Below, piece after piece: positions 1 to 64,000 of a stretch of DNA of 64,000 nt. A program made the translations under genes and the position numbers. The stretch's first letter is position 1; the number at the start of each line of letters is the position of its first letter. The stretch is taken from contig NZ_JASISZ010000010.1 in assembly GCF_030063355.1 (NCBI RefSeq), forward strand, positions 1-64,000. The letters run 5' to 3'. The stretch comes from Streptomyces sp. PH10-H1 (GTDB lineage: Bacteria; Actinomycetota; Actinomycetes; Streptomycetales; Streptomycetaceae). The notes under the pieces are model-generated. The model made no database searches. It saw only the letters and a list, made by a program, of their open reading frames with translations, and had not been told where the DNA came from.

Positions 1-798
1 CTCCCGCAGCCGGGCGGCGGCGGTGCGGGCGGGGGAGAGGTGCTGGGCCGAACGCAGCCGGACCAGTACGGCCAGCGGCTCGGCGGCGGGCACCGGCCCC
101 AGCGGCCCGGGGGACGGGACCCGGCAGAGCGCGGCGGCACCGGGGGTCGTACGGATCCCGGGCAGCTCCCGCTCGCCGTCGGTGGGGTCGTCGGAACCGG
201 CGGATGCTGAGGCGGAGGCGTCGGGGGCCGCCGTCCAGCCCAGTACGCAGACGAGCGCGTGCACCTCGTCCGCGTCCGGGCCGAGAGCCGCGCGCAGCGC
301 GCCCCGCGCGGTCTCGCGCCGCTCGCCGGGGCCCGCGGTCAGTGCCGCGCGCAGCTCGCGGCCGACGTCGGCGCCCGCCCGGGACTCGGCGGCCAGCCGG
401 TCGCCGATCCGGTCGCAGACCTCCATCGCGGCGATGAGCCGCGGATCCGGGCCGGGCGCGGCGTCCGAGTCGTCCAGCAGCCACACATAGCCGTGGACGA
501 TGCCGCGATGGCGCACCGGCAGGCAGATCCGGCCCCGGAAGACGCCCGCGGACGGGGCGGCGGGGATGCGTACCGGGCCGGTGGCGCGGGCGATGCCGAA
601 GCGTTCGAACCAGGAGCGGACCTCGGTCGTCGAGCGGCGGGTGAGGATCGACCGGGTACGGACCGGGTCCATCGCGCCGTCGTCCTCGCTGTCGTGCGCG
701 CCGAAGGCGATCAGCCGGAAATCGCGGTCCTCCAGGGTCGCGGGCGCGCCGACGAGCGCGGACACCTCGTCGACCAATTCCTCGTAGTCACCTCGCAC
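1..798 (-). CDS. PucR-family transcriptional regulator (partial)
   Basis: Read on the minus strand from a GTG at 798, the frame stays open for 266 codons to the left edge, so the C-terminus lies outside the window. The N-terminal part reads like the sensory half of PucR/CdaR regulators, with segments such as RDFRLIAFGAHD, a charged helix with VRSWFERFGIA, and a GAF-like stretch RGRICLPVRHRGIVHGYVWL. PucR proteins normally carry a C-terminal helix-turn-helix, which is not visible here. The gene diverges from proline dehydrogenase with 134 bp between starts, so it probably controls the proline catabolic genes. That role is inferred from position. The ATG at 806 is in another frame that stops quickly, so GTG 798 is preferred. 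Confidence 0.8.
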   Translation of the reverse strand, partial: MRGDYEELVDEVSALVGAPATLEDRDFRLIAFGAHDSEDDGAMDPVRTRSILTRRSTTEVRSWFERFGIARATGPVRIPAAPSAGVFRGRICLPVRHRGIVHGYVWLLDDSDAAPGPDPRLIAAMEVCDRIGDRLAAESRAGADVGRELRAALTAGPGERRETARGALRAALGPDADEVHALVCVLGWTAAPDASASASAGSDDPTDGERELPGIRTTPGAAALCRVPSPGPLGPVPAAEPLAVLVRLRSAQHLSPARTAAARLRE

Positions 799-859
799 CC
801 CGCCATTGTCTCTTACATCTGTATGAGGGATGCCGCACGGATGCGTGACAGGTGTCGAT

Positions 860-887
860 GGTTCACCGGGTAGGTGGACCCTAGATT
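860..887 (+). promoter_or_regulatory. putative operator and -10 box of the proline catabolic genes
   Basis: An imperfect inverted repeat, GGTTCACC (860-867) and GGTGGACC (873-880), abuts a TAGATT hexamer (882-887) that fits the Streptomyces -10 pattern TANNNT. It lies in the divergent region between the PucR-type regulator and proline dehydrogenase, so it is a reasonable place for a regulator to act. Binding is not shown by sequence alone. Confidence 0.35.
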
Positions 888-932
888 TCGCGGTGTTGCT
901 GCCTGTTCATGCTCATCCTGGAGGAGCCCCCC

Positions 933-1862
933 GTGCTCGGTCCCGTGTTGCTCGCCGCCTCGCGCAGCGACCGCATGCGCCGCATCGTCGCCGCCGCGCC
1001 GATCACCCGTCCCGTGGTGAACCGTTTCGTCGCCGGTGACGAGCTGCATCCCGCCATGGACACCGTCCGTGAGCTGACCGCGTCCGGTCTTGAGGTCACC
1101 CTCGACCACCTGGGCGAGGACGTCACCGACCGGGACACGGCGAACGCGACCCGGGATGCGTACCTGAGCCTGCTGCGGGCCCTGGAGACCGAGGGTCTCG
1201 GCACCCGCGCCGAGGTCTCGGTGAAGCTGTCCGCGTTCGGGCAGGCACTGCCCGGCGGCGGCCACGACATAGCGCTGGAGAACGTGCGCGAGGTCGCGGA
1301 ACTGGCCACCGTGATCGGCACCACGGTCACCCTGGACATGGAGGACCACACCACGGTCGACTCGACCCTGGCGATCCTCGCCGAGCTGCGCCAGGAGCAC
1401 CCGGACACCGGCGCCGTCATCCAGTCGTATCTGTTCCGCACCGAGGACGACGCCAGGAAGCTGGCCGTGGCCGGCTCGCGCGTACGTCTGGTGAAGGGCG
1501 CGTACGACGAGCCCGCGAGCGTCGCCTTCCAGTCCAAGGCCGAGGTCGACACGGCGTATGTGCGCGTCCTGAAGATCCTCATGGAGGGCGAGGGCTACCC
1601 GATGGTCGGCTCGCACGACCCGCGCCTCATCGCGATCGCCCAGGAGCTGGCCGCCCGCTACGGCCGCAAGCCCGGCAGCTACGAGTTCCAGATGCTCTAC
1701 GGCATCCGTACCGCCGAGCAGCGCCGCCTCGCCGACGACGGCGAGCGCATGCGCATCTACGTGCCCTACGGCGCAGACTGGTACGGATACTTCATGCGCC
1801 GTCTCGCGGAGCGCCCGGCGAACCTCGCCTTCTTCCTCCGTTCCTTCCTCCCCAGCCGCTGA
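933..1862 (+). CDS. putB: proline dehydrogenase (FAD-dependent, monofunctional)
   Basis: This 309-residue protein oxidises L-proline to 1-pyrroline-5-carboxylate using FAD and passes electrons to the respiratory chain. It has the length of monofunctional proline dehydrogenases. Visible family motifs are VSVKLSAFGQ, LDMEDHTTVD, RLVKGAYDEP, GSHDPRL, and the C-terminal active-site block VPYGADWYGYFMRRLAERP. GTG 933 is chosen because GGAGGAG at 920-926 sits six bases upstream; an in-frame ATG at 909 has no ribosome-binding site. P5C dehydrogenase follows 43 bp downstream on the same strand, so the two steps of proline-to-glutamate degradation are probably co-transcribed. The symbol is by analogy with other actinobacteria. 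Confidence 0.93.
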   Translation: MLGPVLLAASRSDRMRRIVAAAPITRPVVNRFVAGDELHPAMDTVRELTASGLEVTLDHLGEDVTDRDTANATRDAYLSLLRALETEGLGTRAEVSVKLSAFGQALPGGGHDIALENVREVAELATVIGTTVTLDMEDHTTVDSTLAILAELRQEHPDTGAVIQSYLFRTEDDARKLAVAGSRVRLVKGAYDEPASVAFQSKAEVDTAYVRVLKILMEGEGYPMVGSHDPRLIAIAQELAARYGRKPGSYEFQMLYGIRTAEQRRLADDGERMRIYVPYGADWYGYFMRRLAERPANLAFFLRSFLPSR

Positions 1863-1905
1863 GCGACCGCCCTCCCGTCGCCGTCAACCCCAAGGAGCGC
1901 ATTTC

Positions 1906-3534
1906 ATGGACGCTGTGACCCAGGTCCCCACGCCGGTGAACGAGCCGATCCACTCCTACGCCCCCGGGTCCCCGGAGCGCTCGCGGCTCGAAGCGAAGCT
2001 GAAGGAGCTGGCCGGCAATCCGGTCGACCTGCCGATGACCATCGGCGGCGAGAAGCGGATGGGCGGCGGCGAGCGCTTCGACGTCGTACAGCCGCACAAT
2101 CACAGCGCCCGGATCGGCACCTACGCCAACGCCACGGCCAAGGACGCGCAGGACGCGGTGGACGCCGCCCTCGCCGCCGCCCCGGCGTGGCGCGCGCTCT
2201 CCTTCGACGACCGCGCCGCAATCATCCTGCGCGCCGCCGACCTGCTGTCCGGCCCCTGGCGCGAGACGCTGGCCGCCTCCACCATGCTCGGCCAGTCGAA
2301 GACCGCCCAGCAGGCCGAGATCGACTGCCCGTGCGAGCTCGTCGACTTCTGGCGCTTCAACGTCTCCTTCGCCCGGCAGATCCTCGCCGAGCAGCCGATC
2401 AGTAGCGCGGGCGTGTGGAACCGCAGCGACCACCGGCCGCTCGAGGGCTTCGTCTACGCGATCACGCCGTTCAACTTCACGGCCATCGCGGGCAACCTGC
2501 CGACCGCCCCCGCCCTGATGGGCAACACCGTCGTATGGAAGCCGTCCCCGACGCAGACCCACGCCGCCGTGCTGCTCATGCAGGTGCTGGAGGCCGCGGG
2601 TCTGCCCAAGGGCGTCATCAACCTGGTGACCGGCGACGGCATCGCCGTCTCCGAGGTGGCGCTCACCCACCCGGACCTGGCCGGTATCCACTTCACGGGC
2701 TCGACCAGGACCTTCCAGCACCTGTGGAAGACGGTCGGCACCAACATCGAGAAGTACAAGACGTACCCGCGGCTGGTCGGTGAGACCGGTGGCAAGGACT
2801 TCGTCGTCGCCCACCCGTCCGCCGACCCGGCGATCCTGAAGACCGCGCTGACCCGCGGCTCCTTCGAGTATCAGGGCCAGAAGTGCTCGGCCTCCTCCCG
2901 CGCCTACATCCCGCGCTCCATCTGGGAGAACGGCTTCAAGGAGGAGTTCGCGGCCGAGGTCGACGGCATCACCATGGGTGACGTCACCGACCTGTCGAAC
3001 TTCATCGGCGCCGTCATCGACGAGCGCGCCTTCGCCAAGAACAAGGCCGCCATCGACCGCGCCAAGGCCGACCCGACGGTCGAGGTCGTCGCCGGCGGCA
3101 CGTACGACGACTCGGTCGGCTACTTCGTCCGCCCGACCGTCCTGGTCTCGAGCGACCCGGCGAACGAGATCTTCCGCGACGAGTACTTCGGCCCGATCCT
3201 CGGTGTCCACGTCTACGAGGACTCCGACTTCGACGCGATGCTCGCCCAGATGGAGTCCGTCTCGCCGTACGCCCTGACCGGCTCGATCATCGCCCAGGAC
3301 CGCGCCGCCGCGGTCGACGCCATGGAGAAGCTGCGCTTCGCGGCAGGCAACTTCTACATCAACGACAAGTCGACCGGCGCCGTCGTCGGCCAGCAGCCCT
3401 TCGGCGGCGGCCGCGCCTCCGGTACGAACGACAAGGCCGGCGCCGCGTCCAACCTGATGCGCTGGACGTCGACCCGCTCCATCAAGGAGACGCTGGTCCC
3501 GCCGACCGACTACCGGTACCCGCACCAGGGCTGA
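1906..3534 (+). CDS. pruA: L-glutamate gamma-semialdehyde (P5C) dehydrogenase
   Basis: This 542-residue aldehyde dehydrogenase oxidises glutamate semialdehyde/P5C to glutamate with NAD+, completing proline breakdown. The general base falls at E293 in VGETGGKD and the catalytic cysteine at C327 in GQKCSASSR. The nucleotide-binding region includes FNFTAIAGNLPTAPALMGN and VVWKPSPTQ, and the C-terminal oligomerisation strand follows. Length matches the group I P5CDH family. It lies 43 bp after proline dehydrogenase and is preceded by a purine-rich AAGGAG-type site. An imperfect GC-rich hairpin at about 3566-3620 probably ends the operon. Confidence 0.95.
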   Translation: MDAVTQVPTPVNEPIHSYAPGSPERSRLEAKLKELAGNPVDLPMTIGGEKRMGGGERFDVVQPHNHSARIGTYANATAKDAQDAVDAALAAAPAWRALSFDDRAAIILRAADLLSGPWRETLAASTMLGQSKTAQQAEIDCPCELVDFWRFNVSFARQILAEQPISSAGVWNRSDHRPLEGFVYAITPFNFTAIAGNLPTAPALMGNTVVWKPSPTQTHAAVLLMQVLEAAGLPKGVINLVTGDGIAVSEVALTHPDLAGIHFTGSTRTFQHLWKTVGTNIEKYKTYPRLVGETGGKDFVVAHPSADPAILKTALTRGSFEYQGQKCSASSRAYIPRSIWENGFKEEFAAEVDGITMGDVTDLSNFIGAVIDERAFAKNKAAIDRAKADPTVEVVAGGTYDDSVGYFVRPTVLVSSDPANEIFRDEYFGPILGVHVYEDSDFDAMLAQMESVSPYALTGSIIAQDRAAAVDAMEKLRFAAGNFYINDKSTGAVVGQQPFGGGRASGTNDKAGAASNLMRWTSTRSIKETLVPPTDYRYPHQG

Positions 3535-3840
3535 CCAGCCCCCGCGGCCTCGTCCGCGGCCCGCGCGCAGACCGCCGCCCCCGCTCTCCGGTCCCCATCC
3601 GGACGCGGGGGCGGCCTGCGTTCGAGTGGCATCCGTCTCAGATAGTAGGAAGTCCGAGTAACTGTGGAGACATAACGGCGGAGCTGGCCTAGCTTTGTAG
3701 GAGCCGAACGACACGCTTCACCAGCGATCGGCGGATGCGAACCGGTGCGATTCCTCGCAGGTCACCCCCTGCAGCGCCCGTTCCCCGCCCCGTTCTGTGG
3801 CGACAACCATCTCCTTGATCTTCCTTTGGAGCTGATCACC
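3535..3840. other. intergenic region: putative terminator and promoter for a small ORF
   Basis: The first part (about 3566-3620) holds an imperfect GC-rich stem-loop that could terminate the proline operon. After about 3625 the sequence becomes less GC-rich, with AGATAGTAGGAAG and CCTAGCTTTG stretches that could supply a promoter (TAGCTT as a -10-like hexamer) for the 31-codon ORF at 3841. I see no RNA gene here. Confidence 0.3.
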
Positions 3841-3936
3841 ATGGACGAGACCGCACGCGAGAACGCGATGAAGGCACTGCAGCGCTCGCTCGACCGCCGG
3901 GACAACGGCGGCAGCACCGGTCACGAACGCCGCTAG
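3841..3936 (+). CDS. small protein of 31 residues, unknown function
   Basis: A short ORF starting ATG GAC GAG and ending TAG encodes a highly charged, probably helical peptide (MDETARENAMKALQRSLDRR followed by a Gly/Ser/Arg tail). GGAG at 3828-3831 lies nine bases upstream of the ATG, and third codon positions are mostly G or C, both consistent with real translation. It stands alone between the proline operon and a strong palindromic terminator. I do not recognise a family and assign no function. Confidence 0.5.
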   Translation: MDETARENAMKALQRSLDRRDNGGSTGHERR

Positions 3937-3955
3937 CCGGTAGCAGTGGGTTTGT

Positions 3956-4001
3956 CCTCAATCGCCGGACGGGCTGAATTCAGCCCGTCCGGCGATTGAG
4001 G
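3956..4001. terminator. 46-bp perfect palindrome, bidirectional terminator
   Basis: The two 23-base arms (3956-3978 and 3979-4001) are exact inverted copies meeting at the core GGGCTGAATTCAGCCC. It lies between the small ORF on the plus strand and the phosphatase gene on the minus strand, so it can terminate both. The same 16-base core recurs in the terminator after gltX near 43009. Confidence 0.75.
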
Positions 4002-4044
4002 CCGTTTCGCTTCGCGCGGCGCGCCACCGTGCTGTGTTTGTCGT

Positions 4045-5637
4045 TCACTTCGCCCTTCGGGCCACCGTGAAGTGGTCGATGCGCTCGCCCGTCTCCGCCA
4101 GCGCCGACACCGTGAGGGTCGACGTACGGCCGGCGGACGCCGGCTCGACCTCGACGGCGATGAACGAGTAGCCCGTGTAGCGGACCCGGGACCAGGCGAC
4201 GTTCTCGGTGACCTTGCCGCCGCCCTTGGCCGAGTGCCAGGTGGCCACGGAGTCGACGTGGTTCTCGTGACCCTCGAACGAGTCGGGGGCCGGGAAGTTG
4301 TAGAGGCTGCGGCCCGCGCCGCCGGCCGTCACGTACACGATGCCGTCGCGGTCCGGGTGCACCGTGTCGCCGATGGCGACCGGCTTGGAGACCTTGCCGC
4401 CGCGGATCGCGTCGGTGCGCTCGTAGACGTGGTTGTGGCCGTTGACGACCAGGTCGACCTGGTGCTTCTCGAAGAGCGGCACCCACTTCTCCTGCACACC
4501 GCCGTCGGAGGCGTGGGCGTTGGTGGTCGAGAAGGCGCAGTGGTGGAAGAAGACCACGATGAAGTCGATACCGCGCTGCTTGCGCAGCTCACCGAGGCGC
4601 TGGTCCAGCCACGCGGTCTGCCGGCCGGCGCTGATGTCGTAGTTGGCCGGGATCTCGTACGAGACATCGTTCGCGTCGAGGGCGACGACGGCGGTGTTCC
4701 CGTAGACGAAGGAGTACGCGCCCGGCTGGTTCTTCGCGTCCGGGCCGTTGCCCGGCAGGCTCCAGCGGGCCTCCTGGCCGCCGTAGCCGTTGGGGGAGTA
4801 CCAGGCCTCCATGTCGTGGTTGCCGGTCGTCACCATCCACGGGACGCGGGCGGCCACGGACTCCGTCTGCGCGAGGAACTGGTCCCAGTTCCGCGCGTCG
4901 TAGACGTTGGAGTCGGACTGCTGGCCGGAACCGGCCGGGTCGGCGTAGCAGATGTCGCCGGCGTGCAGGTGGAAGGCCGGGTTCTGCGCCAGGATCAGGC
5001 TGTCGTTGGCCAGTGCGTGGTAGCTGACGCCCTGGTCGCCGAAGGCGGTGAAGGTGAAGCTCTCACCGCGGTGGGCCGGGGCGGTGGTAAAGGTGCCGAT
5101 GGTGCCGAACGCCTGCCCGGAGGCCGGGTCGAAGCCCTCGTGGCCGACGCCGTAGTAGTACGTGGTGCCGGGGCGCAGCCCGTCCAGCGCGGCGTGCAGG
5201 TAGTACTGGTCGACGGGCGGCAGCTTGCTGTTGAGCAGCTGCGGGGTGTGCAGCGCCCGCACCTCCGCCTCGATCTTGTGGCTGAGCGCCCACGGCCGCA
5301 GGCCCACCCGGATGAAGGGCTTCTTGACGGCGAGCGGGACCTGCCAGGAGACCCGGAACTGGGTCTTGGGATCGGCGCCGAAGGCAAGGTGGCGGCCGAA
5401 GGGGGCGACGAGCGCGCCGCTGACGTGATGCCCGGTCGCGGGCTTGCTCAGCAGCGTGGTCGAAGCGGCGGTCGCGGTGCCGCTCAGCAGCCCGGCCCCC
5501 GCCACCGCACCGGCGGCGGCGACGGTGCCACGTATGACCCGTCGGCGGGTGAGCTTCGAGCGCAGGTATTCGTGCTGTTCGGCCATGCTCATCCGGTCGG
5601 CGAGCTTGTCCGCGATACCCATACGTGGTGTGTCCAT
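4045..5637 (-). CDS. secreted purple acid phosphatase / metallophosphoesterase (TAT signal)
   Basis: This protein of about 530 residues hydrolyses phosphate monoesters outside the cell with a two-metal centre. The N-terminus carries a twin-arginine signal (SKLTRRRVIRGT followed by an Ala/Gly-rich hydrophobic stretch ending TATAAS). Next comes an Fn3-like domain (FRVSWQVP, ATTYYYGVG type). The metallophosphatase core has FGDQGVS, HAGDICYAD, TTGNHD, VVFFHHCAF and NGHNHVYER, the usual metal ligands. ATG 5637 is preferred over a TTG at 5664; an ATG at 5622 is also possible. Divergent from leuB. A PHO-box-like GTTCACCC lies upstream, fitting phosphate control. Confidence 0.88.
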   Translation of the reverse strand: MDTPRMGIADKLADRMSMAEQHEYLRSKLTRRRVIRGTVAAAGAVAGAGLLSGTATAASTTLLSKPATGHHVSGALVAPFGRHLAFGADPKTQFRVSWQVPLAVKKPFIRVGLRPWALSHKIEAEVRALHTPQLLNSKLPPVDQYYLHAALDGLRPGTTYYYGVGHEGFDPASGQAFGTIGTFTTAPAHRGESFTFTAFGDQGVSYHALANDSLILAQNPAFHLHAGDICYADPAGSGQQSDSNVYDARNWDQFLAQTESVAARVPWMVTTGNHDMEAWYSPNGYGGQEARWSLPGNGPDAKNQPGAYSFVYGNTAVVALDANDVSYEIPANYDISAGRQTAWLDQRLGELRKQRGIDFIVVFFHHCAFSTTNAHASDGGVQEKWVPLFEKHQVDLVVNGHNHVYERTDAIRGGKVSKPVAIGDTVHPDRDGIVYVTAGGAGRSLYNFPAPDSFEGHENHVDSVATWHSAKGGGKVTENVAWSRVRYTGYSFIAVEVEPASAGRTSTLTVSALAETGERIDHFTVARRAK

Positions 5638-5658
5638 GACCCGCAATCTCGCATTCCA

Positions 5659-5699
5659 GGTCAACCCGCAGTCGTACTAAGGGTGAACGGTGTATGACG
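5659..5699 (-). promoter_or_regulatory. putative PHO box (PhoP operator) of the acid phosphatase gene
   Basis: On the minus strand GTTCACCC (5688 to 5681) is a full match to the conserved heptamer of Streptomyces PhoP direct-repeat units. GTTGACC (5665 to 5659) lies 23 bases on, close to two 11-bp units, and a weak unit (CGTCATA) lies 11 bases upstream. Position just ahead of a secreted phosphatase supports it, but the flanking units are degenerate. Confidence 0.4.
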
Positions 5700-5754
5700 G
5701 CATTCCCAGGTGTCCGTCATATGGACGTAACGTGTCAATCAATGGGACGCCGAG

Positions 5755-5760
5755 TAGGGT
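5755..5760 (+). promoter_or_regulatory. probable -10 box of leuB, implying a leaderless transcript
   Basis: TAGGGT matches TANNNT and ends six bases before the leuB ATG at 5767. Transcription would begin at or next to the start codon. No Shine-Dalgarno sequence is visible upstream of this ATG, which agrees with leaderless translation. Confidence 0.45.
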
Positions 5761-5766
5761 TTCCCC

Positions 5767-6804
5767 ATGTCTCGCACCCTCAGCCTCGCAGTGATCCCCG
5801 GTGACGGAATCGGCCAGGAGGTCGTGGCCGAAGGCCTCAAGGTCCTTGCCGCCGCGCTCCCTTCGGACGTGAAGCTGGAGACGAAGTCCTTCGACTTCGG
5901 CGCCAAGCGCTACCACGCGACGGGTGAGACGCTCACCGACGCCGATCTGGCGCAGCTGAAGAAGCACGACGCGATCCTGCTGGGCGCGATCGGCGACCCG
6001 TCCGTGCCGTCGGGCGTGCTGGAGCGCGGCTTCCTGCTGAAGCTCCGCTTCGCCTTCGACCACCACGTCAACCTCCGCCCCAGCAAGCTCTTCCCGGGCG
6101 TGCCCACCCCGCTGGCCGGCACCCCGGACATCGACTTCGTCGTGGTCCGCGAGGGCACCGAGGGCCCGTACACCGGCAACGGCGGCTCCATCAGGACCGG
6201 CACCCCGCACGAGGTGGCCACCGAGGTGAGCCTGAACACCGCGTTCGGCGTCGAGCGCGTGGTGCGTGACGCGTACGCCCGCGCCCAGGCCCGCCCGCGC
6301 AAGAAGCTGACGCTGGTCCACAAGAACAATGTGCTGGTGTACGCCGGCCACCTGTGGACGAACATCTTCAACAAGGTCGGCGAAGAGTTCCCCGAGGTCA
6401 CCACCGACTATCTGCATGTGGACGCCGCGACGATCTTCCTCGTCACGCAGCCCGAGCGCTTCGACGTGATCGTTACCGACAACCTCTTCGGCGACATCAT
6501 CACCGACCTCGCCGCCGCCGTCTCCGGCGGCATCGGGATCGCCGCCAGCGGAAACATCAACCCCAGCGGCGACTTCCCGTCCATGTTCGAGCCGGTGCAC
6601 GGCTCCGCCCCCGACATCGCGGGCCAGAGCAAGGCGGACCCGACCGCCACGGTCCTGTCCGTGGCCCTGCTGCTCCGGCACCTGGGCTACGAGGACCAGG
6701 CCGCCCGCGTCGAGGAGGCCGTGCGAGCGGACCTCGTCGAGCGGTCCGCGCCGCGCAGCACCGTAGAGGTGGGCGACGCGCTCGCCGCTCGCGTGGCCGG
6801 CTGA
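5767..6804 (+). CDS. leuB: 3-isopropylmalate dehydrogenase
   Basis: This 345-residue enzyme oxidatively decarboxylates 3-isopropylmalate to 2-ketoisocaproate with NAD+ in leucine synthesis. It begins with the dehydrogenase signature [12 protein letters not shown]. It also shows [38 protein letters not shown], the metal-binding [13 protein letters not shown] and [12 protein letters not shown]. Length matches the shorter actinobacterial LeuB group. There is no ribosome-binding site but a -10-like TAGGGT just upstream, so a leaderless mRNA is likely. ilvE follows 187 bp later with its own probable promoter. leuC, leuD and the regulator ndgR lie about 40 kb away in the same window. Confidence 0.95.
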
Positions 6805-6875
6805 AACACCCGGCCTCTGGGCTTCACGCCCGAGCGGGTGCGACCATCGACCCCGGGCCGCACATTTATGCCTAG

Positions 6876-6908
6876 GGCCCCATCGCTGCGATAATCAGCG
6901 GTGGGGCC
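6876..6908 (+). promoter_or_regulatory. stem-loop containing an extended -10 box upstream of ilvE
   Basis: GGCCCCATCGCTG (6876-6888) pairs with CAGCGGTGGGGCC (6896-6908) with one G-U. The region between and beside the arms contains TGCGATAAT, a good extended -10. It may be the ilvE promoter, a terminator of leuB, or both. There is no U-run after the stem, so the promoter reading is slightly preferred. Confidence 0.4.
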
Positions 6909-6991
6909 GCTGTGCGAGGGGAAACTCGGACGTCCAAGCACTGGGACGCGGGTGCGGTCCGCCATGACCTCACGGTGAAGGACACGCAGAC

Positions 6992-8095
6992 ATGACGACG
7001 CCCACGATCGAGCTCAAGCCTTCCTCGCACCCGCTGTCCGACGCGGAGCGCGAGGCGATCCTTGTCAATCCCGGGTTCGGCCGCCACTTCACCGACAACA
7101 TGGTGACGATCCGGTGGACCGAGGGCCGCGGCTGGCACGACGCGCAGCTTGTGCCGTACGCCCCGCTCTCCATCGACCCGGCGAACATGACGCTGCACTA
7201 CGCGCAGACGATCTTCGAGGGCCTGAAGGCGTACCGCCAGCCGGACGGCACGGTCGCCACCTTCCGCCCGGAGGCCAACGCCAAGCGCTTCCAGGCGTCC
7301 GCCCGCCGTCTCGCGATGCCCGAGCTCCCCGTCGAGACGTTCATCGAGGCCGTCGACGCGATCGTCGGCCAGGACAAGGCGTGGGTGCCCAGCGCGGGCG
7401 AGCAGTCGCTCTACCTGCGGCCCTTCATGTTCGCCACCGAGGTCGGGCTGGGCGTCAAGCCGGCCAACGAGTACCTCTTCATGGTCATCGCCTCGCCGGC
7501 CGGCGCCTACTTCTCCGGCGGTGTGAAGCCGGTTTCCGTCTGGCTCTCCGAGGAGTACGTGCGCGCCGCGCCCGGCGGCACCGGAGCCGCCAAGGCCGGC
7601 GGCAATTACGCCGCCTCCCTCGTCGCCCAGGCCCAGGCCATCGAGCACGGCTGCGACCAGGTCGTCTGGCTGGACGCGATCGAGCGCAGCTGGATCGAGG
7701 AGATGGGCGGCATGAACCTGTACTTCGTGTACGGGGCCGAAGAGGGCCGGAAGCCGCGGATCCTCACCCCCGAGCTCACCGGCTCGCTGCTTCCCGGCAT
7801 CACCCGTGACTCGCTGCTGCGGATCGCCGCCGACCTGGGTTACGAGGTCGGCGAGGGCCGGATCTCCGTCGAGGACTGGAAGCGCGGCTGCGCCGACGGC
7901 TCGCTCACCGAGGTCTTCGCCTGCGGCACCGCCGCCGTGATCACCCCGGTCGGCTCCGTCAAGTCCACCCGCGCCGACTGGCCGGTGGCGGACGGGCAGC
8001 CCGGCACCGTCACGATGAAGCTCCGGGAGGCGCTGCTGGCCATCCAGACCGGCACCGCGCCCGACCCGCACGGCTGGATGCACCCGCTGGGCTGA
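6992..8095 (+). CDS. ilvE: branched-chain amino-acid aminotransferase
   Basis: This 367-residue fold-type IV PLP enzyme exchanges amino groups between glutamate and the keto acids of leucine, isoleucine and valine. The PLP lysine is K201 in GAAKAGGNYA. Other family motifs are QTIFEGLKAYR, RRLAMPELP, LYLRPFMFATE, EEMGGMNLYFVYG and CGTAAVITPVG. The start is ATG 6992 with GAAGGACACG upstream as a ribosome-binding site. It follows leuB on the same strand and is closed by a strong hairpin at 8103-8152, so it is probably a single-gene unit with its own promoter. Confidence 0.95.
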   Translation: MTTPTIELKPSSHPLSDAEREAILVNPGFGRHFTDNMVTIRWTEGRGWHDAQLVPYAPLSIDPANMTLHYAQTIFEGLKAYRQPDGTVATFRPEANAKRFQASARRLAMPELPVETFIEAVDAIVGQDKAWVPSAGEQSLYLRPFMFATEVGLGVKPANEYLFMVIASPAGAYFSGGVKPVSVWLSEEYVRAAPGGTGAAKAGGNYAASLVAQAQAIEHGCDQVVWLDAIERSWIEEMGGMNLYFVYGAEEGRKPRILTPELTGSLLPGITRDSLLRIAADLGYEVGEGRISVEDWKRGCADGSLTEVFACGTAAVITPVGSVKSTRADWPVADGQPGTVTMKLREALLAIQTGTAPDPHGWMHPLG

Positions 8096-8102
8096 TCCCT
8101 TG

Positions 8103-8152
8103 TTCATGCCGAAGGCCCCGCACGCTCGAGCGTGCGGGGCCTTCGGCATGAA
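8103..8152. terminator. bidirectional terminator between ilvE and the NCS1 permease gene
   Basis: Perfect 25-bp inverted arms (8103-8127 and 8128-8152) centred on CTCGAG, located between two converging genes. Confidence 0.85.
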
Positions 8153-8167
8153 GCGCGACAGCGGGTC

Positions 8168-9643
8168 TCAGGTGGTCGCCGGGGACAGCGCCGCCTCCTG
8201 CGGATTCGGCACCGTCTGAGCCGCCGTCCGAGCCGCCGGCCGATCCACCGCAAGCGGCACCGGATGCGGCTTCCGCGCGGTCAGCGCGAGATAGGCGGCA
8301 GCCGTGACGGCCGCCGCAAGGAGGAAGCTGAGGTCGATGCCCCAGGTCCATCCCAGCAGCGGACCGCTGTAGAGCGGGGTGTCGACGGCCGCCAGGCCGA
8401 CCGCGGAGCCGGCGGCCCAGGCGAGCACCGCCGGCACATTCCAGCCGCCCCGGTACCAGTAGAGCCCGCCGCGGCCACGGCGGTTGAAGACCTGCAGCGC
8501 GTCGGAGTCGTACCTGCCGCGGATCTTGAAGAAGCCGAGCAGGGTGATGACGGCCCAGGGCGTCCCGACGGCGGTGAGCAGCAGGACGAACGAGGTCATG
8601 GCGTCCTGTGCGGCCCAGACGAAGTGCCCCAGGAAGACGAGCGCGGTCGAGACGCCCGCGACGACGTAGGTGGCCTGGGTACGGCTGGCGCGCGGCAGGA
8701 TCGCGTCGAGGTCGAGACCCATGCTGTACAGCATCAGCCCGGCATTGCCGACCGAGCCCGCCGACGCGTTCGCCAGCAGCAGCGCGAGGTACCAGGCGGG
8801 GGCGGCGGCCACCAGCGGACCGGCGTAGTCGTCGGCCGCGCCGACGGACAGCGCGGTGAAGGTGCCGAAGAGCTGCGGCACGAGCAGCCCGACGACCAGG
8901 CCGAGGCAGGTGGACCAGAACACCTTGCGCTGGGTGAAGCGGCGCGGCGAGATGTAGCGGGTGTAGTCGCCGAGCAGCGTGATGAAGGCGATGGGACCGC
9001 TCAGCCCGGCGGACACGGCGGCCAGCAGCCAGGTCGGCCAGAAGCCGCCGAGCAGGTAGCTGGTGCCCTCGACGGGAGCGGTGGTGAAGCTGCCGGCGTA
9101 GGCGATGAAGCCGATGAGCAGCAGCACGGTCAGACCGACGGCCAGGGCGCGGCTGAGCCGCAGCAGCATCCGGTAGCCGAAGACGGCGAAGGTCGCGGTG
9201 CACGCGGCCAGCAGTGCGTAGACGATCGCGTAGCTCGCGCCCCCGGTCGGCAGGCCGAACAGCCGGTGCAGACAGCCGACGACGGCGTCGCCGCCGACCC
9301 ACAGGGTCAGGGCGGTGTAGCCGAGCGAGAGCAGCAGGCCGATGACCGAGCCGAGGAGCCGGCCGCGGACTCCGAAGTGGGCGCCGCTGCTGGTGGAGAG
9401 ATTCGTCGCGCTGCGTAGCGAGACGAGGGCGAGCGGCGCGGTCAGCAGGGTGCCGACAAGGGTGCCGATCACCAGGGCGGAGACCGAGGCCCACCAGCCG
9501 AGGCCGAAGGAGACCGGCAGCCAGCCGAAAATGATCACGCCGAGGGCGAGATTCGATCCGAGCAGGATGCTGACCAGGTCACGGGGGCCGCTGGTGCGCT
9601 CCTCGTCGGGAACGGTGTCGACTCCGCGTTGCTCGATCTGCAT
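8168..9643 (-). CDS. NCS1-family nucleobase/allantoin-type permease
   Basis: This 491-residue integral membrane protein has about twelve hydrophobic segments and resembles purine-cytosine permeases (NCS1), which import nucleobases, allantoin or hydantoins with H+ or Na+. Clear segments include LGVIIFGWLPVSFGLGWW, FLAACTATFAVFGYRML-type stretches and FWPTWLLAAVSAGLSGPIAF. ATG 9643 has AGGGAGA a few bases upstream and starts just before an acidic cytoplasmic tail typical of the family. It is divergent from the urease-like genes, so its substrate may be a nitrogen-rich or ureido compound used by that module. The substrate cannot be read from sequence. Confidence 0.85.
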   Translation of the reverse strand: MQIEQRGVDTVPDEERTSGPRDLVSILLGSNLALGVIIFGWLPVSFGLGWWASVSALVIGTLVGTLLTAPLALVSLRSATNLSTSSGAHFGVRGRLLGSVIGLLLSLGYTALTLWVGGDAVVGCLHRLFGLPTGGASYAIVYALLAACTATFAVFGYRMLLRLSRALAVGLTVLLLIGFIAYAGSFTTAPVEGTSYLLGGFWPTWLLAAVSAGLSGPIAFITLLGDYTRYISPRRFTQRKVFWSTCLGLVVGLLVPQLFGTFTALSVGAADDYAGPLVAAAPAWYLALLLANASAGSVGNAGLMLYSMGLDLDAILPRASRTQATYVVAGVSTALVFLGHFVWAAQDAMTSFVLLLTAVGTPWAVITLLGFFKIRGRYDSDALQVFNRRGRGGLYWYRGGWNVPAVLAWAAGSAVGLAAVDTPLYSGPLLGWTWGIDLSFLLAAAVTAAAYLALTARKPHPVPLAVDRPAARTAAQTVPNPQEAALSPATT

Positions 9644-9673
9644 GGGCGGTCTCCCTACGCGTTTCTGCCATCT

Positions 9674-9757
9674 TTGAGCGACGTTCAATGTCTCCCACGT
9701 ATGGCCTACGGTCAATACTTCCTGTCCGAGAGATGAATTGTTAGAGTGTTGTTCTAA
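9674..9757. promoter_or_regulatory. divergent control region with two short palindromes
   Basis: The 137-bp gap between the permease and the urease gamma-beta gene contains TTGA-N7-TCAA (9674-9688) and TTAGA-N7-TCTAA (9741-9757). Both are of a size that TetR-type dimers bind, and a TetR gene closes the neighbouring operon. The second palindrome would lie near the urease promoter. This is inference from position. Confidence 0.35.
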
Positions 9758-9780
9758 ACAGCGATGCCGGGAGGCGCGAC

Positions 9781-10530
9781 GTGCGACTGACCCCCACAGA
9801 GCGGGACCGCCTGCTGCTGTTCGGCGCAGCCGAGCTGGCGCGGGCCCGCCGGGCCCGAGGCCTGCGGCTGAACGTGCCGGAGGCGACCGCGCTCATCGCG
9901 GACACGGTCTGCGAGGCTGCCAGGGACGGCAGCCGGCTGGCCGAGGCCATCGAGGCCGCGCGCTCGGTGCTCGGTCCCGACGACGTACTGCCCGGCGTGG
10001 CCGACATGGTCAGCCAGGTGATGGTGGAGGCGGTCTTCGACGACGGCTCCCGGCTCGCCGTCGTCACCGACCCGATCGGCGGGGGCTCGCTCGGCGATGA
10101 CGCCCCCGGTGCTGTACTGACCGGCCCCGCCGTTCCCGAGCGGACGGCGGCCGTGACGCTGACCGTGCACAACACCGCGTCGGTGCCGGTCAGCGTCACC
10201 TCGCACTTCCACTTCTTCGAGTCCAACCCGCGGCTGGACTTCGACCGGTCCGCCGCGTACGGCATGCGGCTCGCCGTCCCGGCGGGCTCCTCGGTGCGCT
10301 TCGGCCCGGGGGAGTCGGCGCCGGTGGGCCTGGTGCCGATCGGCGGCGCCCGGGTCGCGATCGGCTTCGCGGGCCTGGTGGACGGCCCGCTGGACGCGCC
10401 AGGTGCCCGCGAGGAGGCCCTGCGCAGGGCCGCGGCCTGCGGTTATCTCGGCGTGGGGACCACTGGAGCCACGGGCGCCACCGGGACCACGGAAACCACG
10501 GGGATCACATCTTTGGAGGACGGGTCATGA
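9781..10530 (+). CDS. ureAB: urease gamma-beta fusion subunit, atypical orphan urease
   Basis: In this 249-residue fusion the gamma-like domain occupies about residues 1-100 (MRLTPTERDRLLLFGAAELA, LNVPEATALI, VEAVFDDGSRLAVV). The beta-like domain follows (GPAVPERTAAVTLTVHNTA, SHFHFFESNPRLDFDR, YGMRLAVPAGSSVRF). It should pack with the alpha subunit encoded next. GTG 9781 has GGGAGG at 9769-9774. The C-terminus ends in a low-complexity Gly/Ala/Thr run (GTTGATGATGTTETTG) not expected in urease beta. Its stop overlaps the ureC start (ATGA at 10527), so the two are translationally coupled. No urease accessory genes (ureD, E, F, G) occur here. Confidence 0.9.
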   Translation: MRLTPTERDRLLLFGAAELARARRARGLRLNVPEATALIADTVCEAARDGSRLAEAIEAARSVLGPDDVLPGVADMVSQVMVEAVFDDGSRLAVVTDPIGGGSLGDDAPGAVLTGPAVPERTAAVTLTVHNTASVPVSVTSHFHFFESNPRLDFDRSAAYGMRLAVPAGSSVRFGPGESAPVGLVPIGGARVAIGFAGLVDGPLDAPGAREEALRRAAACGYLGVGTTGATGATGTTETTGITSLEDGS

Positions 10531-12218
10531 CCGGAATCGACCCGCGCGAGTACGTCGCGGTGCACGGCCCCCGGGCCGGGGACCGGGTGCGCCTCGGCGA
10601 CTCCGGGCTCGTCATCCGTGTCGAGTCAGACGCCCAGCTGCCCGGTGACGAGTTCCTGGCCGGCTTCGGCAAGACCGCCCGCGACGGACTGCACCTCAAG
10701 GCCGCCGCCGTCCGCGACACCTGCGACGTCGTGATCAGCAACGTCGTGGTGATCGACGCGGTGCTGGGCATCCGCAAGGTGTCCATCGGCATCCGCGAGG
10801 GCCGGATCTGCTCGATCGGCCGGGCGGGCAACCCCGACACCCTCGACGGGGTGGACGTCGTTGTCGGCACCGGCACCTCGATCGTCTCCGGTGAGGGCCT
10901 GATCGCCACGGCCGGCTCGGTGGACACTCACGTCCATCTGCTCTCGCCGCGCATCATGGAGGCCTCGCTCGCCTCCGGCGTCACCACGATCATCGGCCAG
11001 GAGTTCGGCCCGGTGTGGGGCGTCGGCGTCAACTCGCCCTGGGCGCTGCGGCACGCGTTCAACTCCTTCGACGCCTGGCCGGTCAACATCGGCTTCCTCG
11101 CCCGCGGCTCGTCCTCCGACCCGGCCCCGCTGGTGGAGGCGCTCGCCGAGGGCGGCGCTTCCGGCTTCAAGGTGCACGAGGACATGGGCGCCCACACCCG
11201 CGCGCTGGACACCGCGCTGCGTGTCGCCGAGGAGCACGACGTACAGGTGGCGCTGCACAGCGACGGCCTGAACGAGTGCCTGTCGGTGGAGGACACCCTC
11301 TCCGTCCTCGACGGCCGGACCATCCACGCCTTCCACATCGAGGGCTGCGGCGGCGGGCACGTACCGAACGTCCTGAAGATGGCGGGCGTGCCGAATGTCA
11401 TCGGCTCGTCCACCAACCCGACGCTGCCCTTCGGGCGGGACGCGGTCGCAGAGCACTACGGCATGATCGTCTCCGTCCACGGCCTCAAGCCCGATCTGCC
11501 CGGCGACGCGGCCATGGCCCGCGACCGGATCCGCGCCGGGACGATGGGCGCCGAGGACGTGCTGCACGACCTGGGCGCGATCGGCATCACCTCCTCCGAC
11601 GCGCAGGGGATGGGGCGCGCGGGCGAGACCGTACGCCGCACCTTCCAGATGGCCGGGAAGATGAAGGCCGAGCTCGGCCCCATGGAGGGCGACGGCCCGG
11701 ACGACGACAACGCGCGCGTGCTGCGCTACATGGCCAAGCTCACCATCAACCCCGCGATCGCCCACGGTCTCGCCCATGAGGTCGGCTCCCTCGAAATCGG
11801 CAAGCTCGCCGACATCGTGCTGTGGCGGCCGCAGTACTTCGGCGCCAAGCCCCAGATGGTCCTCAAGTCCGGCTTCCCGGCGTACGGCGTCACCGGCGAC
11901 CCCAACGCGGCCACCGACACCTGCGAACCCCTCGTCATCGGCCCGCTCTTCGGGGCGCACGGCGCGACCGCCGCCGACCTGTCGGTCGCCTTCGTCGCCC
12001 GCGCCGCCGTCGAGTCCGCCGACGACCGCATGCCGACCCGGCGCCGCCGCGTCGCGGTGCACGGCACCCGCGGTATCGGCCCCGCCGATCTGCGGTTCAA
12101 CTCCCGCATCGGCCAGGTCGACGTGAACGGCGGCTCCGGTCTGGTCACGCTCGACGGCGACCCGCTGCGCTCCGAACCGGCCGACCAGGTGTCGCTCAGC
12201 CGCCTGTACTTCTTGTGA
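10527..12218 (+). CDS. ureC: urease alpha-like subunit (Ni amidohydrolase) with altered active-site flap
   Basis: This 563-residue protein aligns end to end with urease alpha. Metal and catalytic residues are retained: H135 and H137 (HVH), K215 and H217 (KVHED), H244 (ALHSD), H270 (FHIEGCGGGH) and D358 (SSDAQ). The mobile flap, CHH in Klebsiella (C319, H320, H321), reads V317, H318, G319 here. Thus the general acid histidine is kept but the flap cysteine and second histidine are lost. The N-terminal beta domain is present and the C-terminus ends RLYFL. It is coupled to the gamma-beta fusion and followed by agmatine deiminase. It may hydrolyse urea slowly or act on a substituted urea. Confidence 0.9.
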   Translation: MTGIDPREYVAVHGPRAGDRVRLGDSGLVIRVESDAQLPGDEFLAGFGKTARDGLHLKAAAVRDTCDVVISNVVVIDAVLGIRKVSIGIREGRICSIGRAGNPDTLDGVDVVVGTGTSIVSGEGLIATAGSVDTHVHLLSPRIMEASLASGVTTIIGQEFGPVWGVGVNSPWALRHAFNSFDAWPVNIGFLARGSSSDPAPLVEALAEGGASGFKVHEDMGAHTRALDTALRVAEEHDVQVALHSDGLNECLSVEDTLSVLDGRTIHAFHIEGCGGGHVPNVLKMAGVPNVIGSSTNPTLPFGRDAVAEHYGMIVSVHGLKPDLPGDAAMARDRIRAGTMGAEDVLHDLGAIGITSSDAQGMGRAGETVRRTFQMAGKMKAELGPMEGDGPDDDNARVLRYMAKLTINPAIAHGLAHEVGSLEIGKLADIVLWRPQYFGAKPQMVLKSGFPAYGVTGDPNAATDTCEPLVIGPLFGAHGATAADLSVAFVARAAVESADDRMPTRRRRVAVHGTRGIGPADLRFNSRIGQVDVNGGSGLVTLDGDPLRSEPADQVSLSRLYFL

Positions 12219-12266
12219 ACGGCACAGCCAGTGAACGACACAGTCCCGACCTTGAGGAACGACCCC

Positions 12267-13301
12267 ATGACCCAGCGCCCCGCAGCCGACGGTTTCCGGA
12301 TGCCCCCGGAGTGGGCCCCGCACACCCGTACCTGGATGGCCATGCCGTCCCCGAGCACCACCTTCGCGGACGACGAGGACCTCGACGTCTCCCGCCGCGC
12401 GTGGGCCGAGGTCGCCCGCACCATCAGCCGCTTCGAGCCGGTGACGATGCTCACCACGCCCGGTGACGGCGACGCGGCCCGTACGCTGCTCGGCCCCGGT
12501 GTCGATGTGGTGGAGCAGCCGCTGAACGACGCCTGGATAAGGGACATGGGCCCGACGTTCCTGGTGGGCAACGGCGAACTCGCCGCCGCCGACTGGGTGT
12601 TCAACGGCTGGGGCGCCCAGGACTGGGCGCAGTGGGACCTCGACTCCCAGGTCGGCGCGAAGGTCGCCGAACTGGCCGGCGCGCGCTCCTACACCTCGCG
12701 GCTGGTCAACGAGGGCGGCGGCATCCACATCGACGGCGAGGGCACCGTACTGCTCACCGAAACCGTCCAGCTCGACCCCGGCCGCAACCCCGGCTGGACC
12801 CGCGAGCAGGTGGAGGAGGAGCTGCACGCGTTCCTCGGCACGAGCAAGGCGATCTGGCTGCCGCGCGGGCTGACCGCCGACTACGGGCGCTTCGGCACCC
12901 GTGGACATGTCGACATCCTCGCCGCGTTCGTCCGGCCCGGCACGGTCGTCGTCCACAGCCAGCAGGACCCGTCGCACCCCGACTACGAGGTCTCCCAGCA
13001 GACGGTCAAGCTGCTCGCCGCCTCCACCGACGCGCGCGGCCGCACCCTCGAGGTCGTCGAGCTGCCCGCTCCGACGGTCACCGAGGAGGACGGCGAACTG
13101 GTCGACTACTCTTACGTGAACCACTACCTGTGCAACGGCGCCGTCGTGCTGTGCTCCTTCGACGACCCGGCCGACCGGGTCAACGCGGAGATCTTCGGCC
13201 GGCTGTTCCCCGAGCGCGAAGTGGTCCTCGTCGACGCCCGCACGATCTTCGCGCACGGCGGCGGCATCCACTGCATCACGCAACAGCAGCCCCAGGTGTA
13301 A
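12267..13301 (+). CDS. aguA: agmatine deiminase
   Basis: This 344-residue guanidino-modifying enzyme converts agmatine to N-carbamoylputrescine and ammonia. Family motifs are WMAMPSP, NDAWIRDMGPTFLV, NEGGGIHIDGEG and TRGHVDILAAFV. The nucleophilic cysteine is C336 in GGGIHCITQQQP near the C-terminus. ATG 12267 is chosen because GAGGAA at 12254-12259 lies seven bases upstream; a GTG at 12231 lacks such a site. It follows ureC closely and precedes a TetR gene by 15 bp. No N-carbamoylputrescine amidase is encoded nearby, which leaves the fate of its product open and draws attention to the urease-like enzyme upstream. Confidence 0.93.
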   Translation: MTQRPAADGFRMPPEWAPHTRTWMAMPSPSTTFADDEDLDVSRRAWAEVARTISRFEPVTMLTTPGDGDAARTLLGPGVDVVEQPLNDAWIRDMGPTFLVGNGELAAADWVFNGWGAQDWAQWDLDSQVGAKVAELAGARSYTSRLVNEGGGIHIDGEGTVLLTETVQLDPGRNPGWTREQVEEELHAFLGTSKAIWLPRGLTADYGRFGTRGHVDILAAFVRPGTVVVHSQQDPSHPDYEVSQQTVKLLAASTDARGRTLEVVELPAPTVTEEDGELVDYSYVNHYLCNGAVVLCSFDDPADRVNAEIFGRLFPEREVVLVDARTIFAHGGGIHCITQQQPQV

Positions 13302-13316
13302 CCGTCGGAGGACGCG

Positions 13317-13928
13317 GTGACAGGACAGCCCCGCGCCAGACGGCGGCTCAAGCAGCCCCGTGAGCTGGTGATGGCCGCCGCCATGACGGCCATAGCGGAG
13401 CGCGGTCTGGCCGAGCTGACCCTCGCCGGCCTTGGCCGCGAGGTCGGCATGAGCAGCGGCCATGTCCTCTACTACTTCGGCAGCAAGGACGAGCTGCTGC
13501 TCCAGACCCTGGAGTGGAGCGAGGACCAGCTCGGCGCCCAGCGCCGCGCCCTGCTCTCCCGGCCGCTGCCCGCCCGGGAGCGGCTCGACCTCGTCATCGA
13601 CCACTACCTCGCCGACGGCCACCGCGATCCGCACTGGGTGCTGTGGTCCGAGGTATGGACCCGCTCCCAGCTCGGCGAGGAGGGCCTCCAGCGGCAGCTC
13701 TCCCTCGAACTGGCCTGGCACCGTGACCTGGTCGCGCTGGTCGCCGAGGGCATCTCCCGGGGGGAGTTCCGCCCGGTCGACCCCGAACGCTTCTCCGTCC
13801 GGCTCCGGGCGCTGCTGGACGGTTTCGGCACCCATCTGGTCGTCGGCCTGCCCGGCACGGACCGCGTGGCGGTGCTCGGCCATGTGCGGGAGTTCCTCGA
13901 GGACGGGCTGTTCGCGCCCGCCGCCTGA
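13317..13928 (+). CDS. TetR-family transcriptional regulator
   Basis: This 203-residue regulator has a helix-turn-helix at about residues 20-65 (ELTLAGLGREVGMSSGHVLYYFGSKDELLL) and a BetI-like ligand-binding half. GTG 13317 has GGAGG at 13307-13311 upstream. It is the last gene of the urease/agmatine deiminase operon and probably represses it, binding one of the short palindromes at 9674-9757. That link is inferred. The ligand may be a polyamine, guanidino or ureido compound. Confidence 0.88.
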   Translation: MTGQPRARRRLKQPRELVMAAAMTAIAERGLAELTLAGLGREVGMSSGHVLYYFGSKDELLLQTLEWSEDQLGAQRRALLSRPLPARERLDLVIDHYLADGHRDPHWVLWSEVWTRSQLGEEGLQRQLSLELAWHRDLVALVAEGISRGEFRPVDPERFSVRLRALLDGFGTHLVVGLPGTDRVAVLGHVREFLEDGLFAPAA

Positions 13929-14009
13929 ACGCAACGCACGCAAGTACACAGCATCGTTGCCGCATGCACCCTTGTCGGAGAACGCCCGGTTCCGGCACGG
14001 TCGTTGACC

Positions 14010-15374
14010 ATGGGACAGAGCGTGCAACAGACCGAGGGACAGGCCAAGGAAAAGGCCGGGGGACAGACGCACTGGAAGAAGATCTGGGTCGGGTCGTCCG
14101 GCAACATGGTCGAGTGGTTCGACTGGTTCGTCTACTCGACGTTCGCGACGTACTTCGCCGCCTCGTTCTTCCCCAAGGGGGACGAGACCGCCCAGATGCT
14201 GAACACGATGGGCATCTTCGCGGTCGGCTTCTTCATGCGGCCGGTGGGTGGCTGGCTGCTCGGCCGGATCGGTGACCGCAAGGGGCGCAAGGCGGCGCTG
14301 ACGCTCTCCGTCTCGCTGATGTCGGCGAGCGCGGTACTGATAGCGGCGGCGCCGACGTACGCGGTCGCCGGGTACGGGGGCGCGGCGGTGCTGCTGGTCG
14401 CGCGGCTGCTCCAGGGGCTGTCGGTCGGCGGCGAGTACGCGGCGAGCGCGACCTATCTGACGGAGGCGTCGGCGCCGGGCCGCCGGGGGTTCGCGTCCAG
14501 CTTCCAGTACGTGTCGATGACGGTGGGGCAGATCATCGGGCTCGGCCTGCAGCTGATCCTGCAGCACACGATGTCGGACGGGGCGCTGCACAGCTGGGGC
14601 TGGCGGATCCCGTTCATCGTCGGCGCGCTCGGCGCCGCCATCGTCTTCTACCTGCGGCGCAGCATGCTGGAGACCGACGTCTACGAGGGGGCGTCCGGCG
14701 AGGCCGCCGCGGCGGGCGAGGAGCGCGGCACCCTCAGGGCGCTGTGGAACCACCGGCGCGAGGCGTTCCTCGTCATGGCGCTCACGATGGGCGGCACGGT
14801 CGCCTACTACACGTACACCGTCTACCTCACCAAGTACCTGTCCAGCAGCGCCGGACTGCCCAAGCAGACCGCGACCCTGGTCAGCTTCTGCGCGCTGGCG
14901 GTCTTCGCCTGCCTCCAGCCGCTCGCCGGAGCGCTGTCCGACCGGATCGGCCGCCGGCCGCTCCTGATCACCTTCGCGGTCGGCTCGACCTTCCTCACCG
15001 TGCCGATCATGACGATGTTGAAGCACGTCAGCGGCTTCTGGTCGGCCCTCGGGCTGGCGCTGCTCGCACTGGTGGTGGTCACCGGCTACACGTCGATCAA
15101 CGCCTGTGTGAAGGCCGAACTGTTCCCGACCCATATCCGCGCGCTGGGCGTCGCGCTCCCGTACGCGCTGGCCAACGCCCTGTTCGGCGGCACCGCGGAA
15201 TACGTCGCCCTGTGGTTCAAGAAGGGAGGCATCGAGTCCGGCTTCTACTGGTACGTGGCGGGCTGCGCGGCGGTGTCGCTCGTCGTCTACCTGGCCATGC
15301 GCGAGACACGGGAGATCGACCTCCACCGGGTGGGGCGCGACGCCCCGGATCGCGAACGGGCGCTCGCATCCTGA
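14010..15374 (+). CDS. MFS transporter, metabolite:H+ symporter (MHS) family
   Basis: This protein of about 454 residues has twelve predicted membrane segments and resembles the alpha-ketoglutarate/proline-betaine/citrate proton symporter group. Signature stretches are SSGNMVEWFDWFVYSTFATYF, the loop GRIGDRKGRKAAL after helix 2, LQGLSVGGEYAASATYL, and a second-half SDRIGRRPLL. ATG 14010 is chosen over TTG 14004. No strong ribosome-binding site is seen. It starts 81 bp after the TetR gene, so it may be read from the same transcript and import a dicarboxylate, betaine or a nitrogen compound. The substrate is not determinable by eye. Confidence 0.88.
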   Translation: MGQSVQQTEGQAKEKAGGQTHWKKIWVGSSGNMVEWFDWFVYSTFATYFAASFFPKGDETAQMLNTMGIFAVGFFMRPVGGWLLGRIGDRKGRKAALTLSVSLMSASAVLIAAAPTYAVAGYGGAAVLLVARLLQGLSVGGEYAASATYLTEASAPGRRGFASSFQYVSMTVGQIIGLGLQLILQHTMSDGALHSWGWRIPFIVGALGAAIVFYLRRSMLETDVYEGASGEAAAAGEERGTLRALWNHRREAFLVMALTMGGTVAYYTYTVYLTKYLSSSAGLPKQTATLVSFCALAVFACLQPLAGALSDRIGRRPLLITFAVGSTFLTVPIMTMLKHVSGFWSALGLALLALVVVTGYTSINACVKAELFPTHIRALGVALPYALANALFGGTAEYVALWFKKGGIESGFYWYVAGCAAVSLVVYLAMRETREIDLHRVGRDAPDRERALAS

Positions 15375-15416
15375 GACGGCGGGATCACGGGGGCAGGTCT
15401 GTGTCAGACTGCCTCC

Positions 15417-15476
15417 GTGCTCTCCAGCGTCATGATTATGGACAGCGCACGCCGGTCCGCAGTGCTCGCACCGTAG
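15417..15476 (+). CDS. possible leader peptide of the cimA attenuator
   Basis: A 19-codon ORF (GTG start; internal ATG at 15432) ends in TAG 42 bases before the attenuator stem. It reads VLSSVMIMDSARRSAVLAP and contains two Leu (CTC), one Ile and three Val codons (counting the start), so it could sense charging of branched-chain tRNAs. There is no clear ribosome-binding site before the GTG. The region 15395-15401 (AGGTCTG) could pair with CAGACCT at 15517-15523 and block the terminator if it is transcribed. Confidence 0.35.
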   Translation: MLSSVMIMDSARRSAVLAP

Positions 15477-15517
15477 AAAACGTACGGCAGCGACCACCGT
15501 GTCCCAGACCCGCGTGC

Positions 15518-15546
15518 AGACCTCTCGCATCCGCGAGAGGTCTTTT
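15518..15546 (+). terminator. Rho-independent attenuator upstream of cimA
   Basis: AGACCTCTCGC pairs perfectly with GCGAGAGGTCT across a four-base loop and runs straight into TTTTCGTTT. This intrinsic terminator lies about 105 bp inside the leader of citramalate synthase, where transcription must pass it to reach the gene. Confidence 0.75.
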
Positions 15547-15651
15547 CGTTTCCCGGCACACCCTCGCCGGGCGGCGGAGCACGAGGGATCATTGGGGGCA
15601 AGTGGAGACGGGTCTTCCGGTACCACTCACCCGACAGGAGTTCTCACGACC

Positions 15652-17250
15652 ATGACAGCCGAATTGGACGACAGCTTCCACGTCTTCGACACGACGCTGC
15701 GCGACGGCGCGCAGCGCGAGGGGATCAACCTCACCGTCGCCGACAAGCTGACGATCGCCCGGCACCTGGACGACTTCGGGGTGGGGTTCATCGAGGGCGG
15801 CTGGCCCGGCGCCAATCCGCGCGACACCGAGTTCTTCGCACGCGCCGCCACCGAGCTGGAGCTGCGGCACGCCACGCTGGTCGCCTTCGGCGCCACCCGC
15901 CGCCCGGGCGGCAAGGCCGCCGAGGACCCGCAGGTCAAGGCGTTGCTGGACTCCGGGGCGCCGGTGATCACGCTGGTCGCCAAATCGCACGACCGGCATG
16001 TCGAGCTGGCGCTGCGCACCACGCTGGAAGAGAACCTGGAGATGGTCCGCGACACCGTCTCCTACCTGGTGGAACAGGGCCGCCGGGTGTTCGTCGACTG
16101 TGAGCACTTCTTCGACGGCTACAAGGCCAACCCCGAGTACGCGAAGCAGGTCGTGAGGGCCGCGCACGAGGCCGGCGCGGACGTCGTCGTGCTGTGCGAC
16201 ACCAACGGCGGGATGCTGCCCGCCCAGGTCCAGGCCGTGGTCGGCCTCGTCCTCGCCGACACCGGCGCCCGGCTGGGCATCCACGCGCAGGACGACACCG
16301 GCTGCGCCGTCGCCAACACCCTCGCCGCCGTGGACGCGGGCGCCACCCATGTGCAGTGCACCGCCAACGGCTACGGCGAGCGGGTCGGCAACTCCAATCT
16401 CTTCCCGGTCACCGCCGCGCTGGAGCTCAAGTACGGGATGAAGGTGCTCCCCGAGGGCTCGCTGGCCGAGATGACCCGGATCTCGCACGCCATCGCCGAG
16501 GTCGTCAACCTCGCCCCCTCCACCCACCAGCCGTACGTCGGGATCTCCGCCTTCGCGCACAAGGCCGGCCTGCACGCCTCCGCGATCAAGGTCGACCCGG
16601 ACCTCTACCAGCACATCGACCCCGAGCAGGTCGGCAACACCATGCGGATGCTCGTCTCCGACATGGCCGGACGCGCCTCCATCGAACTCAAGGGCCGGGA
16701 GCTCGGTTACGACCTCGGCGGTGACCGGGACCTCGTCGGCCGGGTCGTCGCCCGTGTCAAGGAGCGCGAGCTCCAGGGCTACACCTACGAGGCGGCCGAC
16801 GCCTCCTTCGAGCTGCTGCTCCGCGAAGAGGTCGACGGGCGGCCCCGCCGCTTCTTCCGGGTGGAGTCCTGGCGCGCGATCGTGGAGGACCGCCCCGACG
16901 GCACCCACGCCAACGAGGCCACCGTCAAGGTGTGGGCCAAGGGCGAGCGCATCGTCGCCACCGCCGAGGGCAACGGCCCCGTCAACGCACTGGACCGCGC
17001 GCTGCGCGTAGCCCTGGAGAAGATCTACCCGCAGCTCGCCGAGCTCCAGCTCGTCGACTACAAGGTCCGTATCCTCGAAGGCCGTCAGGGCACCGGCTCC
17101 ACCACCCGCGTCCTGGTCTCCACCAGCGACGGCCGCGGCGAATGGGCCACGGTCGGCGTCGCGGAGAACGTCATCGCCGCCTCCTGGCAAGCCCTCGACG
17201 ACGCCTACGCCTTCGGCCTGCTGCGAGCGGGCGTCGACCCGCAGGAGTAG
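15652..17250 (+). CDS. cimA: (R)-citramalate synthase / 2-isopropylmalate synthase family
   Basis: This 532-residue DRE-TIM metallolyase starts with DTTLRDGAQREGINLTV and GFIEGGWPGANPRDTEFF, patterns of the citramalate synthase group rather than classical LeuA. Citramalate synthase condenses pyruvate and acetyl-CoA toward 2-ketobutyrate and isoleucine. Other motifs are HAQDDTGCAVANTLAAVDAGATHVQCTANGYGER (metal-binding HxH-like region and glycine loop) and a C-terminal regulatory domain. ATG 15652 follows AGGAG at 15636-15640. Placement behind an attenuator and in a genome stretch rich in leu/ilv genes supports branched-chain control. The exact substrate cannot be separated from 2-ketoisovalerate by sequence reading alone. 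Confidence 0.88.
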   Translation: MTAELDDSFHVFDTTLRDGAQREGINLTVADKLTIARHLDDFGVGFIEGGWPGANPRDTEFFARAATELELRHATLVAFGATRRPGGKAAEDPQVKALLDSGAPVITLVAKSHDRHVELALRTTLEENLEMVRDTVSYLVEQGRRVFVDCEHFFDGYKANPEYAKQVVRAAHEAGADVVVLCDTNGGMLPAQVQAVVGLVLADTGARLGIHAQDDTGCAVANTLAAVDAGATHVQCTANGYGERVGNSNLFPVTAALELKYGMKVLPEGSLAEMTRISHAIAEVVNLAPSTHQPYVGISAFAHKAGLHASAIKVDPDLYQHIDPEQVGNTMRMLVSDMAGRASIELKGRELGYDLGGDRDLVGRVVARVKERELQGYTYEAADASFELLLREEVDGRPRRFFRVESWRAIVEDRPDGTHANEATVKVWAKGERIVATAEGNGPVNALDRALRVALEKIYPQLAELQLVDYKVRILEGRQGTGSTTRVLVSTSDGRGEWATVGVAENVIAASWQALDDAYAFGLLRAGVDPQE

Positions 17251-17285
17251 CCGGGGGCGGGGCGGGAGTAGCCGGGGCCGGGCGG

Positions 17286-17341
17286 GTGCACGGCAGCCGG
17301 CTGCTGTGCACCCGAGACCACACCGCCCCAGGCGGTGTGGT
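17286..17341 (+). terminator. double stem-loop after cimA
   Basis: Two adjacent hairpins: GTGCACGGCAGC with its complement (17286-17311, one G-U) and ACCACACCGCC-CCA-GGCGGTGTGGT (17317-17341, perfect 11 bp). Together they form a likely terminator for cimA. Confidence 0.65.
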
Positions 17342-17497
17342 CCGTCCGGGGCGGGAGGGTCGTCGCGGCGGCCCCCACGACGCGAGCGGCGCGGTCGCGA
17401 TAGTGATCCTCGTACGCGCTCGGTCAGGTCCCGCAGGGGAACTAACCCGCAGCCTCCGGCTCCAACGGCTCGTCAACGCTCGCCCGTGTCATCCGCG

Positions 17498-17836
17498 TCA
17501 TCCCGGACCCGGGCGTCCGGGCTGTTTCCTGCGCCGCCCCAAGTCGCCCCAAGCCGCTGCATAGTGCCGACTGGGCCGGCCGCCTTGCACATCGGGCTCG
17601 CGACTGACTGCTACCGCCAACACGCCTTTGGTGTCCAGGAGTTCATCGAGTTGTTCGGCGAGGTCCATCTTCAGGGGTCTGCGGCCCTGTTCGATCGAGC
17701 CGATGGTGTCCTCGTGCACGCACAAGCGCTCGGCGAGTGCGGGCTGGGTCAAGTGGGCAGTCTTCCGGAAGTGACCGAGCTGGGCTCCGATCACGTCCCA
17801 TGAGGTGATCTTCCTGGGCTTGTTCGCCGGATGCAT
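17498..17836 (-). pseudogene. truncated XRE-family (DUF5753-type) regulator
   Basis: From ATG 17836 (GGAGAT upstream) the frame encodes 112 residues. The first about 80 match the Streptomyces XRE/DUF5753 family: KITSWDVIGAQLGHFRK, TQPALAERLCVHEDTIGSIE, PLKMDLAEQLDELLDTKGVLAVAV. Full members continue for about 200 residues with a DUF5753 domain. Here the frame departs into unrelated sequence (SREPDVQGGRPSR onward) and stops, so the sensor domain is gone. The DNA-binding half may still be made. It is divergent from the ATP-binding protein gene at 17949, a usual partner of this family. Confidence 0.7.
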
Positions 17837-17863
17837 GGGATCTCCGTTCCCGTCCGTCGTCGT

Positions 17864-17939
17864 ACGTGACCCGGTCCGTCGTCGTACAACAGATCCGTAC
17901 GACGTGACTCGGTGGTTCATCGTAGTCACGTAACGTGAC
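17864..17939. promoter_or_regulatory. three ACGTGAC repeats in the XRE/ATPase divergent promoter
   Basis: ACGTGAC occurs at 17864-17870, 17902-17908 and 17933-17939. The third is half of a perfect palindrome GTCACGT-A-ACGTGAC (17925-17939) that ends nine bases before the ATG at 17949. This arrangement suits autoregulation by the XRE protein. Binding is inferred. Confidence 0.45.
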
Positions 17940-17948
17940 AGTTGGTGC

Positions 17949-18361
17949 ATGGACGATGAGATTCAACGCCCGTATTTCCGTGAGGCGTTCTATCGCCGGG
18001 AGCGCCGTTCCGTACCCGCTGCCAGGGGGTTCGTCGCCCGCTCGCTGGCCGACTGGGGTCTGACGGAGCTCGCCGACGACGTGCTGCTCTGTGTGAGCGA
18101 GCTCGCCACTAATGCCCTCGCCCACGGCGTTCCGCCCGGCCGGGGCTTCCGGCTGCACCTCACGCTGGAGAGCAGCGGCCTGCTGCGGGCCGAGGTGCAC
18201 GACAGTGGCGGCGGGAGTGTCCGTATGTGCGACACGGCCGGGCCGCAGGACGAGGGCGGCCGGGGACTGCTCCTCGTCACCGCGCTGTCCGACCAGTGGG
18301 GGGTGGGCCGACGCGACCCCGGCAAGATCGTGTGGTGCGAGTTCGCGGGCTCAGCGGCTGA
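17949..18361 (+). CDS. small ATP-binding (RsbW/SpoIIAB-like) protein, 3' end disrupted
   Basis: The first about 137 codons encode a complete HATPase_c-type domain: LCVSELATNALAHG (N box), VHDSGGGSVRM (G1 box), DEGGRGLLLVTALSDQWG (G2 box). Such stand-alone anti-sigma-like ATPases are common beside XRE/DUF5753 genes in Streptomyces. The frame does not stop at the expected place: it stays open to 19139, antisense to the aldolase gene. A TGA ending at 18361 lies in a neighbouring frame (giving a tail RGLSG), so a one-base indel near the 3' end is likely. The coordinate given is that presumed ancestral end and is not in frame with the start. Confidence 0.6.
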
Positions 18362-18402
18362 ACGTGCCGCCCCGTCCCGCCCCGTACGGCACTTCGCAGC
18401 AC

Positions 18403-18435
18403 TCCGCCCCGCTGGAGATAATCCAACGGGGCGGA
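18403..18435. terminator. terminator between the ATPase and aldolase genes
   Basis: TCCGCCCCG pairs with CGGGGCGGA and, one base inward, TGGA pairs with TCCA across a five-base loop. It lies between converging genes. Confidence 0.65.
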
Positions 18436-18454
18436 ATCAGCCGACAGTCGACGC

Positions 18455-19303
18455 TCAGACCGTGACCGCTCCCGCGGCCAGGACGAGCAGCAGGCGGGCG
18501 ACCTCCTCGGCGACGGCCTCGCGGCCGGGACCGAGGTACTTGCGGGTGTCGGTCAGCTGGGGCTGCGCCGCCAGCGTCGCGCGCACCGCCGCCGTGAATC
18601 GGGCGTTGAGGTGCGTGGCGATATTGACCTTCACCATGCCGTGCGCGACGGCCCGCGCCAGGTCCTCGTCCGAGACGCCCGACGAGCCGTGCAGAACGAG
18701 CGGCACCGGTACCGCCGCGCGCAGCCGTCCGATCAGGTCGAAGTCCAGCGTGGCGGTGCGGGTGCTCATCGCGTGCGAGGTGCCGACGGCGACGGCCAGA
18801 CCGTCGACCCCGGTGGCCGCCACATACGCCGCCGCCTCGGCCGGGTCGGTGCGTACGCCCGGCGCGTGCACGCCGTCCTTGCCGCCGACCTCGCCCAGCT
18901 CGGCCTCCAGCCAGACGCCCGCGCGGTGGCAGTGCGCGGCGACCGAGGCGGTGACCGACACGTTCTCCTCGTACGGCAGCGTGGACGCGTCGAACATCAC
19001 TGAGGTGAGGCCCAGCGCGACGGCCTCCTCCACCAGCGCCCGGTCGGTCGCGTGGTCGAGGTGGACGGCGACCGGCACGGAGGAGGCGCGGGCGATGGCG
19101 AGGGTCGCGGCCGCGATCGGCTCCAGAGCCCCGTGGTAACGCACCGCGTTCTCGCTGATCTGCAGGACGACCGGCAGCCCCGCGCGTTCCGCGCCCGCCG
19201 TGATCGCGGTGGCGTGCTCCAGCTGGATGACGTTGAACGCGCCGACCGCCCGGCCCGCGGCTTTCGCGGGGCCGGTGATCTCACCTGTGCTGACCAGTGG
19301 CAT
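18455..19303 (-). CDS. class II ketose-bisphosphate aldolase (tagatose/fructose-bisphosphate type)
   Basis: This 282-residue zinc aldolase resembles KbaY/GatY, which cleave tagatose-1,6-bisphosphate to dihydroxyacetone phosphate and glyceraldehyde-3-phosphate. Motifs are GRAVGAFNVIQLEHATAI, VPVAVHLDHATDRALV (zinc histidine and catalytic Asp region), SVMFDASTLPYEENV and VPLVLHGSSGVSDEDL, which includes the second zinc histidine. ATG 19303 is chosen with AGGGGAT upstream. It is the second gene after the SIS protein with a 41-bp gap, a pairing seen in N-acetylgalactosamine/galactosamine catabolism (AgaS plus KbaY). Substrate stereochemistry cannot be fixed from sequence alone. Confidence 0.87.
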   Translation of the reverse strand: MPLVSTGEITGPAKAAGRAVGAFNVIQLEHATAITAGAERAGLPVVLQISENAVRYHGALEPIAAATLAIARASSVPVAVHLDHATDRALVEEAVALGLTSVMFDASTLPYEENVSVTASVAAHCHRAGVWLEAELGEVGGKDGVHAPGVRTDPAEAAAYVAATGVDGLAVAVGTSHAMSTRTATLDFDLIGRLRAAVPVPLVLHGSSGVSDEDLARAVAHGMVKVNIATHLNARFTAAVRATLAAQPQLTDTRKYLGPGREAVAEEVARLLLVLAAGAVTV

Positions 19304-19344
19304 GGGATCCCCTGAGGGCACTCGGAACGGATGGAATGCCCAGG

Positions 19345-20223
19345 TCAGGACAGGACGACGGAACGGGTCAGGTTGCGCGGGGTGTCGGGGTTCAGGCCCT
19401 GCGCCTCGGCGATGGCGACCGCGAGCCGCTGCACGCGGATCAGGTCGGCCAGCGGGTCGGTGCCGGACGCCTCCAGGGTGCCGCCGGTGCGCGCCACGTC
19501 CCCGTCCAGGCCCTCCGGCAGGTCGCCGAAGACCCAGGCGATCCGGTTCGGGCCGGTGATCGAGATCGGGCCGTGCCGGTACTCCATCGCCGGGTACGCC
19601 TCGGTCCAGGCGCCCGCCGCCTCCCGCATCTTCAGGCCGGCTTCCAGTGCGATGCCGTACGCCCAGCCGGTGCCCAGGAAGCTGAACTGCTCGGCGCCGA
19701 GCAGCGACGGCGACAGCTCCTCGGCGATCGCGCGGCGCGCGTCGGCGACCGCGGGGGTGATGTCCTCGCCCAGGTGGGTGCGGAGCAGCGCCAGCACGCT
19801 GGTCGCGAAGCGGGTCTGGACGACGGACTTCTCGTCGGCGAAGTCGAGCACGACCAGGTCGTCCACGAGGTCCACGATCGGGGTGGCCGGGTCACCGATG
19901 ACCGCCGTGGTGCGGACGGTGCCGCGCACCGTGCGGAGCAGATCGAGGACCTCGGTGGTGGTGCCGGAGCGGGTGATGGCCACGATCCGGTCGTAGTCGC
20001 GGCCGTAGGGGAACTCGGAGGCGGCGAAGGCGTCGGTCACACCCAGTCCGGCGCGCTCGCGCAGCACCGCGTACGACTGGGCCATGAACCACGAAGTGCC
20101 GCACCCCACGACCGCGACCTTCTCGCCGGTGGCGGGCAGCGCGCTCGCGACCTCGGGGATGATTCCGGAGGCGCGCTCCCAGCACTCGGGCTGGGTGGCA
20201 ATCTCTTCCGCGGTGATCGACAT
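19345..20223 (-). CDS. SIS-domain sugar isomerase/deaminase (AgaS-like)
   Basis: This 292-residue protein contains two SIS folds, as in AgaS and the isomerase half of GlmS: KVAVVGCGTSWFMAQSYA, IVAITRSGTTTEVLDLL, and the second-half LGTGWAYGIALEAGLKMREA and EYRHGPISITGP. AgaS-type enzymes convert galactosamine-6-phosphate to tagatose-6-phosphate plus ammonia; glucosamine-type activity is also possible. It lacks the glutaminase domain of GlmS. It leads a two-gene unit with the aldolase. A DasR-like operator sits about 85 bp upstream of its ATG, which fits hexosamine control. Confidence 0.87.
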   Translation of the reverse strand: MSITAEEIATQPECWERASGIIPEVASALPATGEKVAVVGCGTSWFMAQSYAVLRERAGLGVTDAFAASEFPYGRDYDRIVAITRSGTTTEVLDLLRTVRGTVRTTAVIGDPATPIVDLVDDLVVLDFADEKSVVQTRFATSVLALLRTHLGEDITPAVADARRAIAEELSPSLLGAEQFSFLGTGWAYGIALEAGLKMREAAGAWTEAYPAMEYRHGPISITGPNRIAWVFGDLPEGLDGDVARTGGTLEASGTDPLADLIRVQRLAVAIAEAQGLNPDTPRNLTRSVVLS

Positions 20224-20306
20224 GGAAGTGCAGTCCCTTCATGGTGCCTGACCGTCAAGGCGGACGGTACTGGATGCCCCGTGCTGGGCGAGAGGCGAGG
20301 TGGAAA

Positions 20307-20322
20307 AATGGACTAGACCAGA
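20307..20322. promoter_or_regulatory. DasR-responsive-element-like operator
   Basis: The 16 bases centred on TGGACTAGACCA match the established dre consensus (A-S-TGGTCTAGACCA-S-T) at 13 positions. The site lies between the GH35 gene and the start of the SIS-aldolase unit. DasR is the Streptomyces GntR-family regulator of N-acetylglucosamine metabolism, so control by amino sugars is plausible. The match is by eye. Confidence 0.6.
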
Positions 20323-20359
20323 TGGGGCCCGCCGTGGGCTCACGGGCAGCCCCGCACGC

Positions 20360-22123
20360 TCAGCCGAGGTCGGCCTCGGTGCGGATCTCGACGAACGAGC
20401 CGGTGTTCCCGTCGAGTTCGAGTACGGCGATCTCATTGCGGCCCGCACGCAGCAGCGGCCACGGCACATAGAGCGTCCGCTGCGGGCCGCGCTCCCAGTA
20501 GCGGCCCAGGCAGAAGCCGTTGACCCAGACGTAGCCCTTTGCCCAGCCGGGCAGCGCGAGATAGCCGTCCGCGGGCTCGTCGATGTCCAGGAAGCCGCGG
20601 TGGAAGGCGGCCTCGCCGCCGCGGGGTTCATCCGGTGCGGCGCCCCAGGGCAGGCCGTCGGTCGTCCCGTCGCCGAGCGGCACCGGCTCCGCGGTCCAGC
20701 CGTGCAGGTACTGCTGGGTGTGCAGCACGGCTGCCACGCCCTTGCGATCGCCGATCGCGGCGCCGTAGTTGACCCGGCCCATGGATTCGACGAGCAGCTC
20801 GAGGCGGGCGCCCGTTCTGGTCACCGCGATCTCGGGCCGCTCGCCGCCGTCGCGTTCCAGGACGGCGGTCCGCGTGCCGTCCACGAAGACATGTGCCCGG
20901 TCGGCGAGGCCCTCCAGGGTCAGCGGATACGCCTTGCGGGGGCCGGGTACGGCGGTCCGGTACAGCACCAGGCCGTGGGCCAGGCCCAGTTCCTCGAAGG
21001 AAGGCGGCGTTGGCGCGTGCACGGTGCCGGTCGAGAGCTGCCCGATGACGTCGAGGAGCGGCACGGATTCGGTGAGTTCGATCCGGGCGGGCTCCAGGAG
21101 CGGCGGCATCGGCTCGGGGTCCGGCGGCGTCTGTTCGGCGTACCCGGCGAGCACCTCGCGGAACGCCCAGAACTTGGCGGTGGGCGCGCCGCGCTCGTCG
21201 ATCGGGGCGTCGTAGTCGTAGGACGTGATCGTCGGCTGGTAGCCCGCGCCGGTGCGCGGATCGGCGGTGTTGGCGCCCGCCCAGGTGCCGAAGTTGGTGC
21301 CGCCGTGCGCCATGTAGAGATTGACGGAGGCGTCGTTCTCCAGGATCTCGCGCAGCGCGCCGGCGGCGTCCTCGGGGGAGCGGACGGTGTGCTTCTCACC
21401 CCAGTGGTCGAACCAGCCGTTCCAGAACTCCATGCACATCGCCGGGTCGTCCGGCCGGAAGCGGCGCAGCTCGGCGAAGGCCTCGGTGGCGCGGCTGCCG
21501 AAGTTGACGGTGGCCAGCCGGCCGGGCACCGACCCGCCGGTGAGGAAGAAGTCCTCCGGGCCGTCGGAGGTGAACAGCGGCACGTCGATCCCGCGCGAGC
21601 GCAGGCCGTCGGCGAGGTGTTCCAGGTAAGCGGTATCCGTACCGAATGACCCGTATTCATTCTCGATCTGGATCATCAGGACATTGCCGCCCCGGGTGGT
21701 CTGGTGCCGGGCGATCAGCGGGATCAGCCGGTCGTACCAGCGGTCCACCCGCGCCAGGTACTCCGGGTCGTTCACCCGCAGCCTCGCGTTCCGGTCCGCC
21801 AGCAGCCACCAGGGCAGTCCGCCGTTCTCCCATTCCGCGCAGATGTACGGGCTGGGCCGGACGATCGCGTGCAGCCCGGCCTCGGCGGAGGCGCGCAGGA
21901 AGGCGTCCAGGTCGGCGATGCCGCCGAAGTCGTACGCGCCGGGGCGCGGCTCGTGGAGATTCCACGGGACGTACGTCTCCACGGTGTTCAGCCCCATGGC
22001 GCGCAGCATGCGCAGCCGGTGCGGCCACTGCTCGGGGAGGGTGCGGAAGTAGTGCAGCGCGCCGGACAGCAGGCGCAAGGGGCGGCCGTCGAGGGAGAAG
22101 CCCTCGGGTGACATCTCGAGCAT
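20360..22123 (-). CDS. beta-galactosidase, glycoside hydrolase family 35
   Basis: This 587-residue enzyme hydrolyses terminal beta-galactosides. The TIM barrel starts with LLSGALHYFRTLPEQWPHRL and VETYVPWNLHEP. The acid/base is E156 in IQIENEYGSFG and the likely nucleophile E232 in CMEFWNGWFDHWGE. C-terminal jelly-roll domains end in WVNGFCLGRYWERGPQ and VPWPLLRAG. There is no signal peptide, so it acts inside the cell on imported oligosaccharides. ATG 22123 has GGAGAA about eight bases upstream. It is divergent from the PL8 lyase and upstream of the SIS/aldolase pair, suggesting release of galactose from a hexosamine-containing glycan. Confidence 0.93.
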   Translation of the reverse strand: MLEMSPEGFSLDGRPLRLLSGALHYFRTLPEQWPHRLRMLRAMGLNTVETYVPWNLHEPRPGAYDFGGIADLDAFLRASAEAGLHAIVRPSPYICAEWENGGLPWWLLADRNARLRVNDPEYLARVDRWYDRLIPLIARHQTTRGGNVLMIQIENEYGSFGTDTAYLEHLADGLRSRGIDVPLFTSDGPEDFFLTGGSVPGRLATVNFGSRATEAFAELRRFRPDDPAMCMEFWNGWFDHWGEKHTVRSPEDAAGALREILENDASVNLYMAHGGTNFGTWAGANTADPRTGAGYQPTITSYDYDAPIDERGAPTAKFWAFREVLAGYAEQTPPDPEPMPPLLEPARIELTESVPLLDVIGQLSTGTVHAPTPPSFEELGLAHGLVLYRTAVPGPRKAYPLTLEGLADRAHVFVDGTRTAVLERDGGERPEIAVTRTGARLELLVESMGRVNYGAAIGDRKGVAAVLHTQQYLHGWTAEPVPLGDGTTDGLPWGAAPDEPRGGEAAFHRGFLDIDEPADGYLALPGWAKGYVWVNGFCLGRYWERGPQRTLYVPWPLLRAGRNEIAVLELDGNTGSFVEIRTEADLG

Positions 22124-22181
22124 GAGGGTTCTCCGGTGCGGGCGAGCTGAATGGCTTCCGCGTGATCGTAAGTGGGTGTTC

Positions 22182-22261
22182 GTGTCGACACAATCAAACG
22201 AATCAGACAGTGTTCAAACCGTTGTGAGCGGCAGAACGGCCATGGTAGAAACCGCTTACTA
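22182..22261. promoter_or_regulatory. divergent control region of the GH35 and PL8 genes
   Basis: This AT-richer gap holds the perfect palindrome GTGTCGACAC (22182-22191), a repeated AATCA motif (AATCAAACGAATCA) and a LacI-operator-like GAAACCGCTTAC near 22248-22259. Any could bind a sugar-responsive repressor; none is assigned with confidence. Confidence 0.3.
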
Positions 22262-22311
22262 GAGAGAAGTGAAGCACACCGTCGTCTTCGCCCGTGGAGG
22301 TTCCAACCGCC

Positions 22312-24690
22312 ATGCCCTCCCCCTGGTCCCGCCGCACGTTCCTCGCCGGAAGCGGCGCCGCGGCCGTTGCCGCAGGCTTTGTGAACGCCTCGCCCGCTCT
22401 CGCCGCCGACGCCTACGACACCCTGCGGCTGCGCTGGCGCGCCCTGACCCTGGGCGCCGGCTTCGACGTGGCCGGGGAGCCGTACGCGACAAAACTCGCC
22501 ACCCTCGGCGCCGCCGCGCGCACTTCGCTGGCGTCCATGGCCCCGGTCACCGGATCGCTCTGGCCCGACCAGCCGCTGAGCGCCTCCGCCTCCGTCACCG
22601 GCAGCCACGCGCGGCTCAACGAGATGGCGCAGGCGTGGGCCCAGCCCGGCACCGGTTCCACCGCGGACCCCGCGATGATCGAAGCCGTCGGCCAGGGCCT
22701 GGACCATCTCCACGGCCAGGTCTACAACGAGAACACCACGTCCTTCGGCAACTGGTGGGACTGGCAGATCGGCAGCCCCCGGCTCCTGCTGGACTGCGTC
22801 ACCGTCGCCTACGACGTCCTGACGGCCGCGCAGACCGCCTCGTATCTGCGGGCCGTCGACCACTTCGTGCCGGACTCCGCCGTCGCCTCGTACACGGGTA
22901 CCAGCACCGGCGCGAACCGCGTCGACCTGTGCCGGGTGCTCGCCACCCGGGGCGTGCTGGGCAAGTCGGAGGCGAAACTCGCGCTCGCCCGCGACGCGCT
23001 CTCGCCGGTCTTCCCGTATGTGACGTCCGGGGACGGCCTGTACGCCGACGGCTCGTTCGTCCAGCACACCTGGGTCTCGTACACCGGCTCGTACGGCGAG
23101 GTGCTGATCGACGGCCTGGCGCGGCTGTTCGCCCTGCTCGCCGGTTCGACGTGGGAGGTCACCGACCCGAACCGGCAGATCATCCTGGATTCGGTCGAGA
23201 AGGCGTACGCGCCCTTCCTCTACAACGGCCTGGTGATGGACTCCGTCGCCGGCCGCGCCATCAGCCGGGGCATCGCCACCACCGACCCCAACCGAATCCA
23301 GGCCGACGACCACCGGCGCGGCCATCCGCTGCTGGCCCATATCGCGCTGCTCGCCGAGGGCGCTAGCGCCGCCGAACGGACCCGGTGGCAGGGCCTGGTC
23401 AAGGGCTGGATGGAGCGGGACTACTACAGCCCGGTCATGGCGGACGCCAAGCTCGGCATCGCCGACCTCGCCCGGCTGGAGGCAATAGCCGGCAGCGCCG
23501 TCACCGCCACGGCGGAACCGGTCGCGCACCGGCTCTTCCCCGGCATGGACCGCGCCGTGCACCGCCGCGCGGCCTGGGCCGCCTCGATCGGCATGGCCTC
23601 GAACCGGATCACGTACTACGAGAACGGCAACGGCGAGAACCTGCGGGGCTGGCACACCGGCTCGGGAATGCTCTCCTGGTGGGGTTCCACCTACGGTAAC
23701 GGCCAGTACAGCGACGCCTTCTGGCCCACCGTCGACCCCTACCGGCTGCCCGGCACGACGGTGTCGAAGAAGGCGCTGGCGGACGGGGCAGGCGGCGCCT
23801 GGGGCGCGGCACGGCCGGACGTGACCTGGGTCGGGGGCACCACGGACGGTGAGTTCGCGGCGGTCGGCCAGCACCTCAAGGGCCTGTCCAGCACGATGAG
23901 CGCGCGCAAGTCGTGGTTCTGCCTGGACGACACGGTCGTCTGCCTCGGCGCGGGCATCTGCGGCAGCGACGGCGTGGCCGTCGAGACCGTCATCGAGAAC
24001 CGCAACCTCGGCGCGACCGGCACCCACGGCCTCGCCGTGAACGGCACCACGCAGCCCGCCACCCTCGGCTGGTCCGCGACCCTCACCGGCACCACCTGGG
24101 CCCGGATCACCGGCTTCGGCGGCTATGTCTTCCCCGGCGCCGGGGGAGCGACCGTCAAGGCCCTGCGCGAGGCGCGCACCGGCACCTGGTCCGCCATCAA
24201 CACCGGCGGCACGGCCGACGCGCTCACCCGCCGCTATCTGACGCTGTGGTTCGACCACGGGGTGAACCCGGTGAACGCCTCTTACGCGTATCTCGTGATG
24301 CCGGGCGCGACCGCCGCCGCCACCGCGGCCCGCGCCGCCGCCACCGGCTGGCTGGTGACCCTGGCCAACACCGCCGCGCAGCAGGGCGTCTCGGTGCCGT
24401 CGCTGGGGTTCACCGGGATCAACTTCTGGTCCGCGGGCAGCGTCGGCGGCGTCACCGCGTCCGCCCCGGCCTGTGTGCTGATCCGCGTCAGCGGTTCCAC
24501 GGCCACGATCTGCGTGTCGGAGCCGCCCCGGTCCGGTGCTTCGATCGATCTCACCTGGAACCGGCCGGTCTCCGCCGTCACCGCCAAGGACGCCACGGTC
24601 ACCGTCGGCGCCACCGGCTCCTCGCTGCGGCTCACCATCGCCCCCGGCACCGCCGGCGCCACCCACCGGGCCACGGTCACCCTGGGCTGA
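22312..24690 (+). CDS. secreted polysaccharide lyase family 8 (hyaluronate/chondroitin lyase type)
   Basis: This 792-residue exoenzyme cleaves uronate-containing glycosaminoglycans or xanthan by beta-elimination. It starts with a TAT signal (WSRRTFLAGSGAAAVAAGF, cleavage after ALA). The alpha-toroid domain carries the catalytic set: N147 in NWWDWQIGSPR, H252 in SFVQHTW and Y261 in YTGSYGE, with the arginine region GRAISRG. The beta-sandwich domains follow, and the length fits PL8. ATG 22312 follows GGAGG at 22296-22300. Neighbours for amino-sugar and galactoside breakdown support a glycosaminoglycan-like substrate. Xanthan and alginate lyases share the fold, so the substrate is open. Confidence 0.9.
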   Translation: MPSPWSRRTFLAGSGAAAVAAGFVNASPALAADAYDTLRLRWRALTLGAGFDVAGEPYATKLATLGAAARTSLASMAPVTGSLWPDQPLSASASVTGSHARLNEMAQAWAQPGTGSTADPAMIEAVGQGLDHLHGQVYNENTTSFGNWWDWQIGSPRLLLDCVTVAYDVLTAAQTASYLRAVDHFVPDSAVASYTGTSTGANRVDLCRVLATRGVLGKSEAKLALARDALSPVFPYVTSGDGLYADGSFVQHTWVSYTGSYGEVLIDGLARLFALLAGSTWEVTDPNRQIILDSVEKAYAPFLYNGLVMDSVAGRAISRGIATTDPNRIQADDHRRGHPLLAHIALLAEGASAAERTRWQGLVKGWMERDYYSPVMADAKLGIADLARLEAIAGSAVTATAEPVAHRLFPGMDRAVHRRAAWAASIGMASNRITYYENGNGENLRGWHTGSGMLSWWGSTYGNGQYSDAFWPTVDPYRLPGTTVSKKALADGAGGAWGAARPDVTWVGGTTDGEFAAVGQHLKGLSSTMSARKSWFCLDDTVVCLGAGICGSDGVAVETVIENRNLGATGTHGLAVNGTTQPATLGWSATLTGTTWARITGFGGYVFPGAGGATVKALREARTGTWSAINTGGTADALTRRYLTLWFDHGVNPVNASYAYLVMPGATAAATAARAAATGWLVTLANTAAQQGVSVPSLGFTGINFWSAGSVGGVTASAPACVLIRVSGSTATICVSEPPRSGASIDLTWNRPVSAVTAKDATVTVGATGSSLRLTIAPGTAGATHRATVTLG

Positions 24691-24730
24691 CGGCCGTGGC
24701 CGAATGGTTCGCCGTTAAATGATTGGTTCA

Positions 24731-24760
24731 CGCGGGCGCCCTCCTCGTAGGGTGCCCGCG
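24731..24760 (+). terminator. hairpin after the PL8 lyase
   Basis: CGCGGGCGCCCT (24731-24742) pairs with AGGGTGCCCGCG (24749-24760) with one G-U. The right arm ends on the first base of the GTG start of the next gene. Confidence 0.6.
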
Positions 24761-25323
24761 TGACTCATGACGGCACGCACGACAGTGGCCGGCCCAGTGC
24801 GCAGCACGGCAAGCCGGAGATCAGGCCCGCGGATGTGGCGGACGCGGCGGTCATCGCCGAGATCCATCTGGCGTCGCGGGCGGGCACCATGCCGTATCTC
24901 CCACCGCAGAAGCGCAGCCTGGAAGAGGTCACGTGGTGGGTGGAGAACATCGTGCTCACCGAAGGGCGGGCCTGGCTGGCGGTCGACGGGTCCGGTGAGG
25001 TGCTCGGCTATGCCGCGCTGGAGGGCGACATGCTGGAGCAGCTGTATCTGCGCCCGGCGGCCCGCCGCCGGGGCGTCGGCTCGGTGCTCCTCGGCGAGGT
25101 GATGCGGCACAGCCCCGACGGCCTTTCGCTGCACGTCTTCCAGGCGAACACCGGTGCCCGCGCCTTCTACGAGCGGCACGGCTTCACCGTCCTCGACACC
25201 AATGACGGCAGCCGCAACATGGAGAACCTGCCCGACATGACGATGCGCTGGATTCCCGGCGCGGACACGGACCCGGAGACCGGCGTGGGCGAAGAGCTGG
25301 GTTCCGCTGCTGACACGCGGTGA
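24760..25323 (+). CDS. GNAT-family N-acetyltransferase
   Basis: This 187-residue acetyltransferase has the GNAT acetyl-CoA loop in LYLRPAARRRGVGSVLLGEV and the C-terminal NTGARAFYERHGFTVLDTNDGS motif. ATG/GTG choice is uncertain: GTG 24760 directly abuts the upstream hairpin and has no ribosome-binding site, so the true start may be leaderless or slightly downstream. The first about 20 residues are poorly conserved. It is likely monocistronic, and the acceptor substrate is unknown. Confidence 0.85.
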   Translation: MTHDGTHDSGRPSAQHGKPEIRPADVADAAVIAEIHLASRAGTMPYLPPQKRSLEEVTWWVENIVLTEGRAWLAVDGSGEVLGYAALEGDMLEQLYLRPAARRRGVGSVLLGEVMRHSPDGLSLHVFQANTGARAFYERHGFTVLDTNDGSRNMENLPDMTMRWIPGADTDPETGVGEELGSAADTR

Positions 25324-25423
25324 CCAACGGCACACATACTGGCCGGTAACGTATGGGTGGGCGGAGCCGTAGGGTGAGCGCCGTACGATCCTCCCCACCC
25401 TCGACCGACATCCGGGAGACCGC

Positions 25424-26482
25424 ATGCGCTCCGCGAAGGACTTCTTCCGCCCGCTGGCCGTAGGGGCTCCGGCCCCGGTACGGGAGGTGCCGTTCCGGCC
25501 CTCGCGGATGATCCACTTCTTCGACCCGGGCAACGAGAAGATGGCCGCCAAGGTCCCCACGATCGCGCCCCAGGTGGACGTGCTGCTGGGCAACCTCGAG
25601 GACGCCATCCAGGCCGACCGCAAGGAGGCCGCCCGCGCCGGGCTGGTGGACATCGCCAGGTCGACGGAGTTCGGCGACACCCAGCTGTGGACCCGGATCA
25701 ACAGCCTGGACTCGCCGTGGGCCCTGGACGACCTGCTCACCCTGGTCACCGAGATCGGTGACAAGCTCGATGTGATCATGGTGCCGAAGGTCGAGGGCGC
25801 CGAGGACATCCACTACGTGGACCGGCTGCTGGCCCAGCTGGAGGCGAAGGCCGGCGTAAGGCGGCCGATCCTGGTGCATGCCATCCTGGAGACCGCCACC
25901 GGCGTGGCGAACGTCGAGGAGATCGCGGGCGCGAGCCCCCGGATGCAGGGCATCTCGCTCGGCCCGGCCGACCTGGCCGCCAGCCGCCGGATGAAGACCA
26001 CCCGGGTCGGCGGGGGACACCCCGGCTATCTGGTCCGGGAGGACCCGGGCGCCGACGCGGACGCCCCGCGCGCCACCTACCAGCAGGACCTGTGGCACTA
26101 CACCATCGCCCGAATGGTCGACGCCTGCGCCGCGCACGGGATCCTGCCGTACTACGGGCCCTTCGGCGACATCCGCGACACCCTCGCCTGCGAGGACCAG
26201 TTCAGGAACGCCTTCCTGCTCGGCTGCGTCGGCGCCTGGAGTCTGCACCCGGTGCAGATCGCCATCGCCAAGAAGGTCTTCTCGCCCGCCCCGGCCGATG
26301 TCGCCTGGGCCCGCAAGGTGATCGACGCGATGGGCGACGGCACCGGAGCCGTCATGATCGACGGCAAGATGCAGGACGACGCGACGTACAAGCAGTGCCT
26401 GGTGGTGGCCGAGCTGGCCGACACCCTCGCCGCCCGCGACCCCGAGCTCGCCGAGGCCTACGCCGCGGCAGAGAAGGAGTGA
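25424..26482 (+). CDS. HpcH/HpaI-CitE family lyase (malyl-CoA lyase-like), long form
   Basis: This 352-residue TIM-barrel protein belongs to the CitE/malyl-CoA lyase superfamily, which cleaves or forms 3-hydroxyacyl-CoA or related C-C bonds with Mg2+. Visible motifs are [86 protein letters not shown] and [12 protein letters not shown]. The acidic metal ligands in NLEDAI and ILETA are present. ATG 25424 has GGGAG upstream. It sits six bases ahead of a second, shorter CitE homologue, so the two are an operon and perhaps a hetero-oligomer or sequential enzymes in acyl-CoA metabolism. Confidence 0.85.
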
Positions 26483-26487
26483 CGACC

Positions 26488-27360
26488 ATGACGGACACCA
26501 CCCTCCGCCCCCGCCGCTCCGTGCTCTACATGCCCGGCGCCAATGAGCGCGCACTGGAGAAGGCCAAGACCCTCGCCACCGACGCGCTCATCCTCGACCT
26601 CGAGGACTCCGTCGCCCCCGACGCCAAGGCCGACGCCCGCAAGCGCGTCGCGGCCGCCGCCGCGTCCGGGGAGTACGGCTACCGCGAGGTGACGATCCGG
26701 GTCAACGCCCCGGACACCCCGTGGCACGCCGACGACCTGCGGGCCGCCGCCGAGGCCGGCCCGGACGCCGTCGTCGTCCCCAAGGTCGACTCCCCGGAGA
26801 CCGTACGGGCCGTCGAGCGCGCCCTGGAGGCGGCCGGCGCCCCCGACCGCACCGCGATCTGGGCCATGATCGAGACGCCGCGGGCGATGTTCGACGCCCG
26901 CGCCATCGCCGCCGCGAGCGAGCGGCTGACCGTCCTGGTGATGGGCACCAACGACCTCGCGAAGGAACTGCACGCCGAGCACGTCCCCGGCCGTGCCCCG
27001 CTGCTCACCGGCCTGTCGCTGGCCCTGCTCGCCGCCCGCGCCACCGGCAAGACCATCTTGGACGGTGTCTACAACGACGTGCAGGACCTGGCGGGCTTCG
27101 AGGCCGAATGCCTCCAGGGCCGGCAGTTCGGCTTCGACGGCAAGACCCTGATCCACCCCAAGCAGCTGGAGCCCTGCAACCGGCTCTTCGCACCCTCTGA
27201 GGATGCGGTGGCGCACTCCCGCCGGATCATCGAAGCCTTCGATCAGGCCACGTCAGAGGGGCGCGGCGTGGTCACGGTCGACGGCCGGATGATCGAGAAC
27301 CTGCATGTCGAGGACGCCCGCCGGATCCTCGCGCTGGCCGGAGCGGTCGCCGGACGGTAG
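26488..27360 (+). CDS. CitE/HpcH family CoA-ester lyase, short form
   Basis: This 290-residue CitE-like lyase shows RRSVLYMPGANERALEKA, LILDLEDSVAPDAKADAR, VTIRVNAPDTPW, AVVVPKVDSPETV, AMIETPRAMFDA, GTNDLAKELHAEH and DGKTLIHPKQLE. These are the CoA-binding arginine, metal-binding Glu/Asp and active-site residues of citramalyl/malyl-CoA lyases. AAGGAG at the end of the upstream gene serves as ribosome-binding site. It is followed by a hairpin and then by accB-accE. Candidate reactions are (S)-citramalyl-CoA or malyl-CoA cleavage; sequence does not decide. Confidence 0.88.
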   Translation: MTDTTLRPRRSVLYMPGANERALEKAKTLATDALILDLEDSVAPDAKADARKRVAAAAASGEYGYREVTIRVNAPDTPWHADDLRAAAEAGPDAVVVPKVDSPETVRAVERALEAAGAPDRTAIWAMIETPRAMFDARAIAAASERLTVLVMGTNDLAKELHAEHVPGRAPLLTGLSLALLAARATGKTILDGVYNDVQDLAGFEAECLQGRQFGFDGKTLIHPKQLEPCNRLFAPSEDAVAHSRRIIEAFDQATSEGRGVVTVDGRMIENLHVEDARRILALAGAVAGR

Positions 27361-27377
27361 GGCGAAAGGTACAAAAA

Positions 27378-27410
27378 GCCGGGTCTCGCGCACTCTGTGC
27401 GGGGCCCGGC
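27378..27410 (+). terminator. imperfect hairpin after the CitE pair
   Basis: GCCGGG pairs with CCCGGC around an inner GCGC/GTGC stem. The neighbouring bases are A-rich upstream (ACAAAAA) and TTAT downstream. Confidence 0.5.
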
Positions 27411-27422
27411 CCTTATCCGGTT

Positions 27423-27507
27423 CTGTCGATACCCGCCATGAAGTACGAGCGGACACTGTACGAAGTCGACCCCCCGTCGAACGGGGTCCCGCTCGTACTG
27501 TCGATAC
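27423..27507 (+). promoter_or_regulatory. accB promoter region with inverted and direct repeats
   Basis: AGTACGAGCGG (27442-27452) and CCGCTCGTACT (27489-27499) are perfect inverted copies. CTGTCGATAC occurs at 27423-27432 and again at 27498-27507, directly before the accB ATG. TACTGT at 27496-27501 fits a -10 box for a leaderless transcript starting at 27508. The right inverted arm overlaps it, so a bound regulator would cover the promoter. Confidence 0.45.
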
Positions 27508-29091
27508 ATGAGCTTTCTGGATGAGGTGCCCGCCGAGGTGAACGACGCTCGCGGGCGCGTGGCCGAGCTTCGCGCGATCCGCGAGCAGGTCCTCCGCGGC
27601 CCCAGCGAGCGGGCGACCGAGGCGCAGCGCGCCAAGGGCAAGCTGACCGCACGCGAGCGGATCGGGCTGCTGCTGGACGAAGGCTCCTTCAACGAGGTCG
27701 AGCCGCTGCGCCGGCACCGTGCCACCGGCTTCGGCCTGGAGGCCAAGAAGCCGTACACCGACGGCGTCATCACCGGCTGGGGCACCGTGCACGGCCGGAC
27801 CGTGTTCGTGTACGCCCACGACTTCCGGATCTTCGGCGGCGCGCTCGGCGAGGCGCACGCCACCAAGATCCACAAGATCATGGACATGGCCATCTCCTCC
27901 GGTGCGCCGCTGGTGTCGCTGAACGACGGCGCCGGGGCCCGTATCCAGGAGGGCGTCTCGGCGCTGGCCGGCTACGGCGGGATCTTCCAGCGGAACACCC
28001 GGGCCTCGGGTGTCATCCCGCAGATCTCGGTGATGCTCGGCCCGTGCGCGGGCGGCGCGGCCTACAGCCCGGCGCTCACCGACTTCGTCTTCATGGTCCG
28101 TGAGACCTCGCAGATGTTCATCACGGGACCGGACGTCGTCCAGGCCGTGACCGGCGAGAAGATCTCCCAGAACGGCCTCGGCGGCGCCGATGTCCACTCC
28201 GAGATCTCCGGCGTGTCGCACTTCGCCTACGACGACGAGCAGCACTGCCTCGAAGAGGTCCGCTACCTGCTCTCCCTCCTCCCGCAGAACAACCGGGAGA
28301 ACCCGCCGGCCACCGAGACCACCGACCCGGCCGACCGCCGCGGCGACGTCCTGCTGGACCTCGTACCGGCCGACGGCAACCGCGCGTACGACATGCGCAA
28401 GGTGATCGAGGAGATCGTCGACGAGGGCGAGTACCTGGAGATCCACGAGCGCTGGGCCACCAACATCATCTGCGCCCTGTCCCGGCTGGACGGCCAGGTC
28501 GTGGGCATCATCGCCAACCAGCCCAACAGCATGGCGGGTGTCCTGGACATCGCGGCCTCCGAAAAGGCCGCGCGTTTCGTCCAGATGTGTGACGCCTTCA
28601 ACATCCCGCTCGTCACTCTCCTGGACGTACCCGGCTTCCTGCCCGGCGTCGATCAGGAGCATGGTGGGATCATCCGGCACGGAGCGAAGCTGCTCTACGC
28701 GTACTGCAACGCCACCGTGCCGCGGATCTCGATGATCCTGCGCAAGGCCTACGGCGGCGCCTACATCGTCATGGACTCCCAGTCCATCGGCGCCGACCTG
28801 ACCTACGCCTGGCCCACCAACGAGATCGCGGTGATGGGCGCCGAGGGTGCCGCCAACGTCATCTTCCGCAAGCAGATCGCCGAGGCCGACGACCCCGAGG
28901 CCATGCGGGCCCGCATGGTCAAGGAGTACAAGGCGGAGCTGATGCACCCCTACTACGCCGCAGAGCGAGGTCTGGTGGACGACGTCATCGACCCGGCCGA
29001 CACCCGCGAGGTCCTCATCCGCTCGCTGGCGATGCTCCGCACCAAGCACGCAGACCTGCCGTCGCGCAAGCACGGCAACCCGCCGCAGTAG
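27508..29091 (+). CDS. accB: acyl-CoA carboxylase carboxyltransferase (beta) subunit, acetyl-CoA type
   Basis: This 527-residue carboxyltransferase works with a biotinylated alpha subunit (not in this window) and the epsilon subunit AccE to make malonyl- and methylmalonyl-CoA. N-terminal crotonase-like domain: GRTVFVYAHDFRIFGGALG, VSLNDGAGARIQEGV, LGPCAGGAAYSPALTDF. C-terminal domain: NQPNSMAGVLDIAASEKAAR, DVPGFLPGVDQEHGGIIRHG, AYGGAYIVMDSQSIGADL. The known specificity position is I420, as in the acetyl-CoA-accepting AccB of S. coelicolor; propionyl-specific PccB has Asp. No ribosome-binding site precedes ATG 27508, and a leaderless start is likely. accE follows directly. Confidence 0.95.
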   Translation: MSFLDEVPAEVNDARGRVAELRAIREQVLRGPSERATEAQRAKGKLTARERIGLLLDEGSFNEVEPLRRHRATGFGLEAKKPYTDGVITGWGTVHGRTVFVYAHDFRIFGGALGEAHATKIHKIMDMAISSGAPLVSLNDGAGARIQEGVSALAGYGGIFQRNTRASGVIPQISVMLGPCAGGAAYSPALTDFVFMVRETSQMFITGPDVVQAVTGEKISQNGLGGADVHSEISGVSHFAYDDEQHCLEEVRYLLSLLPQNNRENPPATETTDPADRRGDVLLDLVPADGNRAYDMRKVIEEIVDEGEYLEIHERWATNIICALSRLDGQVVGIIANQPNSMAGVLDIAASEKAARFVQMCDAFNIPLVTLLDVPGFLPGVDQEHGGIIRHGAKLLYAYCNATVPRISMILRKAYGGAYIVMDSQSIGADLTYAWPTNEIAVMGAEGAANVIFRKQIAEADDPEAMRARMVKEYKAELMHPYYAAERGLVDDVIDPADTREVLIRSLAMLRTKHADLPSRKHGNPPQ

Positions 29092-29115
29092 CCCCGCATG
29101 AAGACGGAGATCACC

Positions 29116-29322
29116 TTGAGTACTCCCGCCGACGCCGTTGTGCGCGTCGAGAAGGGCCACGCCGACGCCGAGGAGCTCGCGGCCCTCACCGCCGTCCTGC
29201 TGGCGCGCGCCGCGGCCAACGGCCGCGTGGCGGCCGAATACACCGAGCCGCGCAGTACCGCCGGCTGGCGCCGGCTGGAGCGCCAGAGCGGCTTCCGCAG
29301 CGCCCACAGCTGGCAGGGCTGA
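29116..29322 (+). CDS. accE: acyl-CoA carboxylase epsilon subunit
   Basis: This small protein of about 68 residues enhances assembly and activity of the alpha-beta acyl-CoA carboxylase. It has VRVEKGHADAEELAALTAVLLARAAA, then a tail with TAGWRRLERQSGFRSAHSWQG, both typical of AccE. TTG 29116 is chosen because GGAG at 29106-29109 lies six bases upstream. An in-frame ATG at 29098, seven bases after the accB stop, would add six residues and could work by coupling. A perfect 24-bp hairpin follows. Confidence 0.88.
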   Translation: MSTPADAVVRVEKGHADAEELAALTAVLLARAAANGRVAAEYTEPRSTAGWRRLERQSGFRSAHSWQG

Positions 29323-29333
29323 CGCGCCCCGCT

Positions 29334-29383
29334 CCACGGCGAAGGCCCCGCACACCGGACGGTGTGCGGGGCCTTCGCCGTGG
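29334..29383. terminator. bidirectional terminator between accE and the first conservon
   Basis: Perfect 24-bp arms (29334-29357 and 29360-29383) with a two-base loop between converging units. The cvnD coding end at 29389 is six bases away. Confidence 0.85.
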
Positions 29384-29388
29384 TGGCG

Positions 29389-29967
29389 CTACCGCAGGCG
29401 CGCCATCAGGGCGTGTTCCACGAGTGTGATCAGCGCGGACTTGGCCTCGCCGCGGTGGCGGGCGTCCGTGGTGATGATCGGTGCCTCGGGCCCGATCTGC
29501 AGGGCCTCGCGCACCTCCTCGGGACCGTACGGCTGGTGGCCGTCGAAGCCGTTCAGGGCTATGACGAACGGCAGGCCGCTGTTCTCGAAGTAGTCGACGG
29601 CCGGGAAACAGTCCGCCAGCCGCCGGGTGTCGACCAGGACGACGGCGCCGATCGCGCCACGCACCAGGTCGTCCCACATGAACCAGAACCGGTCCTGGCC
29701 CGGGGTGCCGAACAGGTACAGGATCAGGTCCTCGTCCAGCGTGATGCGGCCGAAGTCCATCGCCACGGTGGTCGTGGTCTTGTCAGGCGCGTGCGTCAGG
29801 TCGTCGATGCCGGCTGATGCGGAGGTCATCACAGCTTCGGTGCGCAGCGGATTGATCTCCGAAACGGCGCCGACGAACGTGGTTTTGCCCACGCCGAACC
29901 CGCCCGCCACCACGATCTTCGCGGAGGTGGTGGAACGGGTCGCGCCGTTAGAGCTTCCGAAGTCCAC
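29389..29967 (-). CDS. cvnD: conservon GTP-binding protein CvnD (first conservon)
   Basis: This 192-residue Ras-like GTPase is the last gene of conservon 1. P-loop GGFGVGKTTFVGAVSEI, a switch region with PDKTTTTVAMDFGRI, FGTPGQDRFWFMW in place of DxxG, and ALNGFDG in place of the usual NKxD are visible. Conservon GTPases are membrane-recruited partners of CvnA, B and C. GTG 29967 is chosen with GAAAGGG six bases upstream, the same position as in the second conservon. Its 5' end overlaps cvnC. It is closely similar to CvnD of conservon 2 (34436-35041), most strongly over the GTPase core. Confidence 0.92.
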   Translation of the reverse strand: MDFGSSNGATRSTTSAKIVVAGGFGVGKTTFVGAVSEINPLRTEAVMTSASAGIDDLTHAPDKTTTTVAMDFGRITLDEDLILYLFGTPGQDRFWFMWDDLVRGAIGAVVLVDTRRLADCFPAVDYFENSGLPFVIALNGFDGHQPYGPEEVREALQIGPEAPIITTDARHRGEAKSALITLVEHALMARLR

Positions 29968-30478
29968 TGAGAACCCTTTCAAGCAATGTCACTTCTGGCT
30001 GACCACCCGCGGACTCGTCACCACCGGGCTGGTGGACGGCGACCAGACCGGCTTCGGCGAGGTCGGCGACGAGAATCCGGGCGACGCCGAGAGGGATCGA
30101 CAGCAGCGCGGAGATCTCCGCGACCGACTTGATCTCCCGGCAGAGAATGCAGATCCGCTGGTGTTCCGGCAACTGCCCGCGCAGCTGGGCGGGATCGGCC
30201 GTCGTACTGACCAACGCCTCGATGGCGAGCTGGTAACGCGGCCGGGTCCGGCCACCGGTCATGGCGTACGGCCTGACCAGCCCGGAGGGCGCCTGGGCGC
30301 GCGGCCGGCCGGACGTGGACCGCGGCGGCGGGGCCTGCGGCGGCTCGTACGGCTGGATCCGGGGCTGCCGGTAGCGGGGCTCGGGCTCAGGAGTCGGAGC
30401 CGAGGGGAAGTTGAAGCGGTTCAGAGGCGGCTGCTGTTGCTGGCTGCCGTACGGATCTCCGCCTGGTGGCGTTGTCAC
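29948..30478 (-). CDS. cvnC: conservon DUF742 protein CvnC (first conservon)
   Basis: This 176-residue protein has a Pro/Gln-rich N-terminal part (PYGSQQQQPPLNRF, PEPRYRQPRIQPYEPPQAPP) followed by the DUF742 winged-helix-like domain: LVRPYAMTGGRTRPRYQLAI, CREIKSVAEISALLSIPLGVARIL and VTLLERVLSGLRKL. GTG 30478 is preceded by GGAGGAGG, an excellent site. It overlaps cvnD by 20 bp. In conservons CvnC contacts CvnA and CvnD at the membrane. The linker is longer than in conservon 2, whose CvnC is 135 residues. Confidence 0.92.
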   Translation of the reverse strand: MTTPPGGDPYGSQQQQPPLNRFNFPSAPTPEPEPRYRQPRIQPYEPPQAPPPRSTSGRPRAQAPSGLVRPYAMTGGRTRPRYQLAIEALVSTTADPAQLRGQLPEHQRICILCREIKSVAEISALLSIPLGVARILVADLAEAGLVAVHQPGGDESAGGQPEVTLLERVLSGLRKL

Positions 30479-30577
30479 GGTTCCTCCTCCTGATGAGGTT
30501 GTGGGGGCTGCGTTCCCGCACCCTATGGGTACGGGGACGCGCCCGCACGCCTGTCCGTTAGTTGAGCAGGCACCCAA

Positions 30578-30991
30578 TTAATTGAGAAGGCTGCCTTGCA
30601 GTTCCGAGCGGAGGTCGGGGGTGAGGACGGTCCCGGTCCGGTCGACGAGCAGTGCCATTTCGTAGCCCACGAGGCCGATGTCGCATTCGGGGTGGGCGAG
30701 TACGGCGATGGAGGAGCCCTCGGAGACGGACATGATGAAGAGGAAACCGCGTTCCATCTCCACGACGGTCTGGTTGACCGCGCCGCCTTCGAAGATGCGG
30801 GAGGCTCCGGCGGTGAGCGAGGTCAGGCCGGAGGCGACGGCGGCGAGCTGGTCCGCGCGGTCGCGAGGGAAGCCCTCGGACATCGCGAGCAGCAGGCCGT
30901 CGGCGGAGACCACCACCGTGTGGGACACCCCAGGGGTGTTGTCCACGAAGTTGGTGATCAACCAGTTCAGATTCTGTGCCGCCTGGCTCAT
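30578..30991 (-). CDS. cvnB: conservon roadblock/LC7 protein CvnB (first conservon)
   Basis: This 137-residue roadblock-fold protein starts MSQAAQNLNWLITNFVDN and includes SHTVVVSADGLLLAMSEGFP and ERGFLFIMSVSEGSSIAVL. It forms dimers that probably regulate the CvnD GTPase. ATG 30991 is chosen; a TTG at 31000 with GGAG six bases upstream is an alternative that adds three residues. The coding DNA is identical to cvnB of conservon 2 (35497-35910), although the neighbouring genes have diverged. This is a sign of gene conversion. Confidence 0.93.
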   Translation of the reverse strand: MSQAAQNLNWLITNFVDNTPGVSHTVVVSADGLLLAMSEGFPRDRADQLAAVASGLTSLTAGASRIFEGGAVNQTVVEMERGFLFIMSVSEGSSIAVLAHPECDIGLVGYEMALLVDRTGTVLTPDLRSELQGSLLN

Positions 30992-31000
30992 CGGACTCAA

Positions 31001-34000
31001 CTAACGCTCCTGGTTCTGAGGGCCACCGTAGTGATTGTCGGGGGCCTGGCCGTTCGTGTCAGTTCCCGCAGTGCGTCCCTGCTGGACGCCGCGGCGCAGA
31101 TTACTCAACCGGCCGCGGACGTCCTCCGGCGCGCGGGAGACCTGTGGGCCGCCCTGCGGAGTCTGCTGTGCGGTGCCCGCGACCAGGTTGGCCTTGGGCA
31201 CTCGACGGGGCAGGCCGGAGGGGGTTACCCCACCTGCCTTCGGCTCGCGGACCTGTTCGGCCCGCTGCCAGTGCTGGTCGTTCTGGGAACGCCAGTCGGT
31301 CTCGTCCTGCTCCGGCGCCTGTTCCGGCTCCGGATCGGGCTGAGGGGCCGGCGGTGCCGCTGCCGCCTCGTCGGGTTGAGGCCACTGCCGGTCACGGCGC
31401 GGCAGGCCGGGTTCCGTCAGCGAGGGGGAGCCTACGCTCTCCGGTGCCCCGAAGGAGGTTCCGGGAACGGATTCCGGTCCGGGCCGGTCCTGGTACGCCG
31501 TGGGCTGCACCCAGTCGTCCAGAACGGGTGGGGCGGGAGGTCCGGAAGGTGCGGGCTGGGCGGCGAAGTCCTGCTGCCACTCCGGCTCGTACGGCGCCTG
31601 TTGCTGATACGCGGGCTGCCCGTACTCGTCCTGGCCGCTGTACTCCCGCTGCCCGGTGAAGTCCTGCCCCGGGTAGTCCTGGCCCTCGGCGTAGCCGCCG
31701 TCGTACTGCGGCTCGTAGCCCTGCCGGCCCTGCTGCTGGGGGACCTCCTCGCGGTACACCGGAACGTCCTCCTGCCGGTCGGAGGCCGAGGCCTCCAGCT
31801 GGGCCCTGCGCTCCTCGCGCAGCAGTGAGCGGCCGACGGGGTCGAGCTGTCCGGTGCCGGGGGCCGCGAACGCGGACTCGTCGGAGCGCTGGTACTTCGA
31901 GTCGTCGAAGCCCAGCTCGGCGGCGGTCGGCTGGTAGCCGAACTCGGCGGTCGGTTGCTCGGGGACGATCCGCGACACGGTGAAGTCCGGCTCGTCGTCG
32001 GGCAGTTGGTCCTCGCCGCCGCCACCGTGGGTGATCAGCTCCGGGAGCATGACCAGCGAGGTGGTGCCGGCCTGCTCGCCCGAGGGGCGCAGCTGGACGC
32101 GGACGCCGTGCCGGTCGGCCAGCCGGCCGACCACGAACAGGCCCATGCGCTGGGAGATCGCGACATCCACGGTCGGCGGATCGGCCAGCTTGTGGTTGAT
32201 GTCCGCGAAGTCCTCGGCGGTCAGGCCGATGCCCCGGTCGTGGATCTCGACCATGACGCGGCCGTCCGGCAGCCGGGTCGCGGTGACCCGCACCTTGGTC
32301 TGCGGCGAGGAGAACGTGGTGGCGTTCTCCAGCAGCTCGGCCAGCAGGTGCACGAGGTCGGTCACGGCGGTGCCGTGGATTTCCGTCTCCGGTATGCCGA
32401 CCAGCTCGATGCGCTCGTACGCCTCCACCTCGGAGGCCGCGGCGCGCAGCACGTCGACGAGCGGGACCGGCTGGTTCCAGCGGCGGCCCGGCTCCTCGCC
32501 GGCGAGGACCAGCAGGTTCTCGCCGTTGCGGCGCATACGGGTGGCGAGGTGGTCCATCTTGAAGAGGTTCTCGAGCTGGTCCGGGTCCGCCTCGTTGTTC
32601 TCCAGCTCGGTGATCAGCGTGAGCTGCCGCTGGATGAGGCCCTGGTTCCGGCGCGAGAGGTTGGTGAAGATCGCGTTGACGTTGCCCCGCAGCAATGCCT
32701 GCTCGGCGGCGAGCCGGACGGCCTCGCGGTGCACCTGGTCGAAGGCGCGGGCGACCTCGCCGATCTCGTCGTGGCTGGTGATCGGAATCGGCTGGACGGT
32801 GGTGTCCACCCGGCCCGGGTCGGTACGCGACAGCTGGTCGACCAGCCCCGGCAGCCGCTGTTCAGCGACGTCGAAGGCGGCGTTGCGCAGCTTGCGCATG
32901 CTGCGGCTCATGTTGCGGGCCATCATGCCCGCGACGATGAAGGCGATGATCAGCGCGAGGACGACGATGACCGCGTTGACGATCGCGTCGGTCTTGGCGC
33001 CGGACGCGATGGTCTCCGCGTCGTTCACGGCGGTGTCGGCGAGGTGCTGCTCAACGGTCCGGTAGGCGTCGAAGGCGAGCGTCGTGGTGCCGAACCAGCT
33101 CTCCGGCGTGATGCCCTCGGCCTTGAGCTCCTTGGCCGACTTGTCCGAGGCGATCTCGGCGACCATCTTCTCCATCGACGGCGGGGGCACCAGCTTCGCG
33201 CCGGCCGCCGCTGCTTCCGTGGCGGCGGCGGTGAACTGCTCCTCGCCCTTCTTCTGCGCGGCGGCCTGGGCGTCCTTCAGCCGCTGCACATCGGCGGGGG
33301 TACCGCCGCCCTGATACTCCTGGATCGCGATGCCCTGGAGATACAGGTACGAGGTGAGGGCGGTCTGCTGGAGCTTGCGCTCCTTGGCCGGCACCTGGCC
33401 CTCGATCTGGATGTGCATGCCGATGGAGCGGGTCAGCGACTCGGCGGCCTTGGCCAGCGAGATGGCGTAGAGCGTGCGGCCGTAGCTGGTGATGTTGCCG
33501 GTGCCGAGACCGAGCTCGTTGGCCAGCTCCATCAGCGGGTGCTGGATGCCGACGTACGCCTCTTCGGTCTGCTTGTCCGGCAGCTGCCGGGTGTAGGCGG
33601 CCTGGCGCAGCTTCTGCAGTCCCGGCTCGACTGTGCGGAAGCCGTCCACCCGGCGCCTGAGGCCCTCGGTGGAGGGCATCTGGCGGACCGCTTCGTTGAA
33701 GGTCTCAGCGGCGGCGTCGGTGGCCGCGTAGGCCCCCGTCACGGCGGGATCGGTGCGCTTGCCCTGCAGCAGGGGAACGACGGTCACGTCGCGCTCGTTG
33801 ATCAAGGCGTGGCTGTAGCCGGCCGCGGCGCGCACCAGGATGGCGGTGCGCTTGGCGGCGTCCGCCTGCTGCCAGGTCTGCACGGAGTTCTGCACCGTGA
33901 AGCCGCCCATGGCCAGAGCGACGAGAACCGGGATGAGGAGGATGGCGTTCAGCCGGGTGGCCACCCGCCAGTTGCGCACGGCGAAGCGGCTGCGGGATCC

Positions 34001-34123
34001 CGCGGGCGTCTCAGGGGCGGCGACCGCGGCAGTATCGGGCGCGCCGTCGTACCGCGGGGGCGGCGTGAAATTGCCCCGGGGGCCTTCTGCGGAGCCCGGC
34101 TCCGCTCGCCTGGTGTTCCTCAC
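31001..34123 (-). CDS. cvnA: conservon sensor histidine kinase-like protein CvnA (first conservon)
   Basis: This 1040-residue membrane protein has an N-terminal membrane segment (LNAILLIPVLVALAMGGFTV), an extracytoplasmic helical domain of the nitrate/nitrite-sensing (NIT) type, and a second segment (VNAVIVVLALIIAFIVAGMMA). A HAMP region, a helical region with GNVNAIFTNLSRRNQGLIQRQ, and a HATPase_c domain (LLAELLENATTFSSPQTKV, DRGIGLTAEDF, MGLFVVGRLADRHG) follow. There is no clear HisKA phosphoacceptor box, normal for CvnA. A Gln/Tyr/Pro-rich linker follows, then a C-terminal motif shared with the other CvnA. GTG 34123 is taken as start; upstream GAGAGG. Confidence 0.92.
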   Translation of the reverse strand: MRNTRRAEPGSAEGPRGNFTPPPRYDGAPDTAAVAAPETPAGSRSRFAVRNWRVATRLNAILLIPVLVALAMGGFTVQNSVQTWQQADAAKRTAILVRAAAGYSHALINERDVTVVPLLQGKRTDPAVTGAYAATDAAAETFNEAVRQMPSTEGLRRRVDGFRTVEPGLQKLRQAAYTRQLPDKQTEEAYVGIQHPLMELANELGLGTGNITSYGRTLYAISLAKAAESLTRSIGMHIQIEGQVPAKERKLQQTALTSYLYLQGIAIQEYQGGGTPADVQRLKDAQAAAQKKGEEQFTAAATEAAAAGAKLVPPPSMEKMVAEIASDKSAKELKAEGITPESWFGTTTLAFDAYRTVEQHLADTAVNDAETIASGAKTDAIVNAVIVVLALIIAFIVAGMMARNMSRSMRKLRNAAFDVAEQRLPGLVDQLSRTDPGRVDTTVQPIPITSHDEIGEVARAFDQVHREAVRLAAEQALLRGNVNAIFTNLSRRNQGLIQRQLTLITELENNEADPDQLENLFKMDHLATRMRRNGENLLVLAGEEPGRRWNQPVPLVDVLRAAASEVEAYERIELVGIPETEIHGTAVTDLVHLLAELLENATTFSSPQTKVRVTATRLPDGRVMVEIHDRGIGLTAEDFADINHKLADPPTVDVAISQRMGLFVVGRLADRHGVRVQLRPSGEQAGTTSLVMLPELITHGGGGEDQLPDDEPDFTVSRIVPEQPTAEFGYQPTAAELGFDDSKYQRSDESAFAAPGTGQLDPVGRSLLREERRAQLEASASDRQEDVPVYREEVPQQQGRQGYEPQYDGGYAEGQDYPGQDFTGQREYSGQDEYGQPAYQQQAPYEPEWQQDFAAQPAPSGPPAPPVLDDWVQPTAYQDRPGPESVPGTSFGAPESVGSPSLTEPGLPRRDRQWPQPDEAAAAPPAPQPDPEPEQAPEQDETDWRSQNDQHWQRAEQVREPKAGGVTPSGLPRRVPKANLVAGTAQQTPQGGPQVSRAPEDVRGRLSNLRRGVQQGRTAGTDTNGQAPDNHYGGPQNQER

Positions 34124-34435
34124 TCGACCAACAACCTCTCGGCGACAACACAGCAATGTGCCGTTACTACTCACGGGTTCTGCGAATTTCAGCACGTCAT
34201 GGGGGTGCTAGCCAAACGTCGTACGGAGTGCAACGAACGATCGAACGGGGCTATATAAATAAGGCATAAGCTCAATGAGGGGGCAAACCGCACCGTTCGC
34301 ATCACCCCTACGGAACCAGTCGAGCGCGGGGGGTGTTCATCGCACGCTGATTCTCTGTCGAAACGTTATGAACGCAAGAACCGGCCGTGTCAAAAGACAC
34401 AGCCGGTCCTGGAGGCAACTGCCGAACTGGAGAGC
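34124..34435 (-). other. intergenic region between the two conservons
   Basis: This 312-bp gap contains the upstream region of conservon 1, including an AT-richer stretch (TATATAAATAAGGCATAAGC, 34251-34270) likely to hold its promoter. It also contains the terminator of conservon 2 at 34380-34407. No extra gene is evident. Confidence 0.5.
34380..34407 (-). terminator. terminator of the second conservon
   Basis: ACCGGC-C-GTGTC pairs with GACAC-A-GCCGGT across an AAAA loop with one internal mismatch. It lies about 30 bases beyond the cvnD stop. Confidence 0.65.
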
Positions 34436-35041
34436 TTACTTGAGCCGCGCCAGCAGTGCGTGCTCCACGAGTGTGATCAGCGCGGACTTGGCCTCGCCGC
34501 GATGGCGGGCGTCCGTGGTGATGATCGGTGCCTCGGGCCCGATCTGCAACGCCTCGCGGACTTCCTCGGGGCGGTAGGGCTGGTGCCCCTCGAAACCGTT
34601 GAGGGCGACAACGAACGGCAGGCCGCTGTTCTCGAAGTAGTCGACGGCCGGGAAACAGTCCGCCAGCCGCCGGGTGTCGACCAGGACGACGGCGCCGATC
34701 GCGCCACGCACCAGGTCGTCCCACATGAACCAGAAGCGGTCCTGGCCCGGTGTACCGAACAGGTACAGGATCAGGTCGTCGTCGAGGGTGATACGGCCGA
34801 AGTCCATCGCCACCGTGGTGGTCGTCTTGTCCTGGACGTGGCTGAGGTCGTCGATTCCGGCCGACGCGGAGGTCATGACGGCCTCCGTGCGCAGCGGGTT
34901 GATCTCCGAGACCGCGCCGACGAACGTGGTCTTGCCCACGCCGAAGCCGCCCGCCACCACGATCTTGGCCGAGGTGGTGGACCGGGCCACAGGCGGGCCA
35001 TAAGCCGCCTGAGGTTGCGGTCTAGAGCTTGCGAAGTCCAC
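34436..35041 (-). CDS. cvnD: conservon GTP-binding protein CvnD (second conservon)
   Basis: This 201-residue Ras-like GTPase has GGFGVGKTTFVGAVSEINPL, QDKTTTTVAMDFGRI, FGTPGQDRFWFMW and ALNGFEG, and ends LVEHALLARLK. The core is nearly the same as in the first conservon, but the N-terminal extension (SSRPQPQAAYGPPVA) differs, so specificity may lie there. GTG 35041 with GAAAGGG upstream, overlapping the cvnC end. Closed by the hairpin at 34380-34407. Confidence 0.92.
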   Translation of the reverse strand: MDFASSRPQPQAAYGPPVARSTTSAKIVVAGGFGVGKTTFVGAVSEINPLRTEAVMTSASAGIDDLSHVQDKTTTTVAMDFGRITLDDDLILYLFGTPGQDRFWFMWDDLVRGAIGAVVLVDTRRLADCFPAVDYFENSGLPFVVALNGFEGHQPYRPEEVREALQIGPEAPIITTDARHRGEAKSALITLVEHALLARLK

Positions 35042-35429
35042 TGAGCACCCTTTCGAGCAGTGTCACATCAGGCTGTCCGCCGGCCTCGCCACTGCCCGGC
35101 TGGTGAATAGCGACCATGCCGGCCTCTGCGAGGTCGGCCACGAGAATGCGGGCCACACCGAGCGGGAATCCCAGCAGCGCCGAGATCTCGGCGACCGACT
35201 TGATCTCCCGGCAGAGGTGGCAGATCCGCTGGTGTTCGGGAAGAAGTCCCTGGTACTGGCCCGGATCGGCCGAGGTGCTGACCAACGCCTCGATGGCGAG
35301 CTGGTAGCGCGGCCGGGTCCGGCCACCGGTCATGGCGTACGGCCGCACCAGCGGCTGGTCGCCTTCAACCCCGTACGGCGCGTGGTGGGACGCGCCGTAC
35401 GGGCCCGGCGAGGCGGGTGGCGGGGTCAT
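35022..35429 (-). CDS. cvnC: conservon DUF742 protein CvnC (second conservon)
   Basis: This 135-residue protein has a short Pro/Tyr-rich leader (PASPGPYGASHHAPYG), then DUF742: LVRPYAMTGGRTRPRYQLAI, CREIKSVAEISALLGFPLGVARIL, VTLLERVLSGLRKL. ATG 35429 follows GGAGG by seven bases. It overlaps the GTPase gene by 20 bp, the same junction as in conservon 1. Cysteines in RICHLCREI are shared with the paralogue. Confidence 0.92.
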   Translation of the reverse strand: MTPPPASPGPYGASHHAPYGVEGDQPLVRPYAMTGGRTRPRYQLAIEALVSTSADPGQYQGLLPEHQRICHLCREIKSVAEISALLGFPLGVARILVADLAEAGMVAIHQPGSGEAGGQPDVTLLERVLSGLRKL

Positions 35430-35496
35430 GAGGGTCCTCCGTGTCCGGGCAATGCGGTCGCGGTGCAGGAAGTACGCGTTGTCTGGTGAAGCGTGG

Positions 35497-35910
35497 TCAA
35501 TGCATCAGGCTGCCTTGCAGTTCCGAGCGGAGGTCGGGGGTGAGGACGGTCCCGGTCCGGTCGACGAGCAGTGCCATTTCGTAGCCCACGAGGCCGATGT
35601 CGCATTCGGGGTGGGCGAGTACGGCGATGGAGGAGCCCTCGGAGACGGACATGATGAAGAGGAAACCGCGTTCCATCTCCACGACGGTCTGGTTGACCGC
35701 GCCGCCTTCGAAGATGCGGGAGGCTCCGGCGGTGAGCGAGGTCAGGCCGGAGGCGACGGCGGCGAGCTGGTCCGCGCGGTCGCGAGGGAAGCCCTCGGAC
35801 ATCGCGAGCAGCAGGCCGTCGGCGGAGACCACCACCGTGTGGGACACCCCAGGGGTGTTGTCCACGAAGTTGGTGATCAACCAGTTCAGATTCTGTGCCG
35901 CCTGGCTCAT
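35497..35910 (-). CDS. cvnB: conservon roadblock/LC7 protein CvnB (second conservon)
   Basis: This 137-residue protein is identical in sequence to CvnB of the first conservon when both start at the MSQAAQ methionine. Roadblock fold as described there. The block 35507-35934 matches 30588-31015 over 428 bp with a single mismatch (35913/30994), which falls upstream of the ATG. The identical product means either conservon's complex could draw on the same CvnB pool. Confidence 0.93.
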   Translation of the reverse strand: MSQAAQNLNWLITNFVDNTPGVSHTVVVSADGLLLAMSEGFPRDRADQLAAVASGLTSLTAGASRIFEGGAVNQTVVEMERGFLFIMSVSEGSSIAVLAHPECDIGLVGYEMALLVDRTGTVLTPDLRSELQGSLMH

Positions 35911-35919
35911 CGCACTCAA

Positions 35920-38900
35920 CTAACGCTCCTGGTTATTCGTGCCGAAGCCCCGGCCGTCGGTGTTGCCATTGCCTGCCTCGCGGCCCTGCTGGATGCCGCG
36001 CCGGAGGTTCGTCAGCCGCCCGCGCACATCATCGGGCGCCCGGGAGACCTGCGGGCCGCCCTGCGGGGCCGCCTGGGGGGTGGCCCCGCCCGCGACCAGG
36101 TTGGCCTTGGGTACGCGACGGGGCAGCCCGGAAGGGGTCACCCCGCCCGCCGACGGCTCGCGGACCTGCTCGGCCCGCTGCCGGAGTTCATCGTTGGGCG
36201 AAGTGCGCCAGTTCGGCGTCTCGCGGGGCATCGGCTGCGTCGGCTGGGCCGGCGCGGCCGGCCGCTGCGGTGCGGCGGACGGAGCCGGCGCGGGCTGCTC
36301 GGCCCGCGCCCGCTGGGGCTGCTGCTGCACCGGCAGCGGCTGCTGGGGCTGGGACGGCTGCGCAGCCGGCCGGGGCTGCGGCGCCGCGGGACGGGCCGGA
36401 GCCGCGGGCGCTGCGGGCGCCGCCGCCGCGCTCTCGACGTGCACCTGCTGCATCCGCTCGGCCTGACCGGTACGGAACCAGTCGGACTCGATCGCTGCGA
36501 AGATCGGCGTCGGCTCGTCACCGCGCGACGGGGCCGGCGGCAGCGCCATCGGCTCCGAGACCGGCGGCAGTTGCGGCTCGGTGCCTCGGTTGGGCTGCCG
36601 GTTGGCCTGCTGCTGGAACCCCTGCTGCTGGTTGCCCTGCTGCGGGTAACCCTGCGGCTGTCCCGGCTGTCCCTGCGGTCCCGACTGGTTGCCGGCGAAC
36701 CCGCCGTCGGCCGGGGATCCGCCGCGCTGCGGCAGACCCTGCCGGTCCTGGGACGGGACGCGCTGGCCCGGGTACGGCTCGGCCTGCGGCCGGCCGTTGA
36801 CCGGGGGCGTACCGGGCACCGGGAACTGGCCGGTGTCGCTGCCGTTCGGGTAGTCGCTGCCACGGGGACCGCTCTGCGGGCCGCCCGGCAGCGGGAACTC
36901 GCCGGTTCCGCTGTTACCCGGGTTGCCGGGACGCGGGAACTCACCGCTGGGGGAGCCCGGCTGGTGCGCGTCGGGGCGTGCTCCGCCGCGTACCGGGTTC
37001 GGGCCCTGCGCTCCGCCGAACACGTCGGAACGGAAGCCGCCGGGTCCCGCGTCCTGCGCCGTGGGCGCCGGGTAGTGGTTCGGGGACGGGGCGAACGGGT
37101 CGCCGAGCGGCAGCCCCGCGTCCTGCCGGGAGCCCGCACCGGGACCGGCATTGGGGCGCTGGTAGTCGCCACGCGGCTGCGGGGACACCGGACGGCCGCC
37201 GGGCGGCGGACCGTCGAAGTCGGGGCGCTCGAACCGGGCGGTGGACTCCACGTCCTCGTGGCCGCGCGGAGTGTCCTGCGAGGGGCTGCGGTCGCCGGAG
37301 CCGCCGGGGGGCGGCGGGGGGAAGCCCTGCGGGGGCCCGCCGCGCTGCGGCTGGCCCTGCTGCGGCTGGCCGTCGCCCTGGGCCCAGCTCGGACCGGACG
37401 GCTGCGGCTGGCCCTGAGGCTGGCCGTTCTGGGGGGCACCACCCGCGCGGCGTGCGCCCGAGCCGGGAGCACCCGGGCCGCCGGGACCGCCTGCCGGGCC
37501 GGAGTTCAGTGCCGGGCGCGGTCCGGTGCCCGCGACCTGGCCGCGTTGCGGCGGCCGGCCGACCTGTCCCGCGGGACCGGCGGCGGCGCCGAAGGCGTTG
37601 GTGGCGGAGGCGCCGGGCCCGTTGGGGGTACCGGGCATGCCCGTGGCGATGGGGCCGCGCTTGCCGGCGGCCGCGTTCTTGGCGTTCTGGCCGCCCTGCG
37701 TGACGTCCACCGGCAGCATGACGAGCGCGGTGGTGCCGCCGGAGTCCGACGGGCGCAGCTGGATACGGATGCCGTGTCGCAGCGACAGCCGGCCGACCAC
37801 GAACAGGCCCATGCGGCGCGAGACCGAGACGTCCACGGTCGGCGGGTTGGCGAGGCGCTCGTTGATGTCCGACAGGTCCTCGGGCGAGAGCCCGATTCCC
37901 GTGTCGTGGATCTCGATCAGCACCCGGCCGTCCGGCAGCGCGTGGCCGGTGACCTTCACCTTGGTCTGCGGGGAGGAGAACGAGGTGGCGTTCTCCAGCA
38001 GCTCGGCGAGCAGGTGGACGAGGTCGTTGACGATACGGCCGGTGACCTCGGCGGCGGGCACCGAGGTGAGCTCGATGCGCTCGTACTGCTCCACCTCGGA
38101 GGCCGCGGCGCGCAGCACGTCGACCAGCGGGACCGGGCGGGTCCAGCGGCGGCCCGGCTCCTCGCCCGCGAGGACGAGGAGGTTCTCGCCGTTACGGCGC
38201 ATACGGGTCGCGAGGTGGTCGAGCTTGAAGAGGCTGGACAGCTGGTCCGGGTCCGCCTCGCGGCTCTCCAGCTCGGAGATGAGCGAGAGCTGGCGCTGGA
38301 TGAGGCCCTGGCTGCGGCGCGAGAGGTTGGTGAACATCGCGTTGACGTTGCCTCGCAGCAGCGCCTGCTCGGCGGCGAGCCGGACGGCCTCGCTGTGGAC
38401 CTCGTCGAACGCGCGGGCCACCTGGCCGATCTCGTCACGGCTGTGGATACCGATCGAGACGACGGAGGTGTCGACGTCCTGCGGGTCGGACTCCGACAGC
38501 TGCTTGACCAGCTCGGGCAGCCGCTTCTGGGCGACGTCCTGGGCGGTGTCCTGCAGGCGGCGCAGCGAGCGGATCATCGAGCGGGCCACGATGAAGGCGC
38601 CGACGACGGCGACACCGAGGACGATCAGGATGATCGCACCGTCGATGATCGCCTGGCGCTGGGCCTCGCCACGCAGTTTGAGGGCCTGCTGCTGCATCTC
38701 GTTGAGCAGCGACCGCTCGATGTTGGTCATCGCCTGGATCTTGCTGCGGGCGGCGTCGTCCCAGTCGCGGTACGTGGCGCCGGTGGCGGCGAAGGTGTCG
38801 ATGCCGTGCTGCGAGTTGAGGATCCGCGTCGCGTTGGTGTCGTGGTTCTTGATCGTGTCGTTGCCGCCCTCGAGGGGCGCCATGAGCTCGACGGCGTCGG

Positions 38901-39798
38901 CGCCGCCGTAGATCTTCCCGAACCGGGTGAGCGCGGTCTTCTCGGACTGGGCGGCGGCCTTGGCGTACTGCCAGTCGTTCTCGGAGAGCGAGGCACCGGC
39001 CTGCGGGGCGAGCGCGGCGCTGATCACCGCACGCTGGATGGACTCGAACTCCTTGGCCGAGGAGAACGCGGCCAGCGCGCGGGTGCTGCGGATCATCTCC
39101 TGGTTGCTGGTCGCCTGCGCCATGTCCTGGGACAGCGAGAGCAGCGACTGGATGAGCGAGTCGTACTTGTTGACCGTCAGCGCGATGTACTGCGGCTGCG
39201 TGTAGGCCTGGTCACGGATCTCGTTGATGCCGCCCAGCTGCTGCTCGATGGCGAGCAGGGTGGAACGGACACCGACGAAGACCTGGTCGTTCGGGTCGAC
39301 GTCGTCGGTGGTGCTCTGGAACAGCTTGCGGAAGCGGTCGGTCGCCTCCCGGGAGGCCCCGACGGCGTCGTCGCTCTTGCCGGTGCCCGAGGACATCGGT
39401 CCCGCGGAGCGGTCCCGCTCCTCCTGCAGCGCACCGGCGAGGTCGGTGGCGTGCTCGGTGATCTGGGTGAGCTGCTTCATGTGCTCGAGCTGGGTGATGT
39501 TGTCCAGCGAGCTCGAGATACGCAGCGCACCGAGCGAGGTCGCGGCGACCACCGGCAGGGCGAGCAGTGAGATCAGACGGGTGCTGATCCGCCAGTTGCG
39601 CATGGCTATTCGGGGGCCCGGCTTGCCGACGCCGCCCGTGATCCGGCCGGCGTCGATGCCGCTGTGCGTGGTTGAGCGTCCGGCGGCCGCGGTGTTCACG
39701 GCGTCGTCGGATCGCTGCGGCGACGGACCGCTGTTGGCTCCGCCGGGCTGCTCCGGGTCGCCCGCAGCGCCGCTGTCCCTCTTGAAACGTCCCTGCAC
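35920..39798 (-). CDS. cvnA: conservon sensor histidine kinase-like protein CvnA (second conservon)
   Basis: This protein of about 1292 residues is larger than its neighbour. After a cytoplasmic N-terminal tail come a membrane segment (LISLLALPVVAATSLGALRI), a NIT-type helical sensor region, a second segment (IDGAIILIVLGVAVVGAFIVA), HAMP and a HATPase_c domain (LLAELLENATSFSSPQTKV, DTGIGLSPEDL, MGLFVVGRLSLRHG). A disordered Gly/Pro/Gln-rich region of about 500 residues follows, ending in the shared C-terminal motif. GTG 39798 is chosen with AGAGG upstream; GTG 39834 is possible. cvnB begins right after its stop. No HisKA box is seen. Confidence 0.92.
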   Translation of the reverse strand: MQGRFKRDSGAAGDPEQPGGANSGPSPQRSDDAVNTAAAGRSTTHSGIDAGRITGGVGKPGPRIAMRNWRISTRLISLLALPVVAATSLGALRISSSLDNITQLEHMKQLTQITEHATDLAGALQEERDRSAGPMSSGTGKSDDAVGASREATDRFRKLFQSTTDDVDPNDQVFVGVRSTLLAIEQQLGGINEIRDQAYTQPQYIALTVNKYDSLIQSLLSLSQDMAQATSNQEMIRSTRALAAFSSAKEFESIQRAVISAALAPQAGASLSENDWQYAKAAAQSEKTALTRFGKIYGGADAVELMAPLEGGNDTIKNHDTNATRILNSQHGIDTFAATGATYRDWDDAARSKIQAMTNIERSLLNEMQQQALKLRGEAQRQAIIDGAIILIVLGVAVVGAFIVARSMIRSLRRLQDTAQDVAQKRLPELVKQLSESDPQDVDTSVVSIGIHSRDEIGQVARAFDEVHSEAVRLAAEQALLRGNVNAMFTNLSRRSQGLIQRQLSLISELESREADPDQLSSLFKLDHLATRMRRNGENLLVLAGEEPGRRWTRPVPLVDVLRAAASEVEQYERIELTSVPAAEVTGRIVNDLVHLLAELLENATSFSSPQTKVKVTGHALPDGRVLIEIHDTGIGLSPEDLSDINERLANPPTVDVSVSRRMGLFVVGRLSLRHGIRIQLRPSDSGGTTALVMLPVDVTQGGQNAKNAAAGKRGPIATGMPGTPNGPGASATNAFGAAAGPAGQVGRPPQRGQVAGTGPRPALNSGPAGGPGGPGAPGSGARRAGGAPQNGQPQGQPQPSGPSWAQGDGQPQQGQPQRGGPPQGFPPPPPGGSGDRSPSQDTPRGHEDVESTARFERPDFDGPPPGGRPVSPQPRGDYQRPNAGPGAGSRQDAGLPLGDPFAPSPNHYPAPTAQDAGPGGFRSDVFGGAQGPNPVRGGARPDAHQPGSPSGEFPRPGNPGNSGTGEFPLPGGPQSGPRGSDYPNGSDTGQFPVPGTPPVNGRPQAEPYPGQRVPSQDRQGLPQRGGSPADGGFAGNQSGPQGQPGQPQGYPQQGNQQQGFQQQANRQPNRGTEPQLPPVSEPMALPPAPSRGDEPTPIFAAIESDWFRTGQAERMQQVHVESAAAAPAAPAAPARPAAPQPRPAAQPSQPQQPLPVQQQPQRARAEQPAPAPSAAPQRPAAPAQPTQPMPRETPNWRTSPNDELRQRAEQVREPSAGGVTPSGLPRRVPKANLVAGGATPQAAPQGGPQVSRAPDDVRGRLTNLRRGIQQGREAGNGNTDGRGFGTNNQER

Positions 39799-40390
39799 TA
39801 GCGTCGCAACCTCTGGACCAGGCGTCCCCCGCACGTGCGGCGGGACGGTGTCGAGTCATGGGGGCCCCGGTCACCCCGGAGTAGGGATGAACCGACGATG
39901 CCCTTCACCGCCGCTCGATGCTCGAACGCGCCCCCTGACGCGCTGGCTCGATAGATGTGGCGGTCCGGGGAATTCCAGCACAGTGCAGGATCTCCAACAA
40001 GGCCCGCAGCCCAGTCAGTGGAATGAGTGACTGGATGCAGTGGTCCGAGCACGGAGCGTCTAGGTCCGTTTCGGAGAAAGCCCGCGATTCTGGAACTTTT
40101 GGGCACCACAGGACGGTCCGGGCAGGCTGACCCGGTCGTTCCGGAGCGGGGGGTAACGTCCGGGAACCGCCGCAATGTCCGCTTCGGTTGCCGGGATGGG
40201 GCGTCCGATTAGGGCTGTATGTCGGGTAGTTCGTGAGCAAAATCACAACAGGATCGTTGCCTGGGTCACGGAAATCGGGGAACTGTCGCCACTAGCCTGG
40301 ATCTTTACGCAAGGCAGCGTGCTGTAAACCAGGGAATCCGCAGACCCGCGCCCGACCGGGCGCCTCAACCCCCCGAGGCCCAGACACCAC
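39799..40390. other. 592-bp intergenic region upstream of the second conservon and the 60-residue ORF
   Basis: This is the longest gap with no convincing gene. It should hold the minus-strand promoter of conservon 2 and a plus-strand promoter for the ORF at 40391. The right half is AT-richer (GAGCAAAATCACAACAGGAT near 40233; ACTAGCCTGGATCTTTACGC near 40293), with TAGCCT as a possible -10. I found no tRNA, long palindrome or riboswitch-like pattern. Confidence 0.4.
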
Positions 40391-40573
40391 ATGAAGACCA
40401 CCATGCTGTTCCGTCCGATCGCCAACCCGCGCCGCACGACCCTCATGCACCTCAAGGATGCCGAGGAGCTGCAGGCCCCGGTGATCGCGGCCGAGGACGT
40501 CATCATGGAGGCGCTGCCGCAGCAGACCGCCAACCCGCGCCGCACGATCCTCATGGACGCGCCCACCGCCTGA
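40391..40573 (+). CDS. 60-residue protein with duplicated ANPRRT-x-LM motif, unknown function
   Basis: This compact ORF has nearly every third codon base G or C, a strong coding sign. The peptide carries ANPRRTTLM near residues 12-20 and ANPRRTILM near residues 48-56, joined by an acidic segment rich in Glu/Asp (DAEELQAPVIAAEDVIMEA). The two 27-base segments (40421-40447 and 40529-40555) differ at one base. GAGG about 12 bases before the ATG is a weak ribosome-binding site. It is divergent from conservon 2 and 130 bp upstream of the FAH-family gene. I do not recognise a family. A regulatory peptide, precursor peptide or partner of the conservon are all unproven options. Confidence 0.6.
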   Translation: MKTTMLFRPIANPRRTTLMHLKDAEELQAPVIAAEDVIMEALPQQTANPRRTILMDAPTA

Positions 40574-40700
40574 TCGCACGTTCCGATCGCCGGCAGGGCA
40601 GGGCGGGAAGCACGGGGCGGGAAATCGGCGGGGAGCGCCCGGGGCCTCACGTTAATCTGGAGCAATCCAGTCTTCGGCCAGTGAGGGGCAGCAGCTTCCC

Positions 40701-41483
40701 GTGCGCATCGCCAGGTTCTCCATCGACGGCAATGTCGCCTTCGGCGCGGTCGAGGGCGACGCGACCGTCCCCGACGGCCTCGTCCTCGACATCATCAAGG
40801 GCATCCCGTTCGCAGAGTTCGCGCTCTCCGGCACCAAGGTGCCGGTGAGCAAGGTCCGGCTCCTGCCGCCGGTGCTCCCGAACAAGGTCGTCGCCATCGG
40901 CCGCAACTACACCGAGCACGCGGCTGAACTGGGCAATGAGGTCCCCACGGTCCCGATCACCTTCTTCAAGCCGTCCACTTCCGTGGTCGGCCCGGGTGAC
41001 CCGATCGTGTACCCCTCGTTCTCGAACGAGGTGCACCACGAGGCCGAGCTGGCCGTCGTGATCAGCCGGCTGTGCCGCGAGGTCCCGCGCGAACGCGTCA
41101 AGGACGTCATCCTCGGATACACCTGCGCCAATGACGTCACCGCACGGGACGCCCAGCGCGCCGAAGGCCAGTGGGCCCGCGCCAAGGGCTTCGACTCCGC
41201 GTGCCCGCTCGGCCCCTGGATCGAGACCGATCTCGACCCCTCGGACCTCGCGATCACCGCGACGGTCAACGGCGAGCTGCGCCAGGCCGGACGGACCAGC
41301 CAGATGGTCCGCTCCATCGAGGACCTGATCGTGCACATCACCGAGGCGATGACGCTGCTCCCGGGCGACGTCATCCTCACCGGCACCCCCGCAGGCGTAG
41401 GACCGCTCAACGTCGGCGACGAGGTCGCCGTCTCCATCGAAGGCATCGGCACTCTCACCAACAAGGTGATCAAGCGTGGCTAG
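40701..41483 (+). CDS. fumarylacetoacetate hydrolase (FAH) family protein
   Basis: This 260-residue protein is a single FAH domain, like 2-hydroxyhepta-2,4-dienedioate isomerases, acylpyruvases and oxaloacetate decarboxylases. Motifs are [47 protein letters not shown] (metal-binding Glu), [29 protein letters not shown] and [17 protein letters not shown]. The start is GTG 40701 with GAGGGG about 13 bases upstream. Its 3' end overlaps gltX by eight bases, so the two are translationally coupled. The precise substrate is unknown. Confidence 0.88.
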
Positions 41484-42954
41484 CGCATCCCCCGTACGTG
41501 TCCGTTTCTGTCCCTCGCCGACCGGTAACCCCCATGTGGGCCTGGTCCGCACCGCCCTGTTCAACTGGGCCTTCGCCCGGCACCACCAGGGCACTCTGGT
41601 CTTCCGCATCGAGGACACCGACGCCGCCCGGGACTCCGAGGAGTCCTACCAGCAGCTGCTCGACTCGATGCGCTGGCTCGGCTTCGACTGGGACGAGGGC
41701 CCCGAGGTCGGCGGCCCGCACGCCCCGTACCGCCAGTCCGAGCGGATGGACATCTACGCGGACGTCGCGAAGAAGCTCCAGGACGCCGGCCACGCCTACG
41801 ACTGCTACTGCACCACGCCCGAGCTGGACGCCCGCCGCGACGCCGCCCGCGCCGCCGGCCGGCCCTCGGGCTACGACGGCCACTGCCGTGACCTCACCGG
41901 TGACCAGGTGGCGGCGTACAAGGCCGAGGGCCGCACCTCGATCGTCCGCTTCCGGATGCCGGACGCGCCGGTCACCTTCACCGACCTGGTGCGCGGCGAG
42001 CTGACCTTCACCCCGGAGAACGTGCCCGACTTCGGCATCGTCCGGGCCAACGGCAAGCCGCTCTACACGCTGGTCAACCCGGTCGACGACGCGCTGATGG
42101 AGATCACCCACGTGCTGCGCGGCGAGGACTTGCTGTCCTCCACCCCGCGGCAGATCGCCCTCTACGGCGCCCTCGCCGCGATCGGCGTCGGCAACGGCAC
42201 CACCCCGGCCTTCGGCCACCTCCCGTACGTCATGGGCGAGGGCAACAAGAAGCTCTCCAAGCGCGACCCGGAGGCCTCGCTCAACCTGTACCGCGAGCGC
42301 GGCTTCCTGCCCGAGGGGCTGCTGAACTACCTGTCGCTGCTCGGCTGGTCGCTGGCCGAGGACCGGGACCTGTTCTCGATGGACGAGATGGTCGCCGCCT
42401 TCGACATCAAGGACGTCAACGCCAACCCGGCGCGCTTCGACCTCAAGAAGTGCGAGCACATCAACGCCGAGCACCTGCGCATGCTGGACGTGAAGACGTT
42501 CATGGCGGCCTGCACCCCGTGGCTGAAGGCCCCGTTCGCGCCCTGGGCGCCCGAGGCGTTCGACCAGGCGGCCTTCGAGGAGATCGCCCCGCACGCCCAG
42601 ACCCGCCTCACCGTCCTCTCGGACATCACAGCCAATGTCGACTTCCTCTTCCTCGATGAGCCCGTGCGGGACGAGGCGTCCTGGCAGAAGGCGATGAAGG
42701 AGGGCTCCGACGCCCTGCTGCGCACCGCCCGCGCCAAGCTCGCCGACGCCGAGTGGGCGGCCGAGCCGCTCAAGGCCGCCGTTCTGGCGGCCGGCGAGGA
42801 GCACGGCCTGAAGCTCGGCAAGGCCCAGGCGCCGGTCCGCGTCGCGGTCACCGGCCGCACGGTCGGCCTGCCGCTCTTCGAGTCCCTCGAGGTGCTGGGC
42901 CGGGAGCGCACCCTGGCCCGTATCGACGCCGCCCTGGCCGAACTCGCCGCCTAG
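41476..42954 (+). CDS. gltX: glutamyl-tRNA synthetase
   Basis: This 492-residue class I synthetase charges tRNA-Glu and probably tRNA-Gln, which is then amidated by GatCAB as in most actinobacteria. The HIGH-like motif is in [21 protein letters not shown], and the KMSKS-like motif is [11 protein letters not shown]. The anticodon-binding region follows ([19 protein letters not shown]). GTG 41476 overlaps the FAH gene. It is closed by a palindromic terminator at 42992, and tRNA-Glu and tRNA-Gln genes lie just downstream, a striking functional neighbourhood. Confidence 0.96.
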
Positions 42955-42991
42955 CGCCGTGACCGGCCGTCTTTCGGCCGCGTAGTCCTCG

Positions 42992-43031
42992 AGCGCCGTA
43001 CGGGCTGAATTCAGCCCGTACGGCGCTTTTC
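42992..43031 (+). terminator. gltX terminator, 36-bp perfect palindrome with U-run
   Basis: Arms 42992-43009 and 43010-43027 are exact inverted copies around GGGCTGAATTCAGCCC, followed by TTTT. The core equals that of the palindrome at 3956-4001. Confidence 0.85.
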
Positions 43032-43034
43032 GGC

Positions 43035-43395
43035 GTCCGGCGCCGCGACCGGGTGCGGGAGTTCCCGGGTGAGCCGCTGAGCGGCGCTGAGGCGCCGGAG
43101 TGGTTCCAGCGCCATGTGTCGCACTTCGAGGCCGCCTGGGGCCTGTTCCCGGACACCTTGCCCGTGCTGGAGGTGCTGGCGCCCGGCTGCCGGAAGGGAG
43201 TCCTGTCGAATTCCAGCGCTGCCCACCAGGAGCGCAAGCTGCGCACGCCGGGACAGCGGCACCACTTCGAGGTGCTGCTCCGCGCGGCCGAGGTGGGCGT
43301 CGGCAAGCCCGCCGCCGGGGCGTTCCTGGCGGGCTGCGCGGCGCTGGGCCCGCCGCCGGCCGAGGTGGCGTACGTGGACCGGGCCGCTGGCCGCG
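43035..43395 (+). pseudogene. HAD-superfamily hydrolase remnant
   Basis: The reading frame through GTG 43053 resembles the middle of a HAD phosphatase: FEAAWGLFPDTLPVLEVL, the motif II region GVLSNSSAAHQERKL, FEVLLRAAEVGVGKPAAGAF (motif III lysine) and PPPAEVAYVD. The N-terminal nucleophile motif DxDxT is absent because the terminator of gltX occupies that place. The C-terminal GD motif is lost as AYVDRAAGREY runs into non-coding sequence ahead of the tRNAs. The gene is therefore cut at both ends and unlikely to be active. Confidence 0.75.
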
Positions 43396-43492
43396 AATAC
43401 CGGTTTTGGAGCCCCGTCTCCCATCGGGTAATGTTCTTCCTGCGCCGCCCAAGCGGGCCGAAAGGCCAGGCGGGGCAGCGCAACATCAAACA

Positions 43493-43510
43493 AACCCCCA
43501 GCAGGGGGTT
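43493..43510 (+). other. small hairpin just ahead of the tRNA cluster
   Basis: AACCCCC pairs with GGGGGTT across AGCA, ending ten bases before the first tRNA-Gln. It may be a processing or attenuation element, or chance. Confidence 0.3.
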
Positions 43511-43519
43511 GTGTTTTGG

Positions 43520-43591
43520 TGGGGTATGGTGTAATTGGCAACACGAGGGTTTCTGGTTCCCTTATTCTAGGTTCGAGTCCTGGTACCCCAG
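43520..43591 (+). tRNA. tRNA-Gln (CTG), variant copy
   Basis: A full 72-base cloverleaf: acceptor TGGGGTA/TACCCCA, anticodon loop TTCTGGT (CTG), T-loop TTCGAGT. It differs from the second tRNA-Gln (43832) at two bases: A for G in the D-loop before CAC, and T for G in the variable loop (TATT against TAGT). Stems are intact, so it may function. Confidence 0.9.
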
Positions 43592-43612
43592 CGCAATACC
43601 AAACAAGTGCGA

Positions 43613-43685
43613 GCCCCCGTTGTGTAGCGGCCTAGCACGCTGCCCTCTCACGGCAGTAGCGCCGGTTCGAATCCGGTCGGGGGTA
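43613..43685 (+). tRNA. tRNA-Glu (CTC), copy 1
   Basis: A 73-base cloverleaf: acceptor GCCCCCG/CGGGGGT, anticodon stem CTGCC/GGCAG with loop CTCTCAC (anticodon CTC), T-loop TTCGAAT. CCA is not encoded. Confidence 0.95.
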
Positions 43686-43746
43686 CAGATCCTTCTCTCC
43701 GTCGCCTTCGGGTCGCACCCGGCCGTGACGATGCAGGATCGCTAGG

Positions 43747-43819
43747 GCCCCCGTTGTGTAGCGGCCTAGCACGCTGCCCTCTCACGGCAGTAGCGCCGGT
43801 TCGAATCCGGTCGGGGGTA
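43747..43819 (+). tRNA. tRNA-Glu (CTC), copy 2
   Basis: Identical in sequence to the copy at 43613-43685. Anticodon CTC in loop CTCTCAC. Confidence 0.95.
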
Positions 43820-43831
43820 CTTGACACACCA

Positions 43832-43903
43832 TGGGGTATGGTGTAATTGGCAGCACGAGGGTTTCTGGTTCCCTTAGTCTAGGTTCGAGTCCTGGTACCC
43901 CAG
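43832..43903 (+). tRNA. tRNA-Gln (CTG), standard copy
   Basis: A 72-base cloverleaf with acceptor TGGGGTA/TACCCCA and anticodon CTG. It carries the D-loop and variable-loop bases that the first copy has changed. Confidence 0.95.
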
Positions 43904-43932
43904 CGCAGTAACGTATGGCAAAGCAAGTGCGA

Positions 43933-44005
43933 GCCCCCGTTGTGTAGCGGCCTAGCACGCTGCCCTCTCACGGCAGTAGCGCCGGTTCGAATCCGGTCGG
44001 GGGTA
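43933..44005 (+). tRNA. tRNA-Glu (CTC), copy 3
   Basis: Identical to the two other tRNA-Glu copies. Preceded by AAGTGCGA, as is copy 1, showing that a Gln-Glu unit was duplicated. Confidence 0.95.
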
Positions 44006-44010
44006 CGTAA

Positions 44011-44046
44011 GGAAGAGGCCCTCCGCAACAGCGGAGGGCCTCTTCC
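44011..44046 (+). terminator. terminator of the tRNA cluster
   Basis: GGAAGAGGCCCTCCGC (44011-44026) pairs perfectly with its complement (44031-44046) across AACA. Confidence 0.85.
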
Positions 44047-44048
44047 CG

Positions 44049-44090
44049 TTTCCCGCCGGTCCGGCCGGCTTTCCCGCCGGTCCGGCCGGC
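44049..44090. repeat. 21-bp tandem duplication
   Basis: Two exact copies of a 21-base unit (TTTCCCGCCGGTCCGGCCGG plus C) at 44049-44069 and 44070-44090, between the tRNA terminator and the MerR gene end. Confidence 0.9.
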
Positions 44091-44104
44091 CTCGTAGGAC
44101 CGTC

Positions 44105-44752
44105 TCAACCGCCCGCGCCGAAGCGGCGGTTGGACTCCTCGGCCTCCGCCAGCCGGCGCAGGCTCAGCAGCACCGGCTCGTAGAGCACGGTGAGCGCGAC
44201 GGCCGCCTCGACCTGTTCGAGGGGGGTGGTGAACTCCTCGACGAGATCCAGGTCGGCGACGGCCAGTTGGGCCGCGGACCGGGCGTACGGTGCCAAGTGC
44301 CCGGCGTCGCAGGGGTATCCGAGCCGGGCCAGCGCGGCCACCGCCGCCACGAGCGTCCGCCAGGCGGGAGAACTGTCGCCCACGTCCCGGCATTCGGACC
44401 AGCCGAGCCGCTCCATGAGCAGTCCCACCTCCTGCCGCGCGATGACGGTCGCCGGATCGTCCTCGTCCGGCTCCGGACCGTGCGGCAGCGCCCGTACGGC
44501 CGCACCCAGCCGCATGTTCTGGTCCAGTGACTCGTCCTCGACGGCGGCCAGCACCTGGCGCGCGGTGGCGACCGGCATCTTGCCGACCTGGATCAGGGCG
44601 CGCACGAGGCGCAGCCGCCGCAGGTGGTCGTCGCCGTACTCGGCCTGGGTGGCGGTGATCCGGCGGCCCGGGGGCATCAGCTGCTCCCGCAGGTAGTACT
44701 TGATCGTCGCGGCGGGCACTCCGCTGCGCTCACTCAATTGCGCCAGCCGCAT
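44105..44752 (-). CDS. MerR-family transcriptional regulator
   Basis: This 215-residue regulator has an N-terminal MerR winged helix: MRLAQLSERSGVPAATIKYYLREQLMPPG with ATQAEYGDDHLRRLRLVRALIQ. A C-terminal helical domain of unknown ligand follows, LVEEFTTPLEQVEAAVALTV. ATG 44752; AGAAGGG and AAGAGG occur close upstream. The promoter region shared with the divergent DUF4188 gene carries two near-identical palindromes, which are likely its operators. It probably autoregulates and controls the DUF4188 gene. Confidence 0.9.
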   Translation of the reverse strand: MRLAQLSERSGVPAATIKYYLREQLMPPGRRITATQAEYGDDHLRRLRLVRALIQVGKMPVATARQVLAAVEDESLDQNMRLGAAVRALPHGPEPDEDDPATVIARQEVGLLMERLGWSECRDVGDSSPAWRTLVAAVAALARLGYPCDAGHLAPYARSAAQLAVADLDLVEEFTTPLEQVEAAVALTVLYEPVLLSLRRLAEAEESNRRFGAGG

Positions 44753-44768
44753 CCTCTTGCGCCCTTCT

Positions 44769-44811
44769 TTGGATAGTGGCACTATCCAAACATGGATAGT
44801 GCCACTATCCA
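44769..44811. promoter_or_regulatory. tandem MerR operator, two near-identical palindromes
   Basis: TTGGATAGTG-G-CACTATCCAA (44769-44789) is followed by TGGATAGTG-C-CACTATCCA (44793-44811); both are perfect around one central base. Centres are 23 bp apart, about two helical turns. They occupy the gap between the MerR gene and the divergent gene. Confidence 0.8.
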
Positions 44812-44836
44812 ATACGTCGAGGCCGGGGGATCCACC

Positions 44837-45328
44837 ATGACTGCCAAGCCGATCGAGGGCCGGACCACCGCCGACGCCGGGGGCGAGGTGATCGTCTTCA
44901 TCATCGGGATGCGGATCAACAACTTCCTGGCCGTGCGCAGCTGGTGGCCGGTGTTCACCGCGATGCCGCGCATGCTGAAGGAACTGTCGGGGGAGAAGGG
45001 CAGCGGCCTGCTGGGTTTCCGGGGCCGGCCCGGATTCCCGCGCGTCTTCGAAGTGATCCAGTACTGGGAATCGCGCGAGAAACTGCTCGCCTACGCGTCG
45101 GACCAGAACGGCGAGCACCGCCCCGCGTGGGCGGCCTTCAACCGGCGTGCGCGGGCCGGCAAGAACAAGGTCGGCTTCTTCCACGAGACCTATGTCGTGC
45201 CCGTCGGCGGCCATGAGTCGATCTACGTCAACATGCCGGAGTACGGCCTGGGCGAGGCCACCGGTGTGGTCCCGGTGGGCCGGCGGGGCGAGAGCGCCGC
45301 GGACCGCCTGGCGTACCGGGCGGGCTGA
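44837..45328 (+). CDS. DUF4188-family protein (monooxygenase-like fold)
   Basis: This 163-residue protein has the family patterns VIVFIIGMRINNFLAVRSWWPV, MPRMLKELSGEKGSGLLGF, VIQYWESREKLLAYA, HRPAWAAFNRRAR and GFFHETYVVPVGGHESIYVNMP. The ferredoxin-like (dimeric alpha-beta barrel) fold is shared with small monooxygenases and haem dehydratases. ATG 44837 with GGGGGA six bases upstream is chosen; the ATG at 44792 lies inside the operator. It is likely induced through the divergent MerR protein. The substrate is unknown. Confidence 0.85.
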   Translation: MTAKPIEGRTTADAGGEVIVFIIGMRINNFLAVRSWWPVFTAMPRMLKELSGEKGSGLLGFRGRPGFPRVFEVIQYWESREKLLAYASDQNGEHRPAWAAFNRRARAGKNKVGFFHETYVVPVGGHESIYVNMPEYGLGEATGVVPVGRRGESAADRLAYRAG

Positions 45329-45361
45329 CAGCCACGGCGACGCCTGCGGGCGGATGACCAT

Positions 45362-45404
45362 GCACGGACGCCGGGGGCCTGGACCGGGCCCCCGGCGTCC
45401 GTGC
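45362..45404. terminator. bidirectional terminator between the DUF4188 gene and ndgR
   Basis: Perfect 18-bp arms (45362-45379 and 45387-45404) between converging genes. Confidence 0.85.
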
Positions 45405-45438
45405 GTGCCGGGATGGTGCGGGTCCGCGGTCGGCCGCG

Positions 45439-46155
45439 TCAGCCGTTGCGGCGCAGCGCCTCCGAGAGCCGTCCTGCGGCGTCGATGACGGCCTGGGCGT
45501 GCATCCGGCCCGGGTGCCGGGTCAGCCGCTCGATCGGTCCGGAGACCGAGACGGCGGCGACCACCCGGTTCGAGGGCCCGCGGACCGGCGCGGAGACCGA
45601 GGCGACGCCCGGCTCGCGCTCGCCGATGGACTGGGCCCAGCCCCGGCGCCGTACGCCGGACAGCGCGGTGGCCGTGAAGCGGGCGCCCTGAAGGCCGCGG
45701 TGCAGCCGTTCGGGCTCCTCCCAGGCCATCAGCACCTGGGCCGCCGAGCCGGCCTTCATCGGCAGCGTGGAGCCGACCGGCACGGTGTCCCGCAGTCCGG
45801 ACAGCCGTTCCGCCGCGGCCACACAGATCCGCATATCGCCTTGGCGGCGGTAGAGCTGGGCGCTCTCGCCGGTCACGTCCCGCAGATGCGTGAGCACCGG
45901 GCCGGCCGTGGCCAGCAGCCGGTCCTCACCCGCCGCGGCGGCGAGTTCCGAGAGCCGGGGGCCGAGGATGAAGCGGCCCTGCATGTCACGGGCGACCAGC
46001 CGGTGATGTTCGAGCGCGACCGCGAGGCGGTGCGCTGTGGGGCGGGCGAGGCCCGTGGCTCCGACAAGCCCGGCCAGGGTGGCCGGGCCGGACTCCAGCG
46101 CGCTGAGCACCAGAGCCGCCTTGTCGAGAACGCCGACGCCGCTAGAGTTGTCCAT
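45439..46155 (-). CDS. ndgR: IclR-family regulator NdgR/AreB
   Basis: This 238-residue IclR protein has an N-terminal winged helix ([43 protein letters not shown]) and a GAF-like effector domain ([46 protein letters not shown]). In Streptomyces, NdgR binds upstream of leuCD and other amino-acid genes and links nitrogen source to leucine and methionine synthesis and antibiotic production. ATG 46155 is chosen; the CAT at 46153 is followed by a short AT-richer promoter region. It is divergent from leuC with a palindrome between, the classic arrangement. Confidence 0.93.
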
Positions 46156-46167
46156 GCAACGATATTC

Positions 46168-46188
46168 GCGTCTCACACTGTGAAACGC
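46168..46188. promoter_or_regulatory. candidate NdgR operator between ndgR and leuC
   Basis: GCGTCTCACA-C-TGTGAAACGC is a 21-bp palindrome with 9 of 10 arm positions matching. It starts 13 bp upstream of the ndgR ATG and could serve both promoters. Confidence 0.65.
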
Positions 46189-46316
46189 AAGTTCAATTTT
46201 CCGGCGCAGCCGTCAGGCTTGGGGGCACACGGCCGGGACGGCGTCCGGAGCGAGGGGACCGGACGGCGCCACATCAGACGAGTAGGCCGGCGGCGACGCC
46301 GGTCGGAGGGACAGCG

Positions 46317-47747
46317 ATGGGTAGGACACTCGCGGAGAAGGTCTGGGACGACCATGTCGTCCGGCACGCCGAGGGCGAGCCCGACCTTCTCTACATCGAT
46401 CTGCACCTGCTGCACGAGGTGACCAGCCCGCAGGCGTTCGACGGCCTGCGGTCGAACGGTCGCGTGGTGCGGCGGACCGATCTGACCATCGCCACCGAGG
46501 ACCACAACACCCCGACCCTCGACATCGACAAGCCGATCGCCGACCCGGTCTCGCGCACCCAGCTGGAGACGCTGCGCAAGAACTGCGCGGAGTTCGGCGT
46601 CCGGCTGCACCCGCTGGGCGATGTCGAGCAGGGCGTCGTCCACGTGGTGGGACCGCAGCTGGGCCTGACCCAGCCCGGCACCACCGTGGTCTGCGGTGAC
46701 AGCCACACCTCCACGCACGGCGCCTTCGGCGCGCTCGCGTTCGGCATCGGCACCAGCCAGGTCGAGCACGTACTGGCCACTCAGACCCTGCCGCTGGCCC
46801 GCCCCAAGACCATGGCGATCACCGTGGGCGGCGCACTGCCGGCCGATGTCACCGCCAAGGACCTGATCCTCGCGATCATCGCGAAGATCGGCACCGGCGG
46901 CGGCCAGGGCTATGTCATCGAATACCGCGGCCCGGCCATCGAGAACCTGTCGATGGAAGCCCGGATGACCGTCTGCAACATGTCGATCGAGGCGGGCGCG
47001 CGGGCCGGCATGATCGCCCCCGACCAGACCACGTTCGACTACCTCGCGGGCCGCGACCACGCGCCGGCGGGCGAGGACTGGGACGCCGCCGTGGCGTACT
47101 GGAAGACGCTGCGCACCGACGACGACGCGGTCTTCGACCACGAGGTCTACATCGACGGCACGTCGCTGGCGCCGTTCGTCACCTGGGGCACCAACCCCGC
47201 CCAGGGCGCCCCGCTGAGCGCCTCGGTGCCGGACCCGGCCTCGTACGACGACCCCAGCGACCGGCTGGCCGCCGAGAAGGCCCTGGAGTACATGGGACTT
47301 CACGCAGGTCAGCCGCTGCGTGAGGTCAAGGTCGACACCGTATTCGTCGGTTCGTGCACCAACGGCCGGATCGAGGACCTGCGCGCCGCCGCGTCGATCG
47401 TCGAAGGCCGGCGGGTGGCCGAAGGCGTCCGCATGCTGGTCGTCCCCGGCTCGGTGCGGGTCGCTCTGCAGGCCGTCGCGGAGGGCCTGGACAAGGTCTT
47501 CACCGAGTCCGGCGCCGAATGGCGGCACGCCGGGTGCTCGATGTGCCTGGGCATGAACCCCGACCAACTCGCGCCTGGTGAGCGCTCCGCGTCCACCTCC
47601 AACCGCAACTTCGAAGGACGGCAGGGCAAGGGCGGCCGTACCCACCTGGTATCGCCGCAGGTCGCCGCCGCTACGGCGGTACTCGGGCACCTCGCTTCGC
47701 CCGCGGACCTGACCGACGCCGACGCCCGTACCGCTGTGGAGGCCTGA
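46317..47747 (+). CDS. leuC: 3-isopropylmalate dehydratase large subunit
   Basis: This 476-residue [4Fe-4S] hydro-lyase subunit isomerises 2- to 3-isopropylmalate together with LeuD. Cluster cysteines are visible in [14 protein letters not shown] and [10 protein letters not shown]. Further motifs are [35 protein letters not shown] and [23 protein letters not shown] 46317 follows GGAGGG by six bases. leuD starts five bases after its stop. NdgR control is expected from the divergent operator. Confidence 0.96.
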
Positions 47748-47752
47748 CAACG

Positions 47753-48346
47753 ATGGAAGCTTTCACCACACACACCGGCCGGGCCGTACCGCTGCGCCGC
47801 GGCAACGTCGACACCGACCAGATCATCCCGGCCCACTGGTTGAAGAAGGTCACCCGCAACGGCTTCGAGGACGGGCTCTTCGAGGCCTGGCGCAAGGACG
47901 AGACGTTCGTCCTCAACCTGCCCGAGCGGGCGGGTGCGACCGTGCTGGTCGCCGGCCCCGATTTCGGCACCGGCTCGTCCCGCGAGCACGCTGTGTGGGC
48001 GCTGCAGAACTACGGCTTCAAAGCCGTCGTCTCGTCCCGCTTCGCTGACATCTTCCGGGGCAACTCGCTCAAGAACGGCCTGCTCACGGTCGTGCTGCCG
48101 CAGGAGACCGTCGAGCGGCTCTGGAAGCTGACCGAGGCCGACCCGACCGCCGAGGTCACCGTAGATCTGGTCGCCCGCGAGGTGCGCGCCGAGGGCATCA
48201 CCGCCGCGTTCGAGCTGGACGACAACGCCCGCTGGCGGCTGCTGGAGGGGCTGGACGACATCAGCCTGACGCTCGCCAACGAGGGCGACATCACCACCTA
48301 CGAGGCCGGGCGCCCGGCGCACAAGCCGAGCACCGTTCAGCTCTGA
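47753..48346 (+). CDS. leuD: 3-isopropylmalate dehydratase small subunit
   Basis: This 197-residue swivel subunit of isopropylmalate isomerase has [19 protein letters not shown] and [37 protein letters not shown], the standard substrate-specificity loop. It is of the usual length and coupled to leuC. A 15-bp hairpin follows at 48377. Confidence 0.96.
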
Positions 48347-48376
48347 GGGCCCTCAGCCGGCTCCCAGCAGGGATTT

Positions 48377-48411
48377 CGAAGCGCCTTCCGCCGTCCGCGG
48401 AGGGCGCTTCG
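48377..48411 (+). terminator. terminator of the leuCD operon
   Basis: CGAAGCGCCTTCCGC pairs with GCGGAGGGCGCTTCG with one G-U, loop CGTCC. Confidence 0.75.
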
Positions 48412-48429
48412 GCATGCCCGCACCACCGT

Positions 48430-48463
48430 ATTGGCCCTGTCGGGCGAGACATTGGCCCTGTCG
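48430..48463. repeat. 13-bp direct repeat at two-turn spacing
   Basis: ATTGGCCCTGTCG occurs at 48430-48442 and 48451-48463, 21 bp apart (two helical turns), upstream of the 77-residue gene. It may be an operator. Confidence 0.6.
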
Positions 48464-48499
48464 TGCGTGACAACTCACCGCAGATGGCACAATCGGCAT

Positions 48500-48733
48500 A
48501 TGGATCGCGATGGCCAACTCGAGCTCTACGGGGTCCTCGCAGCGCGACTCAAGGAGGCGCACGCACGCGTCGCAAATCTCCAAGTGCCCGATGACGTAAG
48601 GCTGCAGTTGAACCGGAAACTCCTCGTCGTGACCGCCGCGGCCAAGCATGATCTCGCAGGTGCGGCACGGCGTCTGGACGCCTTGATGAGGGAGCTCGAC
48701 GAGGGCGGATTTCTTGATCGAGGAACTGTCTGA
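48500..48733 (+). CDS. 77-residue conserved-looking hypothetical protein
   Basis: A small soluble helical protein: MDRDGQLELYGVLAARLKEA, VPDDVRLQLNRKLLVVTAAAKHDL, RRLDALMRELDEGG. Heptad-like spacing suggests a helical hairpin or coiled coil. There is no ribosome-binding site; CACAAT ends six bases before the ATG and GTGACA lies 15 bp further up, so a leaderless transcript is plausible. It sits between leuCD and hupS in the same direction. No function recognised. Confidence 0.75.
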   Translation: MDRDGQLELYGVLAARLKEAHARVANLQVPDDVRLQLNRKLLVVTAAAKHDLAGAARRLDALMRELDEGGFLDRGTV

Positions 48734-48778
48734 GAGCCGAGTTCGTTGCGGCACAAGGGTGATTCGCCCGTTTCGTAT

Positions 48779-48807
48779 TTGATTTGCGGTATATATCCGC
48801 CTAACGT
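48779..48807 (+). promoter_or_regulatory. probable hupS promoter
   Basis: TTGATT (48779-48784), a 17-bp spacer and TAACGT (48802-48807) form a good sigma-HrdB-type promoter. The spacer holds GCGG-TATATAT-CCGC, a small palindrome. Confidence 0.55.
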
Positions 48808-48857
48808 GCGAAAAAGCCCGTACTCATTCGCCGGGCAAAGTTTCCGAAGGGGAAGAC

Positions 48858-49499
48858 GTGAACAAGGCGCAGCTCGTAGAAGCGATTGCCGACAAGGTGG
48901 GCGGTCGTCAGGCCGCCGCGGACGCGGTTGACGCGGTTCTCGACGCGATCGTCCGCGCGGTCGTCTCCGGCGACCGGGTATCGGTCACCGGATTCGGTTC
49001 GTTCGAGAAGGTCGATCGTCCCGCCCGCTACGCCCGCAACCCCCAGACCGGGGAGCGGGTCCGGGTCAAGAAGACCTCCGTTCCGCGTTTCCGCGCGGGG
49101 CAGGGCTTCAAGGACCTGGTCAGCGGGGCCAAGAAGCTCTCGAAGACCGAGGTCGCGGTCAAGAAGGCCCCCAAGGGCAGCCTGAGTGGCGGGGCTTCCA
49201 CCCGCACCACCGCCAAGGCCGCGGCCAAGAAGGCCACCGCCAAGAAGGCCACGGCGGCGAAGAAGGCCGTGACCGCCAAGAAGGCAGCCCCCGCGAAGAA
49301 GACGGTGACCGCCAAGAAGGCCTCCCCGGCCAAGAAGGCGACGCCGGCCAAGAAGGCCGCCACCGCGAAGAAGGCCGCCACCGCCAAGAAGGCGACCGCC
49401 AAGAAGACCGCCCCGGCCAAGAAGGCCACGGCGAAGAAGGCGCCGGCGAAGAAGACCGCCGCGCGCAAGTCCCCTGCGAAGCGGGTCATCAAGAAGTAG
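48858..49499 (+). CDS. hupS: HU-family nucleoid protein with lysine-rich tail
   Basis: This 213-residue protein has a normal HU domain in residues 1-95 ([61 protein letters not shown]). A C-terminal histone-H1-like tail of repeated KKA/AKKA units follows to the end. It compacts DNA and in Streptomyces acts mainly in spores and under stress. GTG 48858 is preceded by AAGGGGAAG. A probable promoter lies at 48779-48807 and a strong hairpin follows. The tail is repetitive, so its length may vary between strains. Confidence 0.95.
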
Positions 49500-49518
49500 T
49501 CCCACCCGCAGGCCGCGA

Positions 49519-49550
49519 CGGGCCGGGCTCCCTTTGGGGAGCCCGGCCCG
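49519..49550 (+). terminator. hupS terminator
   Basis: A perfect 14-bp GC-rich stem (left arm from 49519, right arm to 49550) with loop TTTG. Confidence 0.8.
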
Positions 49551-49653
49551 CGCCGTTTCCCGGACTGGGGCGGCCGTGGTGCCGGTGGCTGTGTCTGTGG
49601 TGCCTGTGCCTGTGCCTGTGGCGACTGTGGCGGTGATGTGCGGCCAGGGGCCG

Positions 49654-49881
49654 TTACGCCCGGGGCGCCTGGGGATCCGCGAAGGTCTGCAGCGTCAGGA
49701 AGACCACCCGGCGGTCGTCGCCGTCCCCTTCGGTGCGGATCCGCACCCGCTGGCCCGGCCGCAGCAGCCGCAGGCCGCCCGCGTCGAAGGCCGCCGCGTC
49801 GAAGGGCAGCGGAGTCCCGTCGTCGAGCAGCACACTGCCGCCACGGGTCCCTGGGTCGTATGTGTACGCGGTCGCCTGCAT
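49654..49881 (-). CDS. 75-residue OB-fold/cold-shock-like protein
   Basis: A short beta-rich protein: MQATAYTYDPGTRGGSVLLD, DGTPLPFDAAAF, LRLLRPGQRVRIRTEGDGDD, RRVVFLTLQTF. The pattern resembles cold-shock/OB-like domains in which GTVL-like and PGQRVR strands bind nucleic acid, but aromatic RNP residues are sparse. ATG 49881 begins the conserved part. It lies downstream of cofC on the same strand with a 16-bp tandem repeat between. Function unproven. Confidence 0.65.
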   Translation of the reverse strand: MQATAYTYDPGTRGGSVLLDDGTPLPFDAAAFDAGGLRLLRPGQRVRIRTEGDGDDRRVVFLTLQTFADPQAPRA

Positions 49882-49909
49882 GTCCCGCAGCCTAGTGAAC
49901 ATCCCGGCC

Positions 49910-49970
49910 GTCGGGACATCGTCGGGACACCGTTCGGTCGGGACACCGTTCAGTCGGGACACCGTTCAGT
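49910..49970. repeat. 16-bp tandem repeats spanning the cofC stop codon
   Basis: Three head-to-tail units of GTCGGGACACCGTTCR (49921-49968) preceded by a partial unit at 49910. The last unit contains the cofC stop codon, so stop-bearing sequence has been copied into the 3' flank. Confidence 0.85.
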
Positions 49971-50598
49971 CCGTGATCAGCAGCTCCGCGGCGACGTCCG
50001 CGGTGCGCGGGCCGACCCCCAGGGCGAGGGCCACCCGCAGATCGGCGAGGGTGTCGACGTCCTGGCGCACGGAGTCCACGCCGCGCAGCGTGATCTCCCT
50101 TGCGCCGGAGGCGCGGTGCCGGGCCCGGGAGGCACCGCCGAACGCCGGTGCGAGGTCATGACCCGGCGGCGCGGTGAGCAGCGTGGTGCCGATCGCCGCC
50201 GCATCGGCCAGAAATGCCCTCCCTGGGGCTCGCGCGGCGGCATTGAGCACCGCGGACAGCTCGGCGGGGCGCAGGGCCGGGAGATCGGCGTTCAGAGCCG
50301 CTACGGCCGCGTCGGGGCCGACCGCCCGGATGCGGTGCCCGCCGTATGCGAGGGCCGCGTTGAGTCCCGCCGCCGGGGAGTCGGGGACGATCCGCGCCCC
50401 CAGGGCGGCCAGTTCCGCCGCCGCCAGCGGATCGTCGGTGACAACGGTCACGCTCCGTACCTCCGCGCAGGCCAGCGCGGCTGCCACCGTGTCCTGGGCG
50501 AACGCCAGCGCCAGCCCCGGCCGTACCGGCCCCGCCGACGGCGCCAGCCGGCTCTTGGCCACGGCGAGCGGCTTCAGCGGTACGACGAGAGACCACAT
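49966..50598 (-). CDS. cofC: 2-phospho-L-lactate (or phosphoenolpyruvate) guanylyltransferase
   Basis: This 210-residue nucleotidyltransferase makes the GDP-activated intermediate of coenzyme F420. It begins MWSLVVPLKPLAVAKSRL, the signature lysine/arginine loop. It continues with LALAFAQDTVAAALA, VTVVTDDPLAAAELAALGA, AALNADLPALRPAEL and a C-terminal VRQDVDTLADLRVALALG that resembles MobA-like folds. ATG 50598 is preferred; GTG 50613 adds five residues. The rest of the F420 pathway is not in the window. Confidence 0.88.
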   Translation of the reverse strand: MWSLVVPLKPLAVAKSRLAPSAGPVRPGLALAFAQDTVAAALACAEVRSVTVVTDDPLAAAELAALGARIVPDSPAAGLNAALAYGGHRIRAVGPDAAVAALNADLPALRPAELSAVLNAAARAPGRAFLADAAAIGTTLLTAPPGHDLAPAFGGASRARHRASGAREITLRGVDSVRQDVDTLADLRVALALGVGPRTADVAAELLITD

Positions 50599-50688
50599 GA
50601 CGGGAGCGGACACCGAACCATTGTGCGGGCCCCGCCCGCGCGGCCGAGACCGGTCCGCCGCCGCGGGCTTGGCCCGTTCTCATTCCCC

Positions 50689-50975
50689 AGGGGCGCGCCC
50701 TTCGGCTCACCTGCCCCCTCTGCCGGCGGTTCGCCTCCGGGCGCGTCAATCCCCTGCCGACGCTCCTCGGCGCTGCGCCCCTTCGTTCCTCAGGGGCTTG
50801 GCCTCGTCGCTTTCGGCAGGGGCGCGCCCTTCGGCTCACCTGCCCTCTCCGCCGGCGGTTCGCCTCCGGGCGCGTCAATCCCCTGCCGACGCTCCTCGGC
50901 GCTGCGCCCCTTCGTTCCTCAGGGGCTTGGCCTCGTCGCTTTCGGCAGGGGCGCGCCCTTCGGCTCACCTGCCCT
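50689..50975. repeat. 129-bp tandem repeat, two full units and a partial third
   Basis: Units at 50689-50817 and 50818-50946 and a partial at 50947-50975 begin AGGGGCGCGCCCTTCGGCTC. They are almost identical. The unit length is a multiple of three, so frames stay open through it on both strands, but no start, ribosome-binding site or known protein supports translation. The rest of the 50599-51052 gap shows no gene. Confidence 0.9.
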
Positions 50976-51052
50976 TGGCGTTACGGTGTGCGTACCGGCG
51001 ACACTTGTGCGGCTGCACTGGTGCCGCCCCGTGCAATGAGGAGGAAGTTCTG

Positions 51053-51898
51053 GTGTCCCGCCGCAGAATCGGCTTCTGGTACCGGCTCGCAGCCGTCATC
51101 GCGAAACCGCCGCTTCTTGTCTTCTTCAAGCGGGACTGGCGGGGAATGGAGCACATTCCGGCCGACGGTGGATTCATCACGGCGGTCAACCACAACTCTT
51201 ACCTCGACCCGCTGTCGTACGGCCATTTCCAGTACAACACCGGGCGGGTGCCGAGGCTGCTCGCCAAGGCCGGGCTCTTCAAGATCTTCTTTGTCGGCAC
51301 GATGCTGCGCGGAACGGGCCAGATTCCGGTGTACCGGGAGTCCACCGACGCCGCCAACGCGTTCCGCGCCGCCGTCGACGCGATCAACTCCGGCGAATGC
51401 GTCGCCTTCTATCCGGAAGGCACTCTGACCCGTGATCCCGGCCAGTGGCCGATGGTCGGCAAGACCGGCGTCGCCCGGGTCGCGCTGCTCACCAGGGCGC
51501 CGGTCGTCCCCGTCGCGCAGTGGGGCGCCAACGAGGCGATGCCGCCGTACGCCAAGGGCAAGAGGCTGGAGCTCTTCCCCCGCAAGACCCTGCGGGTCCT
51601 GGCCGGCCCGCCCGTCGACCTGACACGGTTCTACGGGCTGGAGCCCACCGCCGAGGTGCTGCGCGAGGTCACCGACGTGATCATGGCGGAGATCAGTGAA
51701 CTGCTCGGGGTACTGCGCGGCGAGCGCGCGCCCGCCGAGCGCTACGACCCGCGCCAGGCCGCCCGCGTCCGCCGCGCGGTGAAGGCCGACAGGGCCGAGA
51801 TGGCCCGCAAGGCCGAGAAGGCCCGCAAGGCCGAGAAGGCCGGGAGCATCGTGCAGCAGCCCGTGAAGAATCCGACGGATCAGCAGGAGGATGCGTAA
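51053..51898 (+). CDS. plsC: 1-acyl-sn-glycerol-3-phosphate acyltransferase family protein
   Basis: This 281-residue membrane-associated acyltransferase adds the second acyl chain to lysophosphatidate. The catalytic NHX4D box is NHNSYLD, and the acceptor-binding FYPEGTLTRD is also present. A basic C-terminal tail has repeated RKAEKA units. GTG 51053 follows GAGGAGGAAG. gpsA begins immediately after its stop, so glycerolipid synthesis genes are coupled: GpsA supplies glycerol-3-phosphate. Confidence 0.92.
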   Translation: MSRRRIGFWYRLAAVIAKPPLLVFFKRDWRGMEHIPADGGFITAVNHNSYLDPLSYGHFQYNTGRVPRLLAKAGLFKIFFVGTMLRGTGQIPVYRESTDAANAFRAAVDAINSGECVAFYPEGTLTRDPGQWPMVGKTGVARVALLTRAPVVPVAQWGANEAMPPYAKGKRLELFPRKTLRVLAGPPVDLTRFYGLEPTAEVLREVTDVIMAEISELLGVLRGERAPAERYDPRQAARVRRAVKADRAEMARKAEKARKAEKAGSIVQQPVKNPTDQQEDA

Positions 51899-52900
51899 GT
51901 GACCACGCGCTGCGCGGTGTACGGAACCGGCTCATGGGGCACGGCTTTCGCGATGGTGCTGGCCGACGCCGGCTGCCAGGTGACGATGTGGGGCCGCCGC
52001 CCCGAACTCGTCGCCGCCATCAACACCACCCACACCAACCCGGACTACCTTCCGGGTATCCAGCTCCCGCCGGGCGTCCGGGCCACCACCGACCCCGCCG
52101 AGGCCGCCCGCGACGCCGAGTTCGTATTCCTCGCCGTGCCGTCGCAGACGCTGCGCGGCAACCTGGCCGAGTGGGCGCCGCTGTTCCCGCCGGACTCCGT
52201 GCTGGTCAGCCTGATGAAGGGGATCGAACTCGGCACGACCAAGCGGATGAGCGAGGTCATCGAGGAGGTCGCCAAGGTCGGCCCCGACCGGGTCGCCGTG
52301 CTGTCGGGACCCAATCTCGCCAAACCGATCGCCGCCCGTCAGCCCGCCGCCTCCGTGGTCGCCTGCCAGGACGAAGTGGTCGCCAAGCGGCTGCAGAAGG
52401 CCTGTCATACCGCGTATTTCCGCCCGTACACCAACACCGACGTGATCGGCTGCGAACTCGGCGGCGCCGTCAAGAACGTGATCGGCCTCGCCGTCGGCAT
52501 CGCCGACGGCATGGGCCTGGGCGACAACACCAAGGGCTCGCTGATCACCCGGGGGCTGGCCGAGACCACCCGGCTCGGCATCGCGCTCGGCGCCGACCCG
52601 CTCACCTTCTCCGGCCTGGCGGGCCTCGGCGACCTCGTCACCACCTGCTCGTCGCCGCTGTCGCGCAATCACACCTTCGGTACGAACCTCGGGCGCGGGA
52701 TGACGCTCGCCGAGACCATCGCCGCCACCAGCCAGACCGCCGAGGGCGTGAAGTCCTGCGAGTCGGTGGCCGATCTGGCCCGCCGGCACGGTGTCGACAT
52801 GCCGATCACCGAGACCGTCGTGGACATCGTGCACAACGGGAAACAACCCGTCGTCGCCCTCAAGGAGCTGATGTCCCGCTCCGCGAAGCCGGAACGGTAA
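51899..52900 (+). CDS. gpsA: glycerol-3-phosphate dehydrogenase [NAD(P)+]
   Basis: This 333-residue enzyme reduces dihydroxyacetone phosphate to sn-glycerol-3-phosphate. Rossmann motif AVYGTGSWGTAFAMVLADAG. Further motifs are AVPSQTLRGNL, MKGIELGTTKRMSEV, LSGPNLAKPIA, the catalytic lysine region GGAVKNVIGLAVGIADGMGLGDN and SGLAGLGDLVTTCSSPLSRNHTFG. GTG 51899 lies directly at the plsC stop. ddl follows 12 bp later. Confidence 0.96.
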   Translation: MTTRCAVYGTGSWGTAFAMVLADAGCQVTMWGRRPELVAAINTTHTNPDYLPGIQLPPGVRATTDPAEAARDAEFVFLAVPSQTLRGNLAEWAPLFPPDSVLVSLMKGIELGTTKRMSEVIEEVAKVGPDRVAVLSGPNLAKPIAARQPAASVVACQDEVVAKRLQKACHTAYFRPYTNTDVIGCELGGAVKNVIGLAVGIADGMGLGDNTKGSLITRGLAETTRLGIALGADPLTFSGLAGLGDLVTTCSSPLSRNHTFGTNLGRGMTLAETIAATSQTAEGVKSCESVADLARRHGVDMPITETVVDIVHNGKQPVVALKELMSRSAKPER

Positions 52901-52912
52901 GGTCAACGCGAC

Positions 52913-54067
52913 ATGAGCAACCTGCCTTCTTTCCAGAGCCCTGACCACCGGATTCGCAAGCCGCGGGTCGCCGTCGTCTTCGGCGGGCGCAGTTCCGAGC
53001 ACGGGGTGTCCGTGGTCACCGCGGCCAGTGTGCTGCGCTCGATCGACCGCTCGAAGTACGACGTGCTTCCCATCGGGATCACGGCCGACGGCCGCTGGGC
53101 GCTGACCAGCGACGATCCGGACCGGATGGCGATCACCGACCGCCGGATGCCGACCGTCGAGCAGGTCACCGACCATGACGGCACCGTCGTGCTCCCGGTC
53201 GACCCGGCCAGCCGCGAGGTCGTCTACACGGAGCCCGGAGCGGTCCCCAAGGTCCTCGGCGAGGTCGATGTCGTCTTCCCCGTGCTGCACGGCCCGTACG
53301 GCGAGGACGGCACCCTGCAGGGCCTGCTGGAGCTGTCCGGCGTGCCCTACGTGGGCGCCGGCGTGCTCGCGTCGGCCGTCGGCATGGACAAGGAGTACAT
53401 GAAGCGGGTCTTCATCTCCTTCGGACTGCCGGTCGGTCCCTACCTGGTGATCCGCCCCCGCGCATGGGAGAACGACCAGGCGTCGGCCCGCAGGAACATC
53501 GTGGACTTCGCCGCGGAACACGGCTGGCCGCTCTTCGTGAAGCCCGCCCGCGCCGGTTCGTCGATGGGCATCAGCAAGGTCGACGACCCGTCCGGTCTCG
53601 ATGAGGCGATCGAAGAGGCCAGGCGCCACGACCCCAAGGTCATCATCGAGTCGCTGCTGCGCGGCCGGGAGATCGAATGCGGCGTCCTGGAGTTCGAGGA
53701 CGGGCCCCGCGCCAGCGTCCCTGCCGAGATCCCGCCGGTCACCGCGCACGCCTTCTACGACTTCGAGGCCAAGTACATCGACTCGGCCGAAGGCATCGTG
53801 CCGGCGCCGCTCACCCCCGAGCAGACCGCCGAGGTCCAGCGGCTCGCCGTCCAGGCCTTCGACTCGGTCTCCTGCGAGGGCCTGGTCCGCGCGGACTTCT
53901 TCCTGCTCGACAGCGGAGAGTTCGTGATCAACGAGATCAACACGATGCCCGGCTTCACGCCCATCTCGATGTACCCGCGGATGTGGCAGGAGACCGGGGT
54001 GAGCTACCCGGAGCTGGTGGACCGGCTGATCCAGGCCGCGCTGCGCCGCCGTACCGGGCTGCGCTGA
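52913..54067 (+). CDS. ddl: D-alanine--D-alanine ligase
   Basis: This 384-residue ATP-grasp ligase makes the D-Ala-D-Ala end of the peptidoglycan stem. Motifs are RVAVVFGGRSSEHGVSVVTA, FPVLHGPYGEDGTLQGLLEL, LFVKPARAGSSMGISKV, EIECGVLEF and VRADFFLLDSGEFVINEINTMPGFT. The residue after the EINTMPGF motif and the KY-type signature favour the D-Ala rather than D-lactate specificity class, but this is not certain. It is in line with plsC and gpsA and ends 12 bp before a converging gene. Confidence 0.95.
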   Translation: MSNLPSFQSPDHRIRKPRVAVVFGGRSSEHGVSVVTAASVLRSIDRSKYDVLPIGITADGRWALTSDDPDRMAITDRRMPTVEQVTDHDGTVVLPVDPASREVVYTEPGAVPKVLGEVDVVFPVLHGPYGEDGTLQGLLELSGVPYVGAGVLASAVGMDKEYMKRVFISFGLPVGPYLVIRPRAWENDQASARRNIVDFAAEHGWPLFVKPARAGSSMGISKVDDPSGLDEAIEEARRHDPKVIIESLLRGREIECGVLEFEDGPRASVPAEIPPVTAHAFYDFEAKYIDSAEGIVPAPLTPEQTAEVQRLAVQAFDSVSCEGLVRADFFLLDSGEFVINEINTMPGFTPISMYPRMWQETGVSYPELVDRLIQAALRRRTGLR

Positions 54068-54079
54068 CGCTGGATCGGG

Positions 54080-54559
54080 TCAGAGCTCGTTCGGGATCGT
54101 CTTCTTGACGGCGTCGGCGAGGTCGGTGAGGGGACCGACGTCGCCGGCGTACTTCTTGGGGAGGGTGACCTCGACGTACGTCTTGCGGAGCGTGGTGGTG
54201 AGCTTGAAGCTCCCGTCGCCCTGGGCCTGGATCAGCCAGCCGACACCGTTCACCTCCACCGAGTCCGCGCTGGAATCGTTCATCGCCTCCGGCCGCGGCA
54301 CCCCGCAGCGCAGCACGATCGCCGGATCGCCCCACCCGGCGGTGAAGTCGGACGCGGGCCTGAGACCATGCACGCCGAGTCCATTGACCGAGTGCGGCAG
54401 ATCCCTGTGCAGCGCACGGCAGTAGACGGCGGCCCGCGCGTCCGGAGCCGGTACGGGTGTCCCATCGACCGGACCGGCTGCGGAAACGAAGACCGCCGCC
54501 GCGGACAAGCACGCGACGGCGGCAACGGAAATCAGCGCGAACCGGCGAAAAGCTATCAC
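54080..54559 (-). CDS. DUF3515 family membrane-anchored or exported protein
   Basis: This 159-residue protein has an N-terminal signal/anchor (FALISVAAVACLSAAAVFVSAAG) and an outside domain with PAPDARAAVYCRALHRDLP, WGDPAIVLRCGVPRPEAM and LIQAQGDGSFKLTTTLRKTYVEV. Two cysteines may form a disulphide. This is the DUF3515 pattern common near ddl/thiL in actinobacteria. Function unknown. It converges with ddl without an obvious terminator. Confidence 0.85.
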   Translation of the reverse strand: MIAFRRFALISVAAVACLSAAAVFVSAAGPVDGTPVPAPDARAAVYCRALHRDLPHSVNGLGVHGLRPASDFTAGWGDPAIVLRCGVPRPEAMNDSSADSVEVNGVGWLIQAQGDGSFKLTTTLRKTYVEVTLPKKYAGDVGPLTDLADAVKKTIPNEL

Positions 54560-54579
54560 CGGACGAGCATAGTCGGGGG

Positions 54580-54813
54580 CTACAGATGGACGACGGGACA
54601 GGTCAGAGTACGGGTGATCCCGTCCACCTGCTGTACCTTCGCGACCACCATGCGGCCCAGGTCGTCGACCGTTTCTGCCTGGGCCCGGACGATGACGTCG
54701 TAGGGACCGGTGACGTCTTCGGCCTGAAGAACGCCGGAGATCTTCGCAATCGTCTCCGCTACTGCCGAGGCCTTCCCAACCTCGGTCTGGATCAAGATGT
54801 ACGCCTGTACCAC
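54580..54813 (-). CDS. Lrp/AsnC ligand-binding (RAM) domain protein without DNA-binding domain
   Basis: This 77-residue stand-alone RAM domain has VQAYILIQTEVGKASAVAE, VLQAEDVTGPYDVIVRAQ, VDDLGRMVVAKVQQVDGI and TLTCPVV. It lacks the helix-turn-helix of full Lrp proteins, so it may modulate other Lrp family members or bind an amino acid itself. GTG 54813 is chosen with GGAGGTTCC upstream. It precedes the DUF3515 gene by 20 bp in the same direction and diverges from thiL. Confidence 0.88.
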   Translation of the reverse strand: MVQAYILIQTEVGKASAVAETIAKISGVLQAEDVTGPYDVIVRAQAETVDDLGRMVVAKVQQVDGITRTLTCPVVHL

Positions 54814-54961
54814 GGAACCTCCAGGGCGGCTTCGAGGATCATGTGGGAGGGGGGACGCCACGTTATCGCGTCACCGCACGGCGCGGGGAGACCCGCGCGG
54901 TACCGAGCACTCGCTTTGAGCGGAATCTCCAGGGGAATGACGACGTGAAAGGGACAAACAG

Positions 54962-55942
54962 ATGAAGGGGACCGTGGGCGAGTTGGGGGAGTTCGGGTTG
55001 ATCAGGGAGTTGACCTCCCGGCTCACGACCACTCCCAATGTACGCCTGGGGCCGGGGGACGACGCCGCGGTGGTGGCGGCGCCGGACCGCCGGGTGGTCG
55101 CCACCACCGATGTGCTGCTCGAAGGGCGGCACTTCCGGCGTGACTGGTCCACCGCCTATGACGTCGGCCGCAAGGCCGCGGCGCAGAATCTCGCGGACAT
55201 CGCCGCGATGGGCGCGGTGCCCACCGCCGTCCTGCTGGCCCTGGTCGTCCCGGCGGAGCTGCCGGCCACCTGGCCGATCGAGCTGATGGACGGGATCCGG
55301 GACGAGTGCCAGGTCGCGGGTGCCGCGGTGGTCGGCGGCGACGTGGTGCGCGGCGACACGATCACGGTCGCGATCACCGCTCTCGGCGACCTCTGCAACC
55401 GCGAGCCCGTCACCCGGTCCGGCGCCCGGCCCGGCGACGTCATCGCGGTGACCGGCTGGCTGGGCTGGTCGGCGGCCGGACTCGCGGTGCTGTCGCGCGG
55501 CTTCCGCTCGCCGCGTGCCTTCGTCGAGGCGCACCGGCGGCCCGAGCCGCCGTACCACGCGGGCCCGGCGGCCGCCGAGCTCGGCGCCACCGCGATGACG
55601 GACGTCAGCGACGGCCTGGTGGCCGACCTCGGCCACATCGCGACGGCCAGCGGGGTGCTGATCGATCTGAAGTCCGCTGACATCGACGTGCCGGCGCAGA
55701 TGTCCGACATCGGGCAGGCGGTCGGCGTGGACCCGCTGCACTGGGTGCTGACCGGGGGAGAGGACCACGCGATCGTCGCGGCCTTCCCGCCCGACGTGAA
55801 GCTTCCGGCCCGCTGGCGGGTGATCGGCGAGGTGCTGAAGGCACCCGGCACCCCGCAGGTCACCGTGGACGGCGCGGCCTGGGACAAGGCCGGCGGCTGG
55901 GACCACTTCGGCGACGCCTCGGGACTCGGCGGCGAGGAATAG
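54962..55942 (+). CDS. thiL: thiamine-monophosphate kinase
   Basis: This 326-residue kinase phosphorylates thiamine monophosphate to the coenzyme. It belongs to the PurM/AIR synthase fold: LRLGPGDDAAVVAAPD-like N-terminus (VRLGPGDDAA), TTDVLLEGRHFRRDW, NLADIAAMGAVPTAVLLALV, VGGDVVRGDTITVAIT, AMTDVSDGLVADLGHI and LTGGEDHAIVAAFP. ATG 54962 is preceded by a purine-rich sequence. thiD follows 42 bp downstream, a metabolically linked pair. No TPP riboswitch is seen in the 150 bp upstream. Confidence 0.95.
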   Translation: MKGTVGELGEFGLIRELTSRLTTTPNVRLGPGDDAAVVAAPDRRVVATTDVLLEGRHFRRDWSTAYDVGRKAAAQNLADIAAMGAVPTAVLLALVVPAELPATWPIELMDGIRDECQVAGAAVVGGDVVRGDTITVAITALGDLCNREPVTRSGARPGDVIAVTGWLGWSAAGLAVLSRGFRSPRAFVEAHRRPEPPYHAGPAAAELGATAMTDVSDGLVADLGHIATASGVLIDLKSADIDVPAQMSDIGQAVGVDPLHWVLTGGEDHAIVAAFPPDVKLPARWRVIGEVLKAPGTPQVTVDGAAWDKAGGWDHFGDASGLGGEE

Positions 55943-55984
55943 GGCCTGTCCGACGGATCATGAACGGGGACTAGATTCACCGGT

Positions 55985-56818
55985 ATGCGTATACCTCCGC
56001 CGTCCGCGCCGCTGCCTGCGCCGCTGCCTGCACGGCCGCCGCGGGTGCTCACCGTCGCCGGATCCGATTCCGGCGGCGGTGCGGGCATCCAGGCCGACCT
56101 GAAGACGATGCTGGCACTGGGCGTGCACGGCATGAGTGTGGTGACGGCGGTCACCGCGCAGAACTCGCTGGGCGTCCAGGGGGCCTGGGAGCTGCCCGTG
56201 GCGGCCGTCCGCGCGCAGTTCCGCAGCGTGGTGGACGACATCGGCGTCCAGGCCGTCAAGACCGGGATGCTCTCCTCGGCCGCGATCGCCGCCGAGGTGG
56301 CCGGTCTGCTGGCGGATGTCGGCGTCCCGGTGGTCGTCGACCCGGTCGGCATCTCCAAGCACGGGGACTCCCTGCTGGCGGCCGAGGCCCTGGAGACCGT
56401 CCGCACCGCGCTGCTGCCGGTGGCCACCGTCGCCACCCCGAACCTCGACGAGGTCACCCAGCTGACCGGCGTCGTCGTGGACGGTGAGGCCGCGATGCAC
56501 GGGGCGGCGGAAGCGGTGCTGGCGTACGGGCCGCGCTGGGTCCTGATCAAGGGCGGGCATCTCGAGGGCGACGCCGTGGACCTGCTCTCCGACGGCTCGC
56601 GGGACCTCTGGTTCCGCGCCGCACGGCACGACAACCGGCACACCCACGGCACCGGCTGCACCCTCGCCAGCGCCATCGCGTCGTTCCTGGCGCTGGGACT
56701 CGACGTGCCGGAGGCGGTGGGCGCGGCCAAGGAGTACATCACGGGCGCCATCGCGGCCGGATTCCCGCTGGGCGGTGGTATCGGCCCGGTCGACCACGCC
56801 TGGCGTCAGCGCCCGTGA
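55985..56818 (+). CDS. thiD: hydroxymethylpyrimidine/phosphomethylpyrimidine kinase
   Basis: This 277-residue ribokinase-fold enzyme makes HMP-pyrophosphate for thiamine synthesis. Motifs are [74 protein letters not shown] and [18 protein letters not shown] (anion hole and catalytic Asp region). A Pro-rich stretch ([16 protein letters not shown]) precedes the domain and may be extra. It is followed by the rpmB terminator, which lies on the opposite strand. Confidence 0.95.
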
Positions 56819-56869
56819 GTCAGCGCCGGCAGGTCGGCACCCGTGAGCGACGCTGAGAACGCAAGAAAA

Positions 56870-56893
56870 CCGGTCCACCCTGAGGTGGACCGG
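56870..56893 (-). terminator. rpmB terminator (shared with thiD)
   Basis: CCGGTCCACC pairs with GGTGGACCGG; on the minus strand it is followed by TTTTC, giving an intrinsic terminator for rpmB that may also stop thiD. Confidence 0.75.
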
Positions 56894-56935
56894 CTTCGAG
56901 TAGCCGCAAGGCTGCGCTGCTACGACGTGTACGCG

Positions 56936-57121
56936 TCAGCGCGAGACCTTACCGGCCTTGATGCACGAGGTGCAGACATTGAGGCGCTTCGGCGTCCGAC
57001 CGACCACAGCACGCACCCGCTGGATGTTGGGGTTCCAACGACGGGGTGTACGGCGGTGCGAGTGCGAAATAGCGTTGCCGAAGCCCGGCCCCTTGCCGCA
57101 GACGTCGCAGTTGGCAGCCAC
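56936..57121 (-). CDS. rpmB: 50S ribosomal protein L28 (zinc-binding type)
   Basis: This 61-residue protein starts [15 protein letters not shown] and ends [13 protein letters not shown], so it keeps both CxxC pairs and binds zinc (C+ form). GTG 57121 follows GGAG by about seven bases. The upstream region has a perfect palindrome CCGGGAG-A-CTCCCGG (57164-57178) and ACTCCCGGACAAC twice, 33 bp apart, which may be control elements. It is convergent with thiD. Confidence 0.95.
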
Positions 57122-57330
57122 GGGTCACTCCAAAGACTTCGAGATGCACTTACAGTGAAAAGCCCGGGAGACTCCCGGACAACCGGAGCAGCATACAACG
57201 ACCACTCCCGGACAACGAAACTACCATGGTTACGAGGTCCCCCGTTCCGGGCCGACTGCCGCCGTGATCGGGGTCACGGCTACTCTCACCTGCAGCAGTC
57301 TCCGTTTCCGGTGTCCCGCAGGAGGACTTG

Positions 57331-59025
57331 GTGCCGCACACGCTCGACGCTTCCGCGGTGCGCGCGTGGTGCCGACTGGCCCTCCAGGCGCTGGGCCGGG
57401 CCCGCGAGGAGATCGACGCGATCAACGTCTATCCGGTCGCCGACGGGGACACCGGCACCAATCTGTATCTGACGATGGAATCCGCCGCGCAGTCCGTCGA
57501 GGCGGTATTCGACGGTCACGGCGCCTCCGGTGCCCGGCCCGACCTCGCCCAGGCCTTCGGCGCCATGGCCCACGGCGCCCTGATAGGAGCCCGCGGCAAC
57601 TCCGGCACCATCCTCGCGCAGCTGCTGCGCGGCATGACGGAGGTCCTCACGGAGGGCGGCAGCGACGCGGAACTGCTGCGCAGGGCACTGCGCAGGGCCG
57701 CCGGATCCGCGTATCTGGCGGTCGCCCACCCCGTCGAGGGCACGATGCTCACCGTCGCCACCGAGGCGGCCGGCGCCGCGGAACGCCATGAGGGCGGGCT
57801 GGTGGCCGTCGCGAGAGCCGCCCACGAGGGTGCTCGCATCGCGCTCGCGGCCACCCCGGGGCAGCTCGACGTGCTCGACCGGGCCGGCGTCGTGGACGCG
57901 GGCGGGCGCGGGCTGGTGGCGGTGCTCGGCGCGCTCGTCGACGCGCTCTCCGGCGAGGTGCCGATGGGGCCGCTGGCCGACTACGCGACCGCCGTCCCGT
58001 ACGGCTGCGGCGGGAGCGAAGGACCCGACCCCCACATCGTCCCCGGCGGCCCCGCCTTCGAGGTGATCTACCTGCTGGAGGCGGCGGACGCCGCCCTGCC
58101 CGCTCTGCGCGGCCGCCTGGACGGCCTCGGGGACTCCCTGGTGGTCGTCGGCGGCGACGGACTGTGGAACGTCCACGTCCACGTGGACGACGCGGGAGCC
58201 GCCATCGAGGCCGGAATCGAGGCCGGCCGCCCCTACCGGATCCGGGTCACCCACTTCGGCGACCAGTCCCGCGACCGGCCCGACACCGAGGCCGACACCC
58301 GCGCCCGCCCGGCCTCCGGTGCCCGGCACCAGGAGCCGGACAGCGTGAGGCCGCGAGAGCGCGTGCGGCGCGCGGTCGTCGCCGTCGTACGGGGCGACGG
58401 GCTGGCCGAACTCTGCGCGCAGGCCGGCGCGACCGTCGTCGCCGTACGGCCCGGCGACCCGCCCGCCAGCGGTGAGATCGCGGCCGCGATCCGCCGGGCG
58501 AACGCCCGCGAGGTGGTGCTCCTCCCGAACGACGCGGAACTGCGGCACGCCGCGGGCGTCGCCGCGGACCGGGCCCGAGCCGACGGCGTACGGGTCGCCC
58601 TCATCCCCACCCGCTCCCCGGTCCAGGGCATCGCCGCGCTCGCCGTCCACGAGCCCGCACGGCGCTTCGACGAGGACGTCGTCGCCATGACCTCGGCGGC
58701 CGGCGCCACCCGCTACGCCGAACTGGCCGTCGCCGAGCACCAGTCCTGGACCATGGCCGGCATCTGCCAGGCCGGCGACGTCCTCGGCCTGATCGACGGC
58801 GATGTCGCGGTCATCGGCGGAAACCTCGTCGAGACCGGCACCATCGTCCTGGACCGGATGCTCGCCGCGGGCGGCGAGATGGTCACCCTCGTCCTCGGCG
58901 CCGACGCCCCGCCGGATCTCGCGGACCGCATCGAGGCCCACGTCCAGGGCAGCCACCTCGCGGTGGACACCGTCGTCTACCAGGGCGGCCAGCAGACCTG
59001 CCCGCTGCTCATCGGCGTGGAGTAG
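57331..59025 (+). CDS. DAK2/DegV-type fatty-acid kinase (FakA-like) protein
   Basis: This 564-residue protein has an N-terminal DhaL-like kinase domain (AINVYPVADGDTGTNLYLTM, ARGNSGTILAQLLRGM, HPVEGTMLTVATEA, DAGGRGLVAVLGALVDAL). A middle domain (EVIYLLEAADAALPALRGRL) and a C-terminal DUF1949/phosphatase-like half (VVLLPNDAELRHAAG, GLIDGDVAVIGGNLVETG) follow. The closest described relatives are FakA kinases, which with FakB phosphorylate free fatty acids. The Asp-rich metal site DGDTGTN is intact. GTG 57331 has GGAGG upstream. recG follows; this pairing is common in many bacteria. Confidence 0.87.
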   Translation: MPHTLDASAVRAWCRLALQALGRAREEIDAINVYPVADGDTGTNLYLTMESAAQSVEAVFDGHGASGARPDLAQAFGAMAHGALIGARGNSGTILAQLLRGMTEVLTEGGSDAELLRRALRRAAGSAYLAVAHPVEGTMLTVATEAAGAAERHEGGLVAVARAAHEGARIALAATPGQLDVLDRAGVVDAGGRGLVAVLGALVDALSGEVPMGPLADYATAVPYGCGGSEGPDPHIVPGGPAFEVIYLLEAADAALPALRGRLDGLGDSLVVVGGDGLWNVHVHVDDAGAAIEAGIEAGRPYRIRVTHFGDQSRDRPDTEADTRARPASGARHQEPDSVRPRERVRRAVVAVVRGDGLAELCAQAGATVVAVRPGDPPASGEIAAAIRRANAREVVLLPNDAELRHAAGVAADRARADGVRVALIPTRSPVQGIAALAVHEPARRFDEDVVAMTSAAGATRYAELAVAEHQSWTMAGICQAGDVLGLIDGDVAVIGGNLVETGTIVLDRMLAAGGEMVTLVLGADAPPDLADRIEAHVQGSHLAVDTVVYQGGQQTCPLLIGVE

Positions 59026-59117
59026 CCGTATCCATCGCGGCTTCGACAGCGGCGCGGCCTCCGGGCCAGCCGCTGGGCGCCGACGAATGTCGGTCCCATA
59101 GGCCAAGATGGACGGCG

Positions 59118-61310
59118 ATGTCTGCTGCCCTTGACGAATCACTGCGCAAAGTCGTCGGAGACCGCACCGCGAAGGTGCTCGCCGACCACCTCGACCTGCA
59201 CACCGTCGGCGATCTGCTGCACCACTACCCGCGCCGGTACGCCGAACGCGGAGAGCTCACGCGCCTCGCCGACCTGCCGCTCGACGAACACGTCACCGTC
59301 GTCGCGGAGGTCGCCAAGGCGGACAAGAGGACGTACAACGGAGGGACCGGCGTCCGGCTGGAAGTCGTCGTCACCGACGGCAGCGGGTCGCTGACGCTGG
59401 TGTTCTTCAGCAAGGCGGCGCACGCGCACGCCCACCGGCTGATCCCCGGCCGCCGTGGCATGTTCTCCGGCAAGGTGTCGGTCTTCAACCGCACGCGGCA
59501 GCTCGCGCACCCCGACTACCAGCTGCTCGACGCGGACGACGGCAAGGACGGCGGGGAAGCGGCCGCGTTGTTCGCGAACCAGCAGATCCCGCTCTACCCG
59601 GCGTGCAAGCAGATCAGCTCCTGGCAGATCGCCCAGTCCGTGCAGACGGTTCTCAACTCGATGGAGGCCACCGGCTGGGCGGGCGTCGGCGAACCGCTGC
59701 CGGCCGCGCTGCGCGAGGCGCGCGGTCTCGCCCCGCTCTCCGAGGCGCTGGAGAAGGTCCACCGGCCGCGCACCAAGGCCGATATCGCCGAGGCCAGGGA
59801 CCGGCTGAAATGGGACGAGGCATACGTCCTCCAGGTCGCGCTGGCCCGCCGCCGGGCCGCCGATTCCGCGCTGCCCGCCACCCCGCGCACCCCGCGCGCC
59901 GACGGGCTGATGACCACCTTCGACGCCCGGCTGCCGTTCACCCTCACCGAGGGCCAGCTGAAGGTCTCGGCGGAGATCTTCCATGACCTCTCGACCGACC
60001 ACCCCATGCACCGCCTCCTGCAGGGCGAGGTCGGCTCCGGCAAGACGCTGGTGGCCCTGCGCGCCATGCTCGCCGTCGTCGACTCCGGCGGCCAGGCCGC
60101 GATGCTCGCACCGACCGAAGTGCTCGCGCAGCAGCACCACCGGTCGATCACCGAGATGATGGGCGACCTCGCGGGCGGCGGCATGCTCGGCGGGGCGGAG
60201 AACGCCACCAAGATCGTGCTGCTCACCGGCTCCATGGGGGTGCCCGCCCGCCGCCAGGCGCTGCTCGACCTGATCAGCGGGGACGCCGGGATCGTGATCG
60301 GCACGCATGCGCTGATCGAGGACAAGGTCCAGTTCCACGATCTGGGCCTGGTCGTGGTCGACGAGCAGCACCGCTTCGGCGTCGAGCAGCGGGACGCGCT
60401 GCGCGCCAAGTCAGCCAAACCCCCGCACCTGCTGGTGATGACCGCGACCCCGATCCCGCGCACGGTCGCCATGACCGTCTTCGGCGATCTGGAGACCTCC
60501 GTCCTGGACCAGCTGCCCGCGGGCCGCTCGCCGATCGCCACCCATGTCGTCCCCGCGAAGGACAAGCCGCACTTCCTGTCCCGCGCCTGGGAACGGGTTC
60601 GCGAGGAGGTCGAGAACGGCCATCAGGCGTACGTGGTCTGCCCGCGCATCGGCGACGAGGAGGACGCGAAGAAGAAGCCGGACGACGCGGAGCGCCGGCC
60701 GCCGCTGGCCGTCCTCGACATCGCCGAGCAGCTCGCCAAGGGGCCGCTGGCCGGGCTGCGGGTCGAGATTCTGCACGGCAGGATGCAGCCGGACGCCAAG
60801 GACGACGTGATGCGCCGGTTCGCCGCCGGCCGGGTGGACGTCCTCGTGGCGACCACGGTCATCGAGGTCGGCGTCAACGTCCCGAACTCCACTGTCATGG
60901 TGATCATGGACGCCGACCGCTTCGGCGTCTCACAGCTCCACCAGCTGCGCGGCCGGGTAGGCCGCGGCTCCGCCCCGGGCCTCTGCCTGCTCGTCTCCGA
61001 GGCGCACGAGGCGAGCCCCGCCCGGCAGCGCCTCGCCGCCGTCGCCGCGACCCTGGACGGCTTCGAGCTGTCCCGTGTCGACCTGGAGCAGCGCCGCGAG
61101 GGCGACGTCCTCGGCCAGGCCCAGTCCGGCACCCGCTCGTCCCTGCGCATGCTGACCGTCATCGACGACGAGGAGGTCATCGCCGCCGCCCGTGACGAGG
61201 CCACCGCCCTGGTCGCCGCCGACCCGGATCTGGCCGGCCACCCGGACCTCCGCAGCGCCCTGGAGAGCCTGCTCGACGCGGACCGCGAGGAGTACCTCGA
61301 CAAAGGCTGA
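59118..61310 (+). CDS. recG: ATP-dependent DNA helicase RecG
   Basis: This 730-residue helicase remodels stalled forks and Holliday junctions. The N-terminal wedge (OB) domain occupies about residues 60-160 (TVVAEVAKADKRTYNGGTG). Helicase motif I is GEVGSGKTLVALRAM near residue 305, and the DExH motif is VVDEQHRFGVEQR near 414. TATPIPRT, and motifs V-VI with TTVIEVGVNVPN and QLHQLRGRVGRG, follow. ATG 59118. The chain is longer than E. coli RecG (693) mainly through an insertion before motif I. Confidence 0.96.
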   Translation: MSAALDESLRKVVGDRTAKVLADHLDLHTVGDLLHHYPRRYAERGELTRLADLPLDEHVTVVAEVAKADKRTYNGGTGVRLEVVVTDGSGSLTLVFFSKAAHAHAHRLIPGRRGMFSGKVSVFNRTRQLAHPDYQLLDADDGKDGGEAAALFANQQIPLYPACKQISSWQIAQSVQTVLNSMEATGWAGVGEPLPAALREARGLAPLSEALEKVHRPRTKADIAEARDRLKWDEAYVLQVALARRRAADSALPATPRTPRADGLMTTFDARLPFTLTEGQLKVSAEIFHDLSTDHPMHRLLQGEVGSGKTLVALRAMLAVVDSGGQAAMLAPTEVLAQQHHRSITEMMGDLAGGGMLGGAENATKIVLLTGSMGVPARRQALLDLISGDAGIVIGTHALIEDKVQFHDLGLVVVDEQHRFGVEQRDALRAKSAKPPHLLVMTATPIPRTVAMTVFGDLETSVLDQLPAGRSPIATHVVPAKDKPHFLSRAWERVREEVENGHQAYVVCPRIGDEEDAKKKPDDAERRPPLAVLDIAEQLAKGPLAGLRVEILHGRMQPDAKDDVMRRFAAGRVDVLVATTVIEVGVNVPNSTVMVIMDADRFGVSQLHQLRGRVGRGSAPGLCLLVSEAHEASPARQRLAAVAATLDGFELSRVDLEQRREGDVLGQAQSGTRSSLRMLTVIDDEEVIAAARDEATALVAADPDLAGHPDLRSALESLLDADREEYLDKG

Positions 61311-61394
61311 ACGGCCTTGCTGAGCAGGCTGATTGTCAGTGCCCCCTGAGAGAATGGACGTAGTCCAAGTCGATGGACCTTTGGGGGCAAAAGC

Positions 61395-61913
61395 ATGTCG
61401 TTCCGTCATCTCAACGAACTGCCGCTCGGCGACAAGGTCTTCCGGATCGAGCTCGCCAGCGACGACGACACCACCGTCACTCTCACCCTCTCCGGCTGGA
61501 GTGAGGAAGACCCCGGCACCCTCCTCGCCTCCGGCGACCTGCGCCTGCCCATGGCGGATGTCCCGTCCCTGCGGATCGCGCTCAACCGCGCGCTGCGCGC
61601 CCTGGCCCTCGTCGCCGACGTATCGGAACCGATCCCCGACCGTGACGTGCTCCGTGAGCTCTTCCCCGGCCACGGCGCCCCCTGGGTGCCGCAGCACGAG
61701 GAGGAACTGCTGCGCCGGTTCCACGACAGCGAGACCGTTGCCCGGATAGCCGCCCGCTTCGGGCGGACGCCGGATTCGGTCCGCACCAAACTGCGTGAGC
61801 TGGGTCACGACCCGCGCCGCCCCGAGTACTGCCCGCCCGACGGCTGCCTCTCCTGGTCCCGATACGCCTCCGCCTCCCTGGTGGGAGCCGTGGAGGAGCC
61901 CGGCTCGGAGTGA
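61395..61913 (+). CDS. conserved-looking protein with C-terminal HTH, unknown function
   Basis: This 172-residue protein has a beta-rich N-terminal half (LPLGDKVFRIELASDDDTTV) and a helix-turn-helix near residues 108-135 (DSETVARIAARFGRTPDSVRTKLRELG), of the Myb/GcrA-like kind. The end contains PEYCPPDGCLSW with two cysteines. GGGGGC precedes ATG 61395. It lies between recG and rsmD in the same direction. No function assigned; DNA binding is possible. Confidence 0.75.
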   Translation: MSFRHLNELPLGDKVFRIELASDDDTTVTLTLSGWSEEDPGTLLASGDLRLPMADVPSLRIALNRALRALALVADVSEPIPDRDVLRELFPGHGAPWVPQHEEELLRRFHDSETVARIAARFGRTPDSVRTKLRELGHDPRRPEYCPPDGCLSWSRYASASLVGAVEEPGSE

Positions 61914-61982
61914 CTCCGTATCGTGGGGGAACGACGTTGCTCGCGTCGTTTCCCCCACGATGTCGAGGACGTGACCGACGAG

Positions 61983-63070
<1,088 letters not shown>

Positions 63071-63127
63071 AGTCTGCATGTCCCGTCCGGACCCGGCCGG
63101 GCCCCGCCGAGGAAAGACTGACGCCCC

Positions 63128-64000
63128 GTGGACGTGCAGAAGAAGCTCGACGAGATCGTCGCGGCCATCGAAGGCGCGCGGTCCATGCCGATGTCCGCCT
63201 CCTGCGTGGTCAACCGCGCCGAGCTGCTGAGCAGGCTCGAGGAGGTGCGCTCGGCGCTCCCCGACTCGCTGTCGCAGGCCGAAGCACTGCTCGGCGGCCG
63301 TGAGCAGATGGTCGAGGACGCCCGCCTCGAAGCGAACCGGATCATCGAGTCCGCGCACGCCGAGCGCGGCTCGCTGATCTCGGACACCCAGGTCGCCCGG
63401 CAGTCCCAGGGCGAGGCGGAGCGGATCGTGGCCGAGGCCCGCCGTGAGGCGGAGGAGATCCGCGCCGAGGCCGACGACTACGTGGACAGCAAGCTCGCCA
63501 ATTTCGAGGTCGTCCTCACCAAGACCATCGGCTCCGTCGACCGGGGCCGCGAGAAGCTGCTCGGCCAGGGTCCCGGCCTGGACGAGCAGGGCTACGAGGA
63601 CGCGGACGCCCCCGAACGCAGCGCCGACCCGGAGACCCTGCGCCGCCGGGCCGACGACTATGTGGCCACGAAGCTCGGAGCCTTCGAGGCGGTGCTCTCC
63701 AAGACCCTGGAGGCCGTCGGCCGCGGCCGGCTGAAACTGACCGGCCACAGCGTCGAGGACGAGCTGGGCGCCCACATGGCGGCCCAGGACGCCGCGGACG
63801 CGGCGGCCGGCCACCAGACCGACGCCGAGTTCATGGCGGGCCTGGCGGCCCCGGTCCCCGAGCAGGCCCAGCAGACGGACTACACGTACGACGCGACGCC
63901 CGTCCCCGCCCCCGACTACGGCTACCAGCAGCAGGAGTACGTCCAGCAGGCCGCGTACTCCGACCCGTACGCCGCACAGCAGCAGGGCTACCCGGAGCAG
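63128..64000 (+). CDS. DivIVA-like coiled-coil cell-division protein (partial)
   Basis: From GTG 63128 the frame is open to the right edge (291 codons), so the C-terminus is missing. The N-terminal part has MDVQKKLDEIVAAIEGARSM and a long charged coiled coil (EANRIIESAHAERGSLISDT, ERIVAEARREAEEIRAEADD), as in actinobacterial cell-division-initiation/DivIVA-like proteins found beside coaD. Two segments repeat each other (around 63472-63570 and 63649-63738). The end is Gln/Tyr-rich (DYGYQQQEYVQQAAYSDPYA). Role in wall growth is inferred from family. Confidence 0.85.
   Translation, partial: MDVQKKLDEIVAAIEGARSMPMSASCVVNRAELLSRLEEVRSALPDSLSQAEALLGGREQMVEDARLEANRIIESAHAERGSLISDTQVARQSQGEAERIVAEARREAEEIRAEADDYVDSKLANFEVVLTKTIGSVDRGREKLLGQGPGLDEQGYEDADAPERSADPETLRRRADDYVATKLGAFEAVLSKTLEAVGRGRLKLTGHSVEDELGAHMAAQDAADAAAGHQTDAEFMAGLAAPVPEQAQQTDYTYDATPVPAPDYGYQQQEYVQQAAYSDPYAAQQQGYPEQ

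Follow-up and report, generated by a model that had tools for sequence, protein, structure and literature searches.

A predicted disordered small protein with a duplicated ANPRRT motif, encoded beside a conservon and conserved in the Streptomycetaceae

The small gene and its genetic neighborhood

The window, that is, the whole stretch of 64,000 nucleotides of Streptomyces sp. PH10-H1 DNA that was analyzed, carries an open reading frame that starts with ATG, ends with TGA and encodes a product of 60 amino acids (Table 1), with the sequence MKTTMLFRPIANPRRTTLMHLKDAEELQAPVIAAEDVIMEALPQQTANPRRTILMDAPTA. The protein begins with MKTT, reaches a first motif ANPRRTTLM, continues through an acidic linker and presents a second motif, ANPRRTILM, shortly before its end; no cysteine is present in the translation. 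The 27-base segments encoding both motifs differ at a single base, and the repeat can be extended to 34 nt at 91% identity. The duplicated motif in a 60-residue protein next to conservons, the acidic linker between both copies and the strongly coding codon usage, all of them proposed in the original prediction, were confirmed: the GC content by codon position is 0.65/0.45/0.97, which is the usual streptomycete coding pattern, and the homologues show synonymous drift. A ribosome-binding-like site precedes the start codon, and G-A-rich sites were observed at the equivalent position in many of the homologues.

Table 1. Features of the small gene and of its neighborhood in the window
Feature	Position	Strand	Remarks
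CvnA	35920-39834	-	Divergent conservon histidine kinase (NIT, HAMP and HATPase domains)
Palindrome GTGAGCAAAATCACA (GTGA-N6-TCAC)	40233-40247		Conserved; candidate GlxR/Crp-type site
Promoter-like block GGGGAAC...TAGCCT...CTTTAC	40277-40308	+	Conserved, at a near-constant distance from the palindrome
GAGG, ribosome-binding-like site	40375-40378	+	12 nt 5' of the ATG
Small protein gene	40391-40573	+	60 codons plus TGA; based on homologues, alignments and codon evidence
First motif copy, ANPRRTTLM	40421-40447	+	ANPRRT core near-invariant among homologues
Acidic linker	40448-40528	+	Net charge -5; sequence variable; 22-46 residues between the motifs in relatives
Second motif copy, ANPRRTILM	40529-40555	+	
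FAA hydrolase-family gene (FAH)	40701-41483	+	Downstream neighbor
gltX, glutamyl-tRNA synthetase	41476-42954	+	Downstream neighbor

Homology, synteny and codon evidence together show that this is a true conserved coding gene. Since the motifs are near-invariant in about 145 non-redundant homologues that drift at synonymous positions, the gene is not a product of chance, and the homologues and the codon evidence rule out a chance repeat or a non-coding frame. The antisense frame was also open in 145/145 non-redundant homologues; since an open antisense frame is to be expected when genes are this rich in GC, no coding status was assigned to it. In the rest of the genome, two further sites with the potential to encode ANPRRT were observed (G000:C23:11743 and G000:C204:171833), each with a single copy of the motif.

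To the left of the small gene, and divergent from it, lie the gene for CvnA (with a NIT domain recognized at E 4.7e-36), roadblock and GTPase-like genes, and then a second conservon set at 29389-34195. The window thus contains, between 29389 and 39834, two conservons in tandem, each of them with a NIT-domain CvnA. In the published numbering of S. coelicolor, cvnA1 is SCO5544 and cvnA2 is SCO5540 (PMC9739842). The divergent orientation stated in the original prediction held, but not the conservon number: judging by synteny with that numbering, the neighbor of the small gene would correspond to cvn1 and not to cvn2. By the same synteny, the position of the small gene in S. coelicolor would be SCO5545, of which no mention was found in the literature searched.

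In nearly all the family loci inspected, the small gene is located between the divergent cvnA and FAH, generally followed by gltX. Nevertheless, the small gene has been lost in one genus despite retention of the locus, and in another genome it was kept despite the loss of FAH and gltX. In the first case (genome G072, assembled in two contigs and 98% complete, locus L182), cvnA, FAH and gltX are all present and the small frame is absent there. In the second one (genome G229, locus L067), FAH and gltX were lost at the locus, and the small gene and cvnA were retained. At this last locus, an acyl-CoA carboxylase-like frame follows the small gene in the place of FAH and gltX.

Distribution and conservation of the motif pair

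The genome of PH10-H1 contains one copy of the small gene. In its own genus, 35/35 genomes matched at E up to 1; as the match in G014 (71% complete) was weak (E 0.48) and disappeared with the profile, the safe count is 34/35. In the family, a 34-sequence profile at E 0.01 or better matched 243 of the 249 Streptomycetaceae genomes, from 15 of the 17 genera, a count that rests on profile matches of which a subset was read individually. Most of these genomes presented one match, and the named carriers include many Streptomyces species and also Actinacidiphila soli. Three of the six unmatched genomes do carry the small gene on direct reading (G035 at L080, G077 at L078 and G075 at L185); as for the rest, G014 is incomplete, G072 has no such gene at the locus, and G085 was outside the direct reading. 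The small gene is therefore a near-universal single-copy gene of the Streptomycetaceae, situated in nearly every genome beside the same developmental signalling operon. The refuting outcome named in the original prediction, that no homologues would exist, did not occur.

Outside the Streptomycetaceae, no convincing match was found in the samples of the order, the class and the phylum. Weak hits in G048 (the one outside hit that was read) and G072, as well as the first one in G062 (L074), were discarded on reading, given that the paired motif is absent from them; the weak hits in the class and the phylum extend over part of the profile and fall mostly within long frames. Among the genomes of other families whose FAH gene was inspected, neither an adjoining ANPRRT frame nor a cvnA within the flank examined was observed. 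Searches of phages and plasmids did not match any copy of the small gene, and a mobile, phage or plasmid origin was consequently rejected.

In the 145 non-redundant genes, the residues A-N-P-R-R-T are almost fixed in both copies, and their codons are free to vary; for instance, the first Arg of copy 1 is encoded by CGC (65 genes), CGG (61), CGA (8), CGT (4) or AGG (4). It should be noted that the motif search presupposed a similar core shape, so that the independent view of motif conservation comes from the alignments. The conserved unit turned out to be shorter than the ANPRRT-x-LM originally described: ANPRRT stood, the terminal M is not conserved, and the unit is better written as ANPRRT-x-[L/V]. 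The pN/pS ratios were 0.045 for motif 1 and 0.137 for motif 2 (in a sample of 60 genes), and 0.53 for the linker (66 linkers of 25 residues), whose charge in the relatives is mostly -3 to -6. Purifying selection is thus strong in both motifs, and the linker is under weak constraint.

Two motif copies were present in almost every member read. The copies within one gene are identical on average at 15.9 of 18 bases, versus 15.7 of 18 between genes; this similarity indicates that there is no concerted evolution, and that both copies are held by selection and not by a recent duplication. A recent homogenization of the repeat was accordingly not supported. In the deep genera only the two cores are kept, with other N-termini (e.g. 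MDTISTHRPS), and in G144 the motifs have diverged to ANPQRT and ANVRRT. One homologue (L059:1449-1500, genome G063) has a third TANPRRT, in frame and 5' of the usual start, which suggests that the protein is longer there or that a remnant persists upstream.

The window protein was unmatched in Pfam, NCBIfam, PHROG and PADLOC at E up to 10. When 30 relatives were compared with Pfam and NCBIfam nothing credible appeared, the matches being scattered, limited to single members and with E values from 0.04 to 0.35. In addition, there was no relative of the small protein among the solved structures in the PDB, no paper naming it was found in the literature searched, and Rfam gave no credible match, with which a structured RNA was rejected. 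The small protein is, then, previously undescribed. AlphaFold2, run with 36 sequences, produced a model with a pTM of 0.15 and a mean pLDDT of 63, a value that the shallow alignment of a short protein may lower, with short helices at residues 13-17 and 19-26. This result is consistent with a disordered protein for which no fold is predicted.

The shared upstream region

The region between the small gene and cvnA shows strong conservation and contains a conserved palindrome and a promoter-like block (Table 1). The form GTGA-N6-TCAC was present in 163 of 169 loci (some of them duplicated), mostly as GTGAG[CG]AAA[CA]TCACA, and the relatives present a block GGGAA...TTAGCCT...CTTTACA at a near-constant distance from it. 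In the five genomes searched, the exact pattern occurred once in each, and two of these genomes had, in addition, one site each with a single mismatch. The palindrome agrees with the motif GTG-N8-CAC, which is of the GlxR/Crp type (PMC10033298), and differs from the strict Crp consensus of S. coelicolor, GTG-N6-GNCAC, since one position that is G in this consensus is occupied by A in the window site GTGAGCAAAATCAC. The genome that lacks the small gene, G072, keeps the palindrome (GTGACGAAAATCACAC), which is therefore not specific to the small gene, and in the deepest genera it is found in a shorter form, GTGAAAATCACA. For these reasons we discarded that it is a private operator of the small gene; it may serve cvnA1 or FAH and, in the same way, cvnA1 or FAH/gltX may be the owners of the conserved promoter elements.

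Regarding the developmental regulators, the cvnA1 region is bound by BldD and BldC in ChIP assays (PMC6428758, PMC5859096), and WhiA together with WhiB was found at cvnA1 by the same approach (PMC4850268, PMC6428758), with a peak labelled cvnA1/sven5239 in the WhiA/WhiB figure (PMC4850268). In the relatives, BldD-box-like sequences TNAC-N5-GTNA are enriched upstream, with 124 sites against about 10 when single bases were shuffled, and most of them precede the first motif by 360-400 bases; in the cvnA/small-gene region of the window no such box was found. A gene that is kept by almost all Streptomycetaceae, was not found elsewhere and adjoins a promoter region to which four developmental regulators bind makes a strong candidate for a part in family-specific biology.

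Proposed function and alternatives

Two conserved copies of one motif, joined by a variable linker, are the hallmark of bivalent short-linear-motif proteins. Given that the motif is kept twice, that the linker is little constrained and that no fold is predicted, we lean, with modest confidence, towards the small protein being a lineage-defining, disordered cytoplasmic regulator under developmental control that uses one linear motif twice and binds its partner by avidity. Among the options of the original prediction, a bivalent binding protein was indeed the one that best fitted two near-invariant motifs, a hypervariable linker and predicted disorder. According to this proposal, a flexible acidic spacer would carry an ANPRRT-x-[L/V] element at each end, the first copy being followed by a short, potentially helical LxxLKDAxEL segment. 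The partner would be dimeric or oligomeric, and both copies would dock in one and the same pocket of its subunits; alternatively, the pair would bridge two partner molecules, and the two copies could even serve two different partners. The promoter region shared by cvnA1 and the small gene is bound by the developmental network, which would probably control the expression of the small gene. The binding role, the avidity and the regulation of the small gene, rather than of cvnA1 alone, are what we infer.

Some resemblance exists with CrsL (MSMEG_5890/Rv3489), a short disordered actinobacterial regulator that binds CarD and offers a precedent for the proposal (PMC12709188). Both are actinobacterial proteins of similar size with a conserved short segment; CrsL is disordered when alone, as is predicted for the small protein, whose regulatory role would be a further likeness. 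In contrast, conservation in CrsL is limited to a single region, which includes MLGIGP; CrsL shows no reported duplication of ANPRRT, has CarD as its known partner and ranges widely among actinobacteria, and MLGIGP was absent from all members of the small-protein family in both alignments. From a different point of view, CP12-type proteins are short disordered bivalent linkers that use two different elements with cysteines. To our knowledge there is no sequence relation between them and the small protein; they are comparable in that a short chain, predicted to be disordered in the case of the small protein, carries a binding element (here putative) near each end. The small protein differs in using one motif twice and in having no cysteine.

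The linkage makes the Cvn1 proteins one candidate partner for the bivalent regulator, yet G072 shows that cvnA1 can exist without the small gene, and we regard this identification as possible although doubtful. It leads to a special case of the bivalent binder, with a named partner, in which the small protein would be a dedicated Cvn1 accessory whose motifs modulate signalling by binding either CvnA1, the dimeric kinase, or CvnB1, the roadblock protein. The constant position beside the divergent cvnA1 in the family loci inspected, kept even where FAH and gltX were lost (L067), speaks for this role, and CvnF8 offers the precedent of an accessory acting on CvnA kinases (PMC13343842). However, besides the case of G072, no such gene was seen next to the other conservon (the second one) in the window, as the genome carries a single copy. 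Furthermore, the known accessories, which are the GAF protein CvnF and the cytochrome P450 CvnE, accompany CvnA proteins without sensory domain (PMC13343842). The small gene is likewise linked to a cvnA locus, but its product has no recognized domain, GAF and P450 being absent, and the neighboring CvnA does have a sensory NIT domain. Taken together, a dedicated accessory role appears rather doubtful to us, and the linkage to cvnA1 could reflect inertia rather than function. With similar caution, we contemplate that the bivalent protein might be a family-defining regulator that clamps, by means of its doubled motif, a dimeric Cvn1 component or another developmental machine. If this were true, ANPRRT would be a new docking motif, and the small protein would provide the missing connection from the Bld/Whi network to conservon signalling. 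The motif is also a simple mutational handle for finding the partner and for learning whether a small protein takes part in conservon signalling.

Two other binding modes seem unlikely. The basic Asn-Pro-Arg-Arg core, in two copies and without a fold, would suit a nucleic-acid binder in which two NPRR turns grip DNA or RNA (we take NPRR to form an Asx-Pro turn resembling the SPKK/SPXX motifs), but the linker is acidic, and the strictly conserved flanking A, T and L suggest a shaped protein pocket over simple charge. Improbable to a similar degree is a phospho-switch in which a Ser/Thr kinase would modify the ANPRRT Thr and an FHA-type domain would recognize the phosphorylated form: this Thr is invariant in both copies and Ser/Thr kinases are numerous in streptomycetes, but conservation is about equal over all six core residues.

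The original prediction had also considered modified-peptide precursors and signalling peptides, and a small protein with a repeated motif could evoke a RiPP or a signal with two core repeats. The locus is, however, constant, with cvnA, FAH and gltX as conserved neighbors and no modifying (maturation), protease or export gene; the protein has neither a visible secretion signal nor cysteines, and it did not match any precursor family. The lack of maturation genes and of a secretion signal, together with the near-universal single-copy distribution, disfavors these options, and we consider them very improbable. Finally, a leader peptide or attenuator, which a short frame immediately 5' of FAH and gltX on the same strand could recall, is hardly credible, as selection acts on the amino acids with synonymous change free, a scan for a terminator-like site was negative, Rfam gave nothing credible, and the small gene is retained at L067, where FAH and gltX have been lost.
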